Below, one piece after another: positions 1 to 64,000 of a stretch of 64,000 bases of DNA; position 1 is the stretch's first letter; each line of letters opens with the position of its first letter. Source of the stretch: Marinomonas primoryensis (GTDB lineage Bacteria > Pseudomonadota > Gammaproteobacteria > Pseudomonadales > Marinomonadaceae); NCBI RefSeq assembly GCF_013372285.1, contig NZ_CP054301.1, forward strand, positions 3,882,501 through 3,946,500, read 5' to 3'. The notes below the pieces were generated by a model. It had not been told where the DNA came from. It ran no database searches and saw nothing but the letters and a program-made list of their open reading frames with translations. The translations under genes and the position numbers were made by a program.

Positions 1-327
1 TGGGGACATCATTAACGAATACAAAAAGGTCTTCCCTCTTCCTTGAAAAGTAGAAAGGAAAAGAGCGCAGCAAATACCAATAGGAACCGCAACGACTAAG
101 ACGCCGGCGGCCACAATTACGCTCGTCCATAAAGCCTGCCACATTGCACCATCTTCTGCTAAGGCGGCAAACCACTTTAGTGTCGCTCCCTTCCATGGCG
201 ATACAGTAGGAAATCGACTGTCATTGAATGTTGCCAGCCCCATGATAATAAGCGGCGTAAATAGGTATAGAAAAAATACACCAATATAAAAACGCACCCC
301 AAATCGCATAATGGTTTCAGACTTCAT
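1..327 (-). CDS. ABC transporter permease, PotC-like (3' part cut by window edge)
   Basis: Second inner-membrane permease of a polyamine-type ABC importer. Only the first 109 codons are visible. They encode one N-terminal membrane segment (about residues 10-32), a periplasmic stretch and the start of a second membrane segment, the usual beginning of a PotC/YdcV-type subunit. The conserved EAA loop would lie beyond the edge. The start ATG overlaps the stop of the upstream permease as ATGA, so the two are translationally coupled. The substrate is inferred from the binding protein of the same operon. The family call is solid; the exact substrate is not. Confidence 0.85.
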   Translation of the reverse strand, partial: MKSETIMRFGVRFYIGVFFLYLFTPLIIMGLATFNDSRFPTVSPWKGATLKWFAALAEDGAMWQALWTSVIVAAGVLVVAVPIGICCALFLSTFQGRGKTFLYSLMMSP

Positions 328-1211
328 TTTGCAATGTCTCCCAAACCGACCTTAAAGATACGCATAACCAAGGCAATAAATCCGATACAAATCACCAAAA
401 GCAAGAATGCATAAGCGGCCCCTTGGTTCCAATTACCACCCTCAAAAAACCAGTTGTAAATAATCTGAGTAAACCAACGACTCCCTGGTGAACCGAGTAG
501 CGCTGGCACCGCATAACTGCCCGCCGCCAACATAAAGGTCATAATGCAGCCGGTTGCAATACCGGGCTTAGCGTGAGGAATCACCACTCGCCAATGAGTA
601 CGGATCCAACCTGCTCCTAAATTACGCGCCGCTTTGATTTGATTTGTATCTAAGCTTTCGATGGCATTATAAATAGGAAAAATCATAAACAGGATATAGG
701 CGTACACCATACCGATTAAAACGGCACCATCACCCGATAAAAATCGAATCGGACGATCAATAAACCCTAACCCCAGCAGTAACGCATTTAATGGGCCCTT
801 ATAGGCCAAAATAATGTACCAAGAAAACGTTCGTAGGATTTCGTTAATCCAAAAAGGAATAATCAATAGGAGCAAGCATAAAGCGGCCTTTTGCGGCGTT
901 GCTACCTTGGCAAGATAAAATGCAATGGGATAGCTAACTAATAAAGTGAGCGAAGCAACCAACACACTCGACCAAATTGTTTTAAAGAAGATGGTTAAAT
1001 GTATCTTGTTGTTAAACAACGTTTCATAATTGACCAGAGAATAGGTATCTTCTGGGCCTCCAATATCAGCAGGCAATAAATTTGGACGAAATGAATAATC
1101 GACCATAAGCAGTTGCGGTAAAATCACCAAGGCAATAATCCAAATAGCAATTATGCCGAGAATACCAACGGCAAGGCCACTACCAAACCGTGCTTTGAGC
1201 TGACTAAACAT
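324..1211 (-). CDS. ABC transporter permease, PotB-like
   Basis: First permease subunit of the polyamine-type importer, 295 aa, with about six membrane segments. The cytoplasmic EAA loop is seen as AARNLGAGWIRTHWRVVIPH, which docks onto the ATPase. A longer reading frame exists, but the start at MFSQLKAR is preferred: AGGAGAGG lies a few bases upstream and the ATG overlaps the end of the ATPase gene by 8 bases. The order binding protein, ATPase, permease, permease on the minus strand points to one transcript. Substrate could be putrescine, spermidine or a related amine. Confidence 0.9.
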   Translation of the reverse strand: MFSQLKARFGSGLAVGILGIIAIWIIALVILPQLLMVDYSFRPNLLPADIGGPEDTYSLVNYETLFNNKIHLTIFFKTIWSSVLVASLTLLVSYPIAFYLAKVATPQKAALCLLLLIIPFWINEILRTFSWYIILAYKGPLNALLLGLGFIDRPIRFLSGDGAVLIGMVYAYILFMIFPIYNAIESLDTNQIKAARNLGAGWIRTHWRVVIPHAKPGIATGCIMTFMLAAGSYAVPALLGSPGSRWFTQIIYNWFFEGGNWNQGAAYAFLLLVICIGFIALVMRIFKVGLGDIAK

Positions 1212-2286
1212 GATCCTCTCCTGCAATGACAATGGCATCTTGCTCACTATAAGAAAGACTAACAGGCGTTCCTTTCTTCAAGGATTCCGAATATTGATGT
1301 GTCGCAAGCTGAATAGACAACGCTTGATCCGCCGGTGTACTTGCGTTCAACGTCAAATACGCGCCTTCAAAGTTCACTTCATTTATACTGGCTTTTAATG
1401 TATGCATCCCATCTTCTGCCTGCAGTCTGAAATGCTCAGGACGAACAAATAAAGTCGCATCACTGCCAATCGCTAAATCACCTTGAGCGCGTCCTGCTAA
1501 TTTGCCTAACGGCCCGCAGTCTAGGACAACGAAATTAGGGTTGCTATCAATTACCTTGCCTCGGATACCATTATTTTCTCCCACAAAGGAGGCGACAAAA
1601 GCCGTTTTAGGGTCACGGTAAAGAGTAATGGGATCGGCAACTTGCTGTATTTGTCCAGCAGACATAACCGCGACTCGATCCGACATTGTCAACGCTTCAC
1701 CTTGGTCATGAGTAATATAAATAAAGGTAATGCCTGTTTTACGCTGAATTTCTTTCAACTCTAGACGCATATGCTGACGCAGCTTTAAATCAAGTGCAGA
1801 TAACGGCTCATCAAGTAGTAACACTTGTGGTTCAACGGCCAACGCGCGGGCAATCGCAATACGTTGCTTTTGACCACCAGATAACTCTGATATTTTTTTC
1901 GCACCACTGTCTTCCAATGCCACCAACTCAAGTAATCGGTCAGAAGCTTTTTTGCGCTCACTTTTCGAAACGCCGCGAACCTCTAAGCCAAATTCTATAT
2001 TTTCAGCCACAGTCATAAGAGGAAAAAGTGCGAGATTTTGAAAAATCATCGAAGTCGGGCGTTTATTGGCTGGCACACCACGCATACTTTGGCCACCAAT
2101 TTTAACATCACCTTCCGTAGGATCTAAAAAACCACTGATCATGTTCAAGATAGTTGTTTTGCCACAACCGGACGGGCCTAAGAAACTAAAAAATTCACCC
2201 GATTCTATTTTTAAGTCAGTTTTCTGGATGGCAGTAAAATCGCCAAATTGCATAACGGTATTATCTAAATGAACACTACTATCCAT
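1204..2286 (-). CDS. ABC transporter ATP-binding protein, PotA-like
   Basis: Nucleotide-binding subunit that powers the neighbouring permeases, about 360 aa. Walker A is GPSGCGKTT, the ABC signature is LSGGQKQRIAIARAL, Walker B is VLLLDEP, and the switch His is in YITHDQGEA. The C-terminal 120 residues form a TOBE-type regulatory domain, as usual in PotA/FbpC-type ATPases. The start is placed at MDSSVHL, which has GAGAGA upstream, rather than at an in-frame ATG eleven codons earlier. A terminator-like hairpin separates this gene from the binding-protein gene, so transporter subunits are probably made in smaller amounts than the binding protein. Confidence 0.92.
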   Translation of the reverse strand: MDSSVHLDNTVMQFGDFTAIQKTDLKIESGEFFSFLGPSGCGKTTILNMISGFLDPTEGDVKIGGQSMRGVPANKRPTSMIFQNLALFPLMTVAENIEFGLEVRGVSKSERKKASDRLLELVALEDSGAKKISELSGGQKQRIAIARALAVEPQVLLLDEPLSALDLKLRQHMRLELKEIQRKTGITFIYITHDQGEALTMSDRVAVMSAGQIQQVADPITLYRDPKTAFVASFVGENNGIRGKVIDSNPNFVVLDCGPLGKLAGRAQGDLAIGSDATLFVRPEHFRLQAEDGMHTLKASINEVNFEGAYLTLNASTPADQALSIQLATHQYSESLKKGTPVSLSYSEQDAIVIAGEDHV

Positions 2287-2315
2287 ATTTCTCTCACTAA
2301 TTATTTTTTCTCGAT

Positions 2316-2352
2316 ACAAAAAGCCCCTTGTTCAAAAATCACAAGGGGCTTT
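2316..2352 (-). terminator. Intercistronic terminator-like hairpin after the PotD-like gene
   Basis: A perfect 12-bp stem (2320-2331 with 2341-2352) with a 9-nt loop, followed on the minus strand by a run of T. It sits between the binding-protein gene and the ATPase gene. It may terminate part of the transcripts or protect the 3' end of the binding-protein mRNA. Confidence 0.8.
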
Positions 2353-2363
2353 CGAGGTTCTAT

Positions 2364-3476
2364 TTATGCTGACAAGTAACGGTCTTGGTATTCGTTACGA
2401 AGCGCAACATACCAAGGTTCTTGAATTGGCCACCACCAAAGATTAGCAAGATCTTGCTTGCTGTAAGAATCTTGAAAGAACTGTTTCGTTGCTGCAGGCA
2501 ATAATGCATCGGCACCTTTAGCGGTTGAGTTATAGCCCGTCGCTTTTACAAACATGGCACCCGCTTCTGGCGTATAATACCAATTAATAAACTCATACAC
2601 TGAATCAGTATTGTTGGCATTTTTAGGAATAACAAAACCTTCCATCCAAGCCAATGCACCTTCTTTGGGCGCACCGTAAGCAATAGGCTCACCTTCTGTT
2701 TTAAGTTTGAATGCAGTGCTGTCCCAAGTTTGACCAATAACGGCACCATTGGTACGGAATGCTCCTTGCGCTTCATTCTCTGTAGACCAAAACTGAGCAA
2801 TAGAGCTCTTATGTTCAGCAGCTACTTTTAGAATGACTTCAAAGTTCGCACGCATCGCTTTTTCAGTTTTATAAGAGTCAAGTAGTGGGAAAGGAAGCTT
2901 ACCAGCTTTCTCCAACCACAAGCCGATTCCAACCAAAGCCGAATGTCCACGCACTGTAACGCCACCAGCATTTTCAGGCTTCCACAAGTCACCGTAGCTT
3001 AGGCTTTTAGGGTTAACACTCGCATCTTGAGTGTTATAAGCTATGGCTTCCGTCCCCCAATCGGATGGCGCAAAATAACGCTTACCGTTTACAATTCCCC
3101 CTACATCTGAACCAGCAAGAGCACTTTCTAAACAGCCGCCCCAGTTCACTCGTTTCACATCAAGTGGCTGAATCAAATCATAGTCAACATAACCAGGAAC
3201 ACGGTCAACGGTTGGCATAATGATATCGAAACCTGTTCCATCCGTAGCACGCAAAGAGTTCATCAACTCATCGTTTGTACCGTAGGGAGTAAACGTGGCA
3301 TTGATGCCTGTTTTTGCTTTAAAGTCGGATAACATTTCATCGGTAATGTAACCAGCCCACGCATAAATACGCAGCTCTTTATTAGCAGCAATGGCTTGAT
3401 TAATTGAAAACGGGGTAGCGGCAACAGCACCTGCAACAGAGGCGCCTTTCACGAATTGACGACGGGAAAGGGTCAT
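2364..3476 (-). CDS. Extracellular solute-binding protein, PotD-like, Tat-exported
   Basis: Periplasmic binding protein of a polyamine-type ABC importer, 370 aa. The N-terminus carries a twin-arginine signal (SRRQFVK followed by a short hydrophobic stretch ending near AIA), so it is probably exported folded by Tat, unlike E. coli PotD. The mature part starts KELRIYAWAGYI, typical of the PotD/PotF family, and has the family's WGTEAIAYN segment. AAGGAG lies just upstream of the ATG. It is the first gene of the operon that continues leftwards. Putrescine/spermidine is the family default; other amines are possible. Confidence 0.88.
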   Translation of the reverse strand: MTLSRRQFVKGASVAGAVAATPFSINQAIAANKELRIYAWAGYITDEMLSDFKAKTGINATFTPYGTNDELMNSLRATDGTGFDIIMPTVDRVPGYVDYDLIQPLDVKRVNWGGCLESALAGSDVGGIVNGKRYFAPSDWGTEAIAYNTQDASVNPKSLSYGDLWKPENAGGVTVRGHSALVGIGLWLEKAGKLPFPLLDSYKTEKAMRANFEVILKVAAEHKSSIAQFWSTENEAQGAFRTNGAVIGQTWDSTAFKLKTEGEPIAYGAPKEGALAWMEGFVIPKNANNTDSVYEFINWYYTPEAGAMFVKATGYNSTAKGADALLPAATKQFFQDSYSKQDLANLWWWPIQEPWYVALRNEYQDRYLSA

Positions 3477-3808
3477 TTTTGAGCTCCTTAAGCTTTAAGT
3501 CATTGTTTTATTATTTCATTAGAGAAGCGTCTCAACGCTTCAAACACACTTTTATTAAACGCTTGTTTAATATCTTTTTCAATTTAATACAAAATAATGA
3601 CGAAAAAGTGACCATGGAAGATATTTTTTCGAAATGGCTAAGCTAATCTCTAACATTGTCGTTAATGGTCAATTTATTGGTGATTTTAGGTGTTTTAAAT
3701 TCTGTCTCACGCAAACCCTATCACCCCCCTTTCTTGTCACATTTTTGTCACACACACAGATTAAAGTAGTCCAACCCGTAACATTATGTGAATAAAGTAG
3801 GTTCTTGA
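3477..3808. promoter_or_regulatory. Divergent intergenic region (PotD-like operon / chemoreceptor) with a palindrome
   Basis: This 332-base gap must hold promoters for both divergent genes. It contains a perfect inverted repeat TTAAACgcttGTTTAA at 3555-3570 and a second, GAAGCG/CGCTTC, at 3523-3542. Both lie within about 100 bases of the PotD-like start and could be operators. No clear -10/-35 pair could be picked with confidence. Confidence 0.4.
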
Positions 3809-5782
3809 TTGAAAATTTCCCATGTAACACGAACGACGACAATAAGTTATTTAGTGATTGCAGTTATGCTTATTGTCTTACTGCTTTGGAGCTTAATGAA
3901 ATTTCGTAGCGCCTTTGAGCAAAGCGACACTTATACGCAAGTGTGGGAGTACTCATCTATCGACTTAAAACAACAAATCGAAGGCTATTTATCTTCAGGG
4001 GAGGCCTCTGCCTTACAGACAGCAGAAGGGTTTATTCAACAGCAAATCCGCCCAGCACTCAGCACCTTGCCAAACTCGATTAAAAACCCCATAAATGAAC
4101 AGCTGATTGAAATCGAGAAAAGTCTTCAATCCGATGTAAGAGCCGCCGGAAAATTATCTGGCAGCCCTTTTGCACTAATCGAAAACAACGAGCGCCAAAC
4201 CCTGCTGTCTTTAGATTCCTTAGCTGACAAAGTACAGTTGCTTCAAGCAAAAAACAATTTACAAACTGCTGCACCTTATATCGCAAGCCAAGCCTTTTTA
4301 TATGCTGACCTTGCTCATGTAAACAGTGCTAAAAACGATTATTTAGCCAACAACACACCAGACAATTATCAACGCCTAAAACAGTCTGTTTTAACCTTTC
4401 AATCTCACATCAAAGAGTTTAGCAACCTGCCTATACTTGTATTAGATGAAGAGCAAAACACAGACACAGCCGATGACTTATCCTCCTTAATGGGATGGGC
4501 GAATGAATCAGAAATCAATGATGAGGCAACCGACCCTCTAGAAGAAACCAAAAGCGAACTCCGTACTTGGTCTAGCCGCTATTTAAAAGACGTTGACTCT
4601 AGTCTCGCAAGTATTCAACAAGCCATTGAAGCACAAAATCGGATACGTACATTGATCAGCCAGCTTGAAAATATTTTAAAGGCTGGCACTCAGGACATTC
4701 AAAAAAGCGCTCAAACCACTCAAGAGCAGACACTACTGGCCTTTTCTATATTTGTTATTCTGATGGTATTGACCACTATCTTGGTACATGTTTTTCAAAA
4801 TAAAGTCGTCGTAAAAAGCGCCAAAGATTTATACATTGCCGTCAAAGAATTAGTCGAGCACCAAAATATCAACACGCTCAAAGTAGGAAAAAACAAAAAT
4901 GAGCTCTCTGACGTAGCGCATTACCTAAACCGTTATTTAGAGCAAATAGCGGTTCAGCGACAACAAAGAGACACCGAGCTCAACAACATTTCGATTTCAC
5001 TCAACGACATGTTGAACGCCTTTGGGCAAGTGCACGAACTAAGTACCGCCTCGAACCGAGAATTAGACAGCACTCTAAAAATGTCCAACCACATCGAAGT
5101 GCTGGCGAACAAGGCTGAAGTCCGAGCACGTGAGGTAGAGACCTACGCAATAGAAACAAATACCGCCATGACACACAGCGTCGGTCAAGCCGCATCACTG
5201 GCTGTGGCCAACCAAACCACCGTTGAGAGATTAAACAGTAGTAAGAAGTCTTTACTGAATCTAGAGTCGTCCGTGTCTAGTGCTACCTCAATTGTTAGCG
5301 GCATCAGAGATATTTCAGAGCAAACTAACTTACTGGCTTTAAACGCAGCCATTGAAGCCGCACGAGCGGGAGAACATGGGCGAGGTTTTGCCGTTGTCGC
5401 ATCGGAAGTTCGAACACTATCGAGTCGAACACAACAATCATTAGAAGAAATCACTGAAATTTTTGCCCTTCTCTCCTCCGCCACCAGCAAACTTAAAAAC
5501 AACCTAGAGCTTATTGAAAGCGCCTCGACAGAACAGATAAGCTTAACTCAAACATTGGGGCAATCTGCTCAAGAGGTGCTTGAAAAGTCTAAGCAATCTA
5601 CTCAGCTCGCAAAAAAATCAACTGGCTATGCTGCGGAGCAAAAACTTGGCATGAGTGACCTTAATGACGCTGTCGTCAAAGTGAGGGAGCAAGCCAATGA
5701 GTCTGAAGAGTTTATGTCTAAAGTGACAGATAGTATCAAGCAAAAAATTCAAGACATCACCACAACGCTGGGTATCAAATAA
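3809..5782 (+). CDS. Methyl-accepting chemotaxis protein
   Basis: Transmembrane chemoreceptor of 657 aa. It has a first membrane segment at about residues 12-30, a long periplasmic sensor of roughly 280 residues rich in helix, a second segment near residues 308-328, and a cytoplasmic helical bundle. The signalling tip is seen as [20 protein letters not shown], which binds CheA/CheW. No C-terminal NWETF-type tether is present. The best start is TTG at 3809, with AAGTAGG upstream; no ATG lies before the first membrane segment. The sensor type is not recognised. Its position divergent from a polyamine importer is suggestive but not evidence of ligand. Confidence 0.9.
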
Positions 5783-5821
5783 CGATTAAAGACGATGGGC
5801 GATACAAAAGGTAAAGACAAA

Positions 5822-5850
5822 AAAATCCAGCTTACGCTGGATTTTTTACA
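5822..5850. terminator. Bidirectional terminator between the chemoreceptor gene and serA
   Basis: A 10-bp stem (5822-5831 with 5836-5845) closed by a TTAC tetraloop. The A-rich and T-rich flanks let it act on transcripts from both converging genes. Confidence 0.88.
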
Positions 5851-5871
5851 TCATAAGCTCACAGCACAAGC

Positions 5872-7101
5872 TTAAAACAAAACACGAGCTTTAACTGTTC
5901 CTTCAACTTCTTTGACTTTCTCAAGAGCCAATTCACCTTCTTCTGCATCAACATCCATCACCATATAGCCAAGTTTCTCCGTGGTACGAAGATACTGGCC
6001 TGTAATGTTAATGTTATGTTCAGAGAAAATAGCGTTGATCTTAGACAGTACACCAGGACGGTTCTCGTGAATGTGCAAGATACGATGATTGTCTGCTTGA
6101 GCAGGCAATGCCACTTCAGGGAAGTTAACCGCAGCCGTTGTGGTACCCACATCAGAGTATTTAATCAGTTTATCAGCCACTTCAACACCGATGTTCTCTT
6201 GCGCTTCCATGGTGCTACCACCAACATGAGGCGTTAGAATCACATTGTCTAAACCGCGCAATGGAGAAACGAACTCTTCGTCATTACCTTTTGGCTCAAC
6301 AGGAAACACATCGACCGCTGCGCCGCCTAGATTTCCAGATTTAATGGCGTCAGCCACCGCATCAAGATCCGCAACCGTGCCACGAGAAGCGTTAATGAAG
6401 ATAGAACCTTTCTTCATTTGAGACACTTCTTTCGCGCCGATCATCATTTTAGTCGAGTTGGTTTCTGGCACATGCAGACTGATAATATCGCTGGTAGACA
6501 ACAATTCTTTCAGGCTTTTGATTTGGCGCGCATTACCCAAAGGCAATTTAGTAACAATGTCGTAAAAGCAAACGTCCATGCCTAGAGATTCTGCTAGTAC
6601 GCTCAACTGTGTACCGATGCTGCCATAACCAATAATACCTAAACGCTTACCACGAGTCTCATAAGAACCGACGGCAGATTTAATCCAGCCACCACGATGA
6701 CACGCTGCATTTTTTGCAGGAATACCTCGAAGCAATAGAATCAATTGACCAAGCACTAACTCTGCTACGCTACGCGTATTCGAGAACGGTGCATTGAAGA
6801 CAACGATGCCTTTTGCACTTGCTGCGTCTAAATTAACTTGGTTAGTACCAATGCAGAAACAACCAATAGCAACCAATTTATTGGCATGTTCTAACACCTT
6901 CTCGGTTAATTGAGTACGAGATCGAATGCCAATAAAATGCGCTTCCGCGATTTTTTCGATCAATTCATCCTCTGCTAATGCGGTTTTATGATACTCAATG
7001 TTGCTATAGCCTGCGTCATGCAATGCATCCAGTGCAGATTGATGAACGCCTTCTAATAACAAGATTTTGATTTTGTCTTTGTCTAGTGAGTTACTACTCA
7101 T
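5872..7101 (-). CDS. serA: D-3-phosphoglycerate dehydrogenase
   Basis: Catalyses the first committed step of serine synthesis, oxidising 3-phosphoglycerate to 3-phosphohydroxypyruvate with NAD. The 409-aa product matches the E. coli SerA type in length and order: substrate domain, NAD-binding Rossmann motif GIIGYGSIGTQL, INASRGTV containing the catalytic Arg region, PHVGGSTMEAQENIG, and a C-terminal ACT domain starting around HIHENRPGVLSKIN, which in E. coli mediates serine feedback inhibition. The start is set at MSSNSLDKDKIK, which aligns with the family start; an in-frame upstream ATG would add 18 residues not found in relatives. Confidence 0.96.
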   Translation of the reverse strand: MSSNSLDKDKIKILLLEGVHQSALDALHDAGYSNIEYHKTALAEDELIEKIAEAHFIGIRSRTQLTEKVLEHANKLVAIGCFCIGTNQVNLDAASAKGIVVFNAPFSNTRSVAELVLGQLILLLRGIPAKNAACHRGGWIKSAVGSYETRGKRLGIIGYGSIGTQLSVLAESLGMDVCFYDIVTKLPLGNARQIKSLKELLSTSDIISLHVPETNSTKMMIGAKEVSQMKKGSIFINASRGTVADLDAVADAIKSGNLGGAAVDVFPVEPKGNDEEFVSPLRGLDNVILTPHVGGSTMEAQENIGVEVADKLIKYSDVGTTTAAVNFPEVALPAQADNHRILHIHENRPGVLSKINAIFSEHNINITGQYLRTTEKLGYMVMDVDAEEGELALEKVKEVEGTVKARVLF

Positions 7102-7217
7102 GGCTCGTTCGACTTCTCTATGGTGGTGGGGGAAAAAGTTGACGTATGTTAACACAAATAAAGCGCTTACCTTAATGCCGATAAGGGAATGTCTTTCATT
7201 ATGACAAGAGGAACGTT

Positions 7218-7250
7218 CATAGAGAAACCGTAAATAACGGCCTCTCTATG
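7218..7250. repeat. 14-bp hairpin between trmA and serA
   Basis: Minus-strand RNA could form a 14-bp stem with two G-U pairs and a 5-nt loop, ending 10 bases past the trmA stop. It lacks a T run, so it is either a weak terminator or an mRNA-stabilising structure. Confidence 0.5.
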
Positions 7251-7259
7251 CGAGTATTT

Positions 7260-8363
7260 TTAGACGGGTTGTTTTCTCTGTAAATACACACCTGTTTCTA
7301 CATGATGAGTATAGGGAAACTGATCAAACATGGCGAAACGCACTACTTCATGTGTACTCGACAATGACTCTAAGTTTGACTTCAGTGTTTCAGGGTTACA
7401 TGAAATATAAAGAATGGAATCTATCTTGCGAATCAATTCAACCGTTGCGTCATCCAAACCTGCACGAGGTGGATCAACCAGCACAACAGAAGGGGTAAGT
7501 TCACTAACACCCGCTTGAACAAGGCCCTTTGGCAACTCAACATCACCGTTTAACGCGGCAGAAACGTCTTCACTGGCCATTTTGACCACTTGAACATTAT
7601 GCATGCCGTTAATCGCAATGTTTAACTGTGCCGAGTTAACCGAGACTTTTGAAATTTCCGTCGCCACCACGCGGTCAAAACGTCGAGCCAGAGGAATGGA
7701 AAAATTACCATTACCACAATACATTTCTAACAAATCGCCTGACGCTTCTTTTGTTACGTCCAATGCCCATTCCAACATTTTTTCACTGATGCTGGCATTA
7801 GGCTGAGTGAAGCTATTTTCTACCTGCTGATAATGAAATTTTTGGCCATGTACGGTCAAGGTTTCCATGACAAAATCACGGGTCAAAATTTGCTTTTTCT
7901 TACGACTACGACCAATAAAATGGCAAGCCGGAAACGCGTCATTAAGCTGCTGTGCGGCGGCATTCCACTCATCATCAATCGGCTTATGATAAAGCAAGCT
8001 AATCAAAGCTTCTCCTGTAGTGGTCGTTAAAAAATCGACCTGGAAAAGTTTATGTCGCAATATCGGCGTATCTCGTACTGCATCAATCAATTTTGGCATC
8101 AACTCATTAATAAGATGAGAAGCAGCAAGAAACTGATCGGTACGAATTGGGGTTCTAGGATCCGCAGGATCAAACATCGCATAATATAAGTCATCGCCTT
8201 CATGCCAAATTCGAAACTCAGCGCGCATACGATAGTGAGAAGGCTGGCTCGCGTATACTTCCATCTCAGGCAATGACAAACTCACCATTAATTTGGCTAA
8301 TTCAGCTTGCTTATCTTGCAGCTGCTTTTCATACATTTCTGGTTGGATTTGATCCGGTCTCAT
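7260..8363 (-). CDS. trmA: tRNA (uracil-5-)-methyltransferase
   Basis: Methylates U54 in the T loop of tRNAs (ribothymidine) using SAM; cytoplasmic. The 367-aa protein follows the E. coli TrmA pattern closely: SHYRMRAEFRIWHEGDDLYY near the N-terminus, QVENSFTQPNA, SAM motif LEMYCGNGNFSIPLA, VDPPRAGLD, the nucleophile Cys in YISCNPETL, and the general-base Glu near the C-terminus in HHVETGVYL. The gene stands alone upstream of serA on the same strand with a 158-base gap. Length and motifs are complete. Confidence 0.96.
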   Translation of the reverse strand: MRPDQIQPEMYEKQLQDKQAELAKLMVSLSLPEMEVYASQPSHYRMRAEFRIWHEGDDLYYAMFDPADPRTPIRTDQFLAASHLINELMPKLIDAVRDTPILRHKLFQVDFLTTTTGEALISLLYHKPIDDEWNAAAQQLNDAFPACHFIGRSRKKKQILTRDFVMETLTVHGQKFHYQQVENSFTQPNASISEKMLEWALDVTKEASGDLLEMYCGNGNFSIPLARRFDRVVATEISKVSVNSAQLNIAINGMHNVQVVKMASEDVSAALNGDVELPKGLVQAGVSELTPSVVLVDPPRAGLDDATVELIRKIDSILYISCNPETLKSNLESLSSTHEVVRFAMFDQFPYTHHVETGVYLQRKQPV

Positions 8364-8493
8364 GACTCATTCTCTTAAAAGCGATAGGAACTAGCTAGCT
8401 TAAAAACAATTGGCACTAGTTATCTTTAAGCGCGGCATTATACGAGTTCCCTCTTCACAAATCTAATGACCCAAATAAATGAAGTAAACCGAA

Positions 8494-9489
8494 TTAATGA
8501 AGATATTGAGGTCCCAGTAGAATAGCGAGCGATAATGTCAGCGAAAACGTACCGTCGTAGTCGTCTTCTTCTTCATGGGTAAACTGAGGCGTCACCTGAC
8601 CAATAAGCCAATCTTTGTAGAGAAGACGCTCATATTGAATGTTATATAAAAAACTGTCTGGCTCAATAGACTGCTCGCCTGATTGAAGAAAGCTCAATTG
8701 ATACGCCATCCGATTTTTTTCATTCAATGAATGCTGAATAATAAAATTTTCACGGACATAAAATAGCCCTTCTTTATCAAGCCAAGTTACGCCAAAGTCT
8801 GTACTGAAATTCAAAGTAGGGCTCGTAGCGTAACCTAAACCTAGGCCATAACGTGCGCCAATGCCTTTAGAATAATAAGCAAATGCTTCTTGATTTTGCC
8901 ACCAATTCCACGATCCAGTAACGTCACTCTGTTTAAGGCGTAATCGTAAAAATGGATCAAGAGGAAAGTCTACTTTTATACCAGCATCAAGATCTAACCC
9001 TATGTCTTCTTGTATATAACGCACAGCAGCCGAGATATTCGATTTCAAGGCAGAATTTACAATGCCATTTTGTTGAGACGATTCGCCTCGCAAACTTTCA
9101 GGTGCCAAAGAGTCAGGTTCAGACTCGATGATTAAGCGTAATCTATCTTGAGTATTTGGCAATTTAAGCCTAGTACGAAAATCAAAAAAGCCAGAACGGT
9201 CACTTCCACTTAATACCGTGCCAAATCGCACGTCTAAATAACTATCTGAAGGTTGGCTGCGTTCAGTTCCGGATAAAAAGGAATCTATATTTGTCGACCA
9301 ACTGCCAATTGTTTTTGAAACCGTCTCATGTGAACTCAACCACCAAGAAGGTTCAGTATTTTTTCCTACCTGCTCACTGTTTTCAAATTGAGCAACCGTA
9401 TTACTAACCTCCTCTTCAGCAGAAGAAACGGGCAAGGAGCAAAAAGCAGCCAAACAAAGCATTGCAAAACGCCCCTTGCTTACGAACAT
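8494..9489 (-). CDS. Conserved outer-membrane-like protein of unknown function
   Basis: 331 aa, not recognised as a named family. A Sec signal peptide covers about residues 1-24, with likely cleavage after SSA. The mature part lacks hydrophobic helices and has many alternating aromatic and polar residues (for example GIGARYGLGLGYAT and FSLTLSLAILLGP at the end), as expected for a beta-barrel. The gene follows the mtnN stop by 3 bases and is the last member of the LuxP-like/LuxQ-like/mtnN operon. A surface or porin role is inferred only from fold appearance. Confidence 0.7.
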   Translation of the reverse strand: MFVSKGRFAMLCLAAFCSLPVSSAEEEVSNTVAQFENSEQVGKNTEPSWWLSSHETVSKTIGSWSTNIDSFLSGTERSQPSDSYLDVRFGTVLSGSDRSGFFDFRTRLKLPNTQDRLRLIIESEPDSLAPESLRGESSQQNGIVNSALKSNISAAVRYIQEDIGLDLDAGIKVDFPLDPFLRLRLKQSDVTGSWNWWQNQEAFAYYSKGIGARYGLGLGYATSPTLNFSTDFGVTWLDKEGLFYVRENFIIQHSLNEKNRMAYQLSFLQSGEQSIEPDSFLYNIQYERLLYKDWLIGQVTPQFTHEEEDDYDGTFSLTLSLAILLGPQYLH

Positions 9490-9492
9490 AAC

Positions 9493-10188
9493 TTAGTAGC
9501 CTTTAAGCATTTGCTGAATCATCAGAGATGAATTTTCCGCCGCAACTTGAAGATACTCCTCAAAACTCTGAGAAGACTCCTTACCCGCGATATCAGACAA
9601 TGAACGCACCACAACAAAAGGCGTTCCAAACTTGAAACACACCTGCGCAACAGCAGCGGCTTCCATTTCGACCGCCACAAGTTCAGGAAAAATAGCTCTA
9701 ACCGCTTCCACTCGAACAGGATCATTCATAAAACTATCCCCTGTTCCAATCAAACCAACTTTGGCTTGTACTTGAGTCACGGTCTGTAAGGCTTTTTTCG
9801 CCTGATTCACTAAATCTGTGTTCGCTGCATACGTCGCAGGCATGTTTGGAACCTGCCCCATCACATAACCAAACGCAGTGACATCCACATCATGATGAAC
9901 CACTTGATCCGAAATCACGACATCTCCAACTTGTAAATCAACATCAAAGCCACCAGCAGAACCAATGTTTATCACATATTCTGGCTGGAACTGAGAAAGC
10001 AACAAAGTAGTCGACACAGCCGCATTTACCTTACCAATACCGGATTTAAGCAAAACCACTTCTTTGCCTTCAAAAGATCCAACAAAAAAATCACAACCTG
10101 CAATGGTCTGTTCACGAACATCTGTCATCCACGCTTTGATGACGGCCACTTCTTCGTCCATGGCGCCAATTAACCCGATTACGCTCAT
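9493..10188 (-). CDS. mtnN: 5'-methylthioadenosine/S-adenosylhomocysteine nucleosidase
   Basis: Cleaves adenine from MTA and SAH. It recycles SAM by-products and makes S-ribosylhomocysteine, the substrate for LuxS-dependent AI-2 synthesis where LuxS exists. The 231-aa protein shows the family landmarks IGLIGAMDEEV with the first catalytic Glu, NIGSAGGFD, VAVEMEAAAVAQVC with the second catalytic Glu, and the catalytic Asp in SLSDIAG. The ATG overlaps the stop of the LuxQ-like gene by 4 bases (ATGA), so production is coupled to the sensor. No luxS gene lies in the window. Confidence 0.96.
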   Translation of the reverse strand: MSVIGLIGAMDEEVAVIKAWMTDVREQTIAGCDFFVGSFEGKEVVLLKSGIGKVNAAVSTTLLLSQFQPEYVINIGSAGGFDVDLQVGDVVISDQVVHHDVDVTAFGYVMGQVPNMPATYAANTDLVNQAKKALQTVTQVQAKVGLIGTGDSFMNDPVRVEAVRAIFPELVAVEMEAAAVAQVCFKFGTPFVVVRSLSDIAGKESSQSFEEYLQVAAENSSLMIQQMLKGY

Positions 10189-12779
10189 TCATTGCTCCTA
10201 ATATTTGCATTATTATGCATAACGTCTTGTGTAAATAACCGTATTTGATCGCCAGAATAAGGCAAGGCCATCTCGAAAAGGGCCACATTATCCGGCATTT
10301 CCGGCCACCTTTGTACCGAAAAAAACCGTACCTTTGGAAAAGCGGCCTGAATCGACAATAAAAGGGTCTCTGGCTGAGGCACCAACAACACAACAACCGC
10401 ATCAGGGTGGTACGACAAAACGACATAATAGTTAGATAAGTCCACTAGCCATTGCGTCGTAATGCCATAGTTTTCTAACTCTGTATACCAGATTGCTTTG
10501 GTGACACGACTTCCACCCACCATTACCCAAGACTCATATTGCCCATTAGAGTATGTAGGAACAACCCCCTCCAATGCGCATGCTTTTACCAATATTTGAT
10601 GCAGGCTATAATCAAAAGAACATCCCATTAGGGTAAAAACATGCGGATCGGCTTTGACCGGCAATGTGCTATTTAACCAAACGATTGGAAGCTGATCTCG
10701 ATTGTATTTTAGTTTCAGCGCCTGGGTCATATCCGACTGCGCATCCACATCGCTATCACACCCAATCAAGACAGCATCGAATTTCTTGACGGCACTAGAC
10801 TGAGTGAAAAAACTGTCCGTTGAAATATATTCTTCAACCTGTAAACCTAACCTCTCTAGAGCTTCCTTTACCGCTTCTGCATTTGAGTAGTCATTCGACA
10901 CCCAGGCCACCACATGATTTGGTGCTAACGGCTTGAACTCGTCTTTAGACTCAGACTCTTCAATTATTAAATTAAGTTGTAATGCATTATTTTGTAAGGT
11001 CTTTTGCTGGCCACCAAGGTGAGCTAGTAACATATTAACCATCCAGCAAAAAAGAGGCCTGAAAGCCATATCGTTCATTGCTATCATTTCAAGTCCAGAG
11101 TCATCAAAACGAACCGTTAGACGACGCTCAGCCATATCGTTCGACATGACCATCATAAATAAAACACGCACCAGACCTCTAAAACTCGCATCCACTGCAA
11201 CAACCCTTGCTCCAGTCATTACTGAGCAATCCAATTGTACTCGATTTGCTTCTACGCCCATCGCTACCATAACTCGAGCACTTTCCTGACAAAAAACATC
11301 TCCTATCGGGAGATAAGACACATCGCTTTCTACCGTGCTAATTTCGTCTAATACTGATACCAACAACGCAATCCAGCCCTGTAAATGCGTTGTGTTTGTA
11401 TGGCTAGGTAGCATGGAAAGGTACGTCAGCTCATTTAATATGGCATCCGTGTCCACCTTCTTTTGCACAACGGATGATAGTGGCTGTAACTGCTCAAGTT
11501 GCCACGTTAGACTGGTTTCTTGGGTAACATTTTGACCTACTAATAATAAGCCTCGATAAGTACTCTCATTTTGAAATGAATAGGCCTGCCATTGATATAT
11601 CCGCCCTAGATTATTAATGGTTAAGTCAAAATGAACACCAAGACCACCTTTTAACGCCTCTTGAATAGATTGATGACAAGAAATAGGCATAAAATCAAAA
11701 AGGGTTCGTGCTCTATCTGAGTCAGGAAAAATACGCTTAGCTTCTGTATTGATAAGCTCAACTTCCGCTACCTCGTTACAGAAAATGATGGCACTGTGTA
11801 TCGATTCTGCAAGAAGCGTAAATCTACGTTCTTTGGCTTTAATAAAGGCCTTATATTGATTACTTTGCAGCTTAAAAGGTTGCAACTCGCTAAACGTCAA
11901 CAAGTCCTCTTCAGGGCGATACGCTATGGCTTCAAGAGGATGGAAAAGTAACGTTTTCACTAAACGTGTCAAAAAGAAATAGAAGCACAATAAAACAAAA
12001 CCAACCGCAACAATTAAGGGCAGTGCATTTGTTAACAGAGTAGAAGAAAATGCGTGTTTTTGAATAATATCGAGTTGTAGTTCTGACTGGACAGGCGAAA
12101 CTAAAGGTAAACGCGAGCGTAATATCGAGCCAGATAAGTCCACACTGGCCTTATGCTCTTCTAACAAAACACGATCATTAACCTTGTCATAAATTTGTAC
12201 GGCACTGACTTGAGCGCTTTCAAGTAGTTCATGTGCCAACGTTAAGTTGTCATTTAATGAAATAAAACCATACAAAAAACCAATATTCTCTTGCTCAGAC
12301 GACAGTAATTTTTTTTTGTACATAAGCAAAATGGTACCGTCTTTTGTCATAATAGACGTCCACCTGTTGATAAGCCCTTCTCGCAATAGAGGTTGAAAAT
12401 TTACTTTTGTAAATAAGCGCGCCCTCGGGTCCATTGAGTGCAGGCCATTTTTCCATTCGATATAAAAGAAATCTAAACCACCGAATAGCAATACCTCATG
12501 ATGACTAAATAGCAAATCTAGTTCATGACCAGAGGTATAATCGCGTAAAGAAAGATCCTGCCCAATAAACTTCATTTCATCTTCAGCGCGAGCCAAATAG
12601 CCATTAAAAGCCTGTTCAACCACTCGATGCTTTAAAACCAAACCTTTTTCTGCAGCCGATTGATTCAAGGCTTCAATAAAATACAGAATCATCAAAGCAA
12701 TGACTAAAAAGGCCACTCCGATCGATGCTAACACCCTTTTCCGTAGACGGCGCCGTAAACTAATACTTACTCTTGCCAT
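10185..12779 (-). CDS. LuxQ-like hybrid sensor with degenerate kinase and receiver domains
   Basis: Inner-membrane sensor of 864 aa. Membrane segments lie at about residues 17-36 and 250-272 and enclose a periplasmic domain of about 210 residues. A PAS-like region (315-420), a helical region where a histidine kinase dimerisation domain would be (422-480), an ATPase-like region (485-608) and two receiver-like regions (622-735 and 748-855) follow. No H-box His, no N-box and no glycine-rich ATP lid are visible. The expected phospho-acceptor Asp is Gly 673 in DAVLIGCDSD and Leu 798 in DAVVVLLVPQ. It overlaps the LuxP-like gene by 13 bases and mtnN by 4, so a partner binding protein is very likely. 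It looks like an intact pseudokinase rather than a broken gene. The LuxQ relation is inferred from context and layout. Confidence 0.72.
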   Translation of the reverse strand: MARVSISLRRRLRKRVLASIGVAFLVIALMILYFIEALNQSAAEKGLVLKHRVVEQAFNGYLARAEDEMKFIGQDLSLRDYTSGHELDLLFSHHEVLLFGGLDFFYIEWKNGLHSMDPRARLFTKVNFQPLLREGLINRWTSIMTKDGTILLMYKKKLLSSEQENIGFLYGFISLNDNLTLAHELLESAQVSAVQIYDKVNDRVLLEEHKASVDLSGSILRSRLPLVSPVQSELQLDIIQKHAFSSTLLTNALPLIVAVGFVLLCFYFFLTRLVKTLLFHPLEAIAYRPEEDLLTFSELQPFKLQSNQYKAFIKAKERRFTLLAESIHSAIIFCNEVAEVELINTEAKRIFPDSDRARTLFDFMPISCHQSIQEALKGGLGVHFDLTINNLGRIYQWQAYSFQNESTYRGLLLVGQNVTQETSLTWQLEQLQPLSSVVQKKVDTDAILNELTYLSMLPSHTNTTHLQGWIALLVSVLDEISTVESDVSYLPIGDVFCQESARVMVAMGVEANRVQLDCSVMTGARVVAVDASFRGLVRVLFMMVMSNDMAERRLTVRFDDSGLEMIAMNDMAFRPLFCWMVNMLLAHLGGQQKTLQNNALQLNLIIEESESKDEFKPLAPNHVVAWVSNDYSNAEAVKEALERLGLQVEEYISTDSFFTQSSAVKKFDAVLIGCDSDVDAQSDMTQALKLKYNRDQLPIVWLNSTLPVKADPHVFTLMGCSFDYSLHQILVKACALEGVVPTYSNGQYESWVMVGGSRVTKAIWYTELENYGITTQWLVDLSNYYVVLSYHPDAVVVLLVPQPETLLLSIQAAFPKVRFFSVQRWPEMPDNVALFEMALPYSGDQIRLFTQDVMHNNANIRSNE

Positions 12780-13876
12780 AGTTCCACCGAGTAATGGTAG
12801 GCCTGCTGCACCATCAAACGAATACTTTCAGCGTCTAGCTCAGCAGGCATTAACGTAGAATGTGCGACATAAAGATTGGGCATATTCTTTCCTTCAAGGT
12901 CCATTTTAATTGCTTCTGCTAACGCGATAGATAGATCATCCTTCATAAAGAGAACGCTCACTTTCACCCGACGGCTTACCAGATCAGATATCCCATGCAA
13001 AGGTAGTCCCCACGAATTTGTTTGAATGTTTGGAGCGAGACTCTTTTCTTTTAGTGCGGCCACGACACCATCAGAAATATTCTGAGAGCAACTAAAAATA
13101 AAGTCTGATGGATCCTTTTTCAATAATGATTGGGCCGCCTCAAAAGCACTTTTTTTATTGTCTGAAACCACTCTAATGTGACTGATACGACGATTGTATT
13201 TCATCATTTCATTTAGAAATACATCGCAGCGTACATAGCCAAGATAGCCTGATGGTAAAACCAATGCTGAGATACTTGCGTCTGGAGGCAGCTGGCGATC
13301 GAGATAACTGGCAAGCATGATGGTTGCCTTTTTTTGATCAAAACCAATGTACATTAGAGGAGGGTGATTCATCCAATGAGCCAACGGCGAGGCAAAATCA
13401 TAAAGAATCACCTTCGGAGCTTTACTGGTGCGTAAAAAGCGCTCTAAGAAGCGGCGCTGAACAAAGCCCAGCTCAGTCATCACAATATAATCAGGCTGAG
13501 CTTCTGCTATTTTGAAATAAGGCGTTATGTCGCTGCTATTCTGAGAGCTGCCAATGTAAGTATCAAGTCGATAATCGATTCCTAACTCTCGCATGCGTTT
13601 TTTAAATGACATTAACAACGATCTATTGTCTATAGCATTTATATCCCCAAATAATAGCAACGCAATACGCACCGCTCTTTTTTGAGGGACTCGAATTGGA
13701 CTAGGAGGCGAGTTTACTACGGTTGTAAACTGTTCTGCCAAAGGCCCTTGCCTTGGACTAAGTTGATAAAAATCATAACTGTCCATCAGATCAAGCGACA
13801 TGCTCGCTGCTTGTGCAGTGAAAGCGGAGCATCCTAGAAGAACAACCCACACGATAAAATAACGAAATCTGCGCAT
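12767..13876 (-). CDS. LuxP-like periplasmic binding protein
   Basis: Secreted type I periplasmic binding protein of 369 aa with a Sec signal (about residues 1-23, AQA end). The C-terminal part resembles Vibrio LuxP: DDLSIALAEAIKMDLEGKNM, then a predicted tail helix, and an NSWG segment at the place of LuxP's NGWG. Compared from memory with V. harveyi LuxP, several AI-2 contacts appear changed: the QVSDYW region reads INAIDN and the Arg of VMRMNDD is Phe in VLFMKDD. The equivalent of one contact Arg (GYVRCDVF) is kept. It is the first gene of the operon and overlaps the sensor by 13 bases. Ligand is unknown; AI-2 or another sugar-like molecule. Confidence 0.75.
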   Translation of the reverse strand: MRRFRYFIVWVVLLGCSAFTAQAASMSLDLMDSYDFYQLSPRQGPLAEQFTTVVNSPPSPIRVPQKRAVRIALLLFGDINAIDNRSLLMSFKKRMRELGIDYRLDTYIGSSQNSSDITPYFKIAEAQPDYIVMTELGFVQRRFLERFLRTSKAPKVILYDFASPLAHWMNHPPLMYIGFDQKKATIMLASYLDRQLPPDASISALVLPSGYLGYVRCDVFLNEMMKYNRRISHIRVVSDNKKSAFEAAQSLLKKDPSDFIFSCSQNISDGVVAALKEKSLAPNIQTNSWGLPLHGISDLVSRRVKVSVLFMKDDLSIALAEAIKMDLEGKNMPNLYVAHSTLMPAELDAESIRLMVQQAYHYSVELWQE

Positions 13877-14032
13877 TACTGAGCCCGATTAAACATCATA
13901 GAAAGAATTATTCTAACCAAATTAACGAACTTTAGTGATAACAGGAACAAGAAAATACGATCAAGCAGAGAAAACATGCTTAGAATAGAATAAATAACGA
14001 AGAAATAAGAAGTTGTCGTAAATTTCAGACAT

Positions 14033-14063
14033 AAAAAAAGCCGACATAAAGTCAGCTTTTTTT
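14033..14063 (-). terminator. Terminator of the tRNA-Leu gene
   Basis: The A-rich stem 14033-14045 pairs with 14051-14063, with one G-T pair and a 5-nt loop. It ends in seven T on the minus strand and lies right after the tRNA 3' end. Confidence 0.85.
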
Positions 14064-14069
14064 ATAATT

Positions 14070-14154
14070 TGGTGCGGAAGGAGAGACTCGAACTCTCACG
14101 CCGTGAAGCACTGGAACCTAAATCCAGCGTGTCTACCAATTCCACCACTCCCGC
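14070..14154 (-). tRNA. tRNA-Leu (anticodon UAG)
   Basis: 85-nt class II tRNA read on the minus strand. Acceptor stem GCGGGAG pairs with CTTCCGC, allowing one G-T pair. The D arm includes AATTGGTAGACAC and the anticodon stem CTGGA/TCCAG encloses loop TTTAGGT with anticodon TAG at 14118-14120. A long variable arm is present, the T loop is GTTCGAGTC, and CCA is encoded at the 3' end. This fits the bacterial Leu(UAG) tRNA reading CUN codons. Confidence 0.97.
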
Positions 14155-14168
14155 AAGGAATGGCGAGC

Positions 14169-14196
14169 ATTATAGGTAATTGAATCTTTCGGTCAA
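14169..14196 (-). promoter_or_regulatory. Sigma-70 promoter of the tRNA-Leu gene
   Basis: On the minus strand TTGACC (14191-14196) and a perfect TATAAT (14169-14174) are 16 bases apart. They are followed by a GC-rich discriminator GCTCGCC, as is usual for stringently controlled stable-RNA genes. The tRNA begins 15 bases downstream of the -10 box. Confidence 0.85.
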
Positions 14197-14291
14197 TAGT
14201 TTTTTTACTTTTTTATTAAAAAACTTAAAAAGATATCTTTTTTCCTATTTTCGCTCGCCATCATTAAAGCGACATTCTTTTCAAACAACGC

Positions 14292-15359
14292 TTAAAAAGT
14301 GCGTCCACCTGAATATTCACCACGCTCATAACGCACAGCCATTTCTTCAAGATCCATAGTTTGGATACGGGAAGCTTGACCGGCAGAACCAAACGCTTCA
14401 TAACGATCAATACAAACCGCCTTCATCGCCTTGATACTTTCTGTTAAATATTTACGTGGATCAAAGTTACCTTTGTGCTCAGCCAAACTACGACGAATAG
14501 CCCCTGTTGCCGCTAAACGTAAATCCGTATCAATATTGACCTTACGAACACCATAACGAATCGCTTTTACGATCTCGTCAATCGGTACACCATACGTCTC
14601 TGGAATTTCGCCACCGAATTGATTGATGATTTCTAACCAGTCTTGAGGTACAGAAGAAGAACCATGCAATACAATGTGAGTATTAGGTAACAATTCAACG
14701 ATCTTCGCGATACGCTCGATATCAAGAATGTCACCCGTTGGTGGGCGTGTAAACTTGTACGCACCGTGGCTGGTACCAATCGCAACTGCCAAAGCATCGA
14801 TACCTGTCGCATTAACAAAATCAACAGCTTCTTGTGGATCCGTTAACATTTGATCCATTGTCAAAATGCCTTCCGCGCCAACACCGTCTTCTTCGCCCGC
14901 TTCACCCGTTTCGAGTGAACCCAAAACGCCCAACTCTCCTTCCACAGACACACCACAAGCGTGAGCGAACTCAACCGTACGACGAGTCACATCCACATTG
15001 TAGTCATAACTAGCAGGGGTTTTGCCGTCAGCCATCAAGGAACCATCCATCATCACAGATGAGAAACCTAACTGGATTGAACGTTGGCAAATAGCTGGAG
15101 ATGTACCATGATCCTGATGCATTACCACAGGGATATGTGGATAATCTTCAATGGCAGCTGAAATCAAGTGGCGCAAAAAATGCGAACCCGCATATTGTCG
15201 AGCTCCTGCCGACGCCTGCATGATAACAGGTGAATTCACTTCGTTAGCGGCTTCCATGATGGCTTTAACCTGCTCCATGTTGTTCACATTGAAGGCTGGT
15301 AAGCCATAGCTGTGCTCCGCGGCATGATCCAGCAGTTGACGCATACTAATTAAAGGCAT
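14292..15359 (-). CDS. fba: Fructose-bisphosphate aldolase, class II
   Basis: Zn-dependent aldolase interconverting fructose 1,6-bisphosphate and DHAP plus glyceraldehyde 3-phosphate. The 354-aa product is of the CbbA/Fba type: [14 protein letters not shown] at the start, metal ligand region [49 protein letters not shown] and the phosphate-binding [14 protein letters not shown]. The start is at MPLISMRQ, with AGAGGAAA upstream; a longer frame adds six unlikely residues. It is the last gene of the tkt-epd-pgk-fba cluster, but a 277-base gap before it suggests its own promoter. Confidence 0.96.
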
Positions 15360-15636
15360 AATAAATTTCCTCTGCAATTTTCTTATATTCTATTTATAAC
15401 GGATTGAGTTAAGAGATTAAGCTCACTCGAATTTTTTATCACAACCTTGCTTATCACAGGTCATGTGGCTTACGCCTTATCGTTAGTATTCTATTCAACT
15501 ACTGTCGAATAGGGCACTCTCTAGTTTTATGATCACCAGTGTCACTTTTTGTAGAACAACCATTCAACATTTAGTGAAACCAGTGATATTGGCTTTACGC
15601 CTTATTATTTAGAACAATCTTTGTCATTCTTTGATA
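15360..15636 (-). promoter_or_regulatory. Gap between pgk and fba with a short repeated motif
   Basis: No convincing gene is seen here. The motif GGCTTACGCCTTAT (15467-15480) recurs as GGCTTTACGCCTTAT (15591-15605), and each copy has a small GGC/GCC dyad. The region probably carries the fba promoter; no pgk terminator with a T run was found. Confidence 0.35.
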
Positions 15637-16800
15637 CTAATTTTGCGCGCGAGATTCCAACATCGCAACAGCTGGAAGCACTTTTCCTTCAACAAATTCT
15701 AGAAATGCGCCACCACCCGTTGATATATAAGACACTTGATCCGCAATATCATACTTATCAACCGCGGCCAATGTATCGCCACCACCGGCAATTGAAAAAC
15801 CTTTACTGTTCGCAATGGCCATCGCTAATGCTTTGGTTCCACCGCCGAACTGATCAAACTCAAACACACCCACTGGACCGTTCCAGATAATCGTCTGGGA
15901 TTTTTCAAGTAAAGCCGCAAAGGCAATCGCTGCTTTTGGCCCAATATCTAAAATCATGTCATCAGGAGCAACATCGGCAGCATTTTTAACGGTTGCTACC
16001 GCATCAGAAGCAAACGCTGTCGCAACGACAACATCTTCAGGTAGCGGAATACTGGTTTTCGCCATTAAGGCTTTAGCCTGCGGTATTAAATCTTTTTCGT
16101 ACAACGATTTGCCAACAGGAAAACCCGCAGCGGCCAAGAAGGTATTCGCAATACCGCCACCCACAATCAATTGGTCAACCTTGTCAGATAAAGACTCAAG
16201 AACGATCAGTTTAGTCGATACTTTCGACCCGCCAACGATTGCCGCCATCGGGCGGGCAGGTTTTGCCAACGCTTTTTCTAACGCCTCTAACTCTGCTGAC
16301 AATAATGGTCCTGCACAAGCGATGGGGGCGAACTTCGCCACGCCATGAGTTGACGCTTGTGCGCGGTGCGCGGTACCAAACGCATCCATCACAAACACAT
16401 CGCACAACGCCGCCATTTTTCTAGATAAGGCATCGTCATCATTCGCTTCACCTAAATTAAAACGAACATTTTCAACCAAGACCAATTGACCCGATTCAAC
16501 ATCAACACCATCTAGCCAATCTTTGACAAGAGGAACGTCTTGCCCTAACAAACTCGCTAAATGTGTAGCAACAGGTTGAAGCGAGTAGGCGTCTTCGTAC
16601 TGACCTTCTGTTGGACGACCAAGGTGAGACATCACCATGACTTTTGCGCCCGCCGCCAACGCCAATTTAATGGTTGGCAATGCGGCACGAATACGCGCAT
16701 CGCTGGTTACTTTGCCGTTTTTTACTGGTACATTTAGGTCTTCACGAATTAACACTCGTTTATTCGTCAGATCTACGTTTTTCATATTAATTACCGTCAT
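15637..16800 (-). CDS. pgk: Phosphoglycerate kinase
   Basis: Transfers phosphate between 1,3-bisphosphoglycerate and ADP in glycolysis and gluconeogenesis. 387 aa, full length. Landmarks are [11 protein letters not shown], the substrate-binding [44 protein letters not shown] and the C-terminal [10 protein letters not shown] nucleotide loop. The start [11 protein letters not shown] aligns with the E. coli start. It follows epd by 34 bases on the same strand, giving the common gammaproteobacterial epd-pgk order. Confidence 0.97.
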
Positions 16801-16834
16801 GTACGATGTCCTCGTCGTTTAACGTGCCAATGCA

Positions 16835-17866
16835 CTAATCTAAATTCGATTGTTTAATCACACCCGCCCAATACGTCGCCACATCCAACATACGGTTAGC
16901 ATAGCCCCATTCATTATCAAACCAGCACAGTAACTTCACCATACGCTGATCAATAACCTGAGTTTGCGTGCTGTCAATAATCACCGATCGTGGATCGTGG
17001 TTGAAATCCACAGAAGCATGCGCTTCTTTAGTAAATCCCATTAGGCCTGCGTATTTTGAGTTTGCCGCTTGCTCTAATTGCTGATTAATTTGTTCTACTG
17101 TCACGTCCCGCTCTGTGCGCAACACTAAATCGATAACGGAGACGTTCAAGGTCGGCACACGCACCGCGTTACAGCCCATTTTGCCTTCTAGTTCTGGCAT
17201 CATGCGCGTAATCCCTTTCGCTAGCCCCGTATCCACCGGAATAATTGAGCTCAACGCGGCGCGCGTCAAACGTAAATCTTTCTTATGGTATCCATCAATA
17301 ACAGGCTGATCATTCATTGCAGAATGAATCGTCTGAGTCATGCCATGCACCACACCAGAAAATTGCTTAATAATATCCAATACAGGAATCAAGCAATTCG
17401 TGGTACAAGACGCCGCCGAGACAATATCATGATGTGGCTGGATATCCTGATGATTAAAACCGTAGACAATCGTCGCGTCCACATCCGCCGCCGCCGGCTG
17501 AGAAAGTAACATCCTCGGCACCCCCGCATCCAAATACGCCTGCGCACCATAGCGATCAGAAAAACTCCCTGAGCACTCAATCACCATATCCAGCTCAAGA
17601 GACGCCCAATCCATTTCATCTGGTGTAGCACAGGAAAAACACAGGATCGCATCGTCATCGATGATCAGCGCGTTGTCTTTTGTGGATACAGGTTTAGGAA
17701 AGCGGCCATGCGTGGTGTCATAGCGCGTTAGATAACTGATTGTCTCGATGTCGGACAATTCATTAATAGCAACCACTTGAATGTGATCGCGGTAGCCGTT
17801 TTCATAAAGCGCTCGCAATACCGAACGACCTATTCGACCATAACCATTGATAGCGACTCGCAACAT
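16835..17866 (-). CDS. epd: Erythrose-4-phosphate dehydrogenase (GapA family)
   Basis: NAD-dependent dehydrogenase of the GAPDH superfamily, 343 aa. The Rossmann motif is INGYGRIGRSVLRAL and the catalytic Cys lies in SAASCTTNCLIP. The segment IHSAMNDQPVIDGYH and INELSDIETISYLTRYDT match Epd rather than GapA, and the position before pgk supports this. Epd makes 4-phosphoerythronate for pyridoxal phosphate synthesis. Whether it also serves as the glycolytic or gluconeogenic GAPDH here cannot be told from the sequence. It lies between tkt and pgk; a terminator separates it from tkt. Confidence 0.88.
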   Translation of the reverse strand: MLRVAINGYGRIGRSVLRALYENGYRDHIQVVAINELSDIETISYLTRYDTTHGRFPKPVSTKDNALIIDDDAILCFSCATPDEMDWASLELDMVIECSGSFSDRYGAQAYLDAGVPRMLLSQPAAADVDATIVYGFNHQDIQPHHDIVSAASCTTNCLIPVLDIIKQFSGVVHGMTQTIHSAMNDQPVIDGYHKKDLRLTRAALSSIIPVDTGLAKGITRMMPELEGKMGCNAVRVPTLNVSVIDLVLRTERDVTVEQINQQLEQAANSKYAGLMGFTKEAHASVDFNHDPRSVIIDSTQTQVIDQRMVKLLCWFDNEWGYANRMLDVATYWAGVIKQSNLD

Positions 17867-17931
17867 ATTCCTACTACTTCATCGCAAAGAGAATGGTAAA
17901 CACGTCACCACCCGCTTCCTTAATAAAAGAA

Positions 17932-17962
17932 AAAAGAGGCGTACACATTGCACACCTCTTTT
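17932..17962 (-). terminator. Terminator after tkt
   Basis: The 8-bp stem AAAAGAGG (17932-17939) pairs with CCTCTTTT (17955-17962), with further weak pairing inside. T-rich sequence follows on the minus strand, between tkt and epd. Confidence 0.75.
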
Positions 17963-17979
17963 CTTATCAAGCAACGCAC

Positions 17980-19980
17980 TTACACTACTAAGATCTTCTC
18001 GGCAGTTTCGACAACATTTTCTACGGTAAAGCCGAAGTGTTTCAGAAGATCGCCACCAGGCGCAGACTCACCAAATGTGGTCATACCTACCATCGCGCCC
18101 TCAAACCCAACGTACTTGTACCAGTAGTCAGCATGCGCCGCTTCAATAGCAACACGTTTAGTCACGTTACTTGGCAGTACAGACGCTTTATACGCGGCAT
18201 CTTGAGCATCAAACACATTAGTTGATGGCATAGACACAACACGCACCTTGTTACCTTTCGCTGTTAATGCTTCAGCAGACGCCATCGCTAAACCGATTTC
18301 AGAGCCGGTCGCGATCAAAATAAGATCTGCCGTACCAGCGCAATCCTGAAGGACATAACCGCCTTTGGCGACATTTGCTAACTGTTCAGCATCACGTGCT
18401 TGAGCTGGTAAACCTTGGCGAGAGAAGATCAATGACGTTGGACCGTCACGACGCTCTACCGCTGCTTTCCAAGCCACTGCAGTTTCTGCAGCATCACATG
18501 GACGCCAAACCATCATGTTTGGTGTCATGCGCAAGTTAGCCAATTGCTCAACAGGCTGATGCGTTGGCCCATCTTCACCCTGACCAATGGAGTCATGGGT
18601 ATACACAAATACGTTTTGGATGCCCATCAACGCAGACATACGAACCGCATTACGTGCGTATTCCATGAACATCATGAAAGTCGCGCCGTAGTTGATAAAA
18701 CCACCGTGCAAGGACGCACCATTCATGATGCCGCTCATACCAAATTCACGAACACCGTAATAAATGTAGTTGCCAGCAGGATCATCTTGAATGCCTTTTG
18801 AGCCAGACCATAGCGTCAAGTTAGAACCAGCAAGATCTGCAGAACCACCTAACAATTCAGGCAACATTGCACCAAAGAATCCGATCGCATTTTGTGATGC
18901 TTTACGGCTAGCGATGTTCTCGCCTTTGTCTTGGCTTTCTTGAACAAAGGCTTGTGCTTTGGCTTCAAAATCGGCAGGCAACTCGCCTTTAATCACACGA
19001 CGTTCAAATTCTGCCGCCAACTCTGGGAAAGCCGCTTGATACGCTGCAAATTTCGCGTCCCATTCAACTTCACGAGCCGCGCCGTCTTCTTTCGCATCCC
19101 AACCAGAATATACATCAGCGGGGATTTCGAAAGGAGCATAAGGCCATTCAAGAAATTCACGCGCGGCAGCAATTTCAGCATCACCTAATGGTGCGCCGTG
19201 ACAATCATGGCTACCAGACTTATTAGGTGAGCCAAAACCAATCACTGTTTTGCAGCAAATCAAAGTAGGCTTGCTAGTTTCTGCTTTCGCGGCTTCGATC
19301 GCCGCTTTAATTGCCACTGGATCGTGACCATCTACGTCTGCAATAACGTGCCAGCCGTAAGCTTCAAAGCGTTGTGGTGTGTTGTCTGTAAACCAGCCTT
19401 CAACATGACCATCGATAGAAATACCGTTGTCATCCCAAAAAGCGACCAATTTACCTAATTTCAATGTACCCGCTAATGAACAGACTTCGTGGGAAATGCC
19501 TTCCATCAAACAGCCATCGCCAAGGAAGCAATAAGTATTGTGGTCAACTACCGTATGACCTTCACGGTTAAACTGCGCGGCCAAGGTCTTCTCAGCAATG
19601 GCCATACCTACCGCGTTACTAACACCCGCGCCTAAAGGGCCCGTGGTGGTTTCTACGCCATCGGTGTAGCCGTATTCTGGGTGACCTGGTGTTTTAGAGT
19701 GAAGCTGGCGAAATTGTTTTAGCTCTTCAATTGGCAATTTATAGCCAGAAAGGTGTAAAAGAGAATAGATCAACATGGAGCCATGACCGTTAGACAATAC
19801 AAAGCGGTCACGATCAACCCATTTAGAATTGTTCGGGTTATGCTTTAAAAAATCATTCCATAATACTTCAGCGATATCGGCCATACCCATTGGCGCGCCT
19901 GGGTGACCTGAATTAGCTTTTTGAACGGCATCCATACTTAATGCACGTATGGCGTTAGCGAGTTGTTTCCGAGACGGCAT
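17980..19980 (-). CDS. tkt: Transketolase
   Basis: Thiamine-diphosphate enzyme moving two-carbon units among sugar phosphates in the pentose phosphate pathway, supplying erythrose 4-phosphate used by Epd. 666 aa, the normal length. Seen are [19 protein letters not shown], the ThDP-binding [13 protein letters not shown], the pyrimidine-domain segment [17 protein letters not shown] and a C-terminal domain ending [23 protein letters not shown] precedes the ATG. It heads the tkt-epd-pgk-fba cluster and is divergent from metK. Confidence 0.97.
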
Positions 19981-20218
19981 GGTTATTCCACTCCTGATAG
20001 CTTAACGAACAATGAAGGAACATTCTCTACAGGATGAAGTCAGCATGCAATGCTGGCCCCACCCTTTACACCCAAAGATTGAGCAAAGAAAATGAAATCA
20101 CACAAGAATCTGTACCATCCTAACAAAAAAACGGCCTTTTGCCTCATTAAAATAGCCCTGTCGGGTTGATATTCGACCAGCTCTAGTTCATCATTCGACA
20201 CACTATAAAAGCGTCGAT
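19981..20218. other. Divergent gap upstream of tkt and the metK leader
   Basis: No gene is seen. It should hold the tkt promoter. A TATAAA at 20204-20209 reads towards metK but lacks a good -35 at proper spacing. Confidence 0.4.
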
Positions 20219-20246
20219 TTGTCTCGGCTTGCGGGCGCTATATAAA
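20219..20246 (+). promoter_or_regulatory. Candidate metK promoter
   Basis: TTGTCT (20219-20224) and TATAAA (20241-20246) are 16 bases apart. Transcription would start near 20251, at the first strand of the leader hairpins. The match is moderate only. Confidence 0.45.
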
Positions 20247-20250
20247 CTCA

Positions 20251-20340
20251 GCTAAACAGATACGCAAGAACCTGTTTAGCATTTTATGCAAAACAGGTTT
20301 TTTTATGCCTGTTTAGCGACTAACTCAGCTAAAGAGGAAC
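20251..20340 (+). promoter_or_regulatory. metK leader with alternative hairpins and intrinsic terminator
   Basis: Five segments can pair in competing ways. A (GCTAAACAG, 20251-20259) is perfectly complementary to B (20272-20280) and to D (20309-20317). B overlaps the 5' arm of a terminator, 20269-20277 with 20291-20299, which is followed by seven T (20298-20304). E (GCTAAA, 20328-20333) pairs with D and touches the AAGAGG ribosome site. A:B pairing would prevent the terminator, and D:E would mask the ribosome site. This is the layout of an attenuator or riboswitch controlling metK. No SAM- or SAH-riboswitch consensus known to me is recognisable. Confidence 0.6.
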
Positions 20341-20347
20341 ACTCAAC

Positions 20348-21511
20348 ATGTCCGAATATTCTTTATTTACCTCAGAATCCGTGTCTGAAGGTCATCCAGA
20401 TAAAATTGCAGACCAAGTATCTGACGCCATTCTAGACGCCATCCTAGCAAAAGACCCAGAAGCCCGTGTGGCGTGTGAAACCCTAGTAAAAACAGGCATG
20501 GTATTGGTGGCGGGTGAAGTGCGCACCAACGCTTGGGTCGACATCGAAGAGATAGCTCGCGGCGTTATCCGCGAAATTGGCTACAACAGTTCAGACATGG
20601 GATTCGATTGGGAGTCTTGTGCCGTGATGAACGCCATTGGTAAACAGTCGGCAGAAATCGCGATGGGCGTTGATGAAGCAGATGAACACGAACAAGGCGC
20701 AGGCGACCAAGGCTTAATGTTCGGTTTTGCGACCAATGAAACCGACGTGTTAATGCCTGCTCCGATTACTTATGCGCATCGCCTGGTTAAACGCCAAGCC
20801 GAAGTCCGCAAAAATGGCACATTAGACTTTCTTCGCCCAGACGCGAAAAGCCAAGTCACGTTCCGCTACGATGAAAACGGTAAGCCTTGCGCGATTGATG
20901 CGGTTGTTTTGTCAACGCAGCACAGCAAATCGATAAAACAAGCTGACCTTCGTGAAGCGGTAATGGAAGAAATCATCAAACCCGTTCTTCCAGCTGAATG
21001 GTTATCAAAAGACACCAAATATTTCATCAACCCAACGGGACAATTCATCATTGGTGGACCAGTGGGCGATTGTGGTTTAACCGGTCGTAAAATCATTGTT
21101 GATACTTACGGCGGCATGGCACGCCATGGCGGCGGCGCTTTCTCTGGTAAAGACCCATCTAAGGTTGATCGTTCTGCGGCTTACGCCGGTCGCTATGTGG
21201 CGAAAAATATCGTTGCCGCTGGTCTTGCAGACAAATGTGAAATCCAGATTTCCTACGCCATTGGTGTAGCAGAGCCAACATCGATTAGCATTAATACTTT
21301 CGGTACTGGCAAAGTAAGCGATACAGTTATCTCACAATTGGTTCGCGAGCACTTTGAATTACGCCCAGCGGGTTTAATAAAAATGCTCGATCTAAAACGT
21401 CCAATTTATCTGCCAACGGCGGCTTACGGGCACTTTGGTCGCGAAGACGAGAATTTCACTTGGGAAAAAACAGACAAAGCAGACGCATTACGTAAAGCCG
21501 CTGGTTTATAA
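20348..21511 (+). CDS. metK: S-adenosylmethionine synthetase
   Basis: Makes SAM from methionine and ATP. 387 aa, full length. Motifs are [35 protein letters not shown] with the hexapeptide-type ATP site, [20 protein letters not shown] and [19 protein letters not shown] (phosphate loop). AAGAGG lies 10 bases upstream of the ATG. The 5' leader has terminator and anti-terminator potential. It is followed by its own strong terminator, so it is probably monocistronic. Confidence 0.98.
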
Positions 21512-21530
21512 TTTTCTGATTTTCCGTTAT

Positions 21531-21590
21531 AAAGCCTTCTTCTGTATAACTCTCTTTATAAGAGTGACGTTGCAGAAGAAGGCTTTTTTA
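21531..21590 (+). terminator. Terminator after metK
   Basis: A perfect 14-bp stem (21531-21544 with 21573-21586) with a long loop is followed by a T run. Confidence 0.88.
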
Positions 21591-21631
21591 TTTCTACCTC
21601 TTTTTCAAACAATAGGAAACATAGGATAAGT

Positions 21632-22363
21632 ATGCGTATTCCAAGAATTTTTATCGATACAGAACTCAATGAGAATACGACCCTTGCCCTACCTGATTCG
21701 TCATTTCAGCATTTATGCAAAGTGCTACGATTAAAGTCAGATCATCCTATTAGAGTCTTTAACGGCAAAGGAGGTCAGTTTAATGCCACCTTATGTGATG
21801 TAGAGAAACGTAGCGCAAACATCCGTATTGCCGGCTTTGAAGCACTGAATAATGAATCACCAATACAAGTTACCATCGGGCAAACATTATCCCGAGGCGA
21901 GCGAATGGACTATGCTATTCAAAAAGCAGTCGAAGCTGGCGTCTACGCCATTCAGCCACTGTTCAGTGAACGCTGTGAAGTTAAATTACAAGACAGCCGA
22001 GCCGAGAAGCGCTTACAGCATTGGCAGCAAGTAGCAATTAGCGCAACGGAACAATGTGGTCGAGGTATTGTCCCTATTGTCTGTGCGCCATTAGAATTGA
22101 GCTATTGGATCGTGAATTGTAATGAAATGTTAAAGCTAACATTGCATCATCACAGTGCAAAACCCATTCGCTACTTTGAACGCCCAACAAACAACAGAGT
22201 TTGTTTACTCATAGGACCTGAAGGTGGTTTAAGCAGTGATGAAGTCCAACTCGCTGAAAACAATGGTTTTAATGCTATTTCTTTAGGCCCAAGAGTACTA
22301 AGAACTGAAACCGCTCCTGTGGTTGCTCTTAGTGTTATTAATACTTTGTGGGGCGATATTTAA
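21632..22363 (+). CDS. rsmE: 16S rRNA (uracil1498-N3)-methyltransferase
   Basis: SPOUT-class SAM methyltransferase acting on U1498 of 16S rRNA. 243 aa: N-terminal PUA-like domain (about 1-70; QHLCKVLRLK) and C-terminal knotted domain with KAVEAGVYAIQPLFSERC, LLIGPEGGLSSDEV and LGPRVLRTETAPVVAL, all diagnostic of RsmE. It follows metK by 120 bases across a terminator. In many relatives it sits near metK and gshB, as here. Confidence 0.95.
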   Translation: MRIPRIFIDTELNENTTLALPDSSFQHLCKVLRLKSDHPIRVFNGKGGQFNATLCDVEKRSANIRIAGFEALNNESPIQVTIGQTLSRGERMDYAIQKAVEAGVYAIQPLFSERCEVKLQDSRAEKRLQHWQQVAISATEQCGRGIVPIVCAPLELSYWIVNCNEMLKLTLHHHSAKPIRYFERPTNNRVCLLIGPEGGLSSDEVQLAENNGFNAISLGPRVLRTETAPVVALSVINTLWGDI

Positions 22364-22473
22364 TCGTATTAATATAAAAGCCCAATGTAGAGATCACTAA
22401 CAGAATCGCTACATATTCACGGCATAAATAGCGTTAAGATTTGAGCTGAACATATTAAAGGACAAATGATCGC

Positions 22474-23976
22474 ATGTTTTACCGAATAGTTATGATTTGC
22501 ACGGTTTATACAGGGACGCTTTTTTTACCGGCAACCGCACAAGCAATCTCTCTTGAAGAGGCAACGTATACCGCAATAGAAAACAGCCCTACCGTTAGAC
22601 AATCTATTGCAGAATACCGCGAGTTTAAAGAAAACACTGAGTTAGCTCGTCGTTCCGGCTATTACCCAAGCGCGGACATCTCCGCTGGGATAGGACACGA
22701 AACCACCTACGCGGACAACGCTACCTCGGAAGACATCGACCTGACTCGCCGAGAGTTAACACTGTCGCTTAATCAGCCTCTTTTCAATGGCTTTTCGACA
22801 CAAAACGAAGTGGAACGACTGTCCAGTGAAGCAGAAGCCCAGCGCTGGGCTGCGCTGATTGCAGTAGAAAATACCGCACTCGAAGTCGCTCAAGTTTACG
22901 CCAACATTTTACGATACCGTGAACTCGTTACTCTTGCCGAACTGAACTTAAAAACACACGAACGCATTTACGGGCAAATCAAACTAAAAAGTGATTCTGG
23001 CATTGGACGTCAATCAGACCTGAGCCAAATAACCGCTCGTCTTGCTAAGGCGCACGCGAATCACTTCGCGGCAATCAACAACCTGACAGATGCGGAAAGT
23101 AACTATTACAATATCGTTGGAGAGTTTCCACCTAAAAATCTCATTTACCCCGTACCTGATAATGACTTGCTGCCAAAGGATCTGGATTCTGCCATCAATG
23201 AAGCACTGAAGAAAAACCCAGCAATCGAAGGAGCATATTGGGATGTTGCCGCAACAGAAAGTCTCCAAAAAATCACCGATGCTGACAACTACCCTAGCGT
23301 GAACTTTGTCGTAGAGCGGACATGGAATAATAATATAGACGGTAGCGAAGGCCCAAGCGAAGACTTGCTCGCTATGGTGCGCCTAAACTATAACCTGTAC
23401 AGCGGTGGTGCACACAAACGTAAAAAAGAAGTCGCAGTTCAGAAAAATGTTCAAGCAACAGAAATACGACGTCAAACCATTAGAGACACAGAACTCACCG
23501 TTCGACTGTCATGGGCGGCTTTTGAAGCCACTAATGGCCAGAAAGAACACATCCGACAATATGTTATTGCTACGAAAGAGTCTCAAATAGCGTATGAAAA
23601 ACAATTTCGCCTAGGGCGTCGTACACTGTTAGACGTACTTGATAGTGAAAATGAGCTGTTCCAAGCTCGCCAAGACTACGTAAATGCAGACTATGATGAA
23701 CTCTTCTCTGAATTTCGTCTCTTTAATGCAAAAGGTGAGCTGATGCGTGCCTTTCGTATTTATCGCCCTCAGTTGCTTGGTTTTAATGATGAGTTTGATA
23801 AAAAACAAGCACCACCGACGGGTCGCCCAAGCGCCGTTGATGAGCTAAAAGCGGCTGAAAATACGATACAAGAGGATTCCTCTACATCACCTCAAACTCC
23901 ACCAACAAATAGCACTAAGAACACACAAGAAAGTGAGCTTTTTCTTGATGCCGGTGGCAATGCAGGAAGTTGGTAA
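22474..23976 (+). CDS. TolC-family outer membrane protein, LapE/AggA-like
   Basis: Outer-membrane channel of a type I secretion or efflux system, 500 aa. A signal peptide covers residues 1-25 (AQA end). Two OEP repeats of long helices and barrel strands follow, and the region RRTLLDVLDSENELFQARQD near residue 390 is typical of the LapE/AggA branch that exports large adhesins. The last 60 residues are a low-complexity tail rich in Pro, Thr and Ser. No ABC or membrane-fusion partner lies nearby, so the export partner must be elsewhere. Confidence 0.85.
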   Translation: MFYRIVMICTVYTGTLFLPATAQAISLEEATYTAIENSPTVRQSIAEYREFKENTELARRSGYYPSADISAGIGHETTYADNATSEDIDLTRRELTLSLNQPLFNGFSTQNEVERLSSEAEAQRWAALIAVENTALEVAQVYANILRYRELVTLAELNLKTHERIYGQIKLKSDSGIGRQSDLSQITARLAKAHANHFAAINNLTDAESNYYNIVGEFPPKNLIYPVPDNDLLPKDLDSAINEALKKNPAIEGAYWDVAATESLQKITDADNYPSVNFVVERTWNNNIDGSEGPSEDLLAMVRLNYNLYSGGAHKRKKEVAVQKNVQATEIRRQTIRDTELTVRLSWAAFEATNGQKEHIRQYVIATKESQIAYEKQFRLGRRTLLDVLDSENELFQARQDYVNADYDELFSEFRLFNAKGELMRAFRIYRPQLLGFNDEFDKKQAPPTGRPSAVDELKAAENTIQEDSSTSPQTPPTNSTKNTQESELFLDAGGNAGSW

Positions 23977-24067
23977 TTATTAAAAAAGCGCAGCATACTT
24001 TGAAAACACACATTATTGGGCACCATTTTATAACCAAATAACCAATGATTTTACTTTTAAAAACAAG

Positions 24068-24100
24068 CCAGCGTCGTCATTTAAAAAATGCTTACGCTGG
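24068..24100 (+). repeat. Hairpin between the TolC-like gene and gshB
   Basis: CCAGCGT (24068-24074) pairs with ACGCTGG (24094-24100), and CATTT with AAATG inside it. There is no T run after it. It may be a transcript-stabilising or weak termination structure. The rest of the 294-base gap (23977-24270) shows nothing clear. Confidence 0.45.
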
Positions 24101-24270
24101 TGAACTTTTACATTCAAGCCATCTCGCTCAGTATTCTTGTTCGCCAAGGTAACTATCTGCACGTCATGGGTGTTTTTTCTTCTCAGCGCCCCCATATTTC
24201 TATAGCATCAATATCTATTAACAGACGTTTCAACGCACTAAAACGTTGCTTTCGCTTTAGGAACCACTCT

Positions 24271-25218
24271 ATGACTATCAAGCTCGGCATTGTAATGGAT
24301 CCAATTTCATCCATTAACTACAAAAAAGACACGTCACTCGCCATGCTATGGGCTGCGGCCGAAAAGGGCTGGCAACTTATTTACATGGAGCAAAAAGACT
24401 TATTTCTAGACAATGGCAAAGCGTATGCCATGACTCGCCCACTGAATGTTCATAAAGACCCGGCTCATTTTTATGATCTAGGTGAAGAAAGCAAAATGCC
24501 ATTAGGCGAGCTGGATGTGATCTTAATGCGAAAAGATCCGCCATTTGATAGCGAATTCGTCTACAGCACCATGATTTTGGAACAAGCAGAAAGAGACGGC
24601 GCTCTTGTTGTCAACAATCCCAAAAGCTTACGCGACTGCAATGAAAAGCTTTTTGCCACTCAATTTCCACAATGCTGTCCTCCGGTATTGGTTACCCGAC
24701 GCGCCGATTTACTGAAAAGCTTTCATAAAGAACACGGCGATGTGATCTTTAAACCACTAGATGGCATGGGTGGTACGTCTATTTTCCGCATTAAACCTGA
24801 CGATTCAAATGTTAGCGTTATTATTGAAACATTAACAAACATGGGCGTAGAGCAAATTATGGCGCAAAAGTTTATCCCTGAAATAAAACAAGGCGATAAA
24901 CGTATTCTCGTTGTGAATGGGGAGCCTGTACCTTTTGCGCTGGCACGAATTCCAGCATCAGGCGAGACCAGAGGAAACCTAGCCGCAGGCGGTCGTGGGG
25001 AAGGCCGACCACTAACCGATCGTGACCGTTGGATTTGTGATCAAGTTATCCCATCACTAAAAGAGAAAGGATTAATGTTTGTCGGCTTAGACGTGATCGG
25101 TGATTATCTCACCGAAATCAATGTGACAAGCCCAACCTGTGTCCGTGAATTAGACACTCAATTTGGCTTAAATATCGCCATGACATTGATAGAAGCCATA
25201 GAAAAGCGTCTTCAGTAA
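24271..25218 (+). CDS. gshB: Glutathione synthetase
   Basis: ATP-grasp ligase joining gamma-glutamylcysteine and glycine. The start is placed at MTIKLGIVMDP, with TAGGA eight bases before it. The reading frame is open for 61 codons upstream, but that part has no family counterpart. At 315 aa it has the normal GshB length. Seen are VMDPISSINYKKDTSLAMLW, FKPLDGMGGTSIFRI (ATP-binding loop), the Gly-rich SGETRGNLAAGGRGEG and the metal-binding TEINVTSPTCVREL. It is followed 7 bases later by a TonB-like gene. Confidence 0.96.
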   Translation: MTIKLGIVMDPISSINYKKDTSLAMLWAAAEKGWQLIYMEQKDLFLDNGKAYAMTRPLNVHKDPAHFYDLGEESKMPLGELDVILMRKDPPFDSEFVYSTMILEQAERDGALVVNNPKSLRDCNEKLFATQFPQCCPPVLVTRRADLLKSFHKEHGDVIFKPLDGMGGTSIFRIKPDDSNVSVIIETLTNMGVEQIMAQKFIPEIKQGDKRILVVNGEPVPFALARIPASGETRGNLAAGGRGEGRPLTDRDRWICDQVIPSLKEKGLMFVGLDVIGDYLTEINVTSPTCVRELDTQFGLNIAMTLIEAIEKRLQ

Positions 25219-25225
25219 TATCAGC

Positions 25226-26086
25226 ATGCGAACAATAGACAAGTTTTCTGTCGCACTCTTCATCGCCATTAGCGCTCATGTGCTAATGGTGATGCTGATT
25301 GGCTTCGACTTTGAACTACCAGCGCCTAAGCCAAAAACGCTTGAAGTGACCTTGGTTCAACATACAACGAAAGCACCAAAGGATGCTGACTTCATTGCCC
25401 AAGCAAATCAACAAGCAAGCGGAACTGAGCTGCGTAAGAAAAAGCTTACCACCACAGAAAACTCACGTTTTTTATCGGATACGATTCAAGAAATTTCGCC
25501 ACCCGTGCAACCACAATTGGCTTCTGCAGAACCGATTGACGAGCCAAGCTTATTAGCCACAAAAAACCAAAAAGCCGTCTTTGAAATAGCCAAGGAATCA
25601 GAGAAAGAACCCAAAACCCTTGAAGAACAATTTCGTGGTGAAACACAAATTCCGAGTCATCTATCTAATGATATTGCGACTCTAGAGGCCTTACTCGACC
25701 AACAACGTCAATCCTATGCAAAACGCCCAAGAATACGACGACTCACCTCAGTTTCAGCCAAAGCAGCTATGGACGCTCAATACCTAGATGATTGGCGGCG
25801 GAGAATCGAACGCATTGGCAACATACACTACCCAGAAGAAGCGAAGCGCAACCACCTCTATGGAGAGCTGCGCTTAGCCGTTATTTTACTGCCTAATGGC
25901 CATGTGGATGATATTGAAGTACTTCACTCCTCAGGCGTTAGAGTATTAGATGATGCCGCCATGCGAATCGTTCGTTTAGCCGAACCTTTTCAAGTTTTTC
26001 CAACGGAGTTAAAAAAAGAAGTGGATCAACTGGAAATCATTCGCACATGGCGATTTGTTACTGGCGACCAATTACAAAGCCAATGA
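25226..26086 (+). CDS. Energy transducer TonB-like protein
   Basis: 286 aa. One N-terminal membrane anchor (about residues 8-27) is followed by a short Pro/Lys stretch (ELPAPKPKTLEV), a long charged periplasmic linker, and a C-terminal TonB domain (about 190-280) with YPEEAKRNHLYGELRLAVIL and the strand IEVLHSSGVRVLDDAAMRIV. It follows gshB by 7 bases, an arrangement also known in Pseudomonas. ExbB/ExbD are not in the window. It may energise an outer-membrane receptor or serve in envelope integrity; the specific partner is unknown. Confidence 0.85.
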   Translation: MRTIDKFSVALFIAISAHVLMVMLIGFDFELPAPKPKTLEVTLVQHTTKAPKDADFIAQANQQASGTELRKKKLTTTENSRFLSDTIQEISPPVQPQLASAEPIDEPSLLATKNQKAVFEIAKESEKEPKTLEEQFRGETQIPSHLSNDIATLEALLDQQRQSYAKRPRIRRLTSVSAKAAMDAQYLDDWRRRIERIGNIHYPEEAKRNHLYGELRLAVILLPNGHVDDIEVLHSSGVRVLDDAAMRIVRLAEPFQVFPTELKKEVDQLEIIRTWRFVTGDQLQSQ

Positions 26087-26123
26087 CCTCGAAGCAAGCC
26101 TATTCATCATAAAGCACAGCCAC

Positions 26124-26148
26124 AAAAAAGCCCTCCGAAGAGGGCTTA
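26124..26148. terminator. Terminator between the tonB-like gene and rpoH
   Basis: The 8-bp stem AAGCCCTC/GAGGGCTT (26128-26135 with 26140-26147) has a tetraloop. Six T follow on the minus strand, so it mainly serves rpoH. Confidence 0.85.
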
Positions 26149-26180
26149 ATCGTCGTTACTAACAGGCGGTTAATTAAGCA

Positions 26181-27047
26181 TCAATCAAATTGACCATCGC
26201 CCATTGCAAGACGTATTTTTTTCATTGCGTTCTTTTCAAGTTGTCGAATACGTTCTGCTGACACTCCGTATTCATCGGCCAACTCATGTAAGGTTGATTT
26301 CGCATCAGACAACCAGCGCTGGACAAGAATATTACGGCTGCGTTCATCAAGATCAGACATAGCCACTTCGAGTCGCTGATTCGAGTCTTCTTCCCAGTTA
26401 CCGTTTTCAAGTAAGGTCGCAGGATCAGCTCGATGATCTTCTAAATATTGTGACGGCGCTTTAAAAGCACTTTCATCATCATCGTCTGCTGAAGCATCGA
26501 ATGCCATATCAGAAGAACTTAAACGGCCTTCCATTTGACGAACCACTTCAGGCGTTACGCCTAAATCGCTAGCGACAGACTCGACTTCTGAGTTACTGAA
26601 CCAAGACAGTGTCTTTTTCGCGCTGCGCAAATTAAAGAACATTTTGCGCTGAGCTTTCGTGGTTGCTACTTTAACGATACGCCAGTTTTTCAAAATAAAT
26701 TCATGGATCTCAGCTTTAATCCAATGCACGGCGAAAGAAACAAGGCGCACGCCAACTTCAGGATTAAAGCGCTTCACAGCTTTCATCAAGCCAACATTGC
26801 CTTCCTGAATCAAATCACCTTGGGCTAAACCGTAGCCAGAGTAACTTTTTGCAATATGCACAACAAACCTTAAATGCGACATAACCAAGGTACGCGCGGC
26901 TTCAAGGTCTTCTTGATAATAAAGACGCTCAGCCAAGGTTTTTTCTTCGTCAGCGGTTAAAATCGGAATTCGGCTAACGGCTTGTATGTAGGACTCTAGG
27001 TTCTGGCCTGGAATCATAATATCCGTAGGCTGGAGAGTTTTACCCAT
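26181..27047 (-). CDS. rpoH: RNA polymerase sigma-32 (heat-shock sigma factor)
   Basis: Directs RNA polymerase to heat-shock promoters. 288 aa with region 2 ([40 protein letters not shown]), the RpoH box [13 protein letters not shown] that separates it from other sigma factors, and region 4 ending [19 protein letters not shown]. The ATG at 27047 is preferred because AGGTGG lies 8 bases upstream; an alternative GTG four codons earlier overlaps that ribosome site. It sits downstream of ftsX-E-Y on the same strand, the usual gammaproteobacterial order. A palindrome lies in its leader. Confidence 0.97.
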
Positions 27048-27071
27048 CTCTATTTCCACCTTTCTAATTGT

Positions 27072-27086
27072 TCATACTGTGTATGA
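27072..27086. promoter_or_regulatory. Palindrome in the rpoH leader
   Basis: TCATACtgtGTATGA is a perfect 6+3+6 inverted repeat about 25 bases upstream of the rpoH start. It could be an operator, or a small hairpin near the ribosome site. On the minus strand TTGATA followed 18 bases later by TATGAA overlaps it and could be a promoter. Confidence 0.4.
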
Positions 27087-27177
27087 CAAAATACTATCAA
27101 GTAAAGTCTGCGGGTGTGTGACATAAATGTGAATAAATCATGGCTATTGTCTTAATACTGATTTTAGCCCTTTATGT

Positions 27178-28185
27178 TCACTGCAGTTCAATATTTGTTA
27201 TGTGTCGATTAACGGCAATCCACGCCCCGACCACACCAACAAATGCGCTAATAGTTAAACATAAAACAATCTCATCTGCATTAAAAGTCTGCAGCTGAAA
27301 ACCACTTTGATAGAGCTCGATCAATCTTTCTGCTGGTGCGCTTACCCACCAGCTAAGCAAGAGAATACATAGACTGGCAAAAAAACCACCAAGCACACCA
27401 AACCAAAAACCCATGTACAAAAATGGTCGACGAATATACGCATCGGTCGCACCAACCAACTTCATCACCAAGACTTCATTACGGCGACTTTCGACCGCCA
27501 TTCTGATCGTGTTCCCCACAATCAGAAACACCGCAACCACCAACAAGACAGATAAAGCATACACAAATCTCTGACCAAAACTCAGTATATTGGCAAGGCG
27601 CTGTAACCATTGTGCATCCAGCTCTGCGTATTCCACTTCTTTTTGCGCATCCAATTGGTCACGTAACGCTTGTAAGTTGGACAAGGTCGTTACGTCTACC
27701 GCTTCTTTGGGAATGACTCGTAAGACAATCGGCAACGGATTCTCTGGTAAAGAAGACATGATCTGCTCATATCCGCTTGATCGTTCGAAATATCTAAGGC
27801 CTTCTTCTTTAGAAATGTACTCAACCGATGCCACATCTTTTTGCGCGGAAATACGATGCGATAACGCCAATGCTTGCGTGTCTTCTAAGCCAGGGAAAAG
27901 ATAGAGCGTAATAACCGATTGCTGCTCCCACTGATCGGTAACAGATTGCACGTTCTTCAATAAAACATACAAGCCGCCCGGTAACGATAATGCAATGGCG
28001 ATAACCATAACGGTCATAATACTGGCCAATGGGTAACCCACCAGACGCATGAAGCTTTCCATTAATGTTGCTTGATGCTGACGGAAATACTTACCGGGGT
28101 GAAAGGAGGTCCGTGTCGGCCAATGATGTTTGGTCGCTTTAATCGACTCGCGTGTCGCGCCTCGTTGATTCGGCTTTTGTGCCAT
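27178..28185 (-). CDS. ftsX: Cell-division protein FtsX
   Basis: Inner-membrane partner of FtsE in the divisome, regulating peptidoglycan amidases from within the membrane. 335 aa: a basic cytoplasmic N-terminal arm, one membrane segment (about 55-78), a periplasmic domain of about 120 residues, then three more segments. LRYFERSSGYEQIMSSLPEN and RNEVLVMKLVGATDAYIRRP are typical of FtsX. Its start lies directly after the ftsE stop. The 118-base gap to rpoH probably holds the rpoH promoter. Confidence 0.95.
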   Translation of the reverse strand: MAQKPNQRGATRESIKATKHHWPTRTSFHPGKYFRQHQATLMESFMRLVGYPLASIMTVMVIAIALSLPGGLYVLLKNVQSVTDQWEQQSVITLYLFPGLEDTQALALSHRISAQKDVASVEYISKEEGLRYFERSSGYEQIMSSLPENPLPIVLRVIPKEAVDVTTLSNLQALRDQLDAQKEVEYAELDAQWLQRLANILSFGQRFVYALSVLLVVAVFLIVGNTIRMAVESRRNEVLVMKLVGATDAYIRRPFLYMGFWFGVLGGFFASLCILLLSWWVSAPAERLIELYQSGFQLQTFNADEIVLCLTISAFVGVVGAWIAVNRHITNIELQ

Positions 28186-28857
28186 TTAGCCAAACCCTCC
28201 ATCGTTCACCATTCGGCCTTGATTCAAGGTCAATACGCGATGACGCATACGCGCCACCAACGCCAAATCATGACTGGCGACTAAGACAGTCACACCAACT
28301 CGATTGAATTCTTGGAAGAGATTCATGATCTCTGCGGATAGTTTAGGGTCCAAATTACCCGTTGGTTCATCGGCTAACAACAGTTGCGGTTTATTCACCA
28401 CCGCTCTGGCAATACCAACACGCTGCTGCTCACCACCGGACAACGCCATTGGATTGTATTTTTCTTTATCCAGCAAGCCCACTTTATCCAATGCGGCACG
28501 AACTCGCTTTGCTATCTGTTGAGGGTCCGCCCCGCTCACCTGTAGAGGCAACGCCACGTTATGAAAAACACTTCGATCTAATAACAATTGGTGGTTTTGA
28601 AAAACAACACCGACTCGACGTCGATGATGCGGAATAGCTCGGCGGCTCAAAGTGCGTAAATCGATACCATCAACCAAGATCTGCCCAGAAGTTTGGCGCT
28701 CAATCATCATCATGAGTTTCATTAAAGTACTTTTACCCGCACCAGAATGCCCAGTAAGAAACGCCATTTCACCTTGGCGCAAATGAAAACTCACTTGCGA
28801 TAATGCTTCTTGCCCGCTCTCGTACTTTTTGCCCACTCGTTGAAATTCGATTTCCAC
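28186..28857 (-). CDS. ftsE: Cell-division ATP-binding protein FtsE
   Basis: ABC-type ATPase of the FtsEX complex, 223 aa. Walker A is GHSGAGKSTL, the signature motif LSGGEQQRVGIARAV, Walker B LLLADEPTGNLDP, and the switch His is in VASHDLAL. The sequence FQNHQLLLDRSVFHNVALPL after the Q-loop is characteristic of FtsE. It is located between ftsY (48 bases upstream) and ftsX (adjacent), a conserved operon that couples division to membrane-protein targeting. Confidence 0.96.
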   Translation of the reverse strand: MEIEFQRVGKKYESGQEALSQVSFHLRQGEMAFLTGHSGAGKSTLMKLMMMIERQTSGQILVDGIDLRTLSRRAIPHHRRRVGVVFQNHQLLLDRSVFHNVALPLQVSGADPQQIAKRVRAALDKVGLLDKEKYNPMALSGGEQQRVGIARAVVNKPQLLLADEPTGNLDPKLSAEIMNLFQEFNRVGVTVLVASHDLALVARMRHRVLTLNQGRMVNDGGFG

Positions 28858-28905
28858 GCTAATTCAGCATCCTTAGATTAGAAAGAAGAAAGATCTAATT
28901 GCCAC

Positions 28906-30123
28906 TTATTCACTATCAAACAGGGCATCCACAAATTCTTGAGCAACAAAAGGACGCAAATCATCAACTTGCTCACCCACACCTATGTAACGTATAGGAA
29001 TCCCAAATTGCTTCGAAATCGCAAAAATAATACCGCCTTTGGCGGTTCCATCCAGTTTGGTTAGCGTTATGCCGCTCACACCAACCGCTTCGGAAAACAG
29101 CTTAGCCTGACTGATGGCATTTTGACCAGTGCCAGCGTCCAAAACCAACATGACTTCATGAGGCGCATTTTCATCAAGTTTTTTCATCACTCGAACGACT
29201 TTTGATAACTCGTTCATCAAATTGGCTTTATTTTGTAATCGGCCGGCCGTATCGGCAATCACAATGTCAATGCCTTTGGCTTTAGCGGACTCGATGGCAT
29301 CATAAATAACCGACGCTGAATCCGCACCTGTGTGCTGTGCAACAACAGGCACATTATTACGCTCGCCCCATACTTGGAGCTGTTCAACGGCCGCCGCACG
29401 AAATGTGTCACCCGCCGCCAACATAACACTTTTGCCTTCAGCCTGATATTTTTTAGCCAGCTTGCCAATGGTCGTTGTTTTTCCGACACCATTCACACCC
29501 ACCATCAAAATAACAAAAGGCCCATCTTGGCTCACTGGTTCAAGTTCTTTTTGAGACTGACTAAGAATGCCTTCCATCTCCGCTTTTAAATGGGCTAGCA
29601 ACGTCGTCGAATCTTTCAATTCTTTGCGGTTCAATTTGTCTGTTAGTCCGCTCATCAATGTCTGCGTTGCATCAATCCCAACATCTGCCATCAACAACTG
29701 CGTTTCCAGTTCTTCTAGTAGATCGTCATCGACTTTTTTATGGCCACCAATAACAGAAGCCAAACCATTCCCTAAACCACCACGTGTACGAGACAATCCC
29801 GATTTGATGCGTTGGGACCAAGATAAAGAAGGCTGTTGCGATTCGACGGGTGTCTCTTCTACCACTTGATTATTGATACTCGCCGATTCATCAGCCTCAA
29901 CATCAACCAGCGATTCATCAGAAATCGAAGTTTCTGGTGAATCGAACGTATCTATATCCTTTTTCTTGGCTGCTGTAATATCTGCATTCATTTTATTCAC
30001 AAAACGACGGCGAATAACAAATGCTATGATCGCTAACAGTGTTCCTATTGCAATAGGAACATAACGAGCATATTCACCAAGATACGGTGCAAAAAAAACA
30101 ATAATTTGGTTAACAAATTCCAT
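28906..30123 (-). CDS. ftsY: Signal recognition particle receptor FtsY with N-terminal membrane segment
   Basis: GTPase receptor that delivers ribosome-SRP complexes to the membrane, 405 aa. The NG domain fills about residues 105-402: G1 GVNGVGKTTTIGKLA, DTAGRLQNKANL (G3), TKLDGTAKGG (G4) and the C-terminal closing segment. The first 100 residues are an acidic linker preceded by a clearly hydrophobic stretch (YVPIAIGTLLAIIAFVI, about residues 21-37) followed by RRR, which should anchor it in the membrane. E. coli FtsY has an acidic A domain without such a helix. It heads the ftsY-ftsE-ftsX operon. Confidence 0.95.
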   Translation of the reverse strand: MEFVNQIIVFFAPYLGEYARYVPIAIGTLLAIIAFVIRRRFVNKMNADITAAKKKDIDTFDSPETSISDESLVDVEADESASINNQVVEETPVESQQPSLSWSQRIKSGLSRTRGGLGNGLASVIGGHKKVDDDLLEELETQLLMADVGIDATQTLMSGLTDKLNRKELKDSTTLLAHLKAEMEGILSQSQKELEPVSQDGPFVILMVGVNGVGKTTTIGKLAKKYQAEGKSVMLAAGDTFRAAAVEQLQVWGERNNVPVVAQHTGADSASVIYDAIESAKAKGIDIVIADTAGRLQNKANLMNELSKVVRVMKKLDENAPHEVMLVLDAGTGQNAISQAKLFSEAVGVSGITLTKLDGTAKGGIIFAISKQFGIPIRYIGVGEQVDDLRPFVAQEFVDALFDSE

Positions 30124-30297
30124 TCAATTGGTCTCTTTATTTTGACTGATACAGTAAGCACCAGCGATAATGCTATGATTAGACATTGCGCCACATACAT
30201 GGACACTTTAAAACGATTATTTTAACATTATTCCGGCTCGCAAACAGGCTTAGTTTTAGCAAACGCACGCTTAACAGACATCGTCTCAAGGTCCATT

Positions 30298-31614
30298 ATG
30301 TCCGATAGTAACAAACCTCTCTTTAGCCGACCGGTTTTAGCGGCCATTATGCTGCTTTGTACGCTGGCTATTTGGCTATTAAATCTAGCCGTACCAAGCT
30401 CCAAGCTACCAACACCCCACATTGAAACATGGACCACGACATCTGGCATTCCGGTTATCTGGTTAAAACAAGAGCAATGGAAAAATAGTAACAAACTAGA
30501 GATTCGGTTTTCATTTCGCTCCGTCACCACCAACACAACACTCATTCAAACCACGCTGGCTATGTTAATGAGTGATTCACTGCCACTTAGCACCGCGTCA
30601 ATCAACCAAAGACTAACGCCTTTAGCCGCCCGCGCAAGCAGTTATTATGACCATGAAAACCAAACAATTGGCTTAACCTTAAGTAACGAGCCTAAGTATT
30701 TAATTCCCACTCTGACTTTGGTAAGTAACTGGCTGAAGAACCCCGTTTTCAAGCACCGTACCTTCGACAACTGGCAACGTCAACACCAGAACAGCCTCCC
30801 CGCTCAACATCAACTTGAACGCGTTTTATTTTTGGATAAAAACAAACAACAAGATGCTTCAGAAATGGTCAATGTATCACTGGAACAGGTCTCTAATTAT
30901 TACCACAGTTTAAAAACGTCTGCGGCTACCATTTTTATTATTGGTGAAATGTCGCCTGGTGCAAAGCAAACCGTCCAAAACGCAATCAACCTTATCAGTC
31001 AAGATTATCGTTTATCGAACGCATCAGCAGAGTCCATTATCTACGAACCACTCAGTACCGTTATTCAAAAAAATGAAGGAGACCTCTGGCAAACTCGAAG
31101 CGCTATGGCGTTGATGCCGGTTTCCTCTGTAAAAGAATGGATAAGTCTACAGCTTTGGGGGACAGATTTAGTTTCCACCCTCAACAAACAGCAACACATC
31201 GACTTTGTACAGCTTGCTCTAACACTGTCACCTCAGCGTCCTTGGGCGTGGTGGAATATTCAATATGGCGACAAGATAGCAGCCGTGCCAAACCAACCAT
31301 CAGAAGAAGAAAACCGTTTTATCAATGCTAAAAGTCTGGCCTTCGCTGATCAAGTTCCCTCAGTGAGTGACAAAAAAGCGTTTCAAACGCTTCTCAACAC
31401 GTTCAAACAACAACTCGAACAACAAACGCTGTCACCAACATGGTGGAGTACTATCGCGACTCAAGTCACCCATGAAGATGGGCAACTCACCTTAGAGCAA
31501 TTTGCTAACAGCTATCAAGAAGCCATTGATAGCTTCACGATCGAAGACTATCAAACGGCCCTAAAATATCTATTAAAACCATCATCCTACCAAGAGATTC
31601 AGGTTTACCAATGA
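30298..31614 (+). CDS. Membrane-anchored M16-peptidase-like protein lacking the zinc motif
   Basis: 438 aa. An N-terminal membrane anchor (about residues 11-30) is followed by a periplasmic region that resembles one M16 (insulinase/processing peptidase) domain: GIPVIWLKQEQW at the start, a beta-rich segment, and LEQVSNYYHSLKTSAATIFI in the middle. No HxxEH zinc site is present, so it is probably not a peptidase by itself. In Pseudomonas the same locus (between ftsY and rsmD) has a pair of M16 genes; only one is found here. It overlaps rsmD by 4 bases, so they are co-translated. Confidence 0.7.
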   Translation: MSDSNKPLFSRPVLAAIMLLCTLAIWLLNLAVPSSKLPTPHIETWTTTSGIPVIWLKQEQWKNSNKLEIRFSFRSVTTNTTLIQTTLAMLMSDSLPLSTASINQRLTPLAARASSYYDHENQTIGLTLSNEPKYLIPTLTLVSNWLKNPVFKHRTFDNWQRQHQNSLPAQHQLERVLFLDKNKQQDASEMVNVSLEQVSNYYHSLKTSAATIFIIGEMSPGAKQTVQNAINLISQDYRLSNASAESIIYEPLSTVIQKNEGDLWQTRSAMALMPVSSVKEWISLQLWGTDLVSTLNKQQHIDFVQLALTLSPQRPWAWWNIQYGDKIAAVPNQPSEEENRFINAKSLAFADQVPSVSDKKAFQTLLNTFKQQLEQQTLSPTWWSTIATQVTHEDGQLTLEQFANSYQEAIDSFTIEDYQTALKYLLKPSSYQEIQVYQ

Positions 31615-32210
31615 AAAAACACACCCCTAACCATGCCTCGATCCAAACCAAGACAAAGGCATCCAAGCTTCGCATCATCGCAGGTGAATGGCGCTCACGC
31701 CAGTTACCCATCCCCGATGTTCAAGGATTACGGCCGACGCCAGATAAAGTCCGAGAAACCTTATTTAACTGGATTAATTATTCTATTCCGGGAGCCGTTT
31801 GTGGCGATTTTTTTTGTGGCTCTGGCGCATTAGGGCTAGAAGCGCTCTCACGAGGCGCGAAGCACGCCATTTTTGTCGATAATTCAAGAGTGGTTATCCA
31901 GCAAATGACCGACAACTTAGCGACATTAAAGGCAGAAAATGCAGATGTCACGGCACAAAATGCGGCCGTTTTTCTAGACACTGCAACGCCTACTCCGCTG
32001 GATATCGTATTTTTAGATCCGCCGTTTCGTAAAGGTTGGCTCGCCCAAATCGTTCCTTTGCTTGAAAAAGGCTGGCTCGCAAAACGAGCGCTTGTTTACA
32101 TTGAAATGGAGAAAGAAGCCGCACTTCCTATCTTGCCCGCGCACTGGTCTTTGATGAAAGAAAAAACAGCGGGACAGTTGGTTTATCGTTTATTTGAAAT
32201 CGTCAAATAA
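31611..32210 (+). CDS. rsmD: 16S rRNA (guanine966-N2)-methyltransferase
   Basis: SAM-dependent methyltransferase modifying G966 of 16S rRNA, 199 aa. Seen are LRIIAGEWRSRQLPIPD, LRPTPDKVRETLFNW, GDFFCGSGALGLEALSRGA (SAM site) and the catalytic VFLDPPFRKG. The ATG overlaps the previous stop (ATGA). The weak hairpin AGCCCTG/CAGGGCT just after the gene lacks a T run. Confidence 0.95.
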   Translation: MKKHTPNHASIQTKTKASKLRIIAGEWRSRQLPIPDVQGLRPTPDKVRETLFNWINYSIPGAVCGDFFCGSGALGLEALSRGAKHAIFVDNSRVVIQQMTDNLATLKAENADVTAQNAAVFLDTATPTPLDIVFLDPPFRKGWLAQIVPLLEKGWLAKRALVYIEMEKEAALPILPAHWSLMKEKTAGQLVYRLFEIVK

Positions 32211-32328
32211 GCCCCATTAAAGCCCTGATCAAAACAGGGCTTACATTACGCCCTAATCTAAACCCTCGCACTAAAATAGAGCATTACGGAATATTTTGTT
32301 ACCAACACTCGCTTAAAACAAGCTATAT

Positions 32329-32354
32329 TAAAAGTTGTGTTCTTAGCACGATGC
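32329..32354 (+). promoter_or_regulatory. Possible sigma-28 promoter before a chemoreceptor gene
   Basis: TAAAAGTT (32329-32336), then 10 bases, then CACGATGC (32347-32354). This partly matches the flagellar sigma factor pattern TAAAGTTT and GCCGATAA (6 of 8 and about 4 of 8). A chemotaxis gene follows, which makes it plausible but weak. Confidence 0.3.
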
Positions 32355-32428
32355 TTGCATAAGCTAATATAACGACGTGCCAGTAGTACGCACACCATTT
32401 AACCGACTCGACTCACAGGAAGGTCATT

Positions 32429-34315
32429 ATGTTGGCAAACTTATCCTTTAAAGCAAAACTATTATTCCTACTGATTACCGCCGTGCTGGGGTTTGTTATT
32501 GTGACGTTTGTGGCCATGGGAGGCCTATCCTCTCAGCAAAAAGCCAATAATGAATTGCGTAACCTTTCGAAAATTCAAGCGTCAAACGATCAAGTTCGCA
32601 TCCACATGCTAGAAATAGCCGATAGCATAAGATCCATATCCGTGGACAATTATGATGACTATCTAGCCAGTGCGAATAAACAAATAGAAAAGAATGGCAG
32701 CCTCATTAGTACTAGTATTGAACGAGCCCACAGCCAAGCCTTAAAACAAGTCCTCGAAGAAGACCTTATTAAAATAAACGACTACAGCCAAGCGCTCATT
32801 GCACTGATCAATAAGCGCTATATTATTGGCTTTGACTCGTCCTCTGGACTGCGTGGCAACATAGATAAAATGGGGACGCAGATCAGTGAAGACATTAATA
32901 AACTCAGCCTTTTAAAGCGTGAGTTCACGAATGTTCGCAAGGGCGAAGCCAGTTATCTGTCCGACCCAACAGAGAGTAATTTAGAAGAATTCACCTCCAG
33001 CTTCACGCGGTTTGACACTCGAATCGAGAATTTTGGCTTTCAAGATACTCACGGAGTGAAAGCCAACGCCTATCGAGATGCGCTACTTCAATACGGTAAA
33101 GAGTACCAAACCCTCAACGACACAGAAGCGGAGTTTACCGCTAAAAAGAACGAATTTGATGAAGGCCAGCTAAAAGCAAACCAACTGATCAATGAGAATA
33201 TATTGCAAGCTGAAGCTGACGCCGAAACCAGCTCAGCTCAAGCCAATGCCACTCTTCTCGGTGTCAGTATTGCTGTGAGCATCGCTGCTGCACTACTAAT
33301 GATCACCATTGGACGCAGTGTAAATAGCACTCTGCACAATATCATTACGGATTTAAATAAAGTCAAACAAGGCGACATGTCCTCCAAATCACTGGTCAAC
33401 AAAAAACGCAATGATGAATTCGACCAACTGAGCCAATCTCTAAATGAAATGACTGACGGTCTTGGCAACGTATTAAAAGACGTTGTGTCCACAACAAGTC
33501 ACGTTAGCACCATGTCAACTGACCTAAACAGCACTATTCTCAGCATTACCAACAGCAACCATCTAGTGAACCAGCGCACGCATTCATTAGCCAGTGCAAC
33601 TGATGACATATCAAGTCGGTTAAATGAGTTATCAAGTACAACCAATACCTTAAGATCCCACTCCAACGAAACCTACCAGTCCGCCAAATCTGGAGCAGAC
33701 ACCATCCAAATGGTACTGAACAGCATCACGGATACGGTAAATATCGTTAATATAACGAGCCAACAACTCAATGAGCTTGGCCGTTTATCTAAAAACATCG
33801 ATAACGTCATTGCGATGATCAATGATCTTGCCAGTCAAACTAACTTGCTTGCACTAAATGCCGCCATTGAAGCGGCACGAGCAGGCGAAGCGGGTCGAGG
33901 TTTCTCCGTGGTGGCCGATGAAGTCAGAGCGTTAGCGGAAAAAACCGTTGATGCCACGTCTAAAATTACCGACATCGTCAATACGATTCAACATTCAACA
34001 CAAACCGCTATCACTACCATGGAAAGTGGCCAAGATAACCTGAAAATCATCAGTGAAAATGGCAGCAAAGCAGAAGAAGCCATGCGAGACATTGAAAGCA
34101 ACGCCATGACAGGGTCGCAATCAACCGATTCGATGGCAAACGCCATTCAAGAGGTTGCCAGCACGGCCATTCAAATGAGCGCAGAGATGGAGCAGATCGC
34201 TAAGCAATTAAATGAAGACACTCGCTCCATTAATATTATGGCCGATAAAACCAAACAAATTCAGCAAGTTTCAGAACAGCTTGCCGATAAAACGCAAGTA
34301 TTTACGCTCGTTTAA
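32429..34315 (+). CDS. Methyl-accepting chemotaxis protein
   Basis: Chemoreceptor of 628 aa. Membrane segments lie at about residues 9-29 and 272-294, around a periplasmic helical sensor of about 240 residues. A HAMP domain (about 295-350) and a cytoplasmic signalling domain with [20 protein letters not shown] and [18 protein letters not shown] follow. The C-terminus ends TQVFTLV with no NWETF-type pentapeptide, so adaptation enzymes would act in trans. AGGAAGG lies 8 bases before the ATG. The gene stands alone with its own terminator. The ligand is unknown. Confidence 0.93.
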
Positions 34316-34334
34316 AACGCAATTAACCCACCCG

Positions 34335-34378
34335 AAACGCTTCTAACATGTCATCGACGAATGATAGAAGCGTTTTTA
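34335..34378 (+). terminator. Terminator after the chemoreceptor gene
   Basis: The 11-bp stem AAACGCTTCTA/TAGAAGCGTTT (34335-34345 with 34365-34375) is followed by a short T run. Confidence 0.75.
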
Positions 34379-34549
34379 AAATCACGGCTATTTTCTCCTT
34401 CAATCCCTTGATGGCGCTATCAACCTCTTGATGACACTAGGCGCAAACGCTAGACTGTGTGGCATCATTCATCGATGAACCTTCCCACGCTTCTTCACGG
34501 GAATTCGAGCACCTTCATTAGGGCTTTACTTTAGGATATAAAAAAACCT

Positions 34550-35707
34550 ATGCCGGACGTCATTCCAGCCGACTCTGTTGGTATTGTTACGCCACAGATT
34601 GCGCAATTTGAAACACCGTTGGCGCTGTGCTGCGGACAAACTTTGTCTTCTTATCAACTCACTTACGAAACCTATGGCACACTGAATCAAAATGCGTCTA
34701 ATGCCATTTTGATTTGTCATGCTTTAAGCGGCGACCATCACGCGGCAGGCTATCATGCAATCACGGATACCAAACCAGGCTGGTGGGATTCTGCTATTGG
34801 CCCCGGCAAAGCCATCGATACCACACATTTTTTTGTGGTCGCTCTTAATAATTTGGGGGGCTGTGGTGGCTCTACCGGCCCAACCACCATTAATCCTGAA
34901 ACAGGACAACGCTGGGAGGCAAGCTTTCCCATTGTCACCGTAGAAGACTGGGTTCAAAGCCAAGCCCGCTTAGCCGATTTACTCGGCATTAAAACCTTTG
35001 CGGCCATTGTCGGTGGCAGCCTTGGCGGCATGCAGGTTTTAGAATGGAGTATCCGTTTCCCTGATCGCTTGAAAGCCGCTGTCATTGTCGCTTCTGCACC
35101 AAAACTGTCTACTCAAAATATCGCTTTCAACGAAGTAGCGCGCCAGTCTATTCGCCGTGATCCAGATTTTTTTGACGGGAATTATTTAGACAACAAGTCC
35201 GTGCCTACCAACGGCCTTGGCCTTGCTCGCATGCTAGGTCACATCACCTATTTATCGGACGATGCCATGGGCGCCAAGTTTGGTCGCCAAATGCGTCACG
35301 ACAGTTACCAATACAATTACGGCATTGAGTTTGAAGTAGAAAGTTATCTACGTTATCAAGGCGAAGCCTTCACTAAACGTTTTGATGCCAACACCTACAT
35401 GTTGATGACCAAAGCACTCGACTACTTTGATCCTGCCGCGCAAGCCGATGGCGATTTGGCTGGAGTGCTGAGCAAAGCGCAATGCGAATTCCTGTTGGTT
35501 TCTTTTACCACCGACTGGCGTTTTGCACCGGAACGCAGTGAAGAAATTGTCAATGCGCTCGTCAAAGCGGGTAAGTCTGTTTCGTACGCAAAAATAGAAG
35601 CTGAAGAAGGTCATGATGCGTTTCTTTTCCCTATTCCGCGCTACATGGCGGTGTTGAGTACTTTTTTAACTCGCGTTGCCAATCGCTTAACGACGGAGGC
35701 CAACTAA
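34550..35707 (+). CDS. metX: Homoserine O-acyltransferase (MetX)
   Basis: Activates homoserine for methionine synthesis by transferring an acyl group from acyl-CoA. Alpha/beta-hydrolase fold, 385 aa, with [15 protein letters not shown], the nucleophile Ser in [13 protein letters not shown], and the catalytic His in [10 protein letters not shown]. In proteobacteria that carry MetX together with MetW the donor is usually succinyl-CoA; this cannot be decided by eye here. The metW ATG overlaps the stop by one base. The ribosome site (AGGA) is unusually far, about 13 bases, from the ATG. Confidence 0.94.
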
Positions 35708-36297
35708 TGCGCTCTGACTTAGAAATGATCGATGAATGGATCCAGCCCAACATACGCGTGCTCGACTTGGCTTGTGGCCCAGGAGAATTACTCCATCACC
35801 TGATTGAAAACAAGCAGGTCAACGGCTATGGATTAGAGATCGGTCCCGAGGATTTGAATACTTGTATAGAAAAAGGCATTTCTGTTTTAGAGCAAAACAT
35901 AGACGAAGGGTTACAGAACTTTGAAGATCAAAGCTTTGATCTAGTACTGATGACTCATGCCCTACAACAATTTCGCCGGCCTGATCTTTTAATCGATGAA
36001 ATGTTACGAATTGGTAAAGAATGCATCATTACCTTTCCAAACTTTGGTCACTGGCGCAGCCGACTCCATCTTGCACTAAAAGGCCGCATGCCGGTTTCGG
36101 ATTTTTTACCCTACAATTGGTACGACACACCCAACATCCACTTTTTCACCTTTCAAGATTTTGAGCGTTTATGCCGTGAAAAAGATATCAAAATTCTGCG
36201 CTGGGCCGCAGTTGATGGGCATCTAAAAGACCACTGGTGGATTCGTTCTATGCCAAATCTATTCAGTGAAACGGCGATTTTCCACATCAGTCGTTAA
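35707..36297 (+). CDS. metW: Methionine biosynthesis protein MetW
   Basis: Methyltransferase-like protein of 196 aa always paired with metX in proteobacteria and needed for full homoserine acyltransferase activity. The SAM-fold motif VLDLACGPGELLHHL is at residue 20. The family-typical FPNFGHWRSRLHLALKGRMP and LPYNWYDTPNIHFFT follow. The TAATG junction indicates coupled translation with metX. Confidence 0.95.
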   Translation: MRSDLEMIDEWIQPNIRVLDLACGPGELLHHLIENKQVNGYGLEIGPEDLNTCIEKGISVLEQNIDEGLQNFEDQSFDLVLMTHALQQFRRPDLLIDEMLRIGKECIITFPNFGHWRSRLHLALKGRMPVSDFLPYNWYDTPNIHFFTFQDFERLCREKDIKILRWAAVDGHLKDHWWIRSMPNLFSETAIFHISR

Positions 36298-36375
36298 GCC
36301 GTACATTGAACCATAAATTAAGCGACAAGACGGTCAATCAGCCGTCTTCGTAGCAGAATATCAAGAGGAACTCCG

Positions 36376-36984
36376 GTGAACAAAACCATCGTTTTAGCCA
36401 GCAACAATGCCGGTAAAATCAAAGAATTTAATGCATTGCTCAGCGACATGGGCATCGACGTTAAACCGCAAAGCGAATTTAATGTCGAAGAAGCCGAAGA
36501 GAATGGTTTAAGCTTTATTGAAAATGCGATTCTAAAAGCACGTAATGCTTGCGCCCAAACAGGCTTGCCAGCTCTGGCGGATGATTCCGGTATTGAAGTA
36601 GATTACCTAAATGGTGCTCCCGGTATTTACTCTGCGCGTTTTGCTGGAGAACACGGTAACAATGAAGCGAATAACACCCTGCTATTGGAAAAATTAGACG
36701 GCGTCGCTGAACTCGAACGCACCGCACGCTTTCATTGTGTTTTAGCCTATATGCGCCATGAAAATGACCCTACTCCAAAAGTATTCCACGGCGTTTGGGA
36801 AGGACGAATAATGACATCAAACGAAGGTCAAGAAGGCTTTGGTTATGATCCCGTGTTTTACGTTCCTGAATGTGGTTGCAGTGCAGCAAGCCTGCCAAAA
36901 GAAGTTAAAAACCAAATAAGCCATCGAGCAAAAGCATTAAAGCAACTTTTCGCAGCGTTCCAGCAACAAAGCAGTCTACTGTGA
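36376..36984 (+). CDS. rdgB: XTP/dITP diphosphatase
   Basis: House-cleaning enzyme hydrolysing non-canonical purine nucleotides (XTP, dITP, ITP), 202 aa. Motifs SNNAGKIKEFNALL, DDSGIEVDYLNGAPGIYSAR and EGFGYDPVFYVPE are complete. Translation starts at GTG (36376), with AAGAGGAA upstream. It overlaps hemW by four bases (GTGA). The metX-metW-rdgB-hemW order is widespread in gammaproteobacteria. Confidence 0.95.
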   Translation: MNKTIVLASNNAGKIKEFNALLSDMGIDVKPQSEFNVEEAEENGLSFIENAILKARNACAQTGLPALADDSGIEVDYLNGAPGIYSARFAGEHGNNEANNTLLLEKLDGVAELERTARFHCVLAYMRHENDPTPKVFHGVWEGRIMTSNEGQEGFGYDPVFYVPECGCSAASLPKEVKNQISHRAKALKQLFAAFQQQSSLL

Positions 36985-38150
36985 GCATTCTGTTGCCACC
37001 ATTGAGTTTGTATATCCATTTACCTTGGTGCGTTCGCAAGTGTCCTTATTGCGATTTCAATTCTCATCAAGCTGATCGTTTTGAAACCAATGGAAAACTG
37101 CCTGAAGACGCTTATTTGGCGCAATTGCTCGCCGATCTAGACGCCGATTTGCCTTATGTTGCTGGCCGTCCGATTCAAACGGCATTCATTGGCGGCGGCA
37201 CGCCCAGCTTAATGAGCGAAGACTTTTACTACCGTTTGATGGACGCTTTACGCGAGAAACTCACGTGGGCGGACAATGCCGAAATTACCATGGAAGCCAA
37301 TCCGGGCACGTTTGAGCAGGAAAAATTCAGCCATTTTCGCCAAGCAGGCATTAATCGGCTTTCCATTGGCATTCAAAGTTTCCAGCCAAACCTGTTGAAA
37401 ACCCTAGGAAGAATCCACAACCGAGACGAAGCCATACACGCTGTGGATAAGTCTAGAGCTGCTGGCTTCGACAATATCAACCTCGATTTGATGCACGGCT
37501 TACCCGATCAAAGCCTAGAAATGGCCATGGAAGACTTATCTCTCGCGATAAAGCTTAACCCTGAGCACTTATCTTGGTATCAATTAACCATTGAGCCAAA
37601 CACCGAGTTTTATCGCCGCCCTCCCACATTGCCAGAAGACAACACCTTATGGGGCATTCAAGATGAAGGCCAAGCTTTGCTCACCCAACATGGATACGTT
37701 CAGTATGAAGTATCAGCCAACTCAAAAATAAACCGCCGTGCCGAACACAATCTTAACTATTGGCGTTTTGGCGATTACATCGGCATTGGCGCTGGAGCCC
37801 ATGGCAAGATCACATTGAGTAATGGTCAAATATTTCGTACACGAAAGACCAGACACCCAAACCATTACCTCAACAATCTACCAGAAGCGCTTGTCATCAA
37901 AGACGCCATAGAACAAGAAGACCTGCCACTGGAATTCATGATGAACCGGTTACGCTTATTCGAAACATTCGATCTAAATGACTATGAGCGATTTACCTAC
38001 CAAAAGTTACCAACGTCTTTGATAAAAGCCTGTGAAACTGCATTGAAACAGGGTTTATTAGACTCCGAGGCATGGAAAAACAATCGTGTTAAAACCACCG
38101 AAAAAGGCAAATTATTCCTCAATGAATTGCTTGAACTGTTCCTTCCATAA
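36981..38150 (+). CDS. hemW: HemW, radical-SAM heme chaperone
   Basis: Radical-SAM protein related to coproporphyrinogen III dehydrogenase, now thought to insert heme into respiratory enzymes. 389 aa. The iron-sulfur motif is CVRKCPYCDFNSH with the CxxxCxxC spacing. TAFIGGGTPSLM, the motif NRLSIGIQSFQ and GIGAGAHGK are typical. The extra Cys of true HemN is not seen. Translation starts at GTG (36981), inside the end of rdgB. Confidence 0.93.
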   Translation: MSILLPPLSLYIHLPWCVRKCPYCDFNSHQADRFETNGKLPEDAYLAQLLADLDADLPYVAGRPIQTAFIGGGTPSLMSEDFYYRLMDALREKLTWADNAEITMEANPGTFEQEKFSHFRQAGINRLSIGIQSFQPNLLKTLGRIHNRDEAIHAVDKSRAAGFDNINLDLMHGLPDQSLEMAMEDLSLAIKLNPEHLSWYQLTIEPNTEFYRRPPTLPEDNTLWGIQDEGQALLTQHGYVQYEVSANSKINRRAEHNLNYWRFGDYIGIGAGAHGKITLSNGQIFRTRKTRHPNHYLNNLPEALVIKDAIEQEDLPLEFMMNRLRLFETFDLNDYERFTYQKLPTSLIKACETALKQGLLDSEAWKNNRVKTTEKGKLFLNELLELFLP

Positions 38151-38216
38151 CACGTCACTTTATTTACTATAATTTGACATCTAACTAAATTGGTGTAATC
38201 CTTGTCCAGTTAAGAA

Positions 38217-38248
38217 CAAAAAAAGGCCATCATTGATGGCCTTTTTTT
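38217..38248 (+). terminator. Terminator after hemW
   Basis: The 12-bp stem (38220-38231 with 38235-38246) has a 3-nt loop and a long T run; it is nearly symmetrical, so it may act both ways. Confidence 0.9.
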
Positions 38249-38323
38249 GCTTCATTGGAGATATAAATCTAGTGAATTTCCAATAGACATTATCTTTTCA
38301 AGCACAACAATCAACACGGCCGC

Positions 38324-38452
38324 TTTGTTCTATTTTAACAATTTAATCATTCTCGGCATGCAGTCTACCTCTTCGTTGGGCTCAGTTTTAAAAAAGCATA
38401 ACTTGCGAATTTACAACGCTAAATTATCGGTTAATTGCTAAAATAGAACAAA
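38324..38452. repeat. 129-bp segment bounded by 20-bp inverted repeats, upstream of the BCCT gene
   Basis: The left arm 38324-38343 and the right arm 38433-38452 are inverted copies matching at 19 of 20 positions, including 14 perfect outer bases (TTTGTTCTATTTTA). They enclose 89 bases with no coding signs. Possible explanations are two operator sites for a regulator of the transporter gene, a long RNA stem, or a small MITE-like remnant. No obvious target duplication flanks it (GGCCGC versus TACGTC). Confidence 0.6.
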
Positions 38453-38582
38453 ATACGTCGCATTAAGAACAGTCCTATAATGGGAATACTTTTAGTGTAA
38501 GGTAGCGAAATTGTATAAAAAACGCTCACGTTGGTTTTAGTTTGGAAGGTTTGGAAAATTTCACTAATTCAGGAGAATATTT
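38453..38582 (+). promoter_or_regulatory. Promoter-proximal region of the BCCT gene
   Basis: A perfect TATAAT at 38476-38481 lacks a good -35 at 17 bases, which may indicate activator dependence. A ribosome site AGGAG precedes the ATG at 38583. Confidence 0.4.
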
Positions 38583-40172
38583 ATGAGTAACAAAGTACCT
38601 GACAGCGGTCGGGCAGAATACAACACGTCGTACAAAGTAGGGCAAGATAACGTTCAGTTTCTTGGCCTAGATGTACTCAACCCTGTCTTTAGCACAAGTG
38701 CCATCATCATTTTTGCTTTCATACTTGGTAGTATTTTATTCCCAGCAGATGCAAGTGCACTATTGTCAGCAGGAAAAAATTGGTCAATCAATAATTTTGA
38801 TTGGTTCTTTATGGTATCTGGCAATATCTTTGTGCTCTTCTGCCTCCTTTTGATTGTTCTTCCTTTAGGTAAGATTCGTCTTGGCGGTACCGAGGCAAAA
38901 GCAGAGCATTCAACCATCACTTGGTTTTCCATGCTGTTCGCGGCTGGTATGGGTATTGGCTTAATGTTCTGGAGTGTTGCAGAACCTGTTGCCTACTATA
39001 CAGGTTGGTACGGTACGCCATTTGATGTGGTTGCAAACACGCCTGAAGCGAAAGACTTGGCCATGGGCGCAACCATGTTCCATTGGGGTCTTCATCCTTG
39101 GGCTATCTATGCGGTTGTTGGCCTTTCTTTAGCGTTCTTCGCTTATAACAAAGGTTTGCCACTGACCATTCGTTCTGCTTTTTACCCACTATTAGGTGAA
39201 AAAGTATGGGGCGGTGTCGGTCACGTAATCGACGTAATCGCAGTTATTGCCACTATCTTTGGTTTGGCAACATCACTTGGCTTTGGTGCACAGCAAGCAA
39301 CAAGTGGTCTCAATTTCTTATTCGGCATTCCCAACACGTTAATGACACAAATTGTTGTGATTTGTGCGGTAACGGCGGTGGCCATTATCTCGGTTGCACG
39401 TGGTCTAGAAGGCGGTGTTAAACTGCTTTCTAATGTCAACATGATCATTGCTGGTGGCTTGGCGTTGTTTATTGTCATCGTTGGTAATACCGGCGCGATC
39501 TTCGCGGCTATGGGTTCTTTCTTTTTAAGCTACGTTGAAAATATCATTCCTCTGAGTAACTGGATTGGTCGTGATGACGAAACCTTCTATCACGGTTGGA
39601 CTGTGTTCTATTGGGCTTGGTGGATTTCCTGGTCCCCATTTGTCGGCATGTTTATCGCGCGTGTTTCTCGTGGTCGTACGGTACGTGAATTCATTGTTGC
39701 TGTGTTGTTAGTACCAACCGTTGTGTCCTTAGTATGGATGTCTATTTTCGGTGGTTCTGCCATTGAGCAAGTAGAAAATGGCGTAGGTTCCCTCGCAAAT
39801 GGCATCACGGATTCTTCACTTGCGATGTTCCAAATGTTTGCCAGCCTACCACTCACGTCTTTGACGTCCTTCGTTGGTATCATTCTAGTCTTGGTCTTCT
39901 TTGTGACCTCTTCTGACTCAGGTTCTTTGGTTATCGATGGCATCACAGCCGGCGGTAAGACTGACGCACCTATGATACAGCGTGTATTTTGGGCCGTTCT
40001 AGAAGGCATCATTGCGATTGCCCTACTTGTTGGTGGCGGTTCTGAAGCATTAGGCGCGATTCAAGCGGCAGCCATCACGATTGGCTTACCGTTCACCGTG
40101 CTTATGTTGATAATGTGTGTGAGTTTGTGGAAAGGTTTACATAGCGACATGCATCTTTATAAAAAAACGTAA
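38583..40172 (+). CDS. BCCT-family osmolyte transporter
   Basis: Inner-membrane secondary transporter of the betaine/choline/carnitine family, 529 aa with about twelve membrane segments. The family signature is seen in FYWAWWISWSPFVGMFIARV and SRGRTVREF, and the substrate region is near MGIGLMFWSVAEPVAYYTG. The short N- and C-terminal tails suggest no long osmosensing extension. Substrate could be glycine betaine, choline, or dimethylsulfoniopropionate; the sequence does not decide. It is monocistronic, with a strong terminator after it. Confidence 0.93.
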   Translation: MSNKVPDSGRAEYNTSYKVGQDNVQFLGLDVLNPVFSTSAIIIFAFILGSILFPADASALLSAGKNWSINNFDWFFMVSGNIFVLFCLLLIVLPLGKIRLGGTEAKAEHSTITWFSMLFAAGMGIGLMFWSVAEPVAYYTGWYGTPFDVVANTPEAKDLAMGATMFHWGLHPWAIYAVVGLSLAFFAYNKGLPLTIRSAFYPLLGEKVWGGVGHVIDVIAVIATIFGLATSLGFGAQQATSGLNFLFGIPNTLMTQIVVICAVTAVAIISVARGLEGGVKLLSNVNMIIAGGLALFIVIVGNTGAIFAAMGSFFLSYVENIIPLSNWIGRDDETFYHGWTVFYWAWWISWSPFVGMFIARVSRGRTVREFIVAVLLVPTVVSLVWMSIFGGSAIEQVENGVGSLANGITDSSLAMFQMFASLPLTSLTSFVGIILVLVFFVTSSDSGSLVIDGITAGGKTDAPMIQRVFWAVLEGIIAIALLVGGGSEALGAIQAAAITIGLPFTVLMLIMCVSLWKGLHSDMHLYKKT

Positions 40173-40200
40173 AAATATAAAGAGCAATTTCTACTAAAAA

Positions 40201-40239
40201 CAACGCGAGCGGCCATTACCGCTCGCGTTGTTTTTTTTT
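40201..40239 (+). terminator. Terminator after the BCCT gene
   Basis: A perfect 12-bp GC-rich stem (40201-40212 with 40219-40230) has a 6-nt loop and nine T. Confidence 0.93.
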
Positions 40240-40263
40240 GCCGAATACTCTATTATCAGCACC

Positions 40264-40459
40264 TTCTTAGGGGAGTAATCTTCTTTGTACGTACGAATCT
40301 GTGTACTGCAAAGATTCTTTGTCAACATAATTGGGCCTCAAGCTCGTGGCAAAGAAGTCCTGATACGATGTGAATCGACGGGATTGGTGAGACTTAAGAC
40401 AATGACTTGGCTCAGGTGGGCACAGGTAGATTGTCTTTTGTTTTATAGCCCACCTAGGA
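40264..40459 (+). promoter_or_regulatory. yybP-ykoY (Mn2+) riboswitch
   Basis: Seen in order: CTTAGGGGAGTA (40266-40277), a P2 stem with CAAAGATT, GTCAACATA (40321-40329), and GGTGAGACTT (40386-40395). These match the conserved parts of the yybP-ykoY aptamer. TCTTAG and CTTAAGA can close P1. The downstream stem AGGTGGGC (40414-40421) with GCCCACCT (40448-40455) abuts the AGGA ribosome site, so control is probably translational. The downstream gene is a GDT1-family manganese exporter, as expected. Confidence 0.88.
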
Positions 40460-40470
40460 CCCATCAAAAA

Positions 40471-41037
40471 ATGGAAGCTCTACTCACTTCTATCTCTACC
40501 GTTGCTCTTGCTGAAATGGGCGATAAAACCCAACTCTTAGCTTTATTTCTTGCCACCCGATTTGCCTCCAAAATGTCGATTGTTCTAGGCATTCTTTTTG
40601 CGACTCTACTCAATCATCTTTTATCTGCTTGGCTCGGTGTCGAAATTGCACGCTGGATTCCCGACAGTGCAATCAGTTGGATTATCGGTTTAAGTTTTAT
40701 TGCTGTGGGTTTATGGTTATTAATCCCAGATAAAGATGACAGCGAAGAAAATACCATACTGAAATATGGCGCGTTTGGCGCGACGTTTGTGCTGTTTTTT
40801 CTTGCTGAAATAGGCGACAAGACACAAATCGCCACGATTTTATTAGGCGCTCACTATGGCAGTGTTTGGATGGTCTTGTTAGGCTCAACCCTTGGTATGA
40901 TGCTAGCGAATGTACCCGTTGTGTTTGCAGGTCGATGGATCATGGACAAGATCAATGCAGATCGAACCCGACAACTTGCTTGTGTACTCTTTCTCATTAT
41001 GGGCGTTGTCACCATAGCGTCACCACTGCTTCAATAA
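40471..41037 (+). CDS. GDT1/TMEM165 (UPF0016) family manganese exporter
   Basis: Inner-membrane cation transporter, 188 aa with six membrane segments arranged as two repeats. Each repeat carries the family motif: ALAEMGDKTQLLALFLATRF near the N-terminus and LAEIGDKTQIATILLG in the middle. Relatives include MneA of Vibrio, a Mn2+ exporter, and the riboswitch upstream supports this role. The start is placed at MEALLTS: an open frame upstream reads through the riboswitch and is not coding. Confidence 0.93.
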   Translation: MEALLTSISTVALAEMGDKTQLLALFLATRFASKMSIVLGILFATLLNHLLSAWLGVEIARWIPDSAISWIIGLSFIAVGLWLLIPDKDDSEENTILKYGAFGATFVLFFLAEIGDKTQIATILLGAHYGSVWMVLLGSTLGMMLANVPVVFAGRWIMDKINADRTRQLACVLFLIMGVVTIASPLLQ

Positions 41038-41064
41038 ATAGGTTCACTGAACAGGAATGGTAAA

Positions 41065-42921
41065 ATGGACGTCGAATTAACAGAGATACTCGAAGCACTT
41101 TGTCAGCACTCGCCTTTCAATGAGATTGCCGAAGACCCGCAACTCAATGATATGACCAAAGAAATAGAGATTCAGTATGTTAGAGCAGGAGAGTGGGTAA
41201 TCGCTCCCAGTGCGTTAAATAATACACTTTTCTTTATTCGTAGTGGCGCGATTGAAGTACTCAGCAAAGAAGAAAAATTAATTCGACGTATGAATGAAGG
41301 CGAGTTATTTGGCTACGCCTCTCTCTTACGTGGTGGAAAATCGTCACAATCGATGCGCACCATAGAAGACAGTTTACTGTATTGCATTCCAGCCCGTTGG
41401 TTTCTCAAGCTGTACGAGGAAAACGATACTTTTTCTGATTTTTTCCAACTAGCCCGAGAAGTGCGTCTGCGCGTTGCGATGGATTCACAAAACTCAGATG
41501 TATCCTTAATGACCTGCCCAGTGATCAGTTTATTAAGACGACCTCCTATTAGCACACATATTGACTCTGATATTCGTCTAGCAGCACAAATCATGTCAGA
41601 GCATCGAGTCTCCAGTTTATTGATTACCGATAATGATGAGCTCATCGGCATCGTCACAGACCGCGACTTGCGCACCCGAGCCGTTGCCAAAGGCCTTGCT
41701 TACGACACCCCTATTTCCAGTATCATGACACGGGATCCCATTGTCATGGACAGCCGTGATTACGCCTCGGAAGCCGTGTTAAAAATGATGGCGCGTAATG
41801 TTCACCATATCCCCATTATTAAAAATGGCCGCCCTATCGGCGTCGTGAGTACTGGTGACATCATCCAAAAAGAGAGCCATGGCAGCGTCTATTTAATCAG
41901 CGATATTTTCAAACAAAGCAACATCGAAGGCTTACAAGCCATTAGCCATAAGATGACGCACACCTTTAACCAGCTCGTCGTCGCAGACGCCAATACTCAA
42001 ATGATAGGTAATGCCATGACGCACATTGGTACGGCCTTTGTAAAGCGTCTCTTACAGCTTGGTGAGGAAAAATTTGGCCCAGCACCTGTCCCCTATTGTT
42101 TTATTGCCCTTGGCTCACAGGCAAGAGAAGAACAAACCATCAAAACGGATCAAGATAACGCCCTAATTTTAAGCGATAAATACGATGAGTCATTGCATGG
42201 GGAATACTTCAAAAATCTGAGCGACTGGGTTTGTAAAAACCTCGACCTTTGCGGCTACACGCTTTGCACTGGTGACATCATGGCATCTAACCTACGCTGG
42301 CGTCAGCCTCTTAACGTATGGAAAGAGAACTTCAGCGAGTGGATTCAAAAACCCAAAGCAGAAGCGCTACTGCGTCTGTCTATCTTCTTTGATTTACGAG
42401 GGATCTACGGCGATAAAACCTTAGCAAAACAGCTAAATCAACATATACGCAAAGAAGCCAAGCAACACTCTGGTTTTTTAACCTTTATGGCTCGTAATGC
42501 CAATCAACGAAAACCGCCGTTGGGATTTTTTAGACAGTTTGTCTTAGATGGTGAAGGCAAGCAGTCACGCACTTTTAACCTCAAGGAAAGAGGCATTGCG
42601 CCGATTATTGATATCGTCCGCGTGCATGCCCTTGCTTGTGGCAGCGACAAGCTCAACACACTAGAGCGTATCGAAGATATTGAAGCCGCCGGTTTGTTAC
42701 CTGATGGTCGTGCCAAAGACCTTGCTTTGGCGTTAGAAATGATCGGCATGGTTCGCATTCGAAATCAGAAAGATCAAATAGAAGCTGGTGAAGAACCTAA
42801 TAACAACGTCAATCCTGAAAACTTGTCTTCATTCGAAAAACGCCATTTACGAGACGCTTTTCACATCGTTTCTCGCCAACAAGAGTTTATTAAATTCCGC
42901 TACGCTGGAAAGCGCAGTTAA
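41065..42921 (+). CDS. cNMP-binding/CBS/DUF294 nucleotidyltransferase-like protein
   Basis: Cytoplasmic regulatory protein of 618 aa. It has an N-terminal cyclic-nucleotide-binding-like domain (about 15-130), two CBS domains (about 150-280; IGIVTDRDLRTRAV and IGVVSTGDI), a GlnD-like nucleotidyltransferase domain with GSQAREEQTIKTDQDNALI near residue 350 (the metal-binding Asp pair), and a C-terminal helical domain (DUF294_C type). The next gene starts immediately after the stop. The substrate of the transferase is unknown. Confidence 0.9.
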   Translation: MDVELTEILEALCQHSPFNEIAEDPQLNDMTKEIEIQYVRAGEWVIAPSALNNTLFFIRSGAIEVLSKEEKLIRRMNEGELFGYASLLRGGKSSQSMRTIEDSLLYCIPARWFLKLYEENDTFSDFFQLAREVRLRVAMDSQNSDVSLMTCPVISLLRRPPISTHIDSDIRLAAQIMSEHRVSSLLITDNDELIGIVTDRDLRTRAVAKGLAYDTPISSIMTRDPIVMDSRDYASEAVLKMMARNVHHIPIIKNGRPIGVVSTGDIIQKESHGSVYLISDIFKQSNIEGLQAISHKMTHTFNQLVVADANTQMIGNAMTHIGTAFVKRLLQLGEEKFGPAPVPYCFIALGSQAREEQTIKTDQDNALILSDKYDESLHGEYFKNLSDWVCKNLDLCGYTLCTGDIMASNLRWRQPLNVWKENFSEWIQKPKAEALLRLSIFFDLRGIYGDKTLAKQLNQHIRKEAKQHSGFLTFMARNANQRKPPLGFFRQFVLDGEGKQSRTFNLKERGIAPIIDIVRVHALACGSDKLNTLERIEDIEAAGLLPDGRAKDLALALEMIGMVRIRNQKDQIEAGEEPNNNVNPENLSSFEKRHLRDAFHIVSRQQEFIKFRYAGKRS

Positions 42922-42936
42922 ATGGGGAGAATTGCA

Positions 42937-43638
42937 TTGAACAACAAGCCTAAAGTCGATGTACAGGACTGGCAATCCATGTTTGCAGAATGGGCCGAAG
43001 AAGCACCAGAAGGCCCTTTAAAACGCTATTATCAGGCGGGAATGGTTCCACCTAATACCGCTTTGAAAGACACGCCCTTATTGGCATTGGATTTAGAAAC
43101 CACAGGCCTCGACCCCAGCACAGATGAAATCATCAGTCTTGGCTTAATTCCGCTTAATAATAAAACCATTCGCTGTCAAGGTGCGAAATATTGGATGGCA
43201 AAACCAGAACGATCGCTAAATGCAGAATCCGTCACCATTCATGAAATCACTCATGCAGAATTAGCTGAAGCGCCTCCTCTGCACGCCATTTTAGATGAGA
43301 TATTGGTGGCATTAGCCAACCAAGTCATTGTCGTACATTGCGTGGCCATCGAACGCCAGTTTTTACTCAAAGCCGCCATGGACATATACGGTTATCCGTT
43401 CTATTTTCCTGTGCTTGATACCATGGATATTGAGCGTCAAGCCGTCTATAAACCGTGGTGGAAACGTTTTGGAAGACCTCCATCTCTGCGCTTAGATGCT
43501 TGTCGACAGCGTTATAAATTACCTCGCTACAAGGCGCATCACGCCCTAACAGACGCCTTGTCTTCGGCAGAATTATTACAAGCGCAAATTGCCTATCATC
43601 TCGACCCTACTGCCGATATTTCAAACTACTGGGTTTGA
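42937..43638 (+). CDS. DnaQ-like 3'-5' exonuclease
   Basis: Exonuclease of the DEDDh class, 233 aa. ExoI is LLALDLETTGLDPSTDEI (DxE), ExoII lies around VHCVAIERQFLL, and ExoIII is HHALTDALSSAELL. It differs from replicative DnaQ by a 60-residue N-terminal extension. Two starts are possible: ATG at 42922, directly after the previous stop, or TTG at 42937, which has GGGGAG seven bases upstream. The TTG is favoured. The pairing with the CBS/nucleotidyltransferase gene is common in gammaproteobacteria and suggests a joint function. Confidence 0.88.
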   Translation: MNNKPKVDVQDWQSMFAEWAEEAPEGPLKRYYQAGMVPPNTALKDTPLLALDLETTGLDPSTDEIISLGLIPLNNKTIRCQGAKYWMAKPERSLNAESVTIHEITHAELAEAPPLHAILDEILVALANQVIVVHCVAIERQFLLKAAMDIYGYPFYFPVLDTMDIERQAVYKPWWKRFGRPPSLRLDACRQRYKLPRYKAHHALTDALSSAELLQAQIAYHLDPTADISNYWV

Positions 43639-43652
43639 CGACGCTATAAACA

Positions 43653-44729
43653 TTAGACAAGCGCTGGTTCAATGAACGAAGGACAACTTTCGCGAATAAT
43701 CAGCTCTGTTTCTAATACCACATCTTTTGCTTCTCGAAGCCCTAAAAACACCTCAGCAGCAACGCGACCTTTTTCTACCGTTTGCTGATGGATCGTGGTG
43801 ATTGAAGGGTGAATATTGGCACTTTCAGCAATGCCATCAAAACCAACAACATGTAAGTCTTCTGGCACACGTAAACCCATGTGTAATGCGGCTTGGACCG
43901 CTGCAATCGCAATACAATCACTCATACACAATAACAACTGGGGACGTTGTGCCATGGTCAGCGCTTCACGCGCCGCTTGATACGCTAACTTGTGATTGTT
44001 TTCAGGTATGTTCCAAATATGCTCTGAAGAAACCGAGGCTTCATGCTCCTTCAATGCGTCAAAATAACCATATAGCCGTTGAATAGAAATCGAGGCGGCT
44101 CGATCATACAGCTCATCCTCTCGAACCCGACATACGCGATCAGTGTCCAAAAGGCATAAGCCTAAAATAACGATATTTTTGGGCTTATGAGTCAACGCGT
44201 GACAGGCAATCGTATAAGCCCCGCTGTGATTTTCTATGTTTACCGAGGTCGTTCCAGGGAGAAAACTGTCAACGGTGATGATATTTTTATTCGGCATCAA
44301 CCAAGGCGCATTAATACATTGCTGAGGTTTGTGACCGTAAACAATAAAACCATCCACCATAGACGATTGCATACGGCTTTGTGCGTCCTGCTCAACTTGA
44401 TCAGAAGACAACAGCAACATATTGTACTCATTGGCTTCAAATACTTCCGCCATGCCTTTCAAAAATTGATTAGCAACAGGGTCTGTCAGGCTGTAACTCA
44501 AATCATCAGACAAAACCACACCAACAATGCCTGTACGACCTGTACGCAAACTGCGAGCCGCTGCATTAGGACCAAAATAGCCCATTTTTTCGCATTCGCT
44601 AAGAATATTTTCACGCAAGATAGCCGATAACTGATCCGGTCTATTGAAGGCATTCGAAATCGTTGCCGTGGACACCTTCAGTCGATCTGCGACGTCTTTT
44701 AAAGTCAGTTTTTTTATATTTTTTGTCAT
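43653..44729 (-). CDS. LacI-family transcriptional regulator, AglR-like
   Basis: Repressor of 358 aa. The N-terminal helix-turn-helix is LTLKDVADRLKVSTATISNA, and a sugar-binding effector domain (about 65-345) follows, with SDDLSYSLTDPVANQFLKG and HVVGFDGIAESANIHPSITT. It is downstream of aglA on the same strand, so it most likely controls the alpha-glucoside genes. The start at MTKNIKKL is chosen because it precedes the HTH directly; the ribosome site is weak. Confidence 0.88.
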   Translation of the reverse strand: MTKNIKKLTLKDVADRLKVSTATISNAFNRPDQLSAILRENILSECEKMGYFGPNAAARSLRTGRTGIVGVVLSDDLSYSLTDPVANQFLKGMAEVFEANEYNMLLLSSDQVEQDAQSRMQSSMVDGFIVYGHKPQQCINAPWLMPNKNIITVDSFLPGTTSVNIENHSGAYTIACHALTHKPKNIVILGLCLLDTDRVCRVREDELYDRAASISIQRLYGYFDALKEHEASVSSEHIWNIPENNHKLAYQAAREALTMAQRPQLLLCMSDCIAIAAVQAALHMGLRVPEDLHVVGFDGIAESANIHPSITTIHQQTVEKGRVAAEVFLGLREAKDVVLETELIIRESCPSFIEPALV

Positions 44730-44763
44730 ACTAACGACTCGTAAGCAATAAAGAACTTCGACA

Positions 44764-44800
44764 AACAAGCCGATTTACGTAAAACGAAAATCGGCTTGTT
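44764..44800 (-). terminator. Hairpin between aglA and the LacI-family gene
   Basis: A perfect 13-bp stem (44764-44776 with 44788-44800) has an 11-nt loop. Few T follow on the minus strand, so it may terminate incompletely. The loop shares TCGTTTTACG with the aglE upstream region. Confidence 0.65.
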
Positions 44801-44846
44801 GATGACAGAACATCAATTAAAAGCGCATGGAATGGTTCAATACGGC

Positions 44847-46466
44847 TTAAGACAACGTAGCGTAAAACGCTTGATAAGCCGGTAATGTCAAATTTTGACC
44901 CTCTAATGTCGGCGAAAAACCATGACCTTGTAAGACATCCATCACATCTGTGGTTAATGTCGCGTGCTGAGTGTCACTTGTCATGTTCAACACCACCAAA
45001 AGGCGAGTACCTTCGTATTCACGAACCAACGCTATCAACTGAGCGTTGCCCACATCCACTTGAGACAACTCACCATTGACCAACGCGGGTTGCGCTTGAC
45101 GCCAATGAATCAGCTGACGAACCTTGTGTAACAAGGAATTTGGATTCGCTTCTTGCGCCGCCACACTCAAAGGCAAATGCGCGTTATCAACTGGCAACCA
45201 AGGTTCAATCGTTGAGAACCCACCTTGAGGTTTGTTTTCCCAAACCATTGGCGTACGACAGCCATCACGGCCTTTAAAGACAGGCCACAACGGAATGCCA
45301 TAAGGATCTTGAATGCGTTCAAACGGCACGTCCGCTTCCGGCAAACCAAGTTCTTCGCCTTGATACAAACACACACTGCCACGCAGCGATAAAATAAGCG
45401 CCATCGCAATCAGTGGATACGCCTCGCCATCTTCTTCCGCGCCCCAGCGAGTACGAGAACGCACTACGTCATGGTTAGACAAGGCCCAACAAGGCCAACC
45501 GTCGCCCACAATGTCGTTCATGTTGGCTAAGGTTTTTCGGATGTATGCTGGAGAGTGCGGCGTATTCAAGAAATCGAAGGTATACGCCATGTGCAACTTA
45601 TCGCCACCTGATGTGTATTCCGCCATGCGTTTCAGTGGAAAGTCATCGCCAATTTCACCCACCATGGTGCTGCCTGGAAACTCGTTCATCATGACCCGTA
45701 AGTCTTTTAAGAAATCCAAGTTCTCAGGGCGACTCAAATCGTACACATGTCGTTGGTAGGTGTATGGGTTATCGTGTGGCGCGCCCATGGTTTTAGGCTC
45801 ACCTGCTGGCACGGGAGGATTGTCTTCTAACCCTTCGCTGTGGAAATAGAAATTCACCGTATCCAAACGGAAGCCTTCGACCCCTAATTCCAACCAAAAA
45901 CGCATATTATCCAAATGCGCTTTACGAACATCTGGATTATGGAAATTAAAGTCCGGTTGAGATTCTAAGAAGTTATGCAGGTAATACTGCAAACGACGAC
46001 TGTCCCATTTCCACGCGCTGCCACCAAAAATAGACAGCCAATTGTTTGGCGGTGAACCGTCTGGCTTTGGGTCGGCCCAAACATACCAATCGGCTTTAGG
46101 GTTCGTTTTATCCTGACGGCTTTCCTCAAACCAAGGATGAACATCTGCTGAATGACTGATTACTTGGTCAATCATGACCTTAAGACCCAGTTCATGAGAA
46201 CGGTCAACTAAGGTTTTAAAATCCGCTAAACTGCCGAACATTGGATCGATATTGCAATAATCAGATACATCGTAACCAAAGTCCTTCATTGGCGACGTAA
46301 AAATAGGCGATAACCAGATAGCATCCACACCTAATGACGCGACATAATCCAGCTTACTCGTAATGCCCGCTAAATCGCCGACACCATCGCCATTCGCGTC
46401 CATAAAACTACGTGGGTAAATTTGATAAATTATCCCACCTTTCCACCAATTCAGATTGGTTGTCAT
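44847..46466 (-). CDS. aglA: Alpha-glucosidase (GH13), AglA-like
   Basis: Cytoplasmic glycoside hydrolase splitting imported alpha-glucosides such as maltose, trehalose or sucrose. 539 aa, a GH13 (beta/alpha)8 barrel with YQIYPRSFMDANGDGVGDL, the catalytic Asp in GFRLDTVNFYF, acid Glu in MVGEIGDD and transition-state Asp in LSNHDVVRSR. A C-terminal beta domain follows. The start is at MTTNLNWW, with GGAGAG upstream. It is the last enzyme gene of the agl operon, 97 bases after aglK. Confidence 0.92.
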   Translation of the reverse strand: MTTNLNWWKGGIIYQIYPRSFMDANGDGVGDLAGITSKLDYVASLGVDAIWLSPIFTSPMKDFGYDVSDYCNIDPMFGSLADFKTLVDRSHELGLKVMIDQVISHSADVHPWFEESRQDKTNPKADWYVWADPKPDGSPPNNWLSIFGGSAWKWDSRRLQYYLHNFLESQPDFNFHNPDVRKAHLDNMRFWLELGVEGFRLDTVNFYFHSEGLEDNPPVPAGEPKTMGAPHDNPYTYQRHVYDLSRPENLDFLKDLRVMMNEFPGSTMVGEIGDDFPLKRMAEYTSGGDKLHMAYTFDFLNTPHSPAYIRKTLANMNDIVGDGWPCWALSNHDVVRSRTRWGAEEDGEAYPLIAMALILSLRGSVCLYQGEELGLPEADVPFERIQDPYGIPLWPVFKGRDGCRTPMVWENKPQGGFSTIEPWLPVDNAHLPLSVAAQEANPNSLLHKVRQLIHWRQAQPALVNGELSQVDVGNAQLIALVREYEGTRLLVVLNMTSDTQHATLTTDVMDVLQGHGFSPTLEGQNLTLPAYQAFYATLS

Positions 46467-46563
46467 CAAGACTCTCCAAAAAAGATAAAACATGGGGCAA
46501 TGCCAACGCATTACCCCTATTGAAAATTACAGTATTGCTAACCATTCAAAACATCTTAGTTCA

Positions 46564-47664
46564 TTAACCTTGGCGCAGATAAGACTGTTCGTTCTCATCA
46601 AACAAATGCATTTTTTCAGGCGATGCGGATAAATACACTTTATCGCCCCGTTTAATGGCCAATGTGCCGGCTTGCTTTGTGATCACCATCTCTTCAGCGC
46701 CCGGTATGCTCACGTACAGCAAGGTCGCTTCCCCTAGAGATTCAACAAACGCCACATCGCCAGAGAAAAGGCTCTTATCTTCTGCCGCTACGACCGTCAG
46801 ATCTTCTGGGCGAATACCAAAGAACGCAGGTTTGGCTTGTTCACTTGGCTCAGTCACGATAGTCGTCTGAATCGATGCGGAGGCAGACAAGGAAACTAAA
46901 GTTTGTAAACCCGCCTGTTCAATATGACAAGGCACTATGTTCATCGCAGGCGAGCCAATAAACTTAGCAACAAACACATTGGCTGGGTGCTCATAAAGTT
47001 CGAGAGGCGAACCCACTTGTTCAATGTTACCGCCGGACAAAAGCACAATACGATCCGCCAAGGTCATGGCTTCTACTTGATCGTGGGTTACATAGATCAT
47101 CGTCGAGTCAGGCATACTGTCTTTAAGGTTGGCAATTTCCATACGCGTTGCCACGCGCAAAGCCGCATCCAAGTTAGACAAAGGTTCATCAAATAAAAAT
47201 ACTTTCGGACGGCGAACAATCGCACGACCAATCGCCACACGCTGACGCTGACCACCCGAAAGCGCTTTTGGCAAACGGTCTAGGTACGGCGTTAATTGCA
47301 GCATGTCAGCCGCTTTACGCACTTGCTGATCGATATCGGCTTTTTTCACCTTAGCAATTTGCAAGCTGAACGCCATATTGTCGTACACCGTCATGTGCGG
47401 ATACAAAGCATAACTTTGGAACACCATTGCGATACCACGCAATGCTGGAGGAGTGTCGTTCACGACTTCTCCATCAATCTCTAACGTTCCTGCAGAAATC
47501 TCTTCTAGGCCAGAAATCATCCGCAACAACGTCGACTTACCGCAGCCGGATGGACCAACAAAAACGATAAACTCGCCTTGTTTGATGTCCAAATTGATAT
47601 CGCTTAATACTTCAACGTTATTCGAATAAATTTTCTTAACGTGGGTTAACTTAACATCAGCCAT
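46564..47664 (-). CDS. aglK: Alpha-glucoside ABC transporter ATPase, AglK-like
   Basis: MalK/UgpC-type ATPase of 366 aa energising the AglF/AglG permeases. Walker A is GPSGCGKST, signature LSGGQRQRVAIGRAI, Walker B VFLFDEPLSNLD, switch His in YVTHDQVEA. A C-terminal TOBE regulatory domain starts near residue 240 (IGSPAMNIVP). It lies 72 bases after aglG, across a small hairpin, and before aglA. Confidence 0.92.
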   Translation of the reverse strand: MADVKLTHVKKIYSNNVEVLSDINLDIKQGEFIVFVGPSGCGKSTLLRMISGLEEISAGTLEIDGEVVNDTPPALRGIAMVFQSYALYPHMTVYDNMAFSLQIAKVKKADIDQQVRKAADMLQLTPYLDRLPKALSGGQRQRVAIGRAIVRRPKVFLFDEPLSNLDAALRVATRMEIANLKDSMPDSTMIYVTHDQVEAMTLADRIVLLSGGNIEQVGSPLELYEHPANVFVAKFIGSPAMNIVPCHIEQAGLQTLVSLSASASIQTTIVTEPSEQAKPAFFGIRPEDLTVVAAEDKSLFSGDVAFVESLGEATLLYVSIPGAEEMVITKQAGTLAIKRGDKVYLSASPEKMHLFDENEQSYLRQG

Positions 47665-47696
47665 GATTCTACTGCCTCAATCTAAATTCATACCTT

Positions 47697-47724
47697 AGGT
47701 GAGGAGCAAACGCTCCACCCACCT
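47697..47724 (-). repeat. Intercistronic hairpin between aglG and aglK
   Basis: The inner stem GGAGC/GCTCC (47703-47707 with 47712-47716) and outer AGGTG/CACCT (47697-47701 with 47720-47724) are visible. There is no T run, so stabilisation rather than termination is likely. Confidence 0.45.
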
Positions 47725-47736
47725 GCTTAGGTTGTG

Positions 47737-48879
47737 TTATTTCACCGAGCCTGCCAGCAAACCGCGCACTAAATAACGCTGTAAGCTAAAGAAGACACAC
47801 AAAGGAATAATGATGGTAATAAACGCAGACGCCGTCAGAATTTCCCAGTTACCACCACGCGAACCTAACAACTCACGCAGCTGACCGGTTAACACCATGT
47901 GCTCAGCATCGTTACCAAGGAACACCATGGCAATCAGCAAATCATTCCATACCCAAAGAAACTGGAAGATGGCAAAAGACGCTAAGGCAGGAAATGATAA
48001 TGGCAACACTATTTTACGGAAAATATCGAAGTCCGATGCACCATCAACCCGTGCCGATTCAATAATTTCCCTCGGCAAACCAACAATATAATTGCGCAGT
48101 AAATAAATCGCTAAAGGCAAACCAAAGCCCGTATGCGCAAGCCAAATCCCCACATAGGTTTTGGAGCCTACGCCGAAAAATTCACCAATCATGTTGTAGC
48201 TTTTTAGCAACGGAATCAATGACATTTGCAACGGCACAACCAGCAAACCCACCACAGCCGCCACCAGTAACGCACGACCAGGAAAACGCATCCAAGCAAG
48301 CGCATAGGCCGCAAACGCCGCCACCAAAATAGGAATAATGGTCGCTGGTATTGTGACGGTTAACGAATTAATGAAAGACTTGCCCAAACCTTCTGCATTT
48401 AATACTTCACGATAGTTTTCTAACGTAAAGCGTGGTGGAATCTCGGCAGTGTAAAAAATACGGTCACCGCGGGAACCTTTCCATTGCGTCGGCGAAGAAA
48501 ATGCATAATCGCCATTCTCCAGAACCTGTAAGGTCTCACCTTTTTTAAGTTCAGCAACCGTGCCGACATCAAATTCATCAGGCCTTAATGAACTAGCGCC
48601 AAATTGGATTATTTGGCCTGCCGATCCTTCGAAAAGATTACCGCGAATAACAAAGCGGTCGCCCTCTTGAACTTGAGCCTTTGGCTCATGAGCTCGAGCA
48701 ATAAGGCGCTGTTCTGACGTCGACAATGCGGTCCACCAGCCAGACGTAGACAGTTGGTTTTTATCTCGAATCGACGAGATAAACAAACCTGCTGTAGGAA
48801 TAGTCCAAATAATGACAAGGAACAACACGGTCGCATGAACTAAATAGGTTAACGGCGTGCGTTTAGAAGAGGTAATCAT
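47737..48879 (-). CDS. aglG: Alpha-glucoside ABC transporter permease, AglG-like
   Basis: Inner-membrane permease of 380 aa. Between the first membrane segment (about 10-32) and the rest of the MalG-like domain lies a periplasmic insert of roughly 100 residues. Such a loop, and the total length, are typical of AglG of rhizobial aglEFGAK and unlike standard MalG. The EAA loop is EIIESARVDGASDFDIFRKI. The start is at MITSSKRT, with GGAGGG upstream, immediately after aglF. Confidence 0.9.
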   Translation of the reverse strand: MITSSKRTPLTYLVHATVLFLVIIWTIPTAGLFISSIRDKNQLSTSGWWTALSTSEQRLIARAHEPKAQVQEGDRFVIRGNLFEGSAGQIIQFGASSLRPDEFDVGTVAELKKGETLQVLENGDYAFSSPTQWKGSRGDRIFYTAEIPPRFTLENYREVLNAEGLGKSFINSLTVTIPATIIPILVAAFAAYALAWMRFPGRALLVAAVVGLLVVPLQMSLIPLLKSYNMIGEFFGVGSKTYVGIWLAHTGFGLPLAIYLLRNYIVGLPREIIESARVDGASDFDIFRKIVLPLSFPALASFAIFQFLWVWNDLLIAMVFLGNDAEHMVLTGQLRELLGSRGGNWEILTASAFITIIIPLCVFFSLQRYLVRGLLAGSVK

Positions 48880-48880
48880 A

Positions 48881-49891
48881 TTAACGGCCCTCCATTTCTG
48901 CATTGGCGCGACGAATGTTCCACACCATGATAGGAATAACCAGCACCATAATAACCAACGCAATCACCGCGCCACGGCCAAAATCACCACCGCCATTAAA
49001 CATCCAACTAAACATTTGATTGGCCAATACTTGTGTTCCCCATTGGGCATTCGTCATCGCCAAGACAATATCGAATACCTTCAAAACCAAAATAGTAATG
49101 GTGGTCCAAACAACGGCAATGGTTCCCCAGATTTGTGGCACCATAATTTTGTAGAAAATTTGAAAACCATTCGCGCCGTCTAACACGGCAGCTTCAATGG
49201 TTTCATCCGGAATACCCCGTAATGCCGCGGATAAAATCACCATGGCAAAACCCGTTTGAATCCAGACTAAAATAATCATTAAAAAGAAATTATTCCAAAT
49301 CGGAATAGTAAGCCAAGTCTGAGGTTCTCCACCGAAGAACACGACCAAGGCATTCAACAGCCCTATTTGGTCTTCACCACCAGTGCGAAAATCGTAAATA
49401 AATTTCCAAATAACCGACGCGCCAACAAAAGAAATGGCCATGGGCATAAAAATCAGGCTTTTGGCAATGTTGCCCCACCAAATACGATCCGTCATGGTCG
49501 CAATGATAAGGCCAAAAAAAGTCGCTGCCGTTGGAACAACAATCAGCCAAAGCATGTTGTTACGAAAAGATTCATAAAACTCATCGCTGCCAAATAGCCA
49601 TTTGTAATTAGCAAGTCCGACAAACTCTTCGCCGCTACGACCATAAAAGGACAAGCGAATAGACTCAATCACAGGGTAGAACAGATAAAACGTCAGCAGT
49701 AAGACCGCTGGGCCTAAAAACAACCAAGGGCGAATCGCATTCGACGTGCGTAAATTTTTCGTTACCACGTTAGCGGAACAGTTTTTCGTCGGGAAAATTT
49801 TATCTAGCAGGAAGTTTGAGCCATAAAAATAAGCGGCACATCCCATAACACCTAGGATCATGGTCACTAACGCTGTGGCAAGCTGTCCCAT
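48881..49891 (-). CDS. aglF: Alpha-glucoside ABC transporter permease, AglF-like
   Basis: MalF-type permease of 336 aa with an N-terminal membrane segment, then about six more segments. The EAA loop is ETIEAAVLDGANGFQIFYKI. The start is set at MGQLATALV, with GGAGA upstream, not at an in-frame ATG eleven codons earlier. It follows aglE across a terminator-like hairpin and abuts aglG. Confidence 0.9.
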   Translation of the reverse strand: MGQLATALVTMILGVMGCAAYFYGSNFLLDKIFPTKNCSANVVTKNLRTSNAIRPWLFLGPAVLLLTFYLFYPVIESIRLSFYGRSGEEFVGLANYKWLFGSDEFYESFRNNMLWLIVVPTAATFFGLIIATMTDRIWWGNIAKSLIFMPMAISFVGASVIWKFIYDFRTGGEDQIGLLNALVVFFGGEPQTWLTIPIWNNFFLMIILVWIQTGFAMVILSAALRGIPDETIEAAVLDGANGFQIFYKIMVPQIWGTIAVVWTTITILVLKVFDIVLAMTNAQWGTQVLANQMFSWMFNGGGDFGRGAVIALVIMVLVIPIMVWNIRRANAEMEGR

Positions 49892-49950
49892 AGAATCTCC
49901 AAAAATATCAATGCAGTGACACATTAAAAGCCGTCATCCGCTTCACATAC

Positions 49951-49986
49951 AAAAAAGCCCTAGAGTGAGAGTTCACGCTAGGGCTT
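49951..49986 (-). terminator. Terminator-like hairpin between aglE and aglF
   Basis: AAGCCCTAG (49955-49963) pairs with CTAGGGCTT (49978-49986), with the inner pair GTGA/TCAC. Six T follow on the minus strand. Partial read-through would give more binding protein than permease. Confidence 0.82.
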
Positions 49987-49995
49987 CTCACGAAG

Positions 49996-51351
49996 TTACT
50001 TCAACGCATCCCATGTTTTTTGGATGTCGTGAGCGACTTCTTTGGCGTCTTTACCACCCGTGTAATCGACCATGCCTGTCCAGAAGGAACCGGCACCAAT
50101 CTTACCTGGCATCAAATCCGATCCATCAAAACGGAACGTCGTTGCATAACGTATGATTTCACCTTGTTTTTTCGCCGCTTCGCTTGAGTAAACCTCTGGG
50201 TTCGCTTTCAAGTGAGCAGAGATAAAGCCCGTTTGCGCCATCCACAATTCATGAGAGATTGGCGAGCGAATGAAATCAATAAAGGCACGTGCGCCTTTAG
50301 AATCATTGGTGATGCTCATCAACGTTCCGGCGCCCAATACTGGGTTGCCCAAATCTTTAGAGGCGTACGCTGGGAAGTAGAAGAAATCGGCGTCTAGACC
50401 TAACTTGGTTCCTTCGGGGAAGAAAGCAGGAATGAATGATGCTTGACGATGTAGATAACATTTAGGCGGTGATTGGAACATGCCTTTTGGGCTATCACGG
50501 AAATCTGTAGACGCAACCGCGCCGGCACCGCCATCAACAAACGCATCATTACGAGCAAACCAGCCAAACTCTTCGATGGCACCGACAACACGAGGGTCGT
50601 CAAATTTAATCTCGTTGGTTACCCATTTGTCATAAACCGATGCAGGTTGTGTGCGAAGCAATAAATCTTCTACCCAATCTGTTGCAGGCCAACCTGTTGC
50701 GGCACCCGAACCCAAACCAATACACCAAGGCGTGCCGCCATCTGCGACGATCTCTTCCGTTAGCGCTTTCAGATCTTCCATGGTTTCTGGTACGTCGTAA
50801 CCTGCATCTTCAAAGTTGTCAGGCGAATACCAAACCAAGGACTTCAAATCAGCACGGTAAAATACACCGTAAAATTCTTTTGCGCCTTTTTTGTCTTTAA
50901 AGGTCGCTAGATCAACCCAAGATTGGCCCGCTGCGTAGTCTTTTACAACGTCATTTTTTACGGTATCGCTAAGCGGCGTCAGAAAACCTTTTGCGGCCAA
51001 ATCAGCGGCTAAGCCCGGCTGAGGAAAAACCGAAATGTTCGGCGCGCTGCCCGCTTGCGTATCAATCACGACTTGCTGCTCGAAAGAATCTGAACCAGCG
51101 TATTTCACTTTAGCGCCCGTTGCTTTTTCAAAGTAAGCAGTAACGCGCTCAAAATTGTTTTTTTCGTCGCCAGTCCAAGGACCAAACACAGAAATTGTTT
51201 CACCAGAAAGGTCGACAGATTTTAACGCTTCATAACTGTCCCAGCTAAAGCGAGAATCCTCACCTGGTTTAAATAAGAGGTCTGCTGCATGCACAGCATT
51301 TACGGAAAGTGTCAGGGCTACTGCCGCGGACAATAGAGATTTTTTCATCAT
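49996..51351 (-). CDS. aglE: Alpha-glucoside-binding protein, AglE-like
   Basis: Periplasmic solute-binding protein of 451 aa with a Sec signal peptide (about 1-22, VHA-A). The mature protein shows the AglE pattern: SVFGPWTGDEKNNFERV, GTPWCIGLGSGAATGWPATD and RFDGSDLMPGKIGAGSFWTG. This family binds sucrose, maltose and trehalose. It is first in the operon and is followed by a terminator-like hairpin. Confidence 0.92.
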   Translation of the reverse strand: MMKKSLLSAAVALTLSVNAVHAADLLFKPGEDSRFSWDSYEALKSVDLSGETISVFGPWTGDEKNNFERVTAYFEKATGAKVKYAGSDSFEQQVVIDTQAGSAPNISVFPQPGLAADLAAKGFLTPLSDTVKNDVVKDYAAGQSWVDLATFKDKKGAKEFYGVFYRADLKSLVWYSPDNFEDAGYDVPETMEDLKALTEEIVADGGTPWCIGLGSGAATGWPATDWVEDLLLRTQPASVYDKWVTNEIKFDDPRVVGAIEEFGWFARNDAFVDGGAGAVASTDFRDSPKGMFQSPPKCYLHRQASFIPAFFPEGTKLGLDADFFYFPAYASKDLGNPVLGAGTLMSITNDSKGARAFIDFIRSPISHELWMAQTGFISAHLKANPEVYSSEAAKKQGEIIRYATTFRFDGSDLMPGKIGAGSFWTGMVDYTGGKDAKEVAHDIQKTWDALK

Positions 51352-51698
51352 TGCTCCTTACAGGCTCGCTCGGGAAACCCCTAGCACGCCTTTGTTTTTA
51401 TTATCATAGGACGAAACAAGGTAAAACATGTCTTCTATAAGGATTAAGAAGGAATTTGATTATTAACAATCAAACACAGAGCTTCAAGCGCCTAACCTCC
51501 TTAATATCGACTTAATTGTTTTTAAAATTTAGTAGATTATGACGAAAGTGCGAATCTCGTTTTACGGGTCTGTTTTGTACAAAAAACCAGCAAAGAAGAG
51601 AATTTATTATGAATTCAGCAAGTTAAGTATAAAAAAATCCGTCAAAAACATCATTTTTTTACTTTTTTCTTACACATTAAAAAGAGATTTACAGGCAT
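51352..51698. promoter_or_regulatory. aglE upstream region with two palindromes
   Basis: This gap of about 350 bases lies between the aglE start and the fructokinase terminator and should carry the agl promoter. Two inverted repeats stand out: TTTGATTattaacAATCAAA at 51455-51474 and TTTTGTACAAAA at 51573-51584. A TCGTTTTACG at about 51557-51566 also occurs in the hairpin before the LacI-type gene. Any of these could be the operator. Confidence 0.4.
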
Positions 51699-51726
51699 AA
51701 AAAAAGCGTGGACATGGCCACGCTTT
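51699..51726 (-). terminator. Terminator after the fructokinase gene
   Basis: The 9-bp stem AAAGCGTGG/CCACGCTTT (51703-51711 with 51718-51726) is followed by seven T on the minus strand. Confidence 0.85.
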
Positions 51727-51805
51727 GTCGTTCGACTTAACACACTAAATGGATTCTTAACCGTTTAACTAATACGCCTTCATATTTTTTGAATGCCTGT
51801 ATTTA

Positions 51806-52777
51806 TTAAAAACGATCTAGCTGAGCCTGAGCTTGCTCTAAAGACGGCAATGATGGATAGGCGCCTAATTTCGTTACTGAATCCGCACCACAAGCGGCGG
51901 CAAAACGAATAATATCCACGAGTTGCTGCTGAGAGAATACCGCCAAAGAGGCACGGTCTCCGCCTTTTTCTGCCAACTGATAAAGCAAGCCGCCAACGAA
52001 TGCATCGCCCGCGGCGGTGGTATCTTTTACTTCTACTTTAGGCGTAACCACCTCACAGACTCCGTGTTCCAGCGTATAAAATCGAATAGCGTTACCGCCG
52101 TCCGTCAACACAAATAAGGTCACGCCAGCCGCAAGGGTCTGTTCAATCAACAAGAATGGGTCTTCTGCCAATACGACAAGCTCTTCCAAACTGGCTTTTA
52201 CAACATCACCGCTTTGCATCCAATCGATCACTCGTTGAATATCGACTTGCTCATTCGGCCAAAGGTTCATGCGTAAATTCACATCGATACTGACAATCCA
52301 ATTCGCCGCACGCGCCATGCTGACACCGGCCAACGTCGCCTTGGTAATATCAGCGTCCGTCAAGGTATTAGAACACGTATGAAAAACACCTTTGCTGTCT
52401 GCGAACCAAGCCGCATCAAAATCTGCTTCTTTAAACAAAATATCAGCCGATGGACTACGGTAAAATTCAAAACTACGTTCGCCGGTATTGTCTAAACTGA
52501 CGAAAGCCAAGGCGGTTTTTGCTTCTTTTGTCATCAGCATGTTACTGGTATTCACGCCGTACTCATCAAGCGAGGTTTTCAAGAAATGACCAAACGCGTC
52601 GTCGCCAACTTGACCCACAAAGTGACTATTGCCACCCAAACGAGCCACCGCAACAGCAACATTCGCCGGCGCGCCACCCGGAAACTTAGTAAAGGATTCA
52701 AGCTCTCCAGCTTGAATGGCCCCATTAGAAAGAAAATCGATTAAGGCTTCGCCGAACGCCATTACTTTTGTTGTCAT
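51806..52777 (-). CDS. Fructokinase (PfkB family)
   Basis: Sugar kinase of 323 aa, most like bacterial fructokinases that phosphorylate fructose at O6. Seen are GEALIDFLSNG, GGAPANVAVAVARLGG and the C-terminal signature DTTAAGDAFVGGLLYQ with the catalytic Asp. It is upstream of the agl operon on the same strand, fitting the use of the fructose released from sucrose by AglA. A terminator and a 450-base gap make it a separate unit. A ketodeoxygluconate kinase role is less likely but possible. Confidence 0.85.
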   Translation of the reverse strand: MTTKVMAFGEALIDFLSNGAIQAGELESFTKFPGGAPANVAVAVARLGGNSHFVGQVGDDAFGHFLKTSLDEYGVNTSNMLMTKEAKTALAFVSLDNTGERSFEFYRSPSADILFKEADFDAAWFADSKGVFHTCSNTLTDADITKATLAGVSMARAANWIVSIDVNLRMNLWPNEQVDIQRVIDWMQSGDVVKASLEELVVLAEDPFLLIEQTLAAGVTLFVLTDGGNAIRFYTLEHGVCEVVTPKVEVKDTTAAGDAFVGGLLYQLAEKGGDRASLAVFSQQQLVDIIRFAAACGADSVTKLGAYPSLPSLEQAQAQLDRF

Positions 52778-53004
52778 TGTTGTGTTCTCTTTTTTTGGTA
52801 CGCAGACAGTCGCTACGCGGGTATAAATAAGGTCAGGTTAAAAATTATGCAGTGACAACAGCATTAAATCAATTTAATTTATTTAACCACTATACCCAGC
52901 AACCCAATATGGGCAATTGGTTCACTGACACTTTCTTGTTAGACTCGAAATTATGTAACACTGTTTATAACAAATAAAACACTAACCTTTCACTGAGCAA
53001 GAGA

Positions 53005-53739
53005 ATGAACCACGCTAAATGTATCTATGTTGTAGACGATGACGACGAGATTCGCACCCTGCTCAAAACTTACTTAGAAAAACACCAATTTACGGTGTTA
53101 ACCGCCGATTCTGGCGAAGCATTTTTAGCCGATTTTCGAGCAGAGCAAAATATTGATCTTGTCATTTTAGACATCATGCTGCCCGGTCAAGATGGTTTTG
53201 CGGTGTGCCGTTCCTTACGAACACAATCGCAAGTCCCCGTGATCATGCTTACAGCAAATTCTGATGAAATGGATCGGATTATTGGCCTAGAAATTGGCGC
53301 CGACGATTATCTTGCGAAACCTTTCAACCCTCGTGAACTGCTCGCTCGCATCAAAGCAATCCTAAGACGCATGGAACACAGTGAAGTTGTGGAGATGGCA
53401 CCCGTTGCCCATCGCTTTTACCGGTTCTCACACTTCACACTGGATACAATCTCGCGCGAGTTACACTTTGAGGACGAAAAAGAGTCTTTGTCCGGCGCTG
53501 ATTACAACCTTCTTATGTTATTTTTAACCCACCCCGGTGCCGTACTAACGCGAGACCTCATCGCGGAAAACACACGTGGGCGTGACAGCGCACCACTTGA
53601 TCGTTTTATTGATGTGCATGTCAGCCGCTTGCGCCAACGTTTGCGAGAAGACGCTCGCCACCCACAATTAATTAAAACCGTTCGTGGCCAAGGCTATATT
53701 TTAACCGCTAATGTCGAAACGATCAGCGATGTCCACTAG
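53005..53739 (+). CDS. Response regulator, OmpR family (GltR-like)
   Basis: DNA-binding response regulator of 244 aa. The receiver domain (about 1-120) has acidic DDDDE, phospho-Asp in VILDIMLPGQDG and Lys in YLAKPFNPREL. A winged-helix domain (about 140-235) ends LIKTVRGQGYIL. The sensor-kinase gene overlaps it, and the glucose ABC operon follows, as in Pseudomonas where GltR/GtrS control gtsABCD. A glucose-responsive role is inferred from that context. Confidence 0.92.
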   Translation: MNHAKCIYVVDDDDEIRTLLKTYLEKHQFTVLTADSGEAFLADFRAEQNIDLVILDIMLPGQDGFAVCRSLRTQSQVPVIMLTANSDEMDRIIGLEIGADDYLAKPFNPRELLARIKAILRRMEHSEVVEMAPVAHRFYRFSHFTLDTISRELHFEDEKESLSGADYNLLMLFLTHPGAVLTRDLIAENTRGRDSAPLDRFIDVHVSRLRQRLREDARHPQLIKTVRGQGYILTANVETISDVH

Positions 53740-55195
53740 CACACCGCTGAGCAACAGTTCGCGCATCAAGCGCTGGTCTCAGTCGCTTACTGGGCAAATC
53801 CTGATCATCATGGCGCTGGGCGTTGCCAGCGCTCAATTCATCAGCTCGACCATCTGGCTACGACAACTCGAATCCGATACCGAAGAGAATGTACGTGAAG
53901 TGTCTAAACACATGGCATTTCGTATCGCGGCAACCGTCAGTTACTTCACGTCTTTACCCACTAATTATCGCCACATTGTCATCGATCAGCTACAAGACAT
54001 GGGTGGAACACGCTTCTTTGTGACTCTCAACAAGGAAGAGATTCGCATCAATAACATTCCCAATTCACCACTCAAAGATATTGTTAAAAACGAGGTGCAA
54101 TCGACTCTTATTAAACAACTGGGCATTCGTGATGCCAAAATCGCCTTTTCCAACCCAAGCGATCTGCACGTCATCAACAACCAGACTCGCTTGGTGGATT
54201 TACCAGAACGCTGGGGACACCACAGCTTATTAGTGAAACCGCTAACACCACCGATTATTGTCATTCAAATTCCCGTCAATGACACCGATTGGTTGTACCT
54301 TGCCAGTTTAATGCCTGACCCTTATTTCTTAGATGGTACGTCGGCACTCAGTGGCGACCGTTTGTTTTCCATGGCGATGTCCGTCATTACCGTATTACTA
54401 CTCACTATTCTTATACTCAGACGCGTCACTCGCCCCTTGGCTACACTCGCTCGCGCGGCGGAACGCTTTGGGCAAGGTGATTGGAGACCCATTAAAGAAG
54501 TCGGCAGCGTCGAAGTGCGCAATACCGCCAAAGCCTTTAACGACATGCAACGGCGTATTCAGCGCTACTTAAATGATCGTGAAAGATTGTTTGCGTCCAT
54601 CTCTCATGACTTAAAAACCCCGATTACACGCTTACGCTTACGGGCAGAAATGCTGGATGAAGATGACATTCGCGATGCGATGATCCGCGATTTGGAAGAT
54701 TTGGATATGTTAGTAAAAGGCGCATTGCAAAGCGTCAAAGAAACCGATATTCATGAAAATCGTATCGAAGTAAATATTTCTCGAATGCTCACAGACATGC
54801 AGTCCACCGCGAATATACACGAGACCAAACTCACCGTTGTCGGTGAGTTAGAGCATCCTTTTATTGGTAAACCACTGGCCATCAAACGCTGCCTCGGCAA
54901 CCTGGTCGACAATGCTTTGTACTACGGCAAAACCGCCACGGTTTACATCGAAGACGATGAAGACGAAGTGTGCATTCGCATCTGTGATCAAGGTCCCGGC
55001 ATCCCGATTGATAAAATGGATAAAGTCTTTCAACCTTACACTCGCCTCACGCCCGATCACTCAGGTCATCCAGGCGGCATGGGATTAGGGCTCAGCATTG
55101 CCCGAAACATTGCCCGCGCCCACGGTGGCGAAGTAACCCTAAGCAACCATATTGAACAAGGGCTAGAAGCCAAGCTCTGGCTGCCAAGGCACTGA
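53729..55195 (+). CDS. Sensor histidine kinase (GtrS-like)
   Basis: Inner-membrane kinase of 488 aa. Membrane segments lie at about residues 18-38 and 210-230 and bracket a periplasmic sensor. A HAMP domain with VTRPLATLARAAERFGQGDW, the H-box SISHDLKTPITRLR, N-box GNLVDNALYYG, DQGPGIP and GGMGLGLSIARNIARAHGG follow; all catalytic parts are intact. The start at MSTSTP overlaps the regulator's last codons by 11 bases. It probably responds to a sugar or sugar acid. Confidence 0.92.
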   Translation: MSTSTPLSNSSRIKRWSQSLTGQILIIMALGVASAQFISSTIWLRQLESDTEENVREVSKHMAFRIAATVSYFTSLPTNYRHIVIDQLQDMGGTRFFVTLNKEEIRINNIPNSPLKDIVKNEVQSTLIKQLGIRDAKIAFSNPSDLHVINNQTRLVDLPERWGHHSLLVKPLTPPIIVIQIPVNDTDWLYLASLMPDPYFLDGTSALSGDRLFSMAMSVITVLLLTILILRRVTRPLATLARAAERFGQGDWRPIKEVGSVEVRNTAKAFNDMQRRIQRYLNDRERLFASISHDLKTPITRLRLRAEMLDEDDIRDAMIRDLEDLDMLVKGALQSVKETDIHENRIEVNISRMLTDMQSTANIHETKLTVVGELEHPFIGKPLAIKRCLGNLVDNALYYGKTATVYIEDDEDEVCIRICDQGPGIPIDKMDKVFQPYTRLTPDHSGHPGGMGLGLSIARNIARAHGGEVTLSNHIEQGLEAKLWLPRH

Positions 55196-55450
55196 CCTCT
55201 TGTGGAACTTGGCACGCTTTATTTGTGCAAGCAAAGCGCAATAAAATCGACACGAAAAAGCAACATTGCAAGACTTCGTTACAATAGGTTGCTCTACTTT
55301 ACCCCTACTTGTTAATTCCTTTGCTAAATTCTGTAACTCGAACGTACGCATACGCTGATATTCAGATGGCGACGTCGAGACGAATAACGCAATATCAAAA
55401 CATGTTGATGTATTTGATTGGACGACATAACAATAACAAAGGTTGCTATC

Positions 55451-56698
55451 ATGAAAAAAATTGCTTTCGGTTTAACCACAGTTGCACTTTCTCTAGCCGC
55501 TGCTACTTCTCAAGCTGGTGAAGTAGAAGTTCTACATTGGTGGACATCAGGTGGCGAAGCCGCTGCGATCAATGTGCTTAAAGAAGAAATGGTTGGTGCA
55601 GGCCACACTTGGAAAGACTTCGCAGTCGCCGGTGGTGGTGGTGAATCTGCCATGACAGTTCTAAAGTCTCGTGCCATTGCAGGCAATCCTCCTTCTGCGG
55701 CTCAAATCAAAGGTCCAACTATTCAAGAGTGGGGCGATCTAGGCTTCCTAACCAATCTTGATGACGTTGCAAAAGCAGGCGAGTGGGATGTTGTTCTTCC
55801 TCGCGTTGTTAGCGATACAATGAAATACGATGGCCATTATGTTGCGGCGCCAGTTAACGTTCACCGTGTAAACTGGATGTGGGCGAACCCTGAAGTATTC
55901 CGTAAGTCAGGCGCGTCTATCCCGACGACTTGGAAACAATTCATTGTTGAAGCGAAAAAAATCAAAGCAGCGGGTTTCACACCACTTGCTCATGGTGGTC
56001 AAGCTTGGCAAGACGCGACTTTATTCGAAGCCATTGCTTTGTCTAAAGGCGCTCAATTCTACAGCAGCGCGTTCATCGGCTTGTCTGATAAAGCACTACG
56101 CAGCAAAGAGATGTTAGACGTATTTGATACCTTCAAACAAATGCGCGAATTCGTTGATCCAGGTTTCTCTGGACGTGATTGGAACATCGCAACGTCAATG
56201 GTTATCAATGGTGACGCAGCAATGCAAATCATGGGTGACTGGGCGAAAGGTGAATTTACCGCTGCAGGTAAAAAAGCCGGTATTGATTACGTTTGTTACC
56301 CTGCACCAGGCACAAGCGGTTCATTCACGTTCAACATTGACTCTCTAGCCATGTTTAAAGTGGACGGTAAAGAAAAACAAGCAGCTCAGAAAGACCTTGC
56401 TCGTTTGATTCTTGAACCTAAATTCCAAGAAACATTCAACTTGAACAAGGGTTCTATTCCTACACGTTTGAACATGTCTCGTGAGAAGTTTGACGCTTGT
56501 GCGCAGTCTTCAATGGATGCCTTCCTAGCAAGCTCAACGACTAACAGCCTATTACCAAGTATGGCTCACGGCATGGCTGTGAACTCTATGGTTCAAGGCG
56601 CTATCTTTGACGTCGTCACAAACTTCTTCAATGATGACAAAATGACATCTAAAGAAGCCGTAGACAAACTAGCTCGCGCTGTTAAAGCAAGTATGTAA
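55451..56698 (+). CDS. gtsA: Glucose/mannose ABC transporter binding protein, GtsA-like
   Basis: Periplasmic sugar-binding protein of 415 aa with a Sec signal (about 1-22, SQA-G). The mature start EVEVLHWWTSGGEAAAINVL and the segments NVHRVNWMWANPE and WQDATLFEAIALS match the glucose-binding protein of Pseudomonas. The start at 55451 has AAAGG eight bases upstream; an in-frame earlier ATG would spoil the signal peptide. Two hairpins follow it. Confidence 0.92.
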   Translation: MKKIAFGLTTVALSLAAATSQAGEVEVLHWWTSGGEAAAINVLKEEMVGAGHTWKDFAVAGGGGESAMTVLKSRAIAGNPPSAAQIKGPTIQEWGDLGFLTNLDDVAKAGEWDVVLPRVVSDTMKYDGHYVAAPVNVHRVNWMWANPEVFRKSGASIPTTWKQFIVEAKKIKAAGFTPLAHGGQAWQDATLFEAIALSKGAQFYSSAFIGLSDKALRSKEMLDVFDTFKQMREFVDPGFSGRDWNIATSMVINGDAAMQIMGDWAKGEFTAAGKKAGIDYVCYPAPGTSGSFTFNIDSLAMFKVDGKEKQAAQKDLARLILEPKFQETFNLNKGSIPTRLNMSREKFDACAQSSMDAFLASSTTNSLLPSMAHGMAVNSMVQGAIFDVVTNFFNDDKMTSKEAVDKLARAVKASM

Positions 56699-56704
56699 GA
56701 TCCC

Positions 56705-56760
56705 ATTTGCAACATTAAGTTTGCAAATAAGCATACGAGGCTGGCCCTCTGGTCAGCCTC
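56705..56760 (+). repeat. Two hairpins between gtsA and gtsB
   Basis: ATTTGCAA/TTGCAAAT (56705-56712 with 56721-56728) and the 10-bp GAGGCTGGCC/GGTCAGCCTC (56737-56746 with 56751-56760, one G-T) lie in tandem. No T run follows, so 3'-end protection of the binding-protein mRNA is likely. Confidence 0.65.
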
Positions 56761-56790
56761 TTCGTTTCTCCCTGTAGTGAAGCATCAATT

Positions 56791-57720
56791 ATGAATACTA
56801 AAGCCGCCAATTCTGGGTCAGGACAGACTCAGTCAGGACGTCCTGCGCGCCTAAACTTGGCCGACTGGATGCCGAAAATCGTCATGGCCCCCACGGTGAT
56901 CGTCACCTTGGTGTGCATCTATGGCTATATGATTTGGACCGCTGTCCTCTCTTTTACCAATTCTCGTATGCTGCCGTCTTACGACTTTGTCGGCTTTGAT
57001 CAATATGAACGCCTATTCAACAATGACCGTTGGATGGTGGCACTGACGAACCTAGGTGTCTTCGGTGGGATGTTCATTGCTATTTGTTTGTTCCTTGGCG
57101 TTACGCTGGCCATTTTCTTGGATCAAAAAATTCGCGCAGAAGGCGCACTTCGTACTATTTATCTTTACCCTATGGCGATTTCTTTCATCGTCACAGGTAC
57201 CGCGTGGAAATGGTTGCTAAACCCAACCAATGGCCTAGAAAAAATGATGGTGAATTTGGGTTTCGAAGACTTCACGTTTAATTGGCTAGCGGATCCAGAC
57301 ATGGTTATTTACTGTTTGGTTATCGCTGCTGTTTGGCAAGCATCTGGCTTTGTTATGGCCTTGTTCTTAGCCGGTCTTCGTGGTGTTGATGGCGACCTTA
57401 TTAAAGCCGCACACCTTGATGGCGCGGGCATATTTACAACGTACCGTCGTATCATTTTGCCGTCACTAAAACCTGTTTTCTTTAGCGCCATGGTTATTTT
57501 ATCGCACATTGCGATTAAGAGTTTCGACTTGGTAGCCGCTTTAACCAATGGTGGCCCGGGTTACTCTTCTGATTTGCCGGCGAACTTCATGTATGCCCAC
57601 ACCTTTACCCGTAGCCAAGTTGGCCTAGGGTCGGCTTCTGCCATGATTATGTTGGGTTGTGTGTTGGCGATTTTGGTTCCTTATTTGTACTCAGAATTGC
57701 GAGGTGAACGCCATGAGTAA
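56791..57720 (+). CDS. gtsB: Glucose ABC transporter permease, GtsB-like
   Basis: MalF-type permease of 309 aa with six membrane segments. The EAA loop is DLIKAAHLDGAGIFTTYRRI. The N-terminal 30 residues are polar and Ser/Gly rich. It lies 92 bases after gtsA, across the hairpins, and its stop overlaps the gtsC start by 8 bases. Confidence 0.92.
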   Translation: MNTKAANSGSGQTQSGRPARLNLADWMPKIVMAPTVIVTLVCIYGYMIWTAVLSFTNSRMLPSYDFVGFDQYERLFNNDRWMVALTNLGVFGGMFIAICLFLGVTLAIFLDQKIRAEGALRTIYLYPMAISFIVTGTAWKWLLNPTNGLEKMMVNLGFEDFTFNWLADPDMVIYCLVIAAVWQASGFVMALFLAGLRGVDGDLIKAAHLDGAGIFTTYRRIILPSLKPVFFSAMVILSHIAIKSFDLVAALTNGGPGYSSDLPANFMYAHTFTRSQVGLGSASAMIMLGCVLAILVPYLYSELRGERHE

Positions 57721-58615
57721 CGGTAATTCTATGAATAAAAGTACCGTTGGCCGTAAGACGTCTGGCCTAGACAAAGTATTACGCGTTGCCTTGTACACCG
57801 TATTGACCATCGTTGCGGCCTTCTATCTCATCCCGTTTATCGTCATGCTCATTACATCGCTAAAAGACGTTGAAGAGATTCGTACTGGAACGTTACTTTC
57901 TCTACCGGCTTCATTGCATTTTGATTCTTGGGTAAAAGCGTGGTCCAGCGCCTGTACAGGCAGTAGCTGTGGCGGTATTTCGCCTTACTTCATGAACTCG
58001 TTTCAAATCGTGATACCAGCCGTGCTGATTTCAACACTGCTGGGTGCGATTAACGGTTACGTAATTTCCCTATGGAAGTTCCGTGGAAGTGATTTGTTCT
58101 TCGCGTTGTTGTTGTTGGGCTGTTTCGTCCCATTCCAAGTAATCTTGTTGCCAATGGCTCGTACATTGGGTTGGTTAGGCATTGCTAACACGACCTCCGG
58201 TTTGGTATTTGTGCATGTGGTTTACGGTGTGGCGTTCACGACACTGTTCTTCCGTAACTTCTACCAGTCAATTCCGAATGAATTGGTCAAAGCAGCACGC
58301 CTTGATGGCGCTGGTTTCTTTACTATTTTCTACCGCATTATTTTGCCAGTATCGACCCCTATTATTGTGGTCACTGTGATTTGGCAGTTCACTCAAATTT
58401 GGAATGACTTCCTCTTCGGGGTGGCGTTCTCCGGCTTTGACACTCAACCAGTAACCGTGGCATTAAACAATTTGGTCAATACCAGTTTTGGCGGCAAAGA
58501 ATACAACGTCGACATGGCCGCTGCCATTATCGCCGCTTTGCCTACACTGGCTGTTTATGTATTCGCAGGAAAATACTTTGTACGTGGTTTAACCGCTGGT
58601 GCGGTGAAAGGCTAA
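57713..58615 (+). CDS. gtsC: Glucose ABC transporter permease, GtsC-like
   Basis: MalG-type permease of 300 aa with six membrane segments. The EAA loop is ELVKAARLDGAGFFTIFYRI and the C-terminus is GKYFVRGLTAGAVKG, usual for MalG relatives. The start is at MSNGNSMN, overlapping the gtsB stop. An 18-residue upstream extension in frame is not supported. A periplasmic insert with two Cys (SACTGSSCGG) may form a disulfide, as in the Pseudomonas glucose permease. Confidence 0.92.
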   Translation: MSNGNSMNKSTVGRKTSGLDKVLRVALYTVLTIVAAFYLIPFIVMLITSLKDVEEIRTGTLLSLPASLHFDSWVKAWSSACTGSSCGGISPYFMNSFQIVIPAVLISTLLGAINGYVISLWKFRGSDLFFALLLLGCFVPFQVILLPMARTLGWLGIANTTSGLVFVHVVYGVAFTTLFFRNFYQSIPNELVKAARLDGAGFFTIFYRIILPVSTPIIVVTVIWQFTQIWNDFLFGVAFSGFDTQPVTVALNNLVNTSFGGKEYNVDMAAAIIAALPTLAVYVFAGKYFVRGLTAGAVKG

Positions 58616-58646
58616 CCGCGACATTTACAAAAACTAGCGAACAACG

Positions 58647-58680
58647 CACTCGTGCTTTTCATTTTTTTACCACACGAGTG
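58647..58680 (+). repeat. Hairpin between gtsC and gtsD
   Basis: CACTCGTG (58647-58654) pairs with CACGAGTG (58673-58680) over an 18-nt loop rich in T. It may attenuate or stabilise the transcript. Confidence 0.5.
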
Positions 58681-58705
58681 ACTCGATAAAATTTGGAGTA
58701 ATAAC

Positions 58706-59815
58706 ATGGCAAACCTCGTCATTGAAAATGTTAAAAAGAGCTACGGCAGTACAGAGATACTAAAAGGCATCAATATTTCCATCAAAGCGGGTGAATTTCT
58801 GATTTTGGTTGGGCCTTCTGGTTGTGGTAAATCCACCCTGATGAACTCGATTGCCGGTCTTGAAGATGTAACCGAAGGCCGCATTCTGATCGCCGATAAC
58901 GACGTAACTTACACAAGCCCGAAAGACCGTGATATTGCGATGGTGTTTCAGTCTTACGCTTTGTATCCAAACATGACGGTAGAGCAAAATATCTCTTTTG
59001 GTTTGGAAATGCGTAAAGTGCCAAAAGCAGAGCGCCAAATTGAAGTTCAGCGCGTTGCTGATATGTTACAAATTGATCACTTGCTAAATCGTAAGCCAGC
59101 ACAATTATCTGGTGGTCAACGCCAACGTGTTGCCATGGGGCGCGCCTTAGCTCGTCGCCCTCAGCTTTATCTGTTTGATGAGCCATTGTCTAACCTAGAC
59201 GCTAAATTGCGTGTAGAGATGCGTACAGAGATCAAGAAGCTGCATAAGAAGCTAGGCACAACCATCGTTTATGTAACACACGATCAGATTGAAGCTATGA
59301 CCTTGGCAGATCGCATCGCGGTAATGAAAGACGGTGAAGTACAACAACTAGGTTCTCCGCAAGAAATTTACGATAACCCAGCCAACCTGTTTGTTGCGGG
59401 CTTCATGGGGTCACCTGCGATGAACTTCATTCCAACCAAAGTCGTCGAACAAAATGGCGTACCTATGTTGGAACTGGCCACCAACACAACCGTCGCCTTG
59501 CCATTCCCTAAACCAGAATCGCTAAAAGACTATGTTGGCAAAACCATCTTATTGGGCTTGCGTCCAGAGATGATCACAGAACCTCAGCCACACAAAGAAG
59601 GTCAGCCTTTTGTTACCACGACCGACGTGGAAGTAGAAGTGACTGAACCAATGGGTGCCGACACCATGATCCTGACGCGTGTGAACAATGCAGAGATCAA
59701 CTGTCGCTCTAACCCTATGTACCCAGCTGAAGCAGGTTCAATCATCAAGATGATGTTTGACACATCCAAAGCGGTTGTCTTTGATAAAGAATCAGGTCGA
59801 CGTCTAGACCTCTAA
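58706..59815 (+). CDS. gtsD: Glucose ABC transporter ATPase, GtsD/UgpC-like
   Basis: ATPase of 369 aa: Walker A GPSGCGKSTL, signature LSGGQRQRVAMGRAL, Walker B LYLFDEPLSNLD, switch His in YVTHDQIEA, then a TOBE regulatory region (from about 235) with MGSPAMNFIPTKV. TTGGAG lies just upstream of the ATG. It is the last gene of the gts operon, followed by a strong terminator. Such ATPases can serve several importers. Confidence 0.93.
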   Translation: MANLVIENVKKSYGSTEILKGINISIKAGEFLILVGPSGCGKSTLMNSIAGLEDVTEGRILIADNDVTYTSPKDRDIAMVFQSYALYPNMTVEQNISFGLEMRKVPKAERQIEVQRVADMLQIDHLLNRKPAQLSGGQRQRVAMGRALARRPQLYLFDEPLSNLDAKLRVEMRTEIKKLHKKLGTTIVYVTHDQIEAMTLADRIAVMKDGEVQQLGSPQEIYDNPANLFVAGFMGSPAMNFIPTKVVEQNGVPMLELATNTTVALPFPKPESLKDYVGKTILLGLRPEMITEPQPHKEGQPFVTTTDVEVEVTEPMGADTMILTRVNNAEINCRSNPMYPAEAGSIIKMMFDTSKAVVFDKESGRRLDL

Positions 59816-59852
59816 TTGCCCATTTTTATAACGGTTTAGCTATTTAAAGCAC

Positions 59853-59891
59853 GCCTGCGACAGAGTTTATTCCTCTCGCAGGCTTTTTTTT
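59853..59891 (+). terminator. Terminator after gtsD
   Basis: The 8-bp stem GCCTGCGA/TCGCAGGC (59853-59860 with 59876-59883) is followed by eight T. Confidence 0.9.
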
Positions 59892-60031
59892 GTCAAAACG
59901 CCGTGCCTTTTGAGTACTCCCTTTTTCTTAATTACACATATTCAAAACGTTGCGCCTTAGATTTGATTACTTTTTCTATAAGAAATAGAATCTGCCTACT
60001 TAAAAAAACTAGCCACGACAAGGATTTGTTG

Positions 60032-63019
60032 ATGACGTATAGCAAGATTGAGCTGGATAAGCTCATGGCGTTTGAGTACCACTATGTAGAAGGTGGTCTA
60101 AGCCAAATAGACAAACGTGACCTTCAGTCTATATTGCCAAAAGGAATAACCGCCGACGCTCTATTAGAAAAATTTGCCGCAGGGGAATACGCTCTTCTGA
60201 CGGATATTCCCATCACACCTCTGCTGCTTCAAGACTCAAGTAATTTCATATCAGGTGAGTGGCAAATCAACCCTGATGCAGAGTCAAACTTTCAGCCCAG
60301 CGCCTTACTCGCACTGCAAAATCGTCTTAATATGGGGGGTGTAGGTGGTGGAGCATCCGCTTTCGCCAACCAAAATAATGGCAACCTTCACCCAGCCCAA
60401 CCGATTCATTACACACCGGAACCTGTCGTACCAGACAGCAGCACTCAACAACGTCAAGCGCCTTTGGCTTACGAATACAACATAGAAATCGCTTTTTCAG
60501 CAAACAACCCCAACCACCCCGTTAATCTGAATACAGTTTTAACGGACACCAAAGGCAAAAATCCTGTGGGAAAATGGGATGCCAGCCCAACAAAGTATGG
60601 CACGAGATACACAATAAAAAGCAATTCTAACGCTTTTCACAATCTAAACTTTCTGGCCACAACCAACACTATGGGGCTTTCACTAAAAAATGTTGAAATG
60701 GTGACATTAGGGTCGGGCAAGATTAATGACGCCTTTATTCCCATCATGCCTACTATGCAGCGGGGCGAACGCTTAGGGTTAGCCACCACAGGCTATCTTT
60801 ACCATTTCAAAGGCAACTCCCTCATCCAGAAATACCAATGGCAAGATGACGGCACCTTTAGCCCAATGCCGAATAACACAGCGAATTACACCTTCCATCA
60901 CGCTAGTATGGCGCTGTTGGTGTATTGGAAAATGGCTGGCAATGTGGTGAAAGATCAATACCTCGTCTACCGAGCCGAATCGATGCCTGATACCGAGTTG
61001 AGTCAAGTTTCACCAGAATGGTTGGACAAACATGGCGTTCACTTAGACATCGACGCTTTATTGAAGGTCACCCAAACACCAATACTTGAAAGAGACGCGC
61101 AAGAAAAAGCCACCACTAAAACTAATTCATCCACCCACACCGTCATAGAAGACCCAAACACTCAGCAGCGTGAAACTTGGTTGGACATTGCCAAACAATA
61201 TGGCCTATCGGCCAAGGAGCTTCTGAATCAAAACCTCCGTTACGATAAAAACCCAGGGGCGCTCAAAATAGGCGATACCTTACGCGCCAAACAAACGGCG
61301 GAAGAACAACCTGTCGTCTTCGAGCTATCTGAATGCCCGCCGGAGACGCCTAGCACCTACAACAACCCACACAACAGCCACTACGTCTGCAGTGAAAAAA
61401 GCATAACGGTCACCAACAGCGCACTCGTTCTTCCATTGGAAAAGCGCAAGGTAAAAAAAGGCCTGCCGCTGGTCAACATCAAACCCGAACGTATTCTACG
61501 CATTGGTGTTTTTTTTGACGGTACAGCAAACAACAAAACCAACGATGCTTATAAAGAAAAATATGGCGATCATTCTCGCACCAACATAGCCAGATTATTT
61601 GAGGCTTACCCACAAAAGCTCGGTGAATCCGATAAAATTTATGTCTCCGGGGTGGGCACATTAGACCTGGACGAGAAACCCGAGGACGAAAGAAAGGCAA
61701 TCATCGATGCCGGCGATGACATGTTCTCAGCCAGCTTAGCAACAGGCCTGTTTGATGCCGGTAGCGCGTTTATAAAATGGCAAAGTTTACTCACTCAGCT
61801 CAAGAAAATTATTACGCAGACAAAAGATAAAGATATTTATCAAGACATCACGCACATCGCCTTTGATGTGTTCGGTTTCAGTCGCGGTGCCGCCTTAGCT
61901 CGTCACTTTATTAATGCCCTCAACAAAATGGGCCTTCCAGATTACGACAGTATTAGAGAAACAGATTGGTATCACACCCCGCCAGGCACTCATCCCAATT
62001 TATTAGGAGGGACTCATTACGAAAGGTACAACGCCAATAACGATGGCCACCATGCGGACAATACTCGCACCTCAAGCGTCCGCTTTGTGGGTTTACTGGA
62101 CACCGTAGGGTCTTTTTATTGGCCCGGCAATGAAAAAGAAGGCGAGATTGAGCTCGAGCTCTTCGCAAAAAGTGCTAAACGCGTTTTTCATATTACCGCC
62201 CATAATGAGTACCGTACTAAGTTTCCACTCACCTCGCTGAAAACCAAAGGAAAACTACCCCCAAACTTCTTTGAAGAAGTCTTTCCTGGCGCTCATTCCG
62301 ATATAGGTGGCGGCTACCCATTTAGTTCGCAATATAAAGCGACAGAATTGGCACCTGTGTTTGGCTCCCCCACTTATGCAACCTATCAACTGGAATTGGT
62401 CAAAGTGACGCCTCTGCACACAGTAAACAGCACATTGGAAGATAGATGGAAGGCAAGAGTTCATGGTGGAAATGACCCTGATATCGATATTATCCGCCAT
62501 GAAACGGTTAAGCGTATTAGTATCGAATGGGATACCCAATCGTTCAAAGGTCTTGGCATGCACGGCCGAGTCACCCATGACCACACCAATGCATATTATT
62601 ACTACCTACAACCCATGGACGCCAGCTTAGCAGGACTCGCCCAAGAACGCCTTAAGCAACAAGCCGAACTCGTTGGGGTTGAATGGAACATGGATAAATA
62701 CACCCAAACGGAAGATTACATGAACAATAAACCTGTCCAAGCCTTGTGGGAGACATTATCAAGTAAATCCATTGGCACCATACAGGCACCGGACTGGCAA
62801 GCGGGCATCGCGCCAATGGCTCATCAAGTGATTCACCGCTCTCATGATCTTGCGATCCACATTGGGTTTAACAGTATGAAAGAAATACTTGTTAATGGCG
62901 TAAAAGACAACGAGCACTTTATTCAACGCACACCAGATCAAGTTGTTGGCACGCCTGTGCGTACTGTGTACGACAATAATTCACCCTGCCCGCCAATTAA
63001 AGCAGACCCAAACACGTAA
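60032..63019 (+). CDS. Tle1-like (DUF2235) phospholipase effector with LysM domain
   Basis: 995 aa, no signal peptide. The N-terminal 365 residues are not recognised. A LysM-like domain (about 368-419; DIAKQYGLSAKELLNQN, LKIGDTLRAK) precedes a DUF2235/Tle1 alpha/beta-hydrolase (about 485-780). The hydrolase has FFDGTANNKTN, nucleophile Ser 617 in GFSRGAA, Asp 690 in LLDTVGS and His 755 in PGAHSDIGGGY. Tle1 proteins are antibacterial phospholipases delivered by type VI secretion. The start at 60032 has AAGGA; the frame is open 43 codons further upstream. A lipoprotein gene follows at once. No VgrG or Hcp is in the window. Confidence 0.85.
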   Translation: MTYSKIELDKLMAFEYHYVEGGLSQIDKRDLQSILPKGITADALLEKFAAGEYALLTDIPITPLLLQDSSNFISGEWQINPDAESNFQPSALLALQNRLNMGGVGGGASAFANQNNGNLHPAQPIHYTPEPVVPDSSTQQRQAPLAYEYNIEIAFSANNPNHPVNLNTVLTDTKGKNPVGKWDASPTKYGTRYTIKSNSNAFHNLNFLATTNTMGLSLKNVEMVTLGSGKINDAFIPIMPTMQRGERLGLATTGYLYHFKGNSLIQKYQWQDDGTFSPMPNNTANYTFHHASMALLVYWKMAGNVVKDQYLVYRAESMPDTELSQVSPEWLDKHGVHLDIDALLKVTQTPILERDAQEKATTKTNSSTHTVIEDPNTQQRETWLDIAKQYGLSAKELLNQNLRYDKNPGALKIGDTLRAKQTAEEQPVVFELSECPPETPSTYNNPHNSHYVCSEKSITVTNSALVLPLEKRKVKKGLPLVNIKPERILRIGVFFDGTANNKTNDAYKEKYGDHSRTNIARLFEAYPQKLGESDKIYVSGVGTLDLDEKPEDERKAIIDAGDDMFSASLATGLFDAGSAFIKWQSLLTQLKKIITQTKDKDIYQDITHIAFDVFGFSRGAALARHFINALNKMGLPDYDSIRETDWYHTPPGTHPNLLGGTHYERYNANNDGHHADNTRTSSVRFVGLLDTVGSFYWPGNEKEGEIELELFAKSAKRVFHITAHNEYRTKFPLTSLKTKGKLPPNFFEEVFPGAHSDIGGGYPFSSQYKATELAPVFGSPTYATYQLELVKVTPLHTVNSTLEDRWKARVHGGNDPDIDIIRHETVKRISIEWDTQSFKGLGMHGRVTHDHTNAYYYYLQPMDASLAGLAQERLKQQAELVGVEWNMDKYTQTEDYMNNKPVQALWETLSSKSIGTIQAPDWQAGIAPMAHQVIHRSHDLAIHIGFNSMKEILVNGVKDNEHFIQRTPDQVVGTPVRTVYDNNSPCPPIKADPNT

Positions 63020-63031
63020 GGAAGCAACCGC

Positions 63032-64000
63032 ATGAAGTACATGATCATAAGCCTATGCATGATAACGCCTCTTCTTAGCCTAACTGGCTGCCAATCCATG
63101 GGGAATGGATTAGGAACCATCGCAAAAATCGGCAACGGCGGCAGTTTAGATGGCGCCTACAATCTATCTGATATCTGGGTCACCAGTGTGAACGGAGGCA
63201 GCGCTGGGTTCGGCTATGGGGCTGTCAATGGCTATCCAGGACCCAGTGCCAGCATCGGCATAGGCGTTCCTAGACACATAAAAGGTTATTGGGCGAAGGA
63301 AAATGAAGAGGGCCCAGGGTTCCAATCCTACTATCGAATTTCCGCCGACATAGACAGTGAACTGGCAGAAAGAAAAATTCGGACGCTGCAAAATTACTAC
63401 CAAAACTATGAAACTATTTGGGGCGTCATGCAAGTTGAGGTGGAAAAAAGTCGTATTAGAGTTTTTTTTGATAGAGGCTGTTCACCTTCGCTGAAAACAA
63501 ACGACTGCACTCCCAAAGAAGAAGCCGATCCTAATGGTTGGATTGTCAAAGCGCCTGGCTCAATTAGAGATGTGACCGTCCTTTTCGATGGCCAAGGTGA
63601 ATCCTCACTCACCCCTTTCCCCGGCTCCCCTTATGACGAACGTAGAGTCTTAGTAGAGCCCTTTCGTTTGGCAAACAAAATTACCCTAACCGATACAGAA
63701 GGTAACACTGCCACAAATGGAAGAGTCATTGGCGACTTAACCCGAATACAAGGGGATTGGGTGGTCTATGAAAAGACCGCTGATCCTACTGTATTCATAG
63801 ATCATTATTTCCATATTGATGCGCCGATTGACACCAACGTCGTAAAAGAAAAAATACAGATCATGCGTAAGGGCTTAGCCCACAAATACTTTGGAACAGT
63901 AACTTTCATAGAGATTGATGATGACGGCAACATCAAAATCTATTACCGACTTATTTGTACGAGCAATAGTAAGTTATGCGACAGCCTCAAAGAAAGCCGA
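63032..64000 (+). CDS. Lipoprotein, candidate immunity protein (3' end cut by window)
   Basis: 323 codons visible, open to the window edge. A lipoprotein signal ends LTGC (Cys about residue 20), so the mature protein is membrane anchored and faces the periplasm. The rest is soluble and beta-rich. SDIWVTSVNGGSAGFGYGAV and VPRHIKGYWAKENEEG are recognisable blocks, but no firm family call was made; a DUF2931-like resemblance is weak. AAGGAAG overlaps the effector stop, so the two genes are coupled. Lipoprotein immunity partners are known for Tle effectors, which suggests the role. Confidence 0.75.
   Translation, partial: MKYMIISLCMITPLLSLTGCQSMGNGLGTIAKIGNGGSLDGAYNLSDIWVTSVNGGSAGFGYGAVNGYPGPSASIGIGVPRHIKGYWAKENEEGPGFQSYYRISADIDSELAERKIRTLQNYYQNYETIWGVMQVEVEKSRIRVFFDRGCSPSLKTNDCTPKEEADPNGWIVKAPGSIRDVTVLFDGQGESSLTPFPGSPYDERRVLVEPFRLANKITLTDTEGNTATNGRVIGDLTRIQGDWVVYEKTADPTVFIDHYFHIDAPIDTNVVKEKIQIMRKGLAHKYFGTVTFIEIDDDGNIKIYYRLICTSNSKLCDSLKESR

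Follow-up and report, generated by a model that had tools for sequence, protein, structure and literature searches.

The results of this analysis suggest that a LuxP-LuxQ receptor pair was probably remodelled in the ancestor of Marinomonas and is now a non-catalytic complex that works by contact. As judged from the sequences, the LuxP-like protein has lost most of its AI-2 contacts, the LuxQ-like protein has lost the parts used for autophosphorylation and phosphotransfer, and both are under purifying selection. Since most AI-2 contacts and the kinase motifs are gone, the derived LuxPQ pair very probably functions neither as an AI-2 receptor nor as a kinase. A receptor that is disarmed yet preserved by selection probably serves a different job, and the derived pair most likely acts via protein contacts. 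The genes lie in the analysed window, a stretch of 64,000 nucleotides from Marinomonas primoryensis, in which four minus-strand ORFs are packed at positions 8494-13876:

12767..13876, minus strand: luxP-like periplasmic binding protein, 369 aa, similar to LuxP in the PDB
10185..12779, minus strand: luxQ-like pseudo-hybrid-kinase, 864 aa
9493..10188, minus strand: mtnN (pfs), MTA/SAH nucleosidase, 231 aa, TIGR01704
8494..9489, minus strand: outer-membrane beta-barrel-like protein, 331 aa, weakly OMP-like

The tight packing described in an earlier note on this DNA was confirmed by the ORF coordinates: in operon order, the genes overlap by 13 bases and by 4 bases at the first two junctions and are 3 bases apart at the third. 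The product of the first gene matched V. harveyi LuxP in the PDB over residues 35-363 (E = 3e-39), MtnN was assigned by TIGR01704 (E = 6.5e-92; 307.2 bits against a cut-off of 73.8), and the OMP-likeness of the fourth protein was weak (PF13505, E = 0.03, under the cut-off). luxQ and mtnN overlapped in 18 of 46 other loci and all gaps were 40 bases or shorter; judging from this gene spacing, co-expression of mtnN with luxPQ is plausible. In scans for promoters and terminators, the matches did not exceed those in shuffled sequence.

The luxQ-like gene was found in all 48 Marinomonas genomes searched and in none of 95 others, and a LuxQ search of a plasmid collection gave no match. Where the locus lies on a single contig, as it does in 46 genomes besides that of the window, the luxP-luxQ-mtnN order was retained and the luxQ frame was intact. 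In M. pontica (G011; L050 and L051), the gene was split on two contigs with an overlap of 793 bp (99.4%, four gap openings), which looks like an assembly artefact; this species was excluded from the protein alignments because its gene lies on two contigs. The first 13 residues of the M. rhodophyticola record (L036) were unmatched, perhaps because its start is out of frame. For dN/dS, 17 of the 46 relatives were compared together with the window, and pairs were kept if their dS was < 1.5 (10 of 153 for luxQ, 14 for luxP, 38 for mtnN and 14 for the barrel gene). In the 10 unsaturated luxQ pairs, dN/dS was 0.05-0.09 in every domain, indicating purifying selection, and this result together with the intact frame in 46 loci upholds the earlier view that the sensor gene is selected rather than decaying.

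PF09308 matched two of the 369 genomes in a class sample at E 0.001, the window genome among them, and in a class sample of 274 genomes the window genome was the sole match of the LuxP profile at E 1e-12. In an order sample, the LuxP profile at E 1e-8 matched 33 of 390 genomes, namely 18 Marinomonas and 15 others; after a weak TorT-type match (G761) was dropped, the other-genus LuxPs comprised 15 proteins from 14 genomes and nine genera. Second, weak LuxP-profile matches in four Marinomonas genomes (G016, G020, G037 and G042) are presumably TorT-like proteins, and three of these copies were taken into the tree with L129, while the G042 copy and L132 were left out. The tree recovered a single Marinomonas clade with a support of 100/100, which was counted in favour of remodelling in the ancestor of the genus. 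Structure alignments covered the window and 14 of 16 loci, and the Pfam scan covered 10 of the 15 transducers adjoining other-genus LuxPs.

The sensor was divided as follows:

10185..12779, minus strand: whole sensor, in the order TM, periplasmic LuxQ-like, TM, PAS, DHp-like, CA-like and two receiver-like regions
11985..12707, minus strand: periplasmic LuxQ-like region and second membrane segment, residues ~25-265, boundaries approximate
11514..11828, minus strand: PAS-like region, residues ~318-422, from PAS families in a few orthologues and the alignment with intact LuxQs
10950..11510, minus strand: DHp-like and CA-like core, residues 424-610, with Asn449 at the His position and the lid and G2 deleted
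10563..10922, minus strand: predicted pseudo-receiver 1, residues ~620-739, with Gly673 at the acceptor and Asn629 at the second acidic position
10188..10538, minus strand: receiver-like domain 2, residues ~748-864, with Gly755-Gly756 at the acidic pair

When searched alone, the window sensor gave matches under the cut-offs, to LuxQ-periplasm (E = 7.9e-4) and DUF7839 (E = 0.093) in Pfam and, far under the cut-off, to the kinase PnpS in NCBIfam (residues 303-423, E = 4.5e-4). A profile of 47 orthologues matched LuxQ periplasmic structures (3c30, E = 7.1e-5) and, through receiver 1, receivers (E = 8.8e-5) in the PDB, and Pfam LuxQ-periplasm was found in 27 of the 47 sensors at E 0.01. An alignment of this profile to the four intact LuxQs spanned 814 columns, with a pairwise E of 2.3e-16. 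Since the DHp-CA and receiver segments did not reach significance when aligned alone to the intact LuxQs, their assignment relies on the alignment at full length, on the predicted fold and, for receiver 1, on the PDB match. Structure prediction, which the earlier note had proposed, was of low confidence (pLDDT 51 at full length and 64.5 for residues 424-864). The fold search with Foldseek used the residues 424-864 model only; in this low-confidence model, the ShkA hybrid kinase and RetS ranked top (TM-scores by query length of 0.33 and 0.25, respectively), followed by unrelated dehydrogenases (E = 6.8e-4). Receiver and DHp-CA folds, including structures of RetS and DivL, were among the matches; the receiver 1 region matched 2qxy with a Z of 13.5, and the receiver 2 region also matched other Rossmann-like folds. 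On the alignments and the model, the sensor is judged to be of kinase ancestry with its catalytic residues missing.

The H-box, N-box, G1 and G2 motifs were found in none of the 47 aligned Marinomonas sensors as compared to all four intact LuxQ controls, and the ATP lid was deleted, with gaps of 10 and 16 columns over the G1-to-G2 stretch in the alignment with intact LuxQs. The absence of H-box, N-box and lid that had been noticed in the window thus extends to the orthologues, and the reading of the sensor as lacking the residues that a phosphorelay needs is supported. Position 449, the His position of the H-box, was Asn in the window and never His in the 47 sensors; nine of them had a His within 5 columns, none within an H-box. 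The following residue, Glu450, was invariant, and therefore phosphatase-like contacts may remain. At the acceptor of receiver 1, Gly (43 sensors) or Ala (4) was found and Asp in none; in the window, the acidic pair is S628/N629 and the acceptor G673, and this domain is best regarded as a pseudo-receiver, with a predicted receiver fold and at least one active-site residue missing. In receiver 2, the acidic pair was GG in 47/47. The earlier note had read the two acceptors as Gly and Leu: Gly673 was retained, but position 800, Val in the window, is a likelier acceptor than Leu799, and neither acceptor is acidic here. Across the 47 sensors, position 800 was Glu in 29 and Asp in 13, and hence acidic in 42, though not in the window. 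In a LuxU scan of the genome, 10 Hpt matches were obtained. Two small Hpt ORFs adjoin kinase-like ORFs, and inspection of the flanks of these two by eye revealed no NtrC-type (LuxO-like) gene.

To define the pocket of the LuxP-like protein, we used the AI-2 contact residues of LuxP structure 1JX6. Q77, W82, T266 and D267 were present in 0/47 Marinomonas LuxPs and R310 in 1/47, versus 18/18 LuxPs of Vibrio and other genera for each, and R215 (38/47) and W289 (47/47) were still present. Arg215 and Arg310 are given as AI-2 contacts of LuxP in a passage of PMC3794749. The mean entropy of the nine contact columns was 1.80 bits in Marinomonas versus 1.87 bits elsewhere in the protein, indicating no extra constraint on average, while that of AI-2-type LuxPs was 0.16 versus 1.60 bits (as low in none of 10,000 random sets). 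The former contact columns 82, 159 and 215 were fairly conserved in Marinomonas.

Mature LuxP-like proteins contained exactly two cysteines, Cys217 and Cys263, in 47/47 cases, down to 23% identity with the window LuxP. They flank the former AI-2 contacts Arg215 and Ser265. Cys217, the sole position fixed to a different residue, is Gly in 18/18 AI-2-type LuxPs, and Cys263 is also Cys in 14 of these 18. It is conceivable, although doubtful, that a disulfide replaced the ancestral AI-2 site and gives an input from the periplasm, either thiol-redox in nature or locked for good, to a transmembrane switch that works without phosphate and whose output is contact by the tandem pseudo-receivers; if true, a quorum-sensing receptor would have become a non-catalytic, non-AI-2 module across the whole genus.

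The earlier note had linked the locus to AI-2- or SAH/MTA-derived signalling, with LuxP as a sensor of AI-2 or of some related product and mtnN as its metabolic partner. The presence of luxS in 47 of 48 Marinomonas genomes, the adjacency of mtnN and luxQ at all 46 further loci that lie on one contig, and the release of DPD by a Marinomonas isolate, stated in a passage of PMC6685064, all agree with this link. However, it was not borne out because key AI-2 contacts are gone in 47/47 Marinomonas LuxPs despite luxS, whereas 15/15 other-genus LuxPs keep all five of Q77, W82, T266, D267 and R310. Besides, the single luxS-less genome still has the luxP-luxQ genes. As for the nucleosidase, its adjacency is conserved but weak as evidence of function: fba, trmA and serA hold their places nearby just as constantly across Marinomonas loci, and mtnN is the sole TIGR01704 match in the genome, and therefore its place next to luxQ may be plain synteny. 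None of the 15 other-genus LuxP loci has mtnN beside LuxP. Signalling by AI-2 or an SAH/MTA product is thus highly unlikely. Sensing of a novel ligand, specific to the clade, by the old cleft, which would be a special case of the contact-based complex and overlaps with it in probability, is a minority possibility. Most of the larger clade shares a recurrent set at the old contacts (N82, D159, R215, S/T265, Q266, N267, W289 and F310), but the same positions vary widely in the deep clades and show no extra constraint on average.

Joint loss of pocket and catalysis would also fit a constitutive structural subunit that senses nothing and provides the scaffold of some other membrane system, possibly together with the barrel protein, whose gene adjoins in 43 of the 46 other loci. 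The luxPQ pair is, however, present without the barrel gene in the remaining three. Of the 112 genera that the order sample covered, 33 had barrel relatives, Marinomonas counted (24 of 44 proteins were aligned), and in the 12 other-genus loci inspected, of 60 non-Marinomonas genomes matched, no such relative lay beside luxPQ or mtnN; the scaffold explanation is considered unlikely. A decaying remnant, kept merely since the downstream mtnN needs its promoter, would agree with the single-copy mtnN behind overlaps or very short gaps, and the possibly out-of-frame start in M. rhodophyticola would suit it. Nevertheless, this is extremely improbable given a dN/dS of about 0.08 in all domains, intact frames in 46 single-contig loci with the M. 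pontica split a likely assembly artefact, and the fixation of new letters such as G755, G756 and C217.

For the preferred reading, a non-catalytic contact-based complex, the following mechanism is proposed. The LuxP-like and LuxQ-like proteins would still form a complex from periplasm to cytoplasm, in which the LuxP-like protein may respond to a different ligand or to the state of its Cys217-Cys263 pair. The change in LuxP would cross the membrane and travel via the PAS region to the pseudo-kinase and pseudo-receivers. These would offer surfaces to which a partner protein binds; the simplest candidate is a second sensor kinase or the regulator of that kinase, on the model of RetS acting on GacS and DivL on CckA. 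Co-transcription of mtnN with the luxPQ pair is probable, which does not require a shared function.

The luxP-luxQ-pfs order has been known in print since 2008, when Rezzonico and Duffy described an operon of Marinomonas sp. MED121 with a LuxP homologue, a LuxQ-like PAS protein and pfs (PMC2561040); this is most likely the same locus as that of the window. The passage on this operon terms the second protein a transcriptional regulator and, unlike the present analysis, does not mention that kinase motifs or the AI-2 pocket are missing. The joint loss of AI-2 pocket and kinase chemistry was not found in the open-licence literature. AI-2 listening by Marinomonas was raised as a possibility from the luxP homologue in the same source, and M. 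mediterranea is listed among AI-2 listeners in a passage of PMC11069264. The pockets compared across 47 genomes speak against such listening.

Vibrio LuxPQ (LuxP 1JX6 and LuxQ) resembles the Marinomonas pair in gene order, LuxP similarity, the LuxQ periplasmic domain and the succession of PAS, DHp, CA and receiver, whereas Marinomonas has lost most AI-2 contacts, the H-box, N-box, G boxes, ATP lid and receiver acidic pair, and its sensor has a second receiver-like domain. A LuxPQ from another genus of the order (L113) has the same domain order including two receivers, but with HEIRTP, HATPase_c and receivers over the Pfam cut-off, and its LuxP pocket is of AI-2 type except for Cys215 and Ala265. 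The genus offers a natural experiment, one receptor architecture whose chemistry is intact in other genera and removed in Marinomonas. RetS, DivL and other pseudo-histidine kinases are likewise kinase-descended sensors thought to work by protein contacts; RetS and DivL retain more of the kinase core, while the Marinomonas sensor is altered in the lid, the His and both receivers at once. ShkA, the top Foldseek match, shares the DHp-CA-REC1-REC2 order but is an active hybrid kinase with a c-di-GMP-binding pseudo-receiver, as described in part of PMC7010744. Pseudo-receivers are defined in a passage of PMC12632262 as receiver-like domains without conserved active-site residues, and their switching is called a mystery there; those of Marinomonas differ in standing in tandem inside a receptor-coupled pseudo-kinase. 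A tandem pseudo-receiver pseudo-kinase with a partner of known receptor type, in a culturable genus, would make pseudo-receiver switching testable.

The earlier note's placement of four minus-strand genes was borne out: two junctions overlap, by 13 and 4 bases, and the third leaves a 3-base gap. The contig is a 4.07-Mb single-contig genome.

8494-13876, minus strand: genes for the LuxP-like protein, the LuxQ-like sensor (864 aa), MtnN and a beta-barrel-like protein (barrel gene)
14070-14154: tRNA-Leu gene, upstream of luxP

Promoter and terminator scans showed no excess over shuffled sequence (12 sites vs 12.5 and 5 sites vs 5.0, respectively). The gene order fba, luxP, luxQ, mtnN, barrel gene, trmA, serA was kept across the other single-contig loci with few exceptions: the barrel gene was missing in three (L054, L094, and L095), and no fba was found in L069, whose luxP begins 244 bases from the contig end. 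The luxQ-mtnN spacing ranged from -74 to +40 bases, with an overlap in 18 of 46 loci; in one species (L090:6020-8677), the luxQ frame extends 74 bases into mtnN, far beyond the other loci. Since the flanking genes hold their places just as steadily and the genome has a single mtnN, conservation of the order is in itself weak evidence of a joint role for mtnN and luxPQ. The barrel-protein family was found in 33 of the 112 genera sampled; in L155 and L159, from other genera, its members have large genes (994 and 961 aa) close by.

Searching 143 genomes with the window's sensor protein gave a luxQ-like match in all 48 Marinomonas genomes and in none of the remaining 95. Full-length sensors were obtained from 47 genomes, the window included; in the forty-eighth (G011, M. 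pontica), the gene is split across two poor contig ends. In an M. rhodophyticola record (L036), the luxQ match begins at residue 14 and the nearest in-frame start lies further in, possibly through a frameshift or an error in sequencing close to the luxQ start.

Pfam searches of the 47 sensors at E 0.01 detected LuxQ-periplasm in 27, PAS-type families in no more than 4 each, two stray families in a single sensor each, and HisKA, HATPase_c, or Response_reg in none. Among PDB entries, the profile of the 47 sensors matched the LuxQ periplasmic domain (3c30, E 7.1e-5) as well as receivers (2b4a, E 8.8e-5; 7c1j, E 2.2e-4). It also aligned over the full length with four intact LuxQs (pairwise E 2.3e-16, 814 columns, 14% identity), of which three are from Vibrio and one, L113, is a two-receiver protein from another genus of the order; segment-only profile comparisons were not significant. 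The position equivalent by eye to the phosphorylated His, 449, is Asn in 17 sensors, Ser in 10, Asp in 6, Gln in 6, other residues in the rest, and never His; the next residue, Glu450, is invariant. A His lies within five columns of 449 in 9 of 47 sensors, in none of them in an H-box. The N-box, G1, and G2 motifs are absent from all 47 sensors, whereas all four controls have them. Gaps of 10 and 16 alignment columns cover the LuxQ stretch from G1 through the lid to G2, and residue 547 to Gly590 spans 42-44 residues in all 47 as compared to 79 for N606-G685 of L113 LuxQ. The pairing of these end points was made by eye, and the profile alignment shifts it by some residues; on this basis, the stretch appears to have lost roughly 26-36 residues.

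Of the receiver acceptors read in the earlier note as Gly and Leu, the former held: the receiver 1 position is Gly673 in 43 sensors and Ala in 4, and the second acidic residue is replaced by Asn629 in 45 of 47. In receiver 2, Gly755-Gly756 is present in all 47 and Leu799 is invariant. The residue at position 800, where the hydrophobic strand ends, varies: 29 sensors have Glu, 13 have Asp, 2 each have Ser and Thr, and the window sensor has Val. We think, with some uncertainty, that the acceptor register is position 800 rather than 799, and we prefer this Val to Leu799. At this register, most of the genus would carry a phosphomimetic-like Glu, and 13 species, mostly divergent ones, retain Asp without the metal-binding pair, a result that argues against every species having lost acceptor chemistry altogether.

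A model of residues 424-864 built from 15 sequences (mean pLDDT 64.5) gave the hybrid kinase ShkA as the top Foldseek match (E 2.3e-8, TM-score 0.33 by query, rmsd 15.5), followed by RetS (E 1.5e-4, TM-score 0.25); some unrelated dehydrogenases also reached E 6.8e-4. VIA-align, which rescored Foldseek's own list only, matched residues 620-736 to a receiver (Z 13.5 across 113 residues), tied with an uncharacterised Rossmann-fold protein (Z 13.3), and residues 439-610 to the DHp-CA domain of the SrrAB kinase (Z 12.2, 161 residues); DivL scored Z 10.2. The last domain of the model (748-864) matches several Rossmann-like folds, and its assignment is less certain.

Selection was evaluated by the Nei-Gojobori method, counting only pairs with dS under 1.5, which left out most luxQ pairs as saturated. 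Against the nearest relative (luxQ protein 96% identical), dN/dS was 0.105 for luxQ, 0.100 for luxP, 0.028 for mtnN, and 0.206 for the barrel gene; the medians were 0.079 (10 pairs), 0.085 (14), 0.037 (38), and 0.111 (14), respectively. Medians for luxQ domains, calculated as domain dN over whole-gene dS, ranged from 0.050 (PAS) to 0.089 (receiver 2). Thus, constraint on the disabled kinase and receiver domains is similar to that on the remainder of the protein.

The 47 Marinomonas LuxPs were set against 18 others, of which 3 are from Vibrio and 15 represent nine further genera of the order (14 genomes), at ten positions which we take to be the AI-2 contacts in LuxP structure 1JX6. V. campbellii LuxP has the expected letter at all ten. 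In the other genera, Q77, S79, W82, N159, T266, D267, W289, and R310 occur in 15 of 15 LuxPs, R215 in 14, and S265 in 11. Among the 47 Marinomonas LuxPs, Q77, W82, T266, and D267 occur in none, R310 in 1, N159 in 12, S79 in 22, S265 in 23, R215 in 38, and W289 in all, the register of 77-82 being less sure than that of the others because the closest PDB alignment has a gap nearby. In AI-2-type LuxPs, conservation at nine contact columns far exceeds that of randomly drawn column sets (0 of 10,000 as low), and the same columns are on average no more conserved than others in Marinomonas, where columns 82, 159, and 215 remain fairly conserved. Since the Marinomonas LuxPs form one clade (support 100/100), the changes most simply arose in the ancestor of the genus.

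Only one column of 357 was fixed differently (at least 44 of 47 Marinomonas vs at least 16 of 18 others): residue 217, which is Cys in all 47 Marinomonas and Gly in all 18 others. Exactly two cysteines, at 217 and 263, lie past residue 35 in all 47, and no cysteine occurs in the sensor's periplasmic portion. Because 14 of the 18 others also have Cys at 263, Cys217 is the new one. This invariant, isolated pair points to a putative disulfide beside the former AI-2 contacts, which may be structural, locking, or redox-sensing.

Marinomonas can make AI-2, since 47 of 48 genomes carry luxS and about 692 nM DPD was released by an isolate obtained from brown algae (PMC6685064). The sole genome without luxS (G045, locus L054) still has luxP, luxQ, and mtnN; its LuxP is very divergent and the only one of 47 with Arg at 310. 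Judging from the contact residues, the Marinomonas receptor is unlikely to read AI-2, in contrast to the AI-2-related signalling suggested in the earlier note.

Homology, the loss of catalytic and binding residues, and retention under selection are shown at the level of sequence. The LuxP-like and LuxQ-like proteins may still form a complex, with a new ligand or the cysteine pair as input; the output would be protein contact via the pseudo-kinase and pseudo-receivers, most likely onto another two-component protein. The pseudo-receiver of ShkA is described as able to bind c-di-GMP (PMC7010744). A second degenerate hybrid kinase in the same genome, outside the window (L138:21-1767), has Gln for the H-box His and Gly for the receiver acceptor by eye and is followed by a small Hpt ORF; it is a possible parallel or partner of the sensor.

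LuxP is confined to Vibrio according to the introduction of a 2020 paper (PMC7584622). In other genera of the order, LuxPs with an AI-2-type pocket, two contacts differing in L113, are followed by a hybrid kinase (L113), HisKA_3 kinases (L114, L116, and L124), other HATPase_c kinases with PAS (L117, L118, and L121), or PAS-PAS only (L126), and one genome (G511) has two such systems. In two other genera of the order (L115:4967-8008 and L119:8640-11684), a LuxP with the complete contact set precedes a LuxQ-periplasm protein ending in PAS-GGDEF-EAL, which suggests that AI-2 may be read straight into c-di-GMP turnover. For Marinomonas, Rezzonico and Duffy (2008, PMC2561040) reported that strain MED121 lacks luxS and has consecutive genes for a LuxP homologue, a PAS protein resembling LuxQ, and Pfs, and a 2024 survey (PMC11069264) classes M. 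mediterranea as an AI-2 listener; loss of the pocket or kinase was not found in the open-licence literature. The organisation of the locus is partly known already, the double loss and the cysteine signature being the new part, and the Marinomonas locus is a genus-wide, doubly disarmed derivative of LuxPQ.
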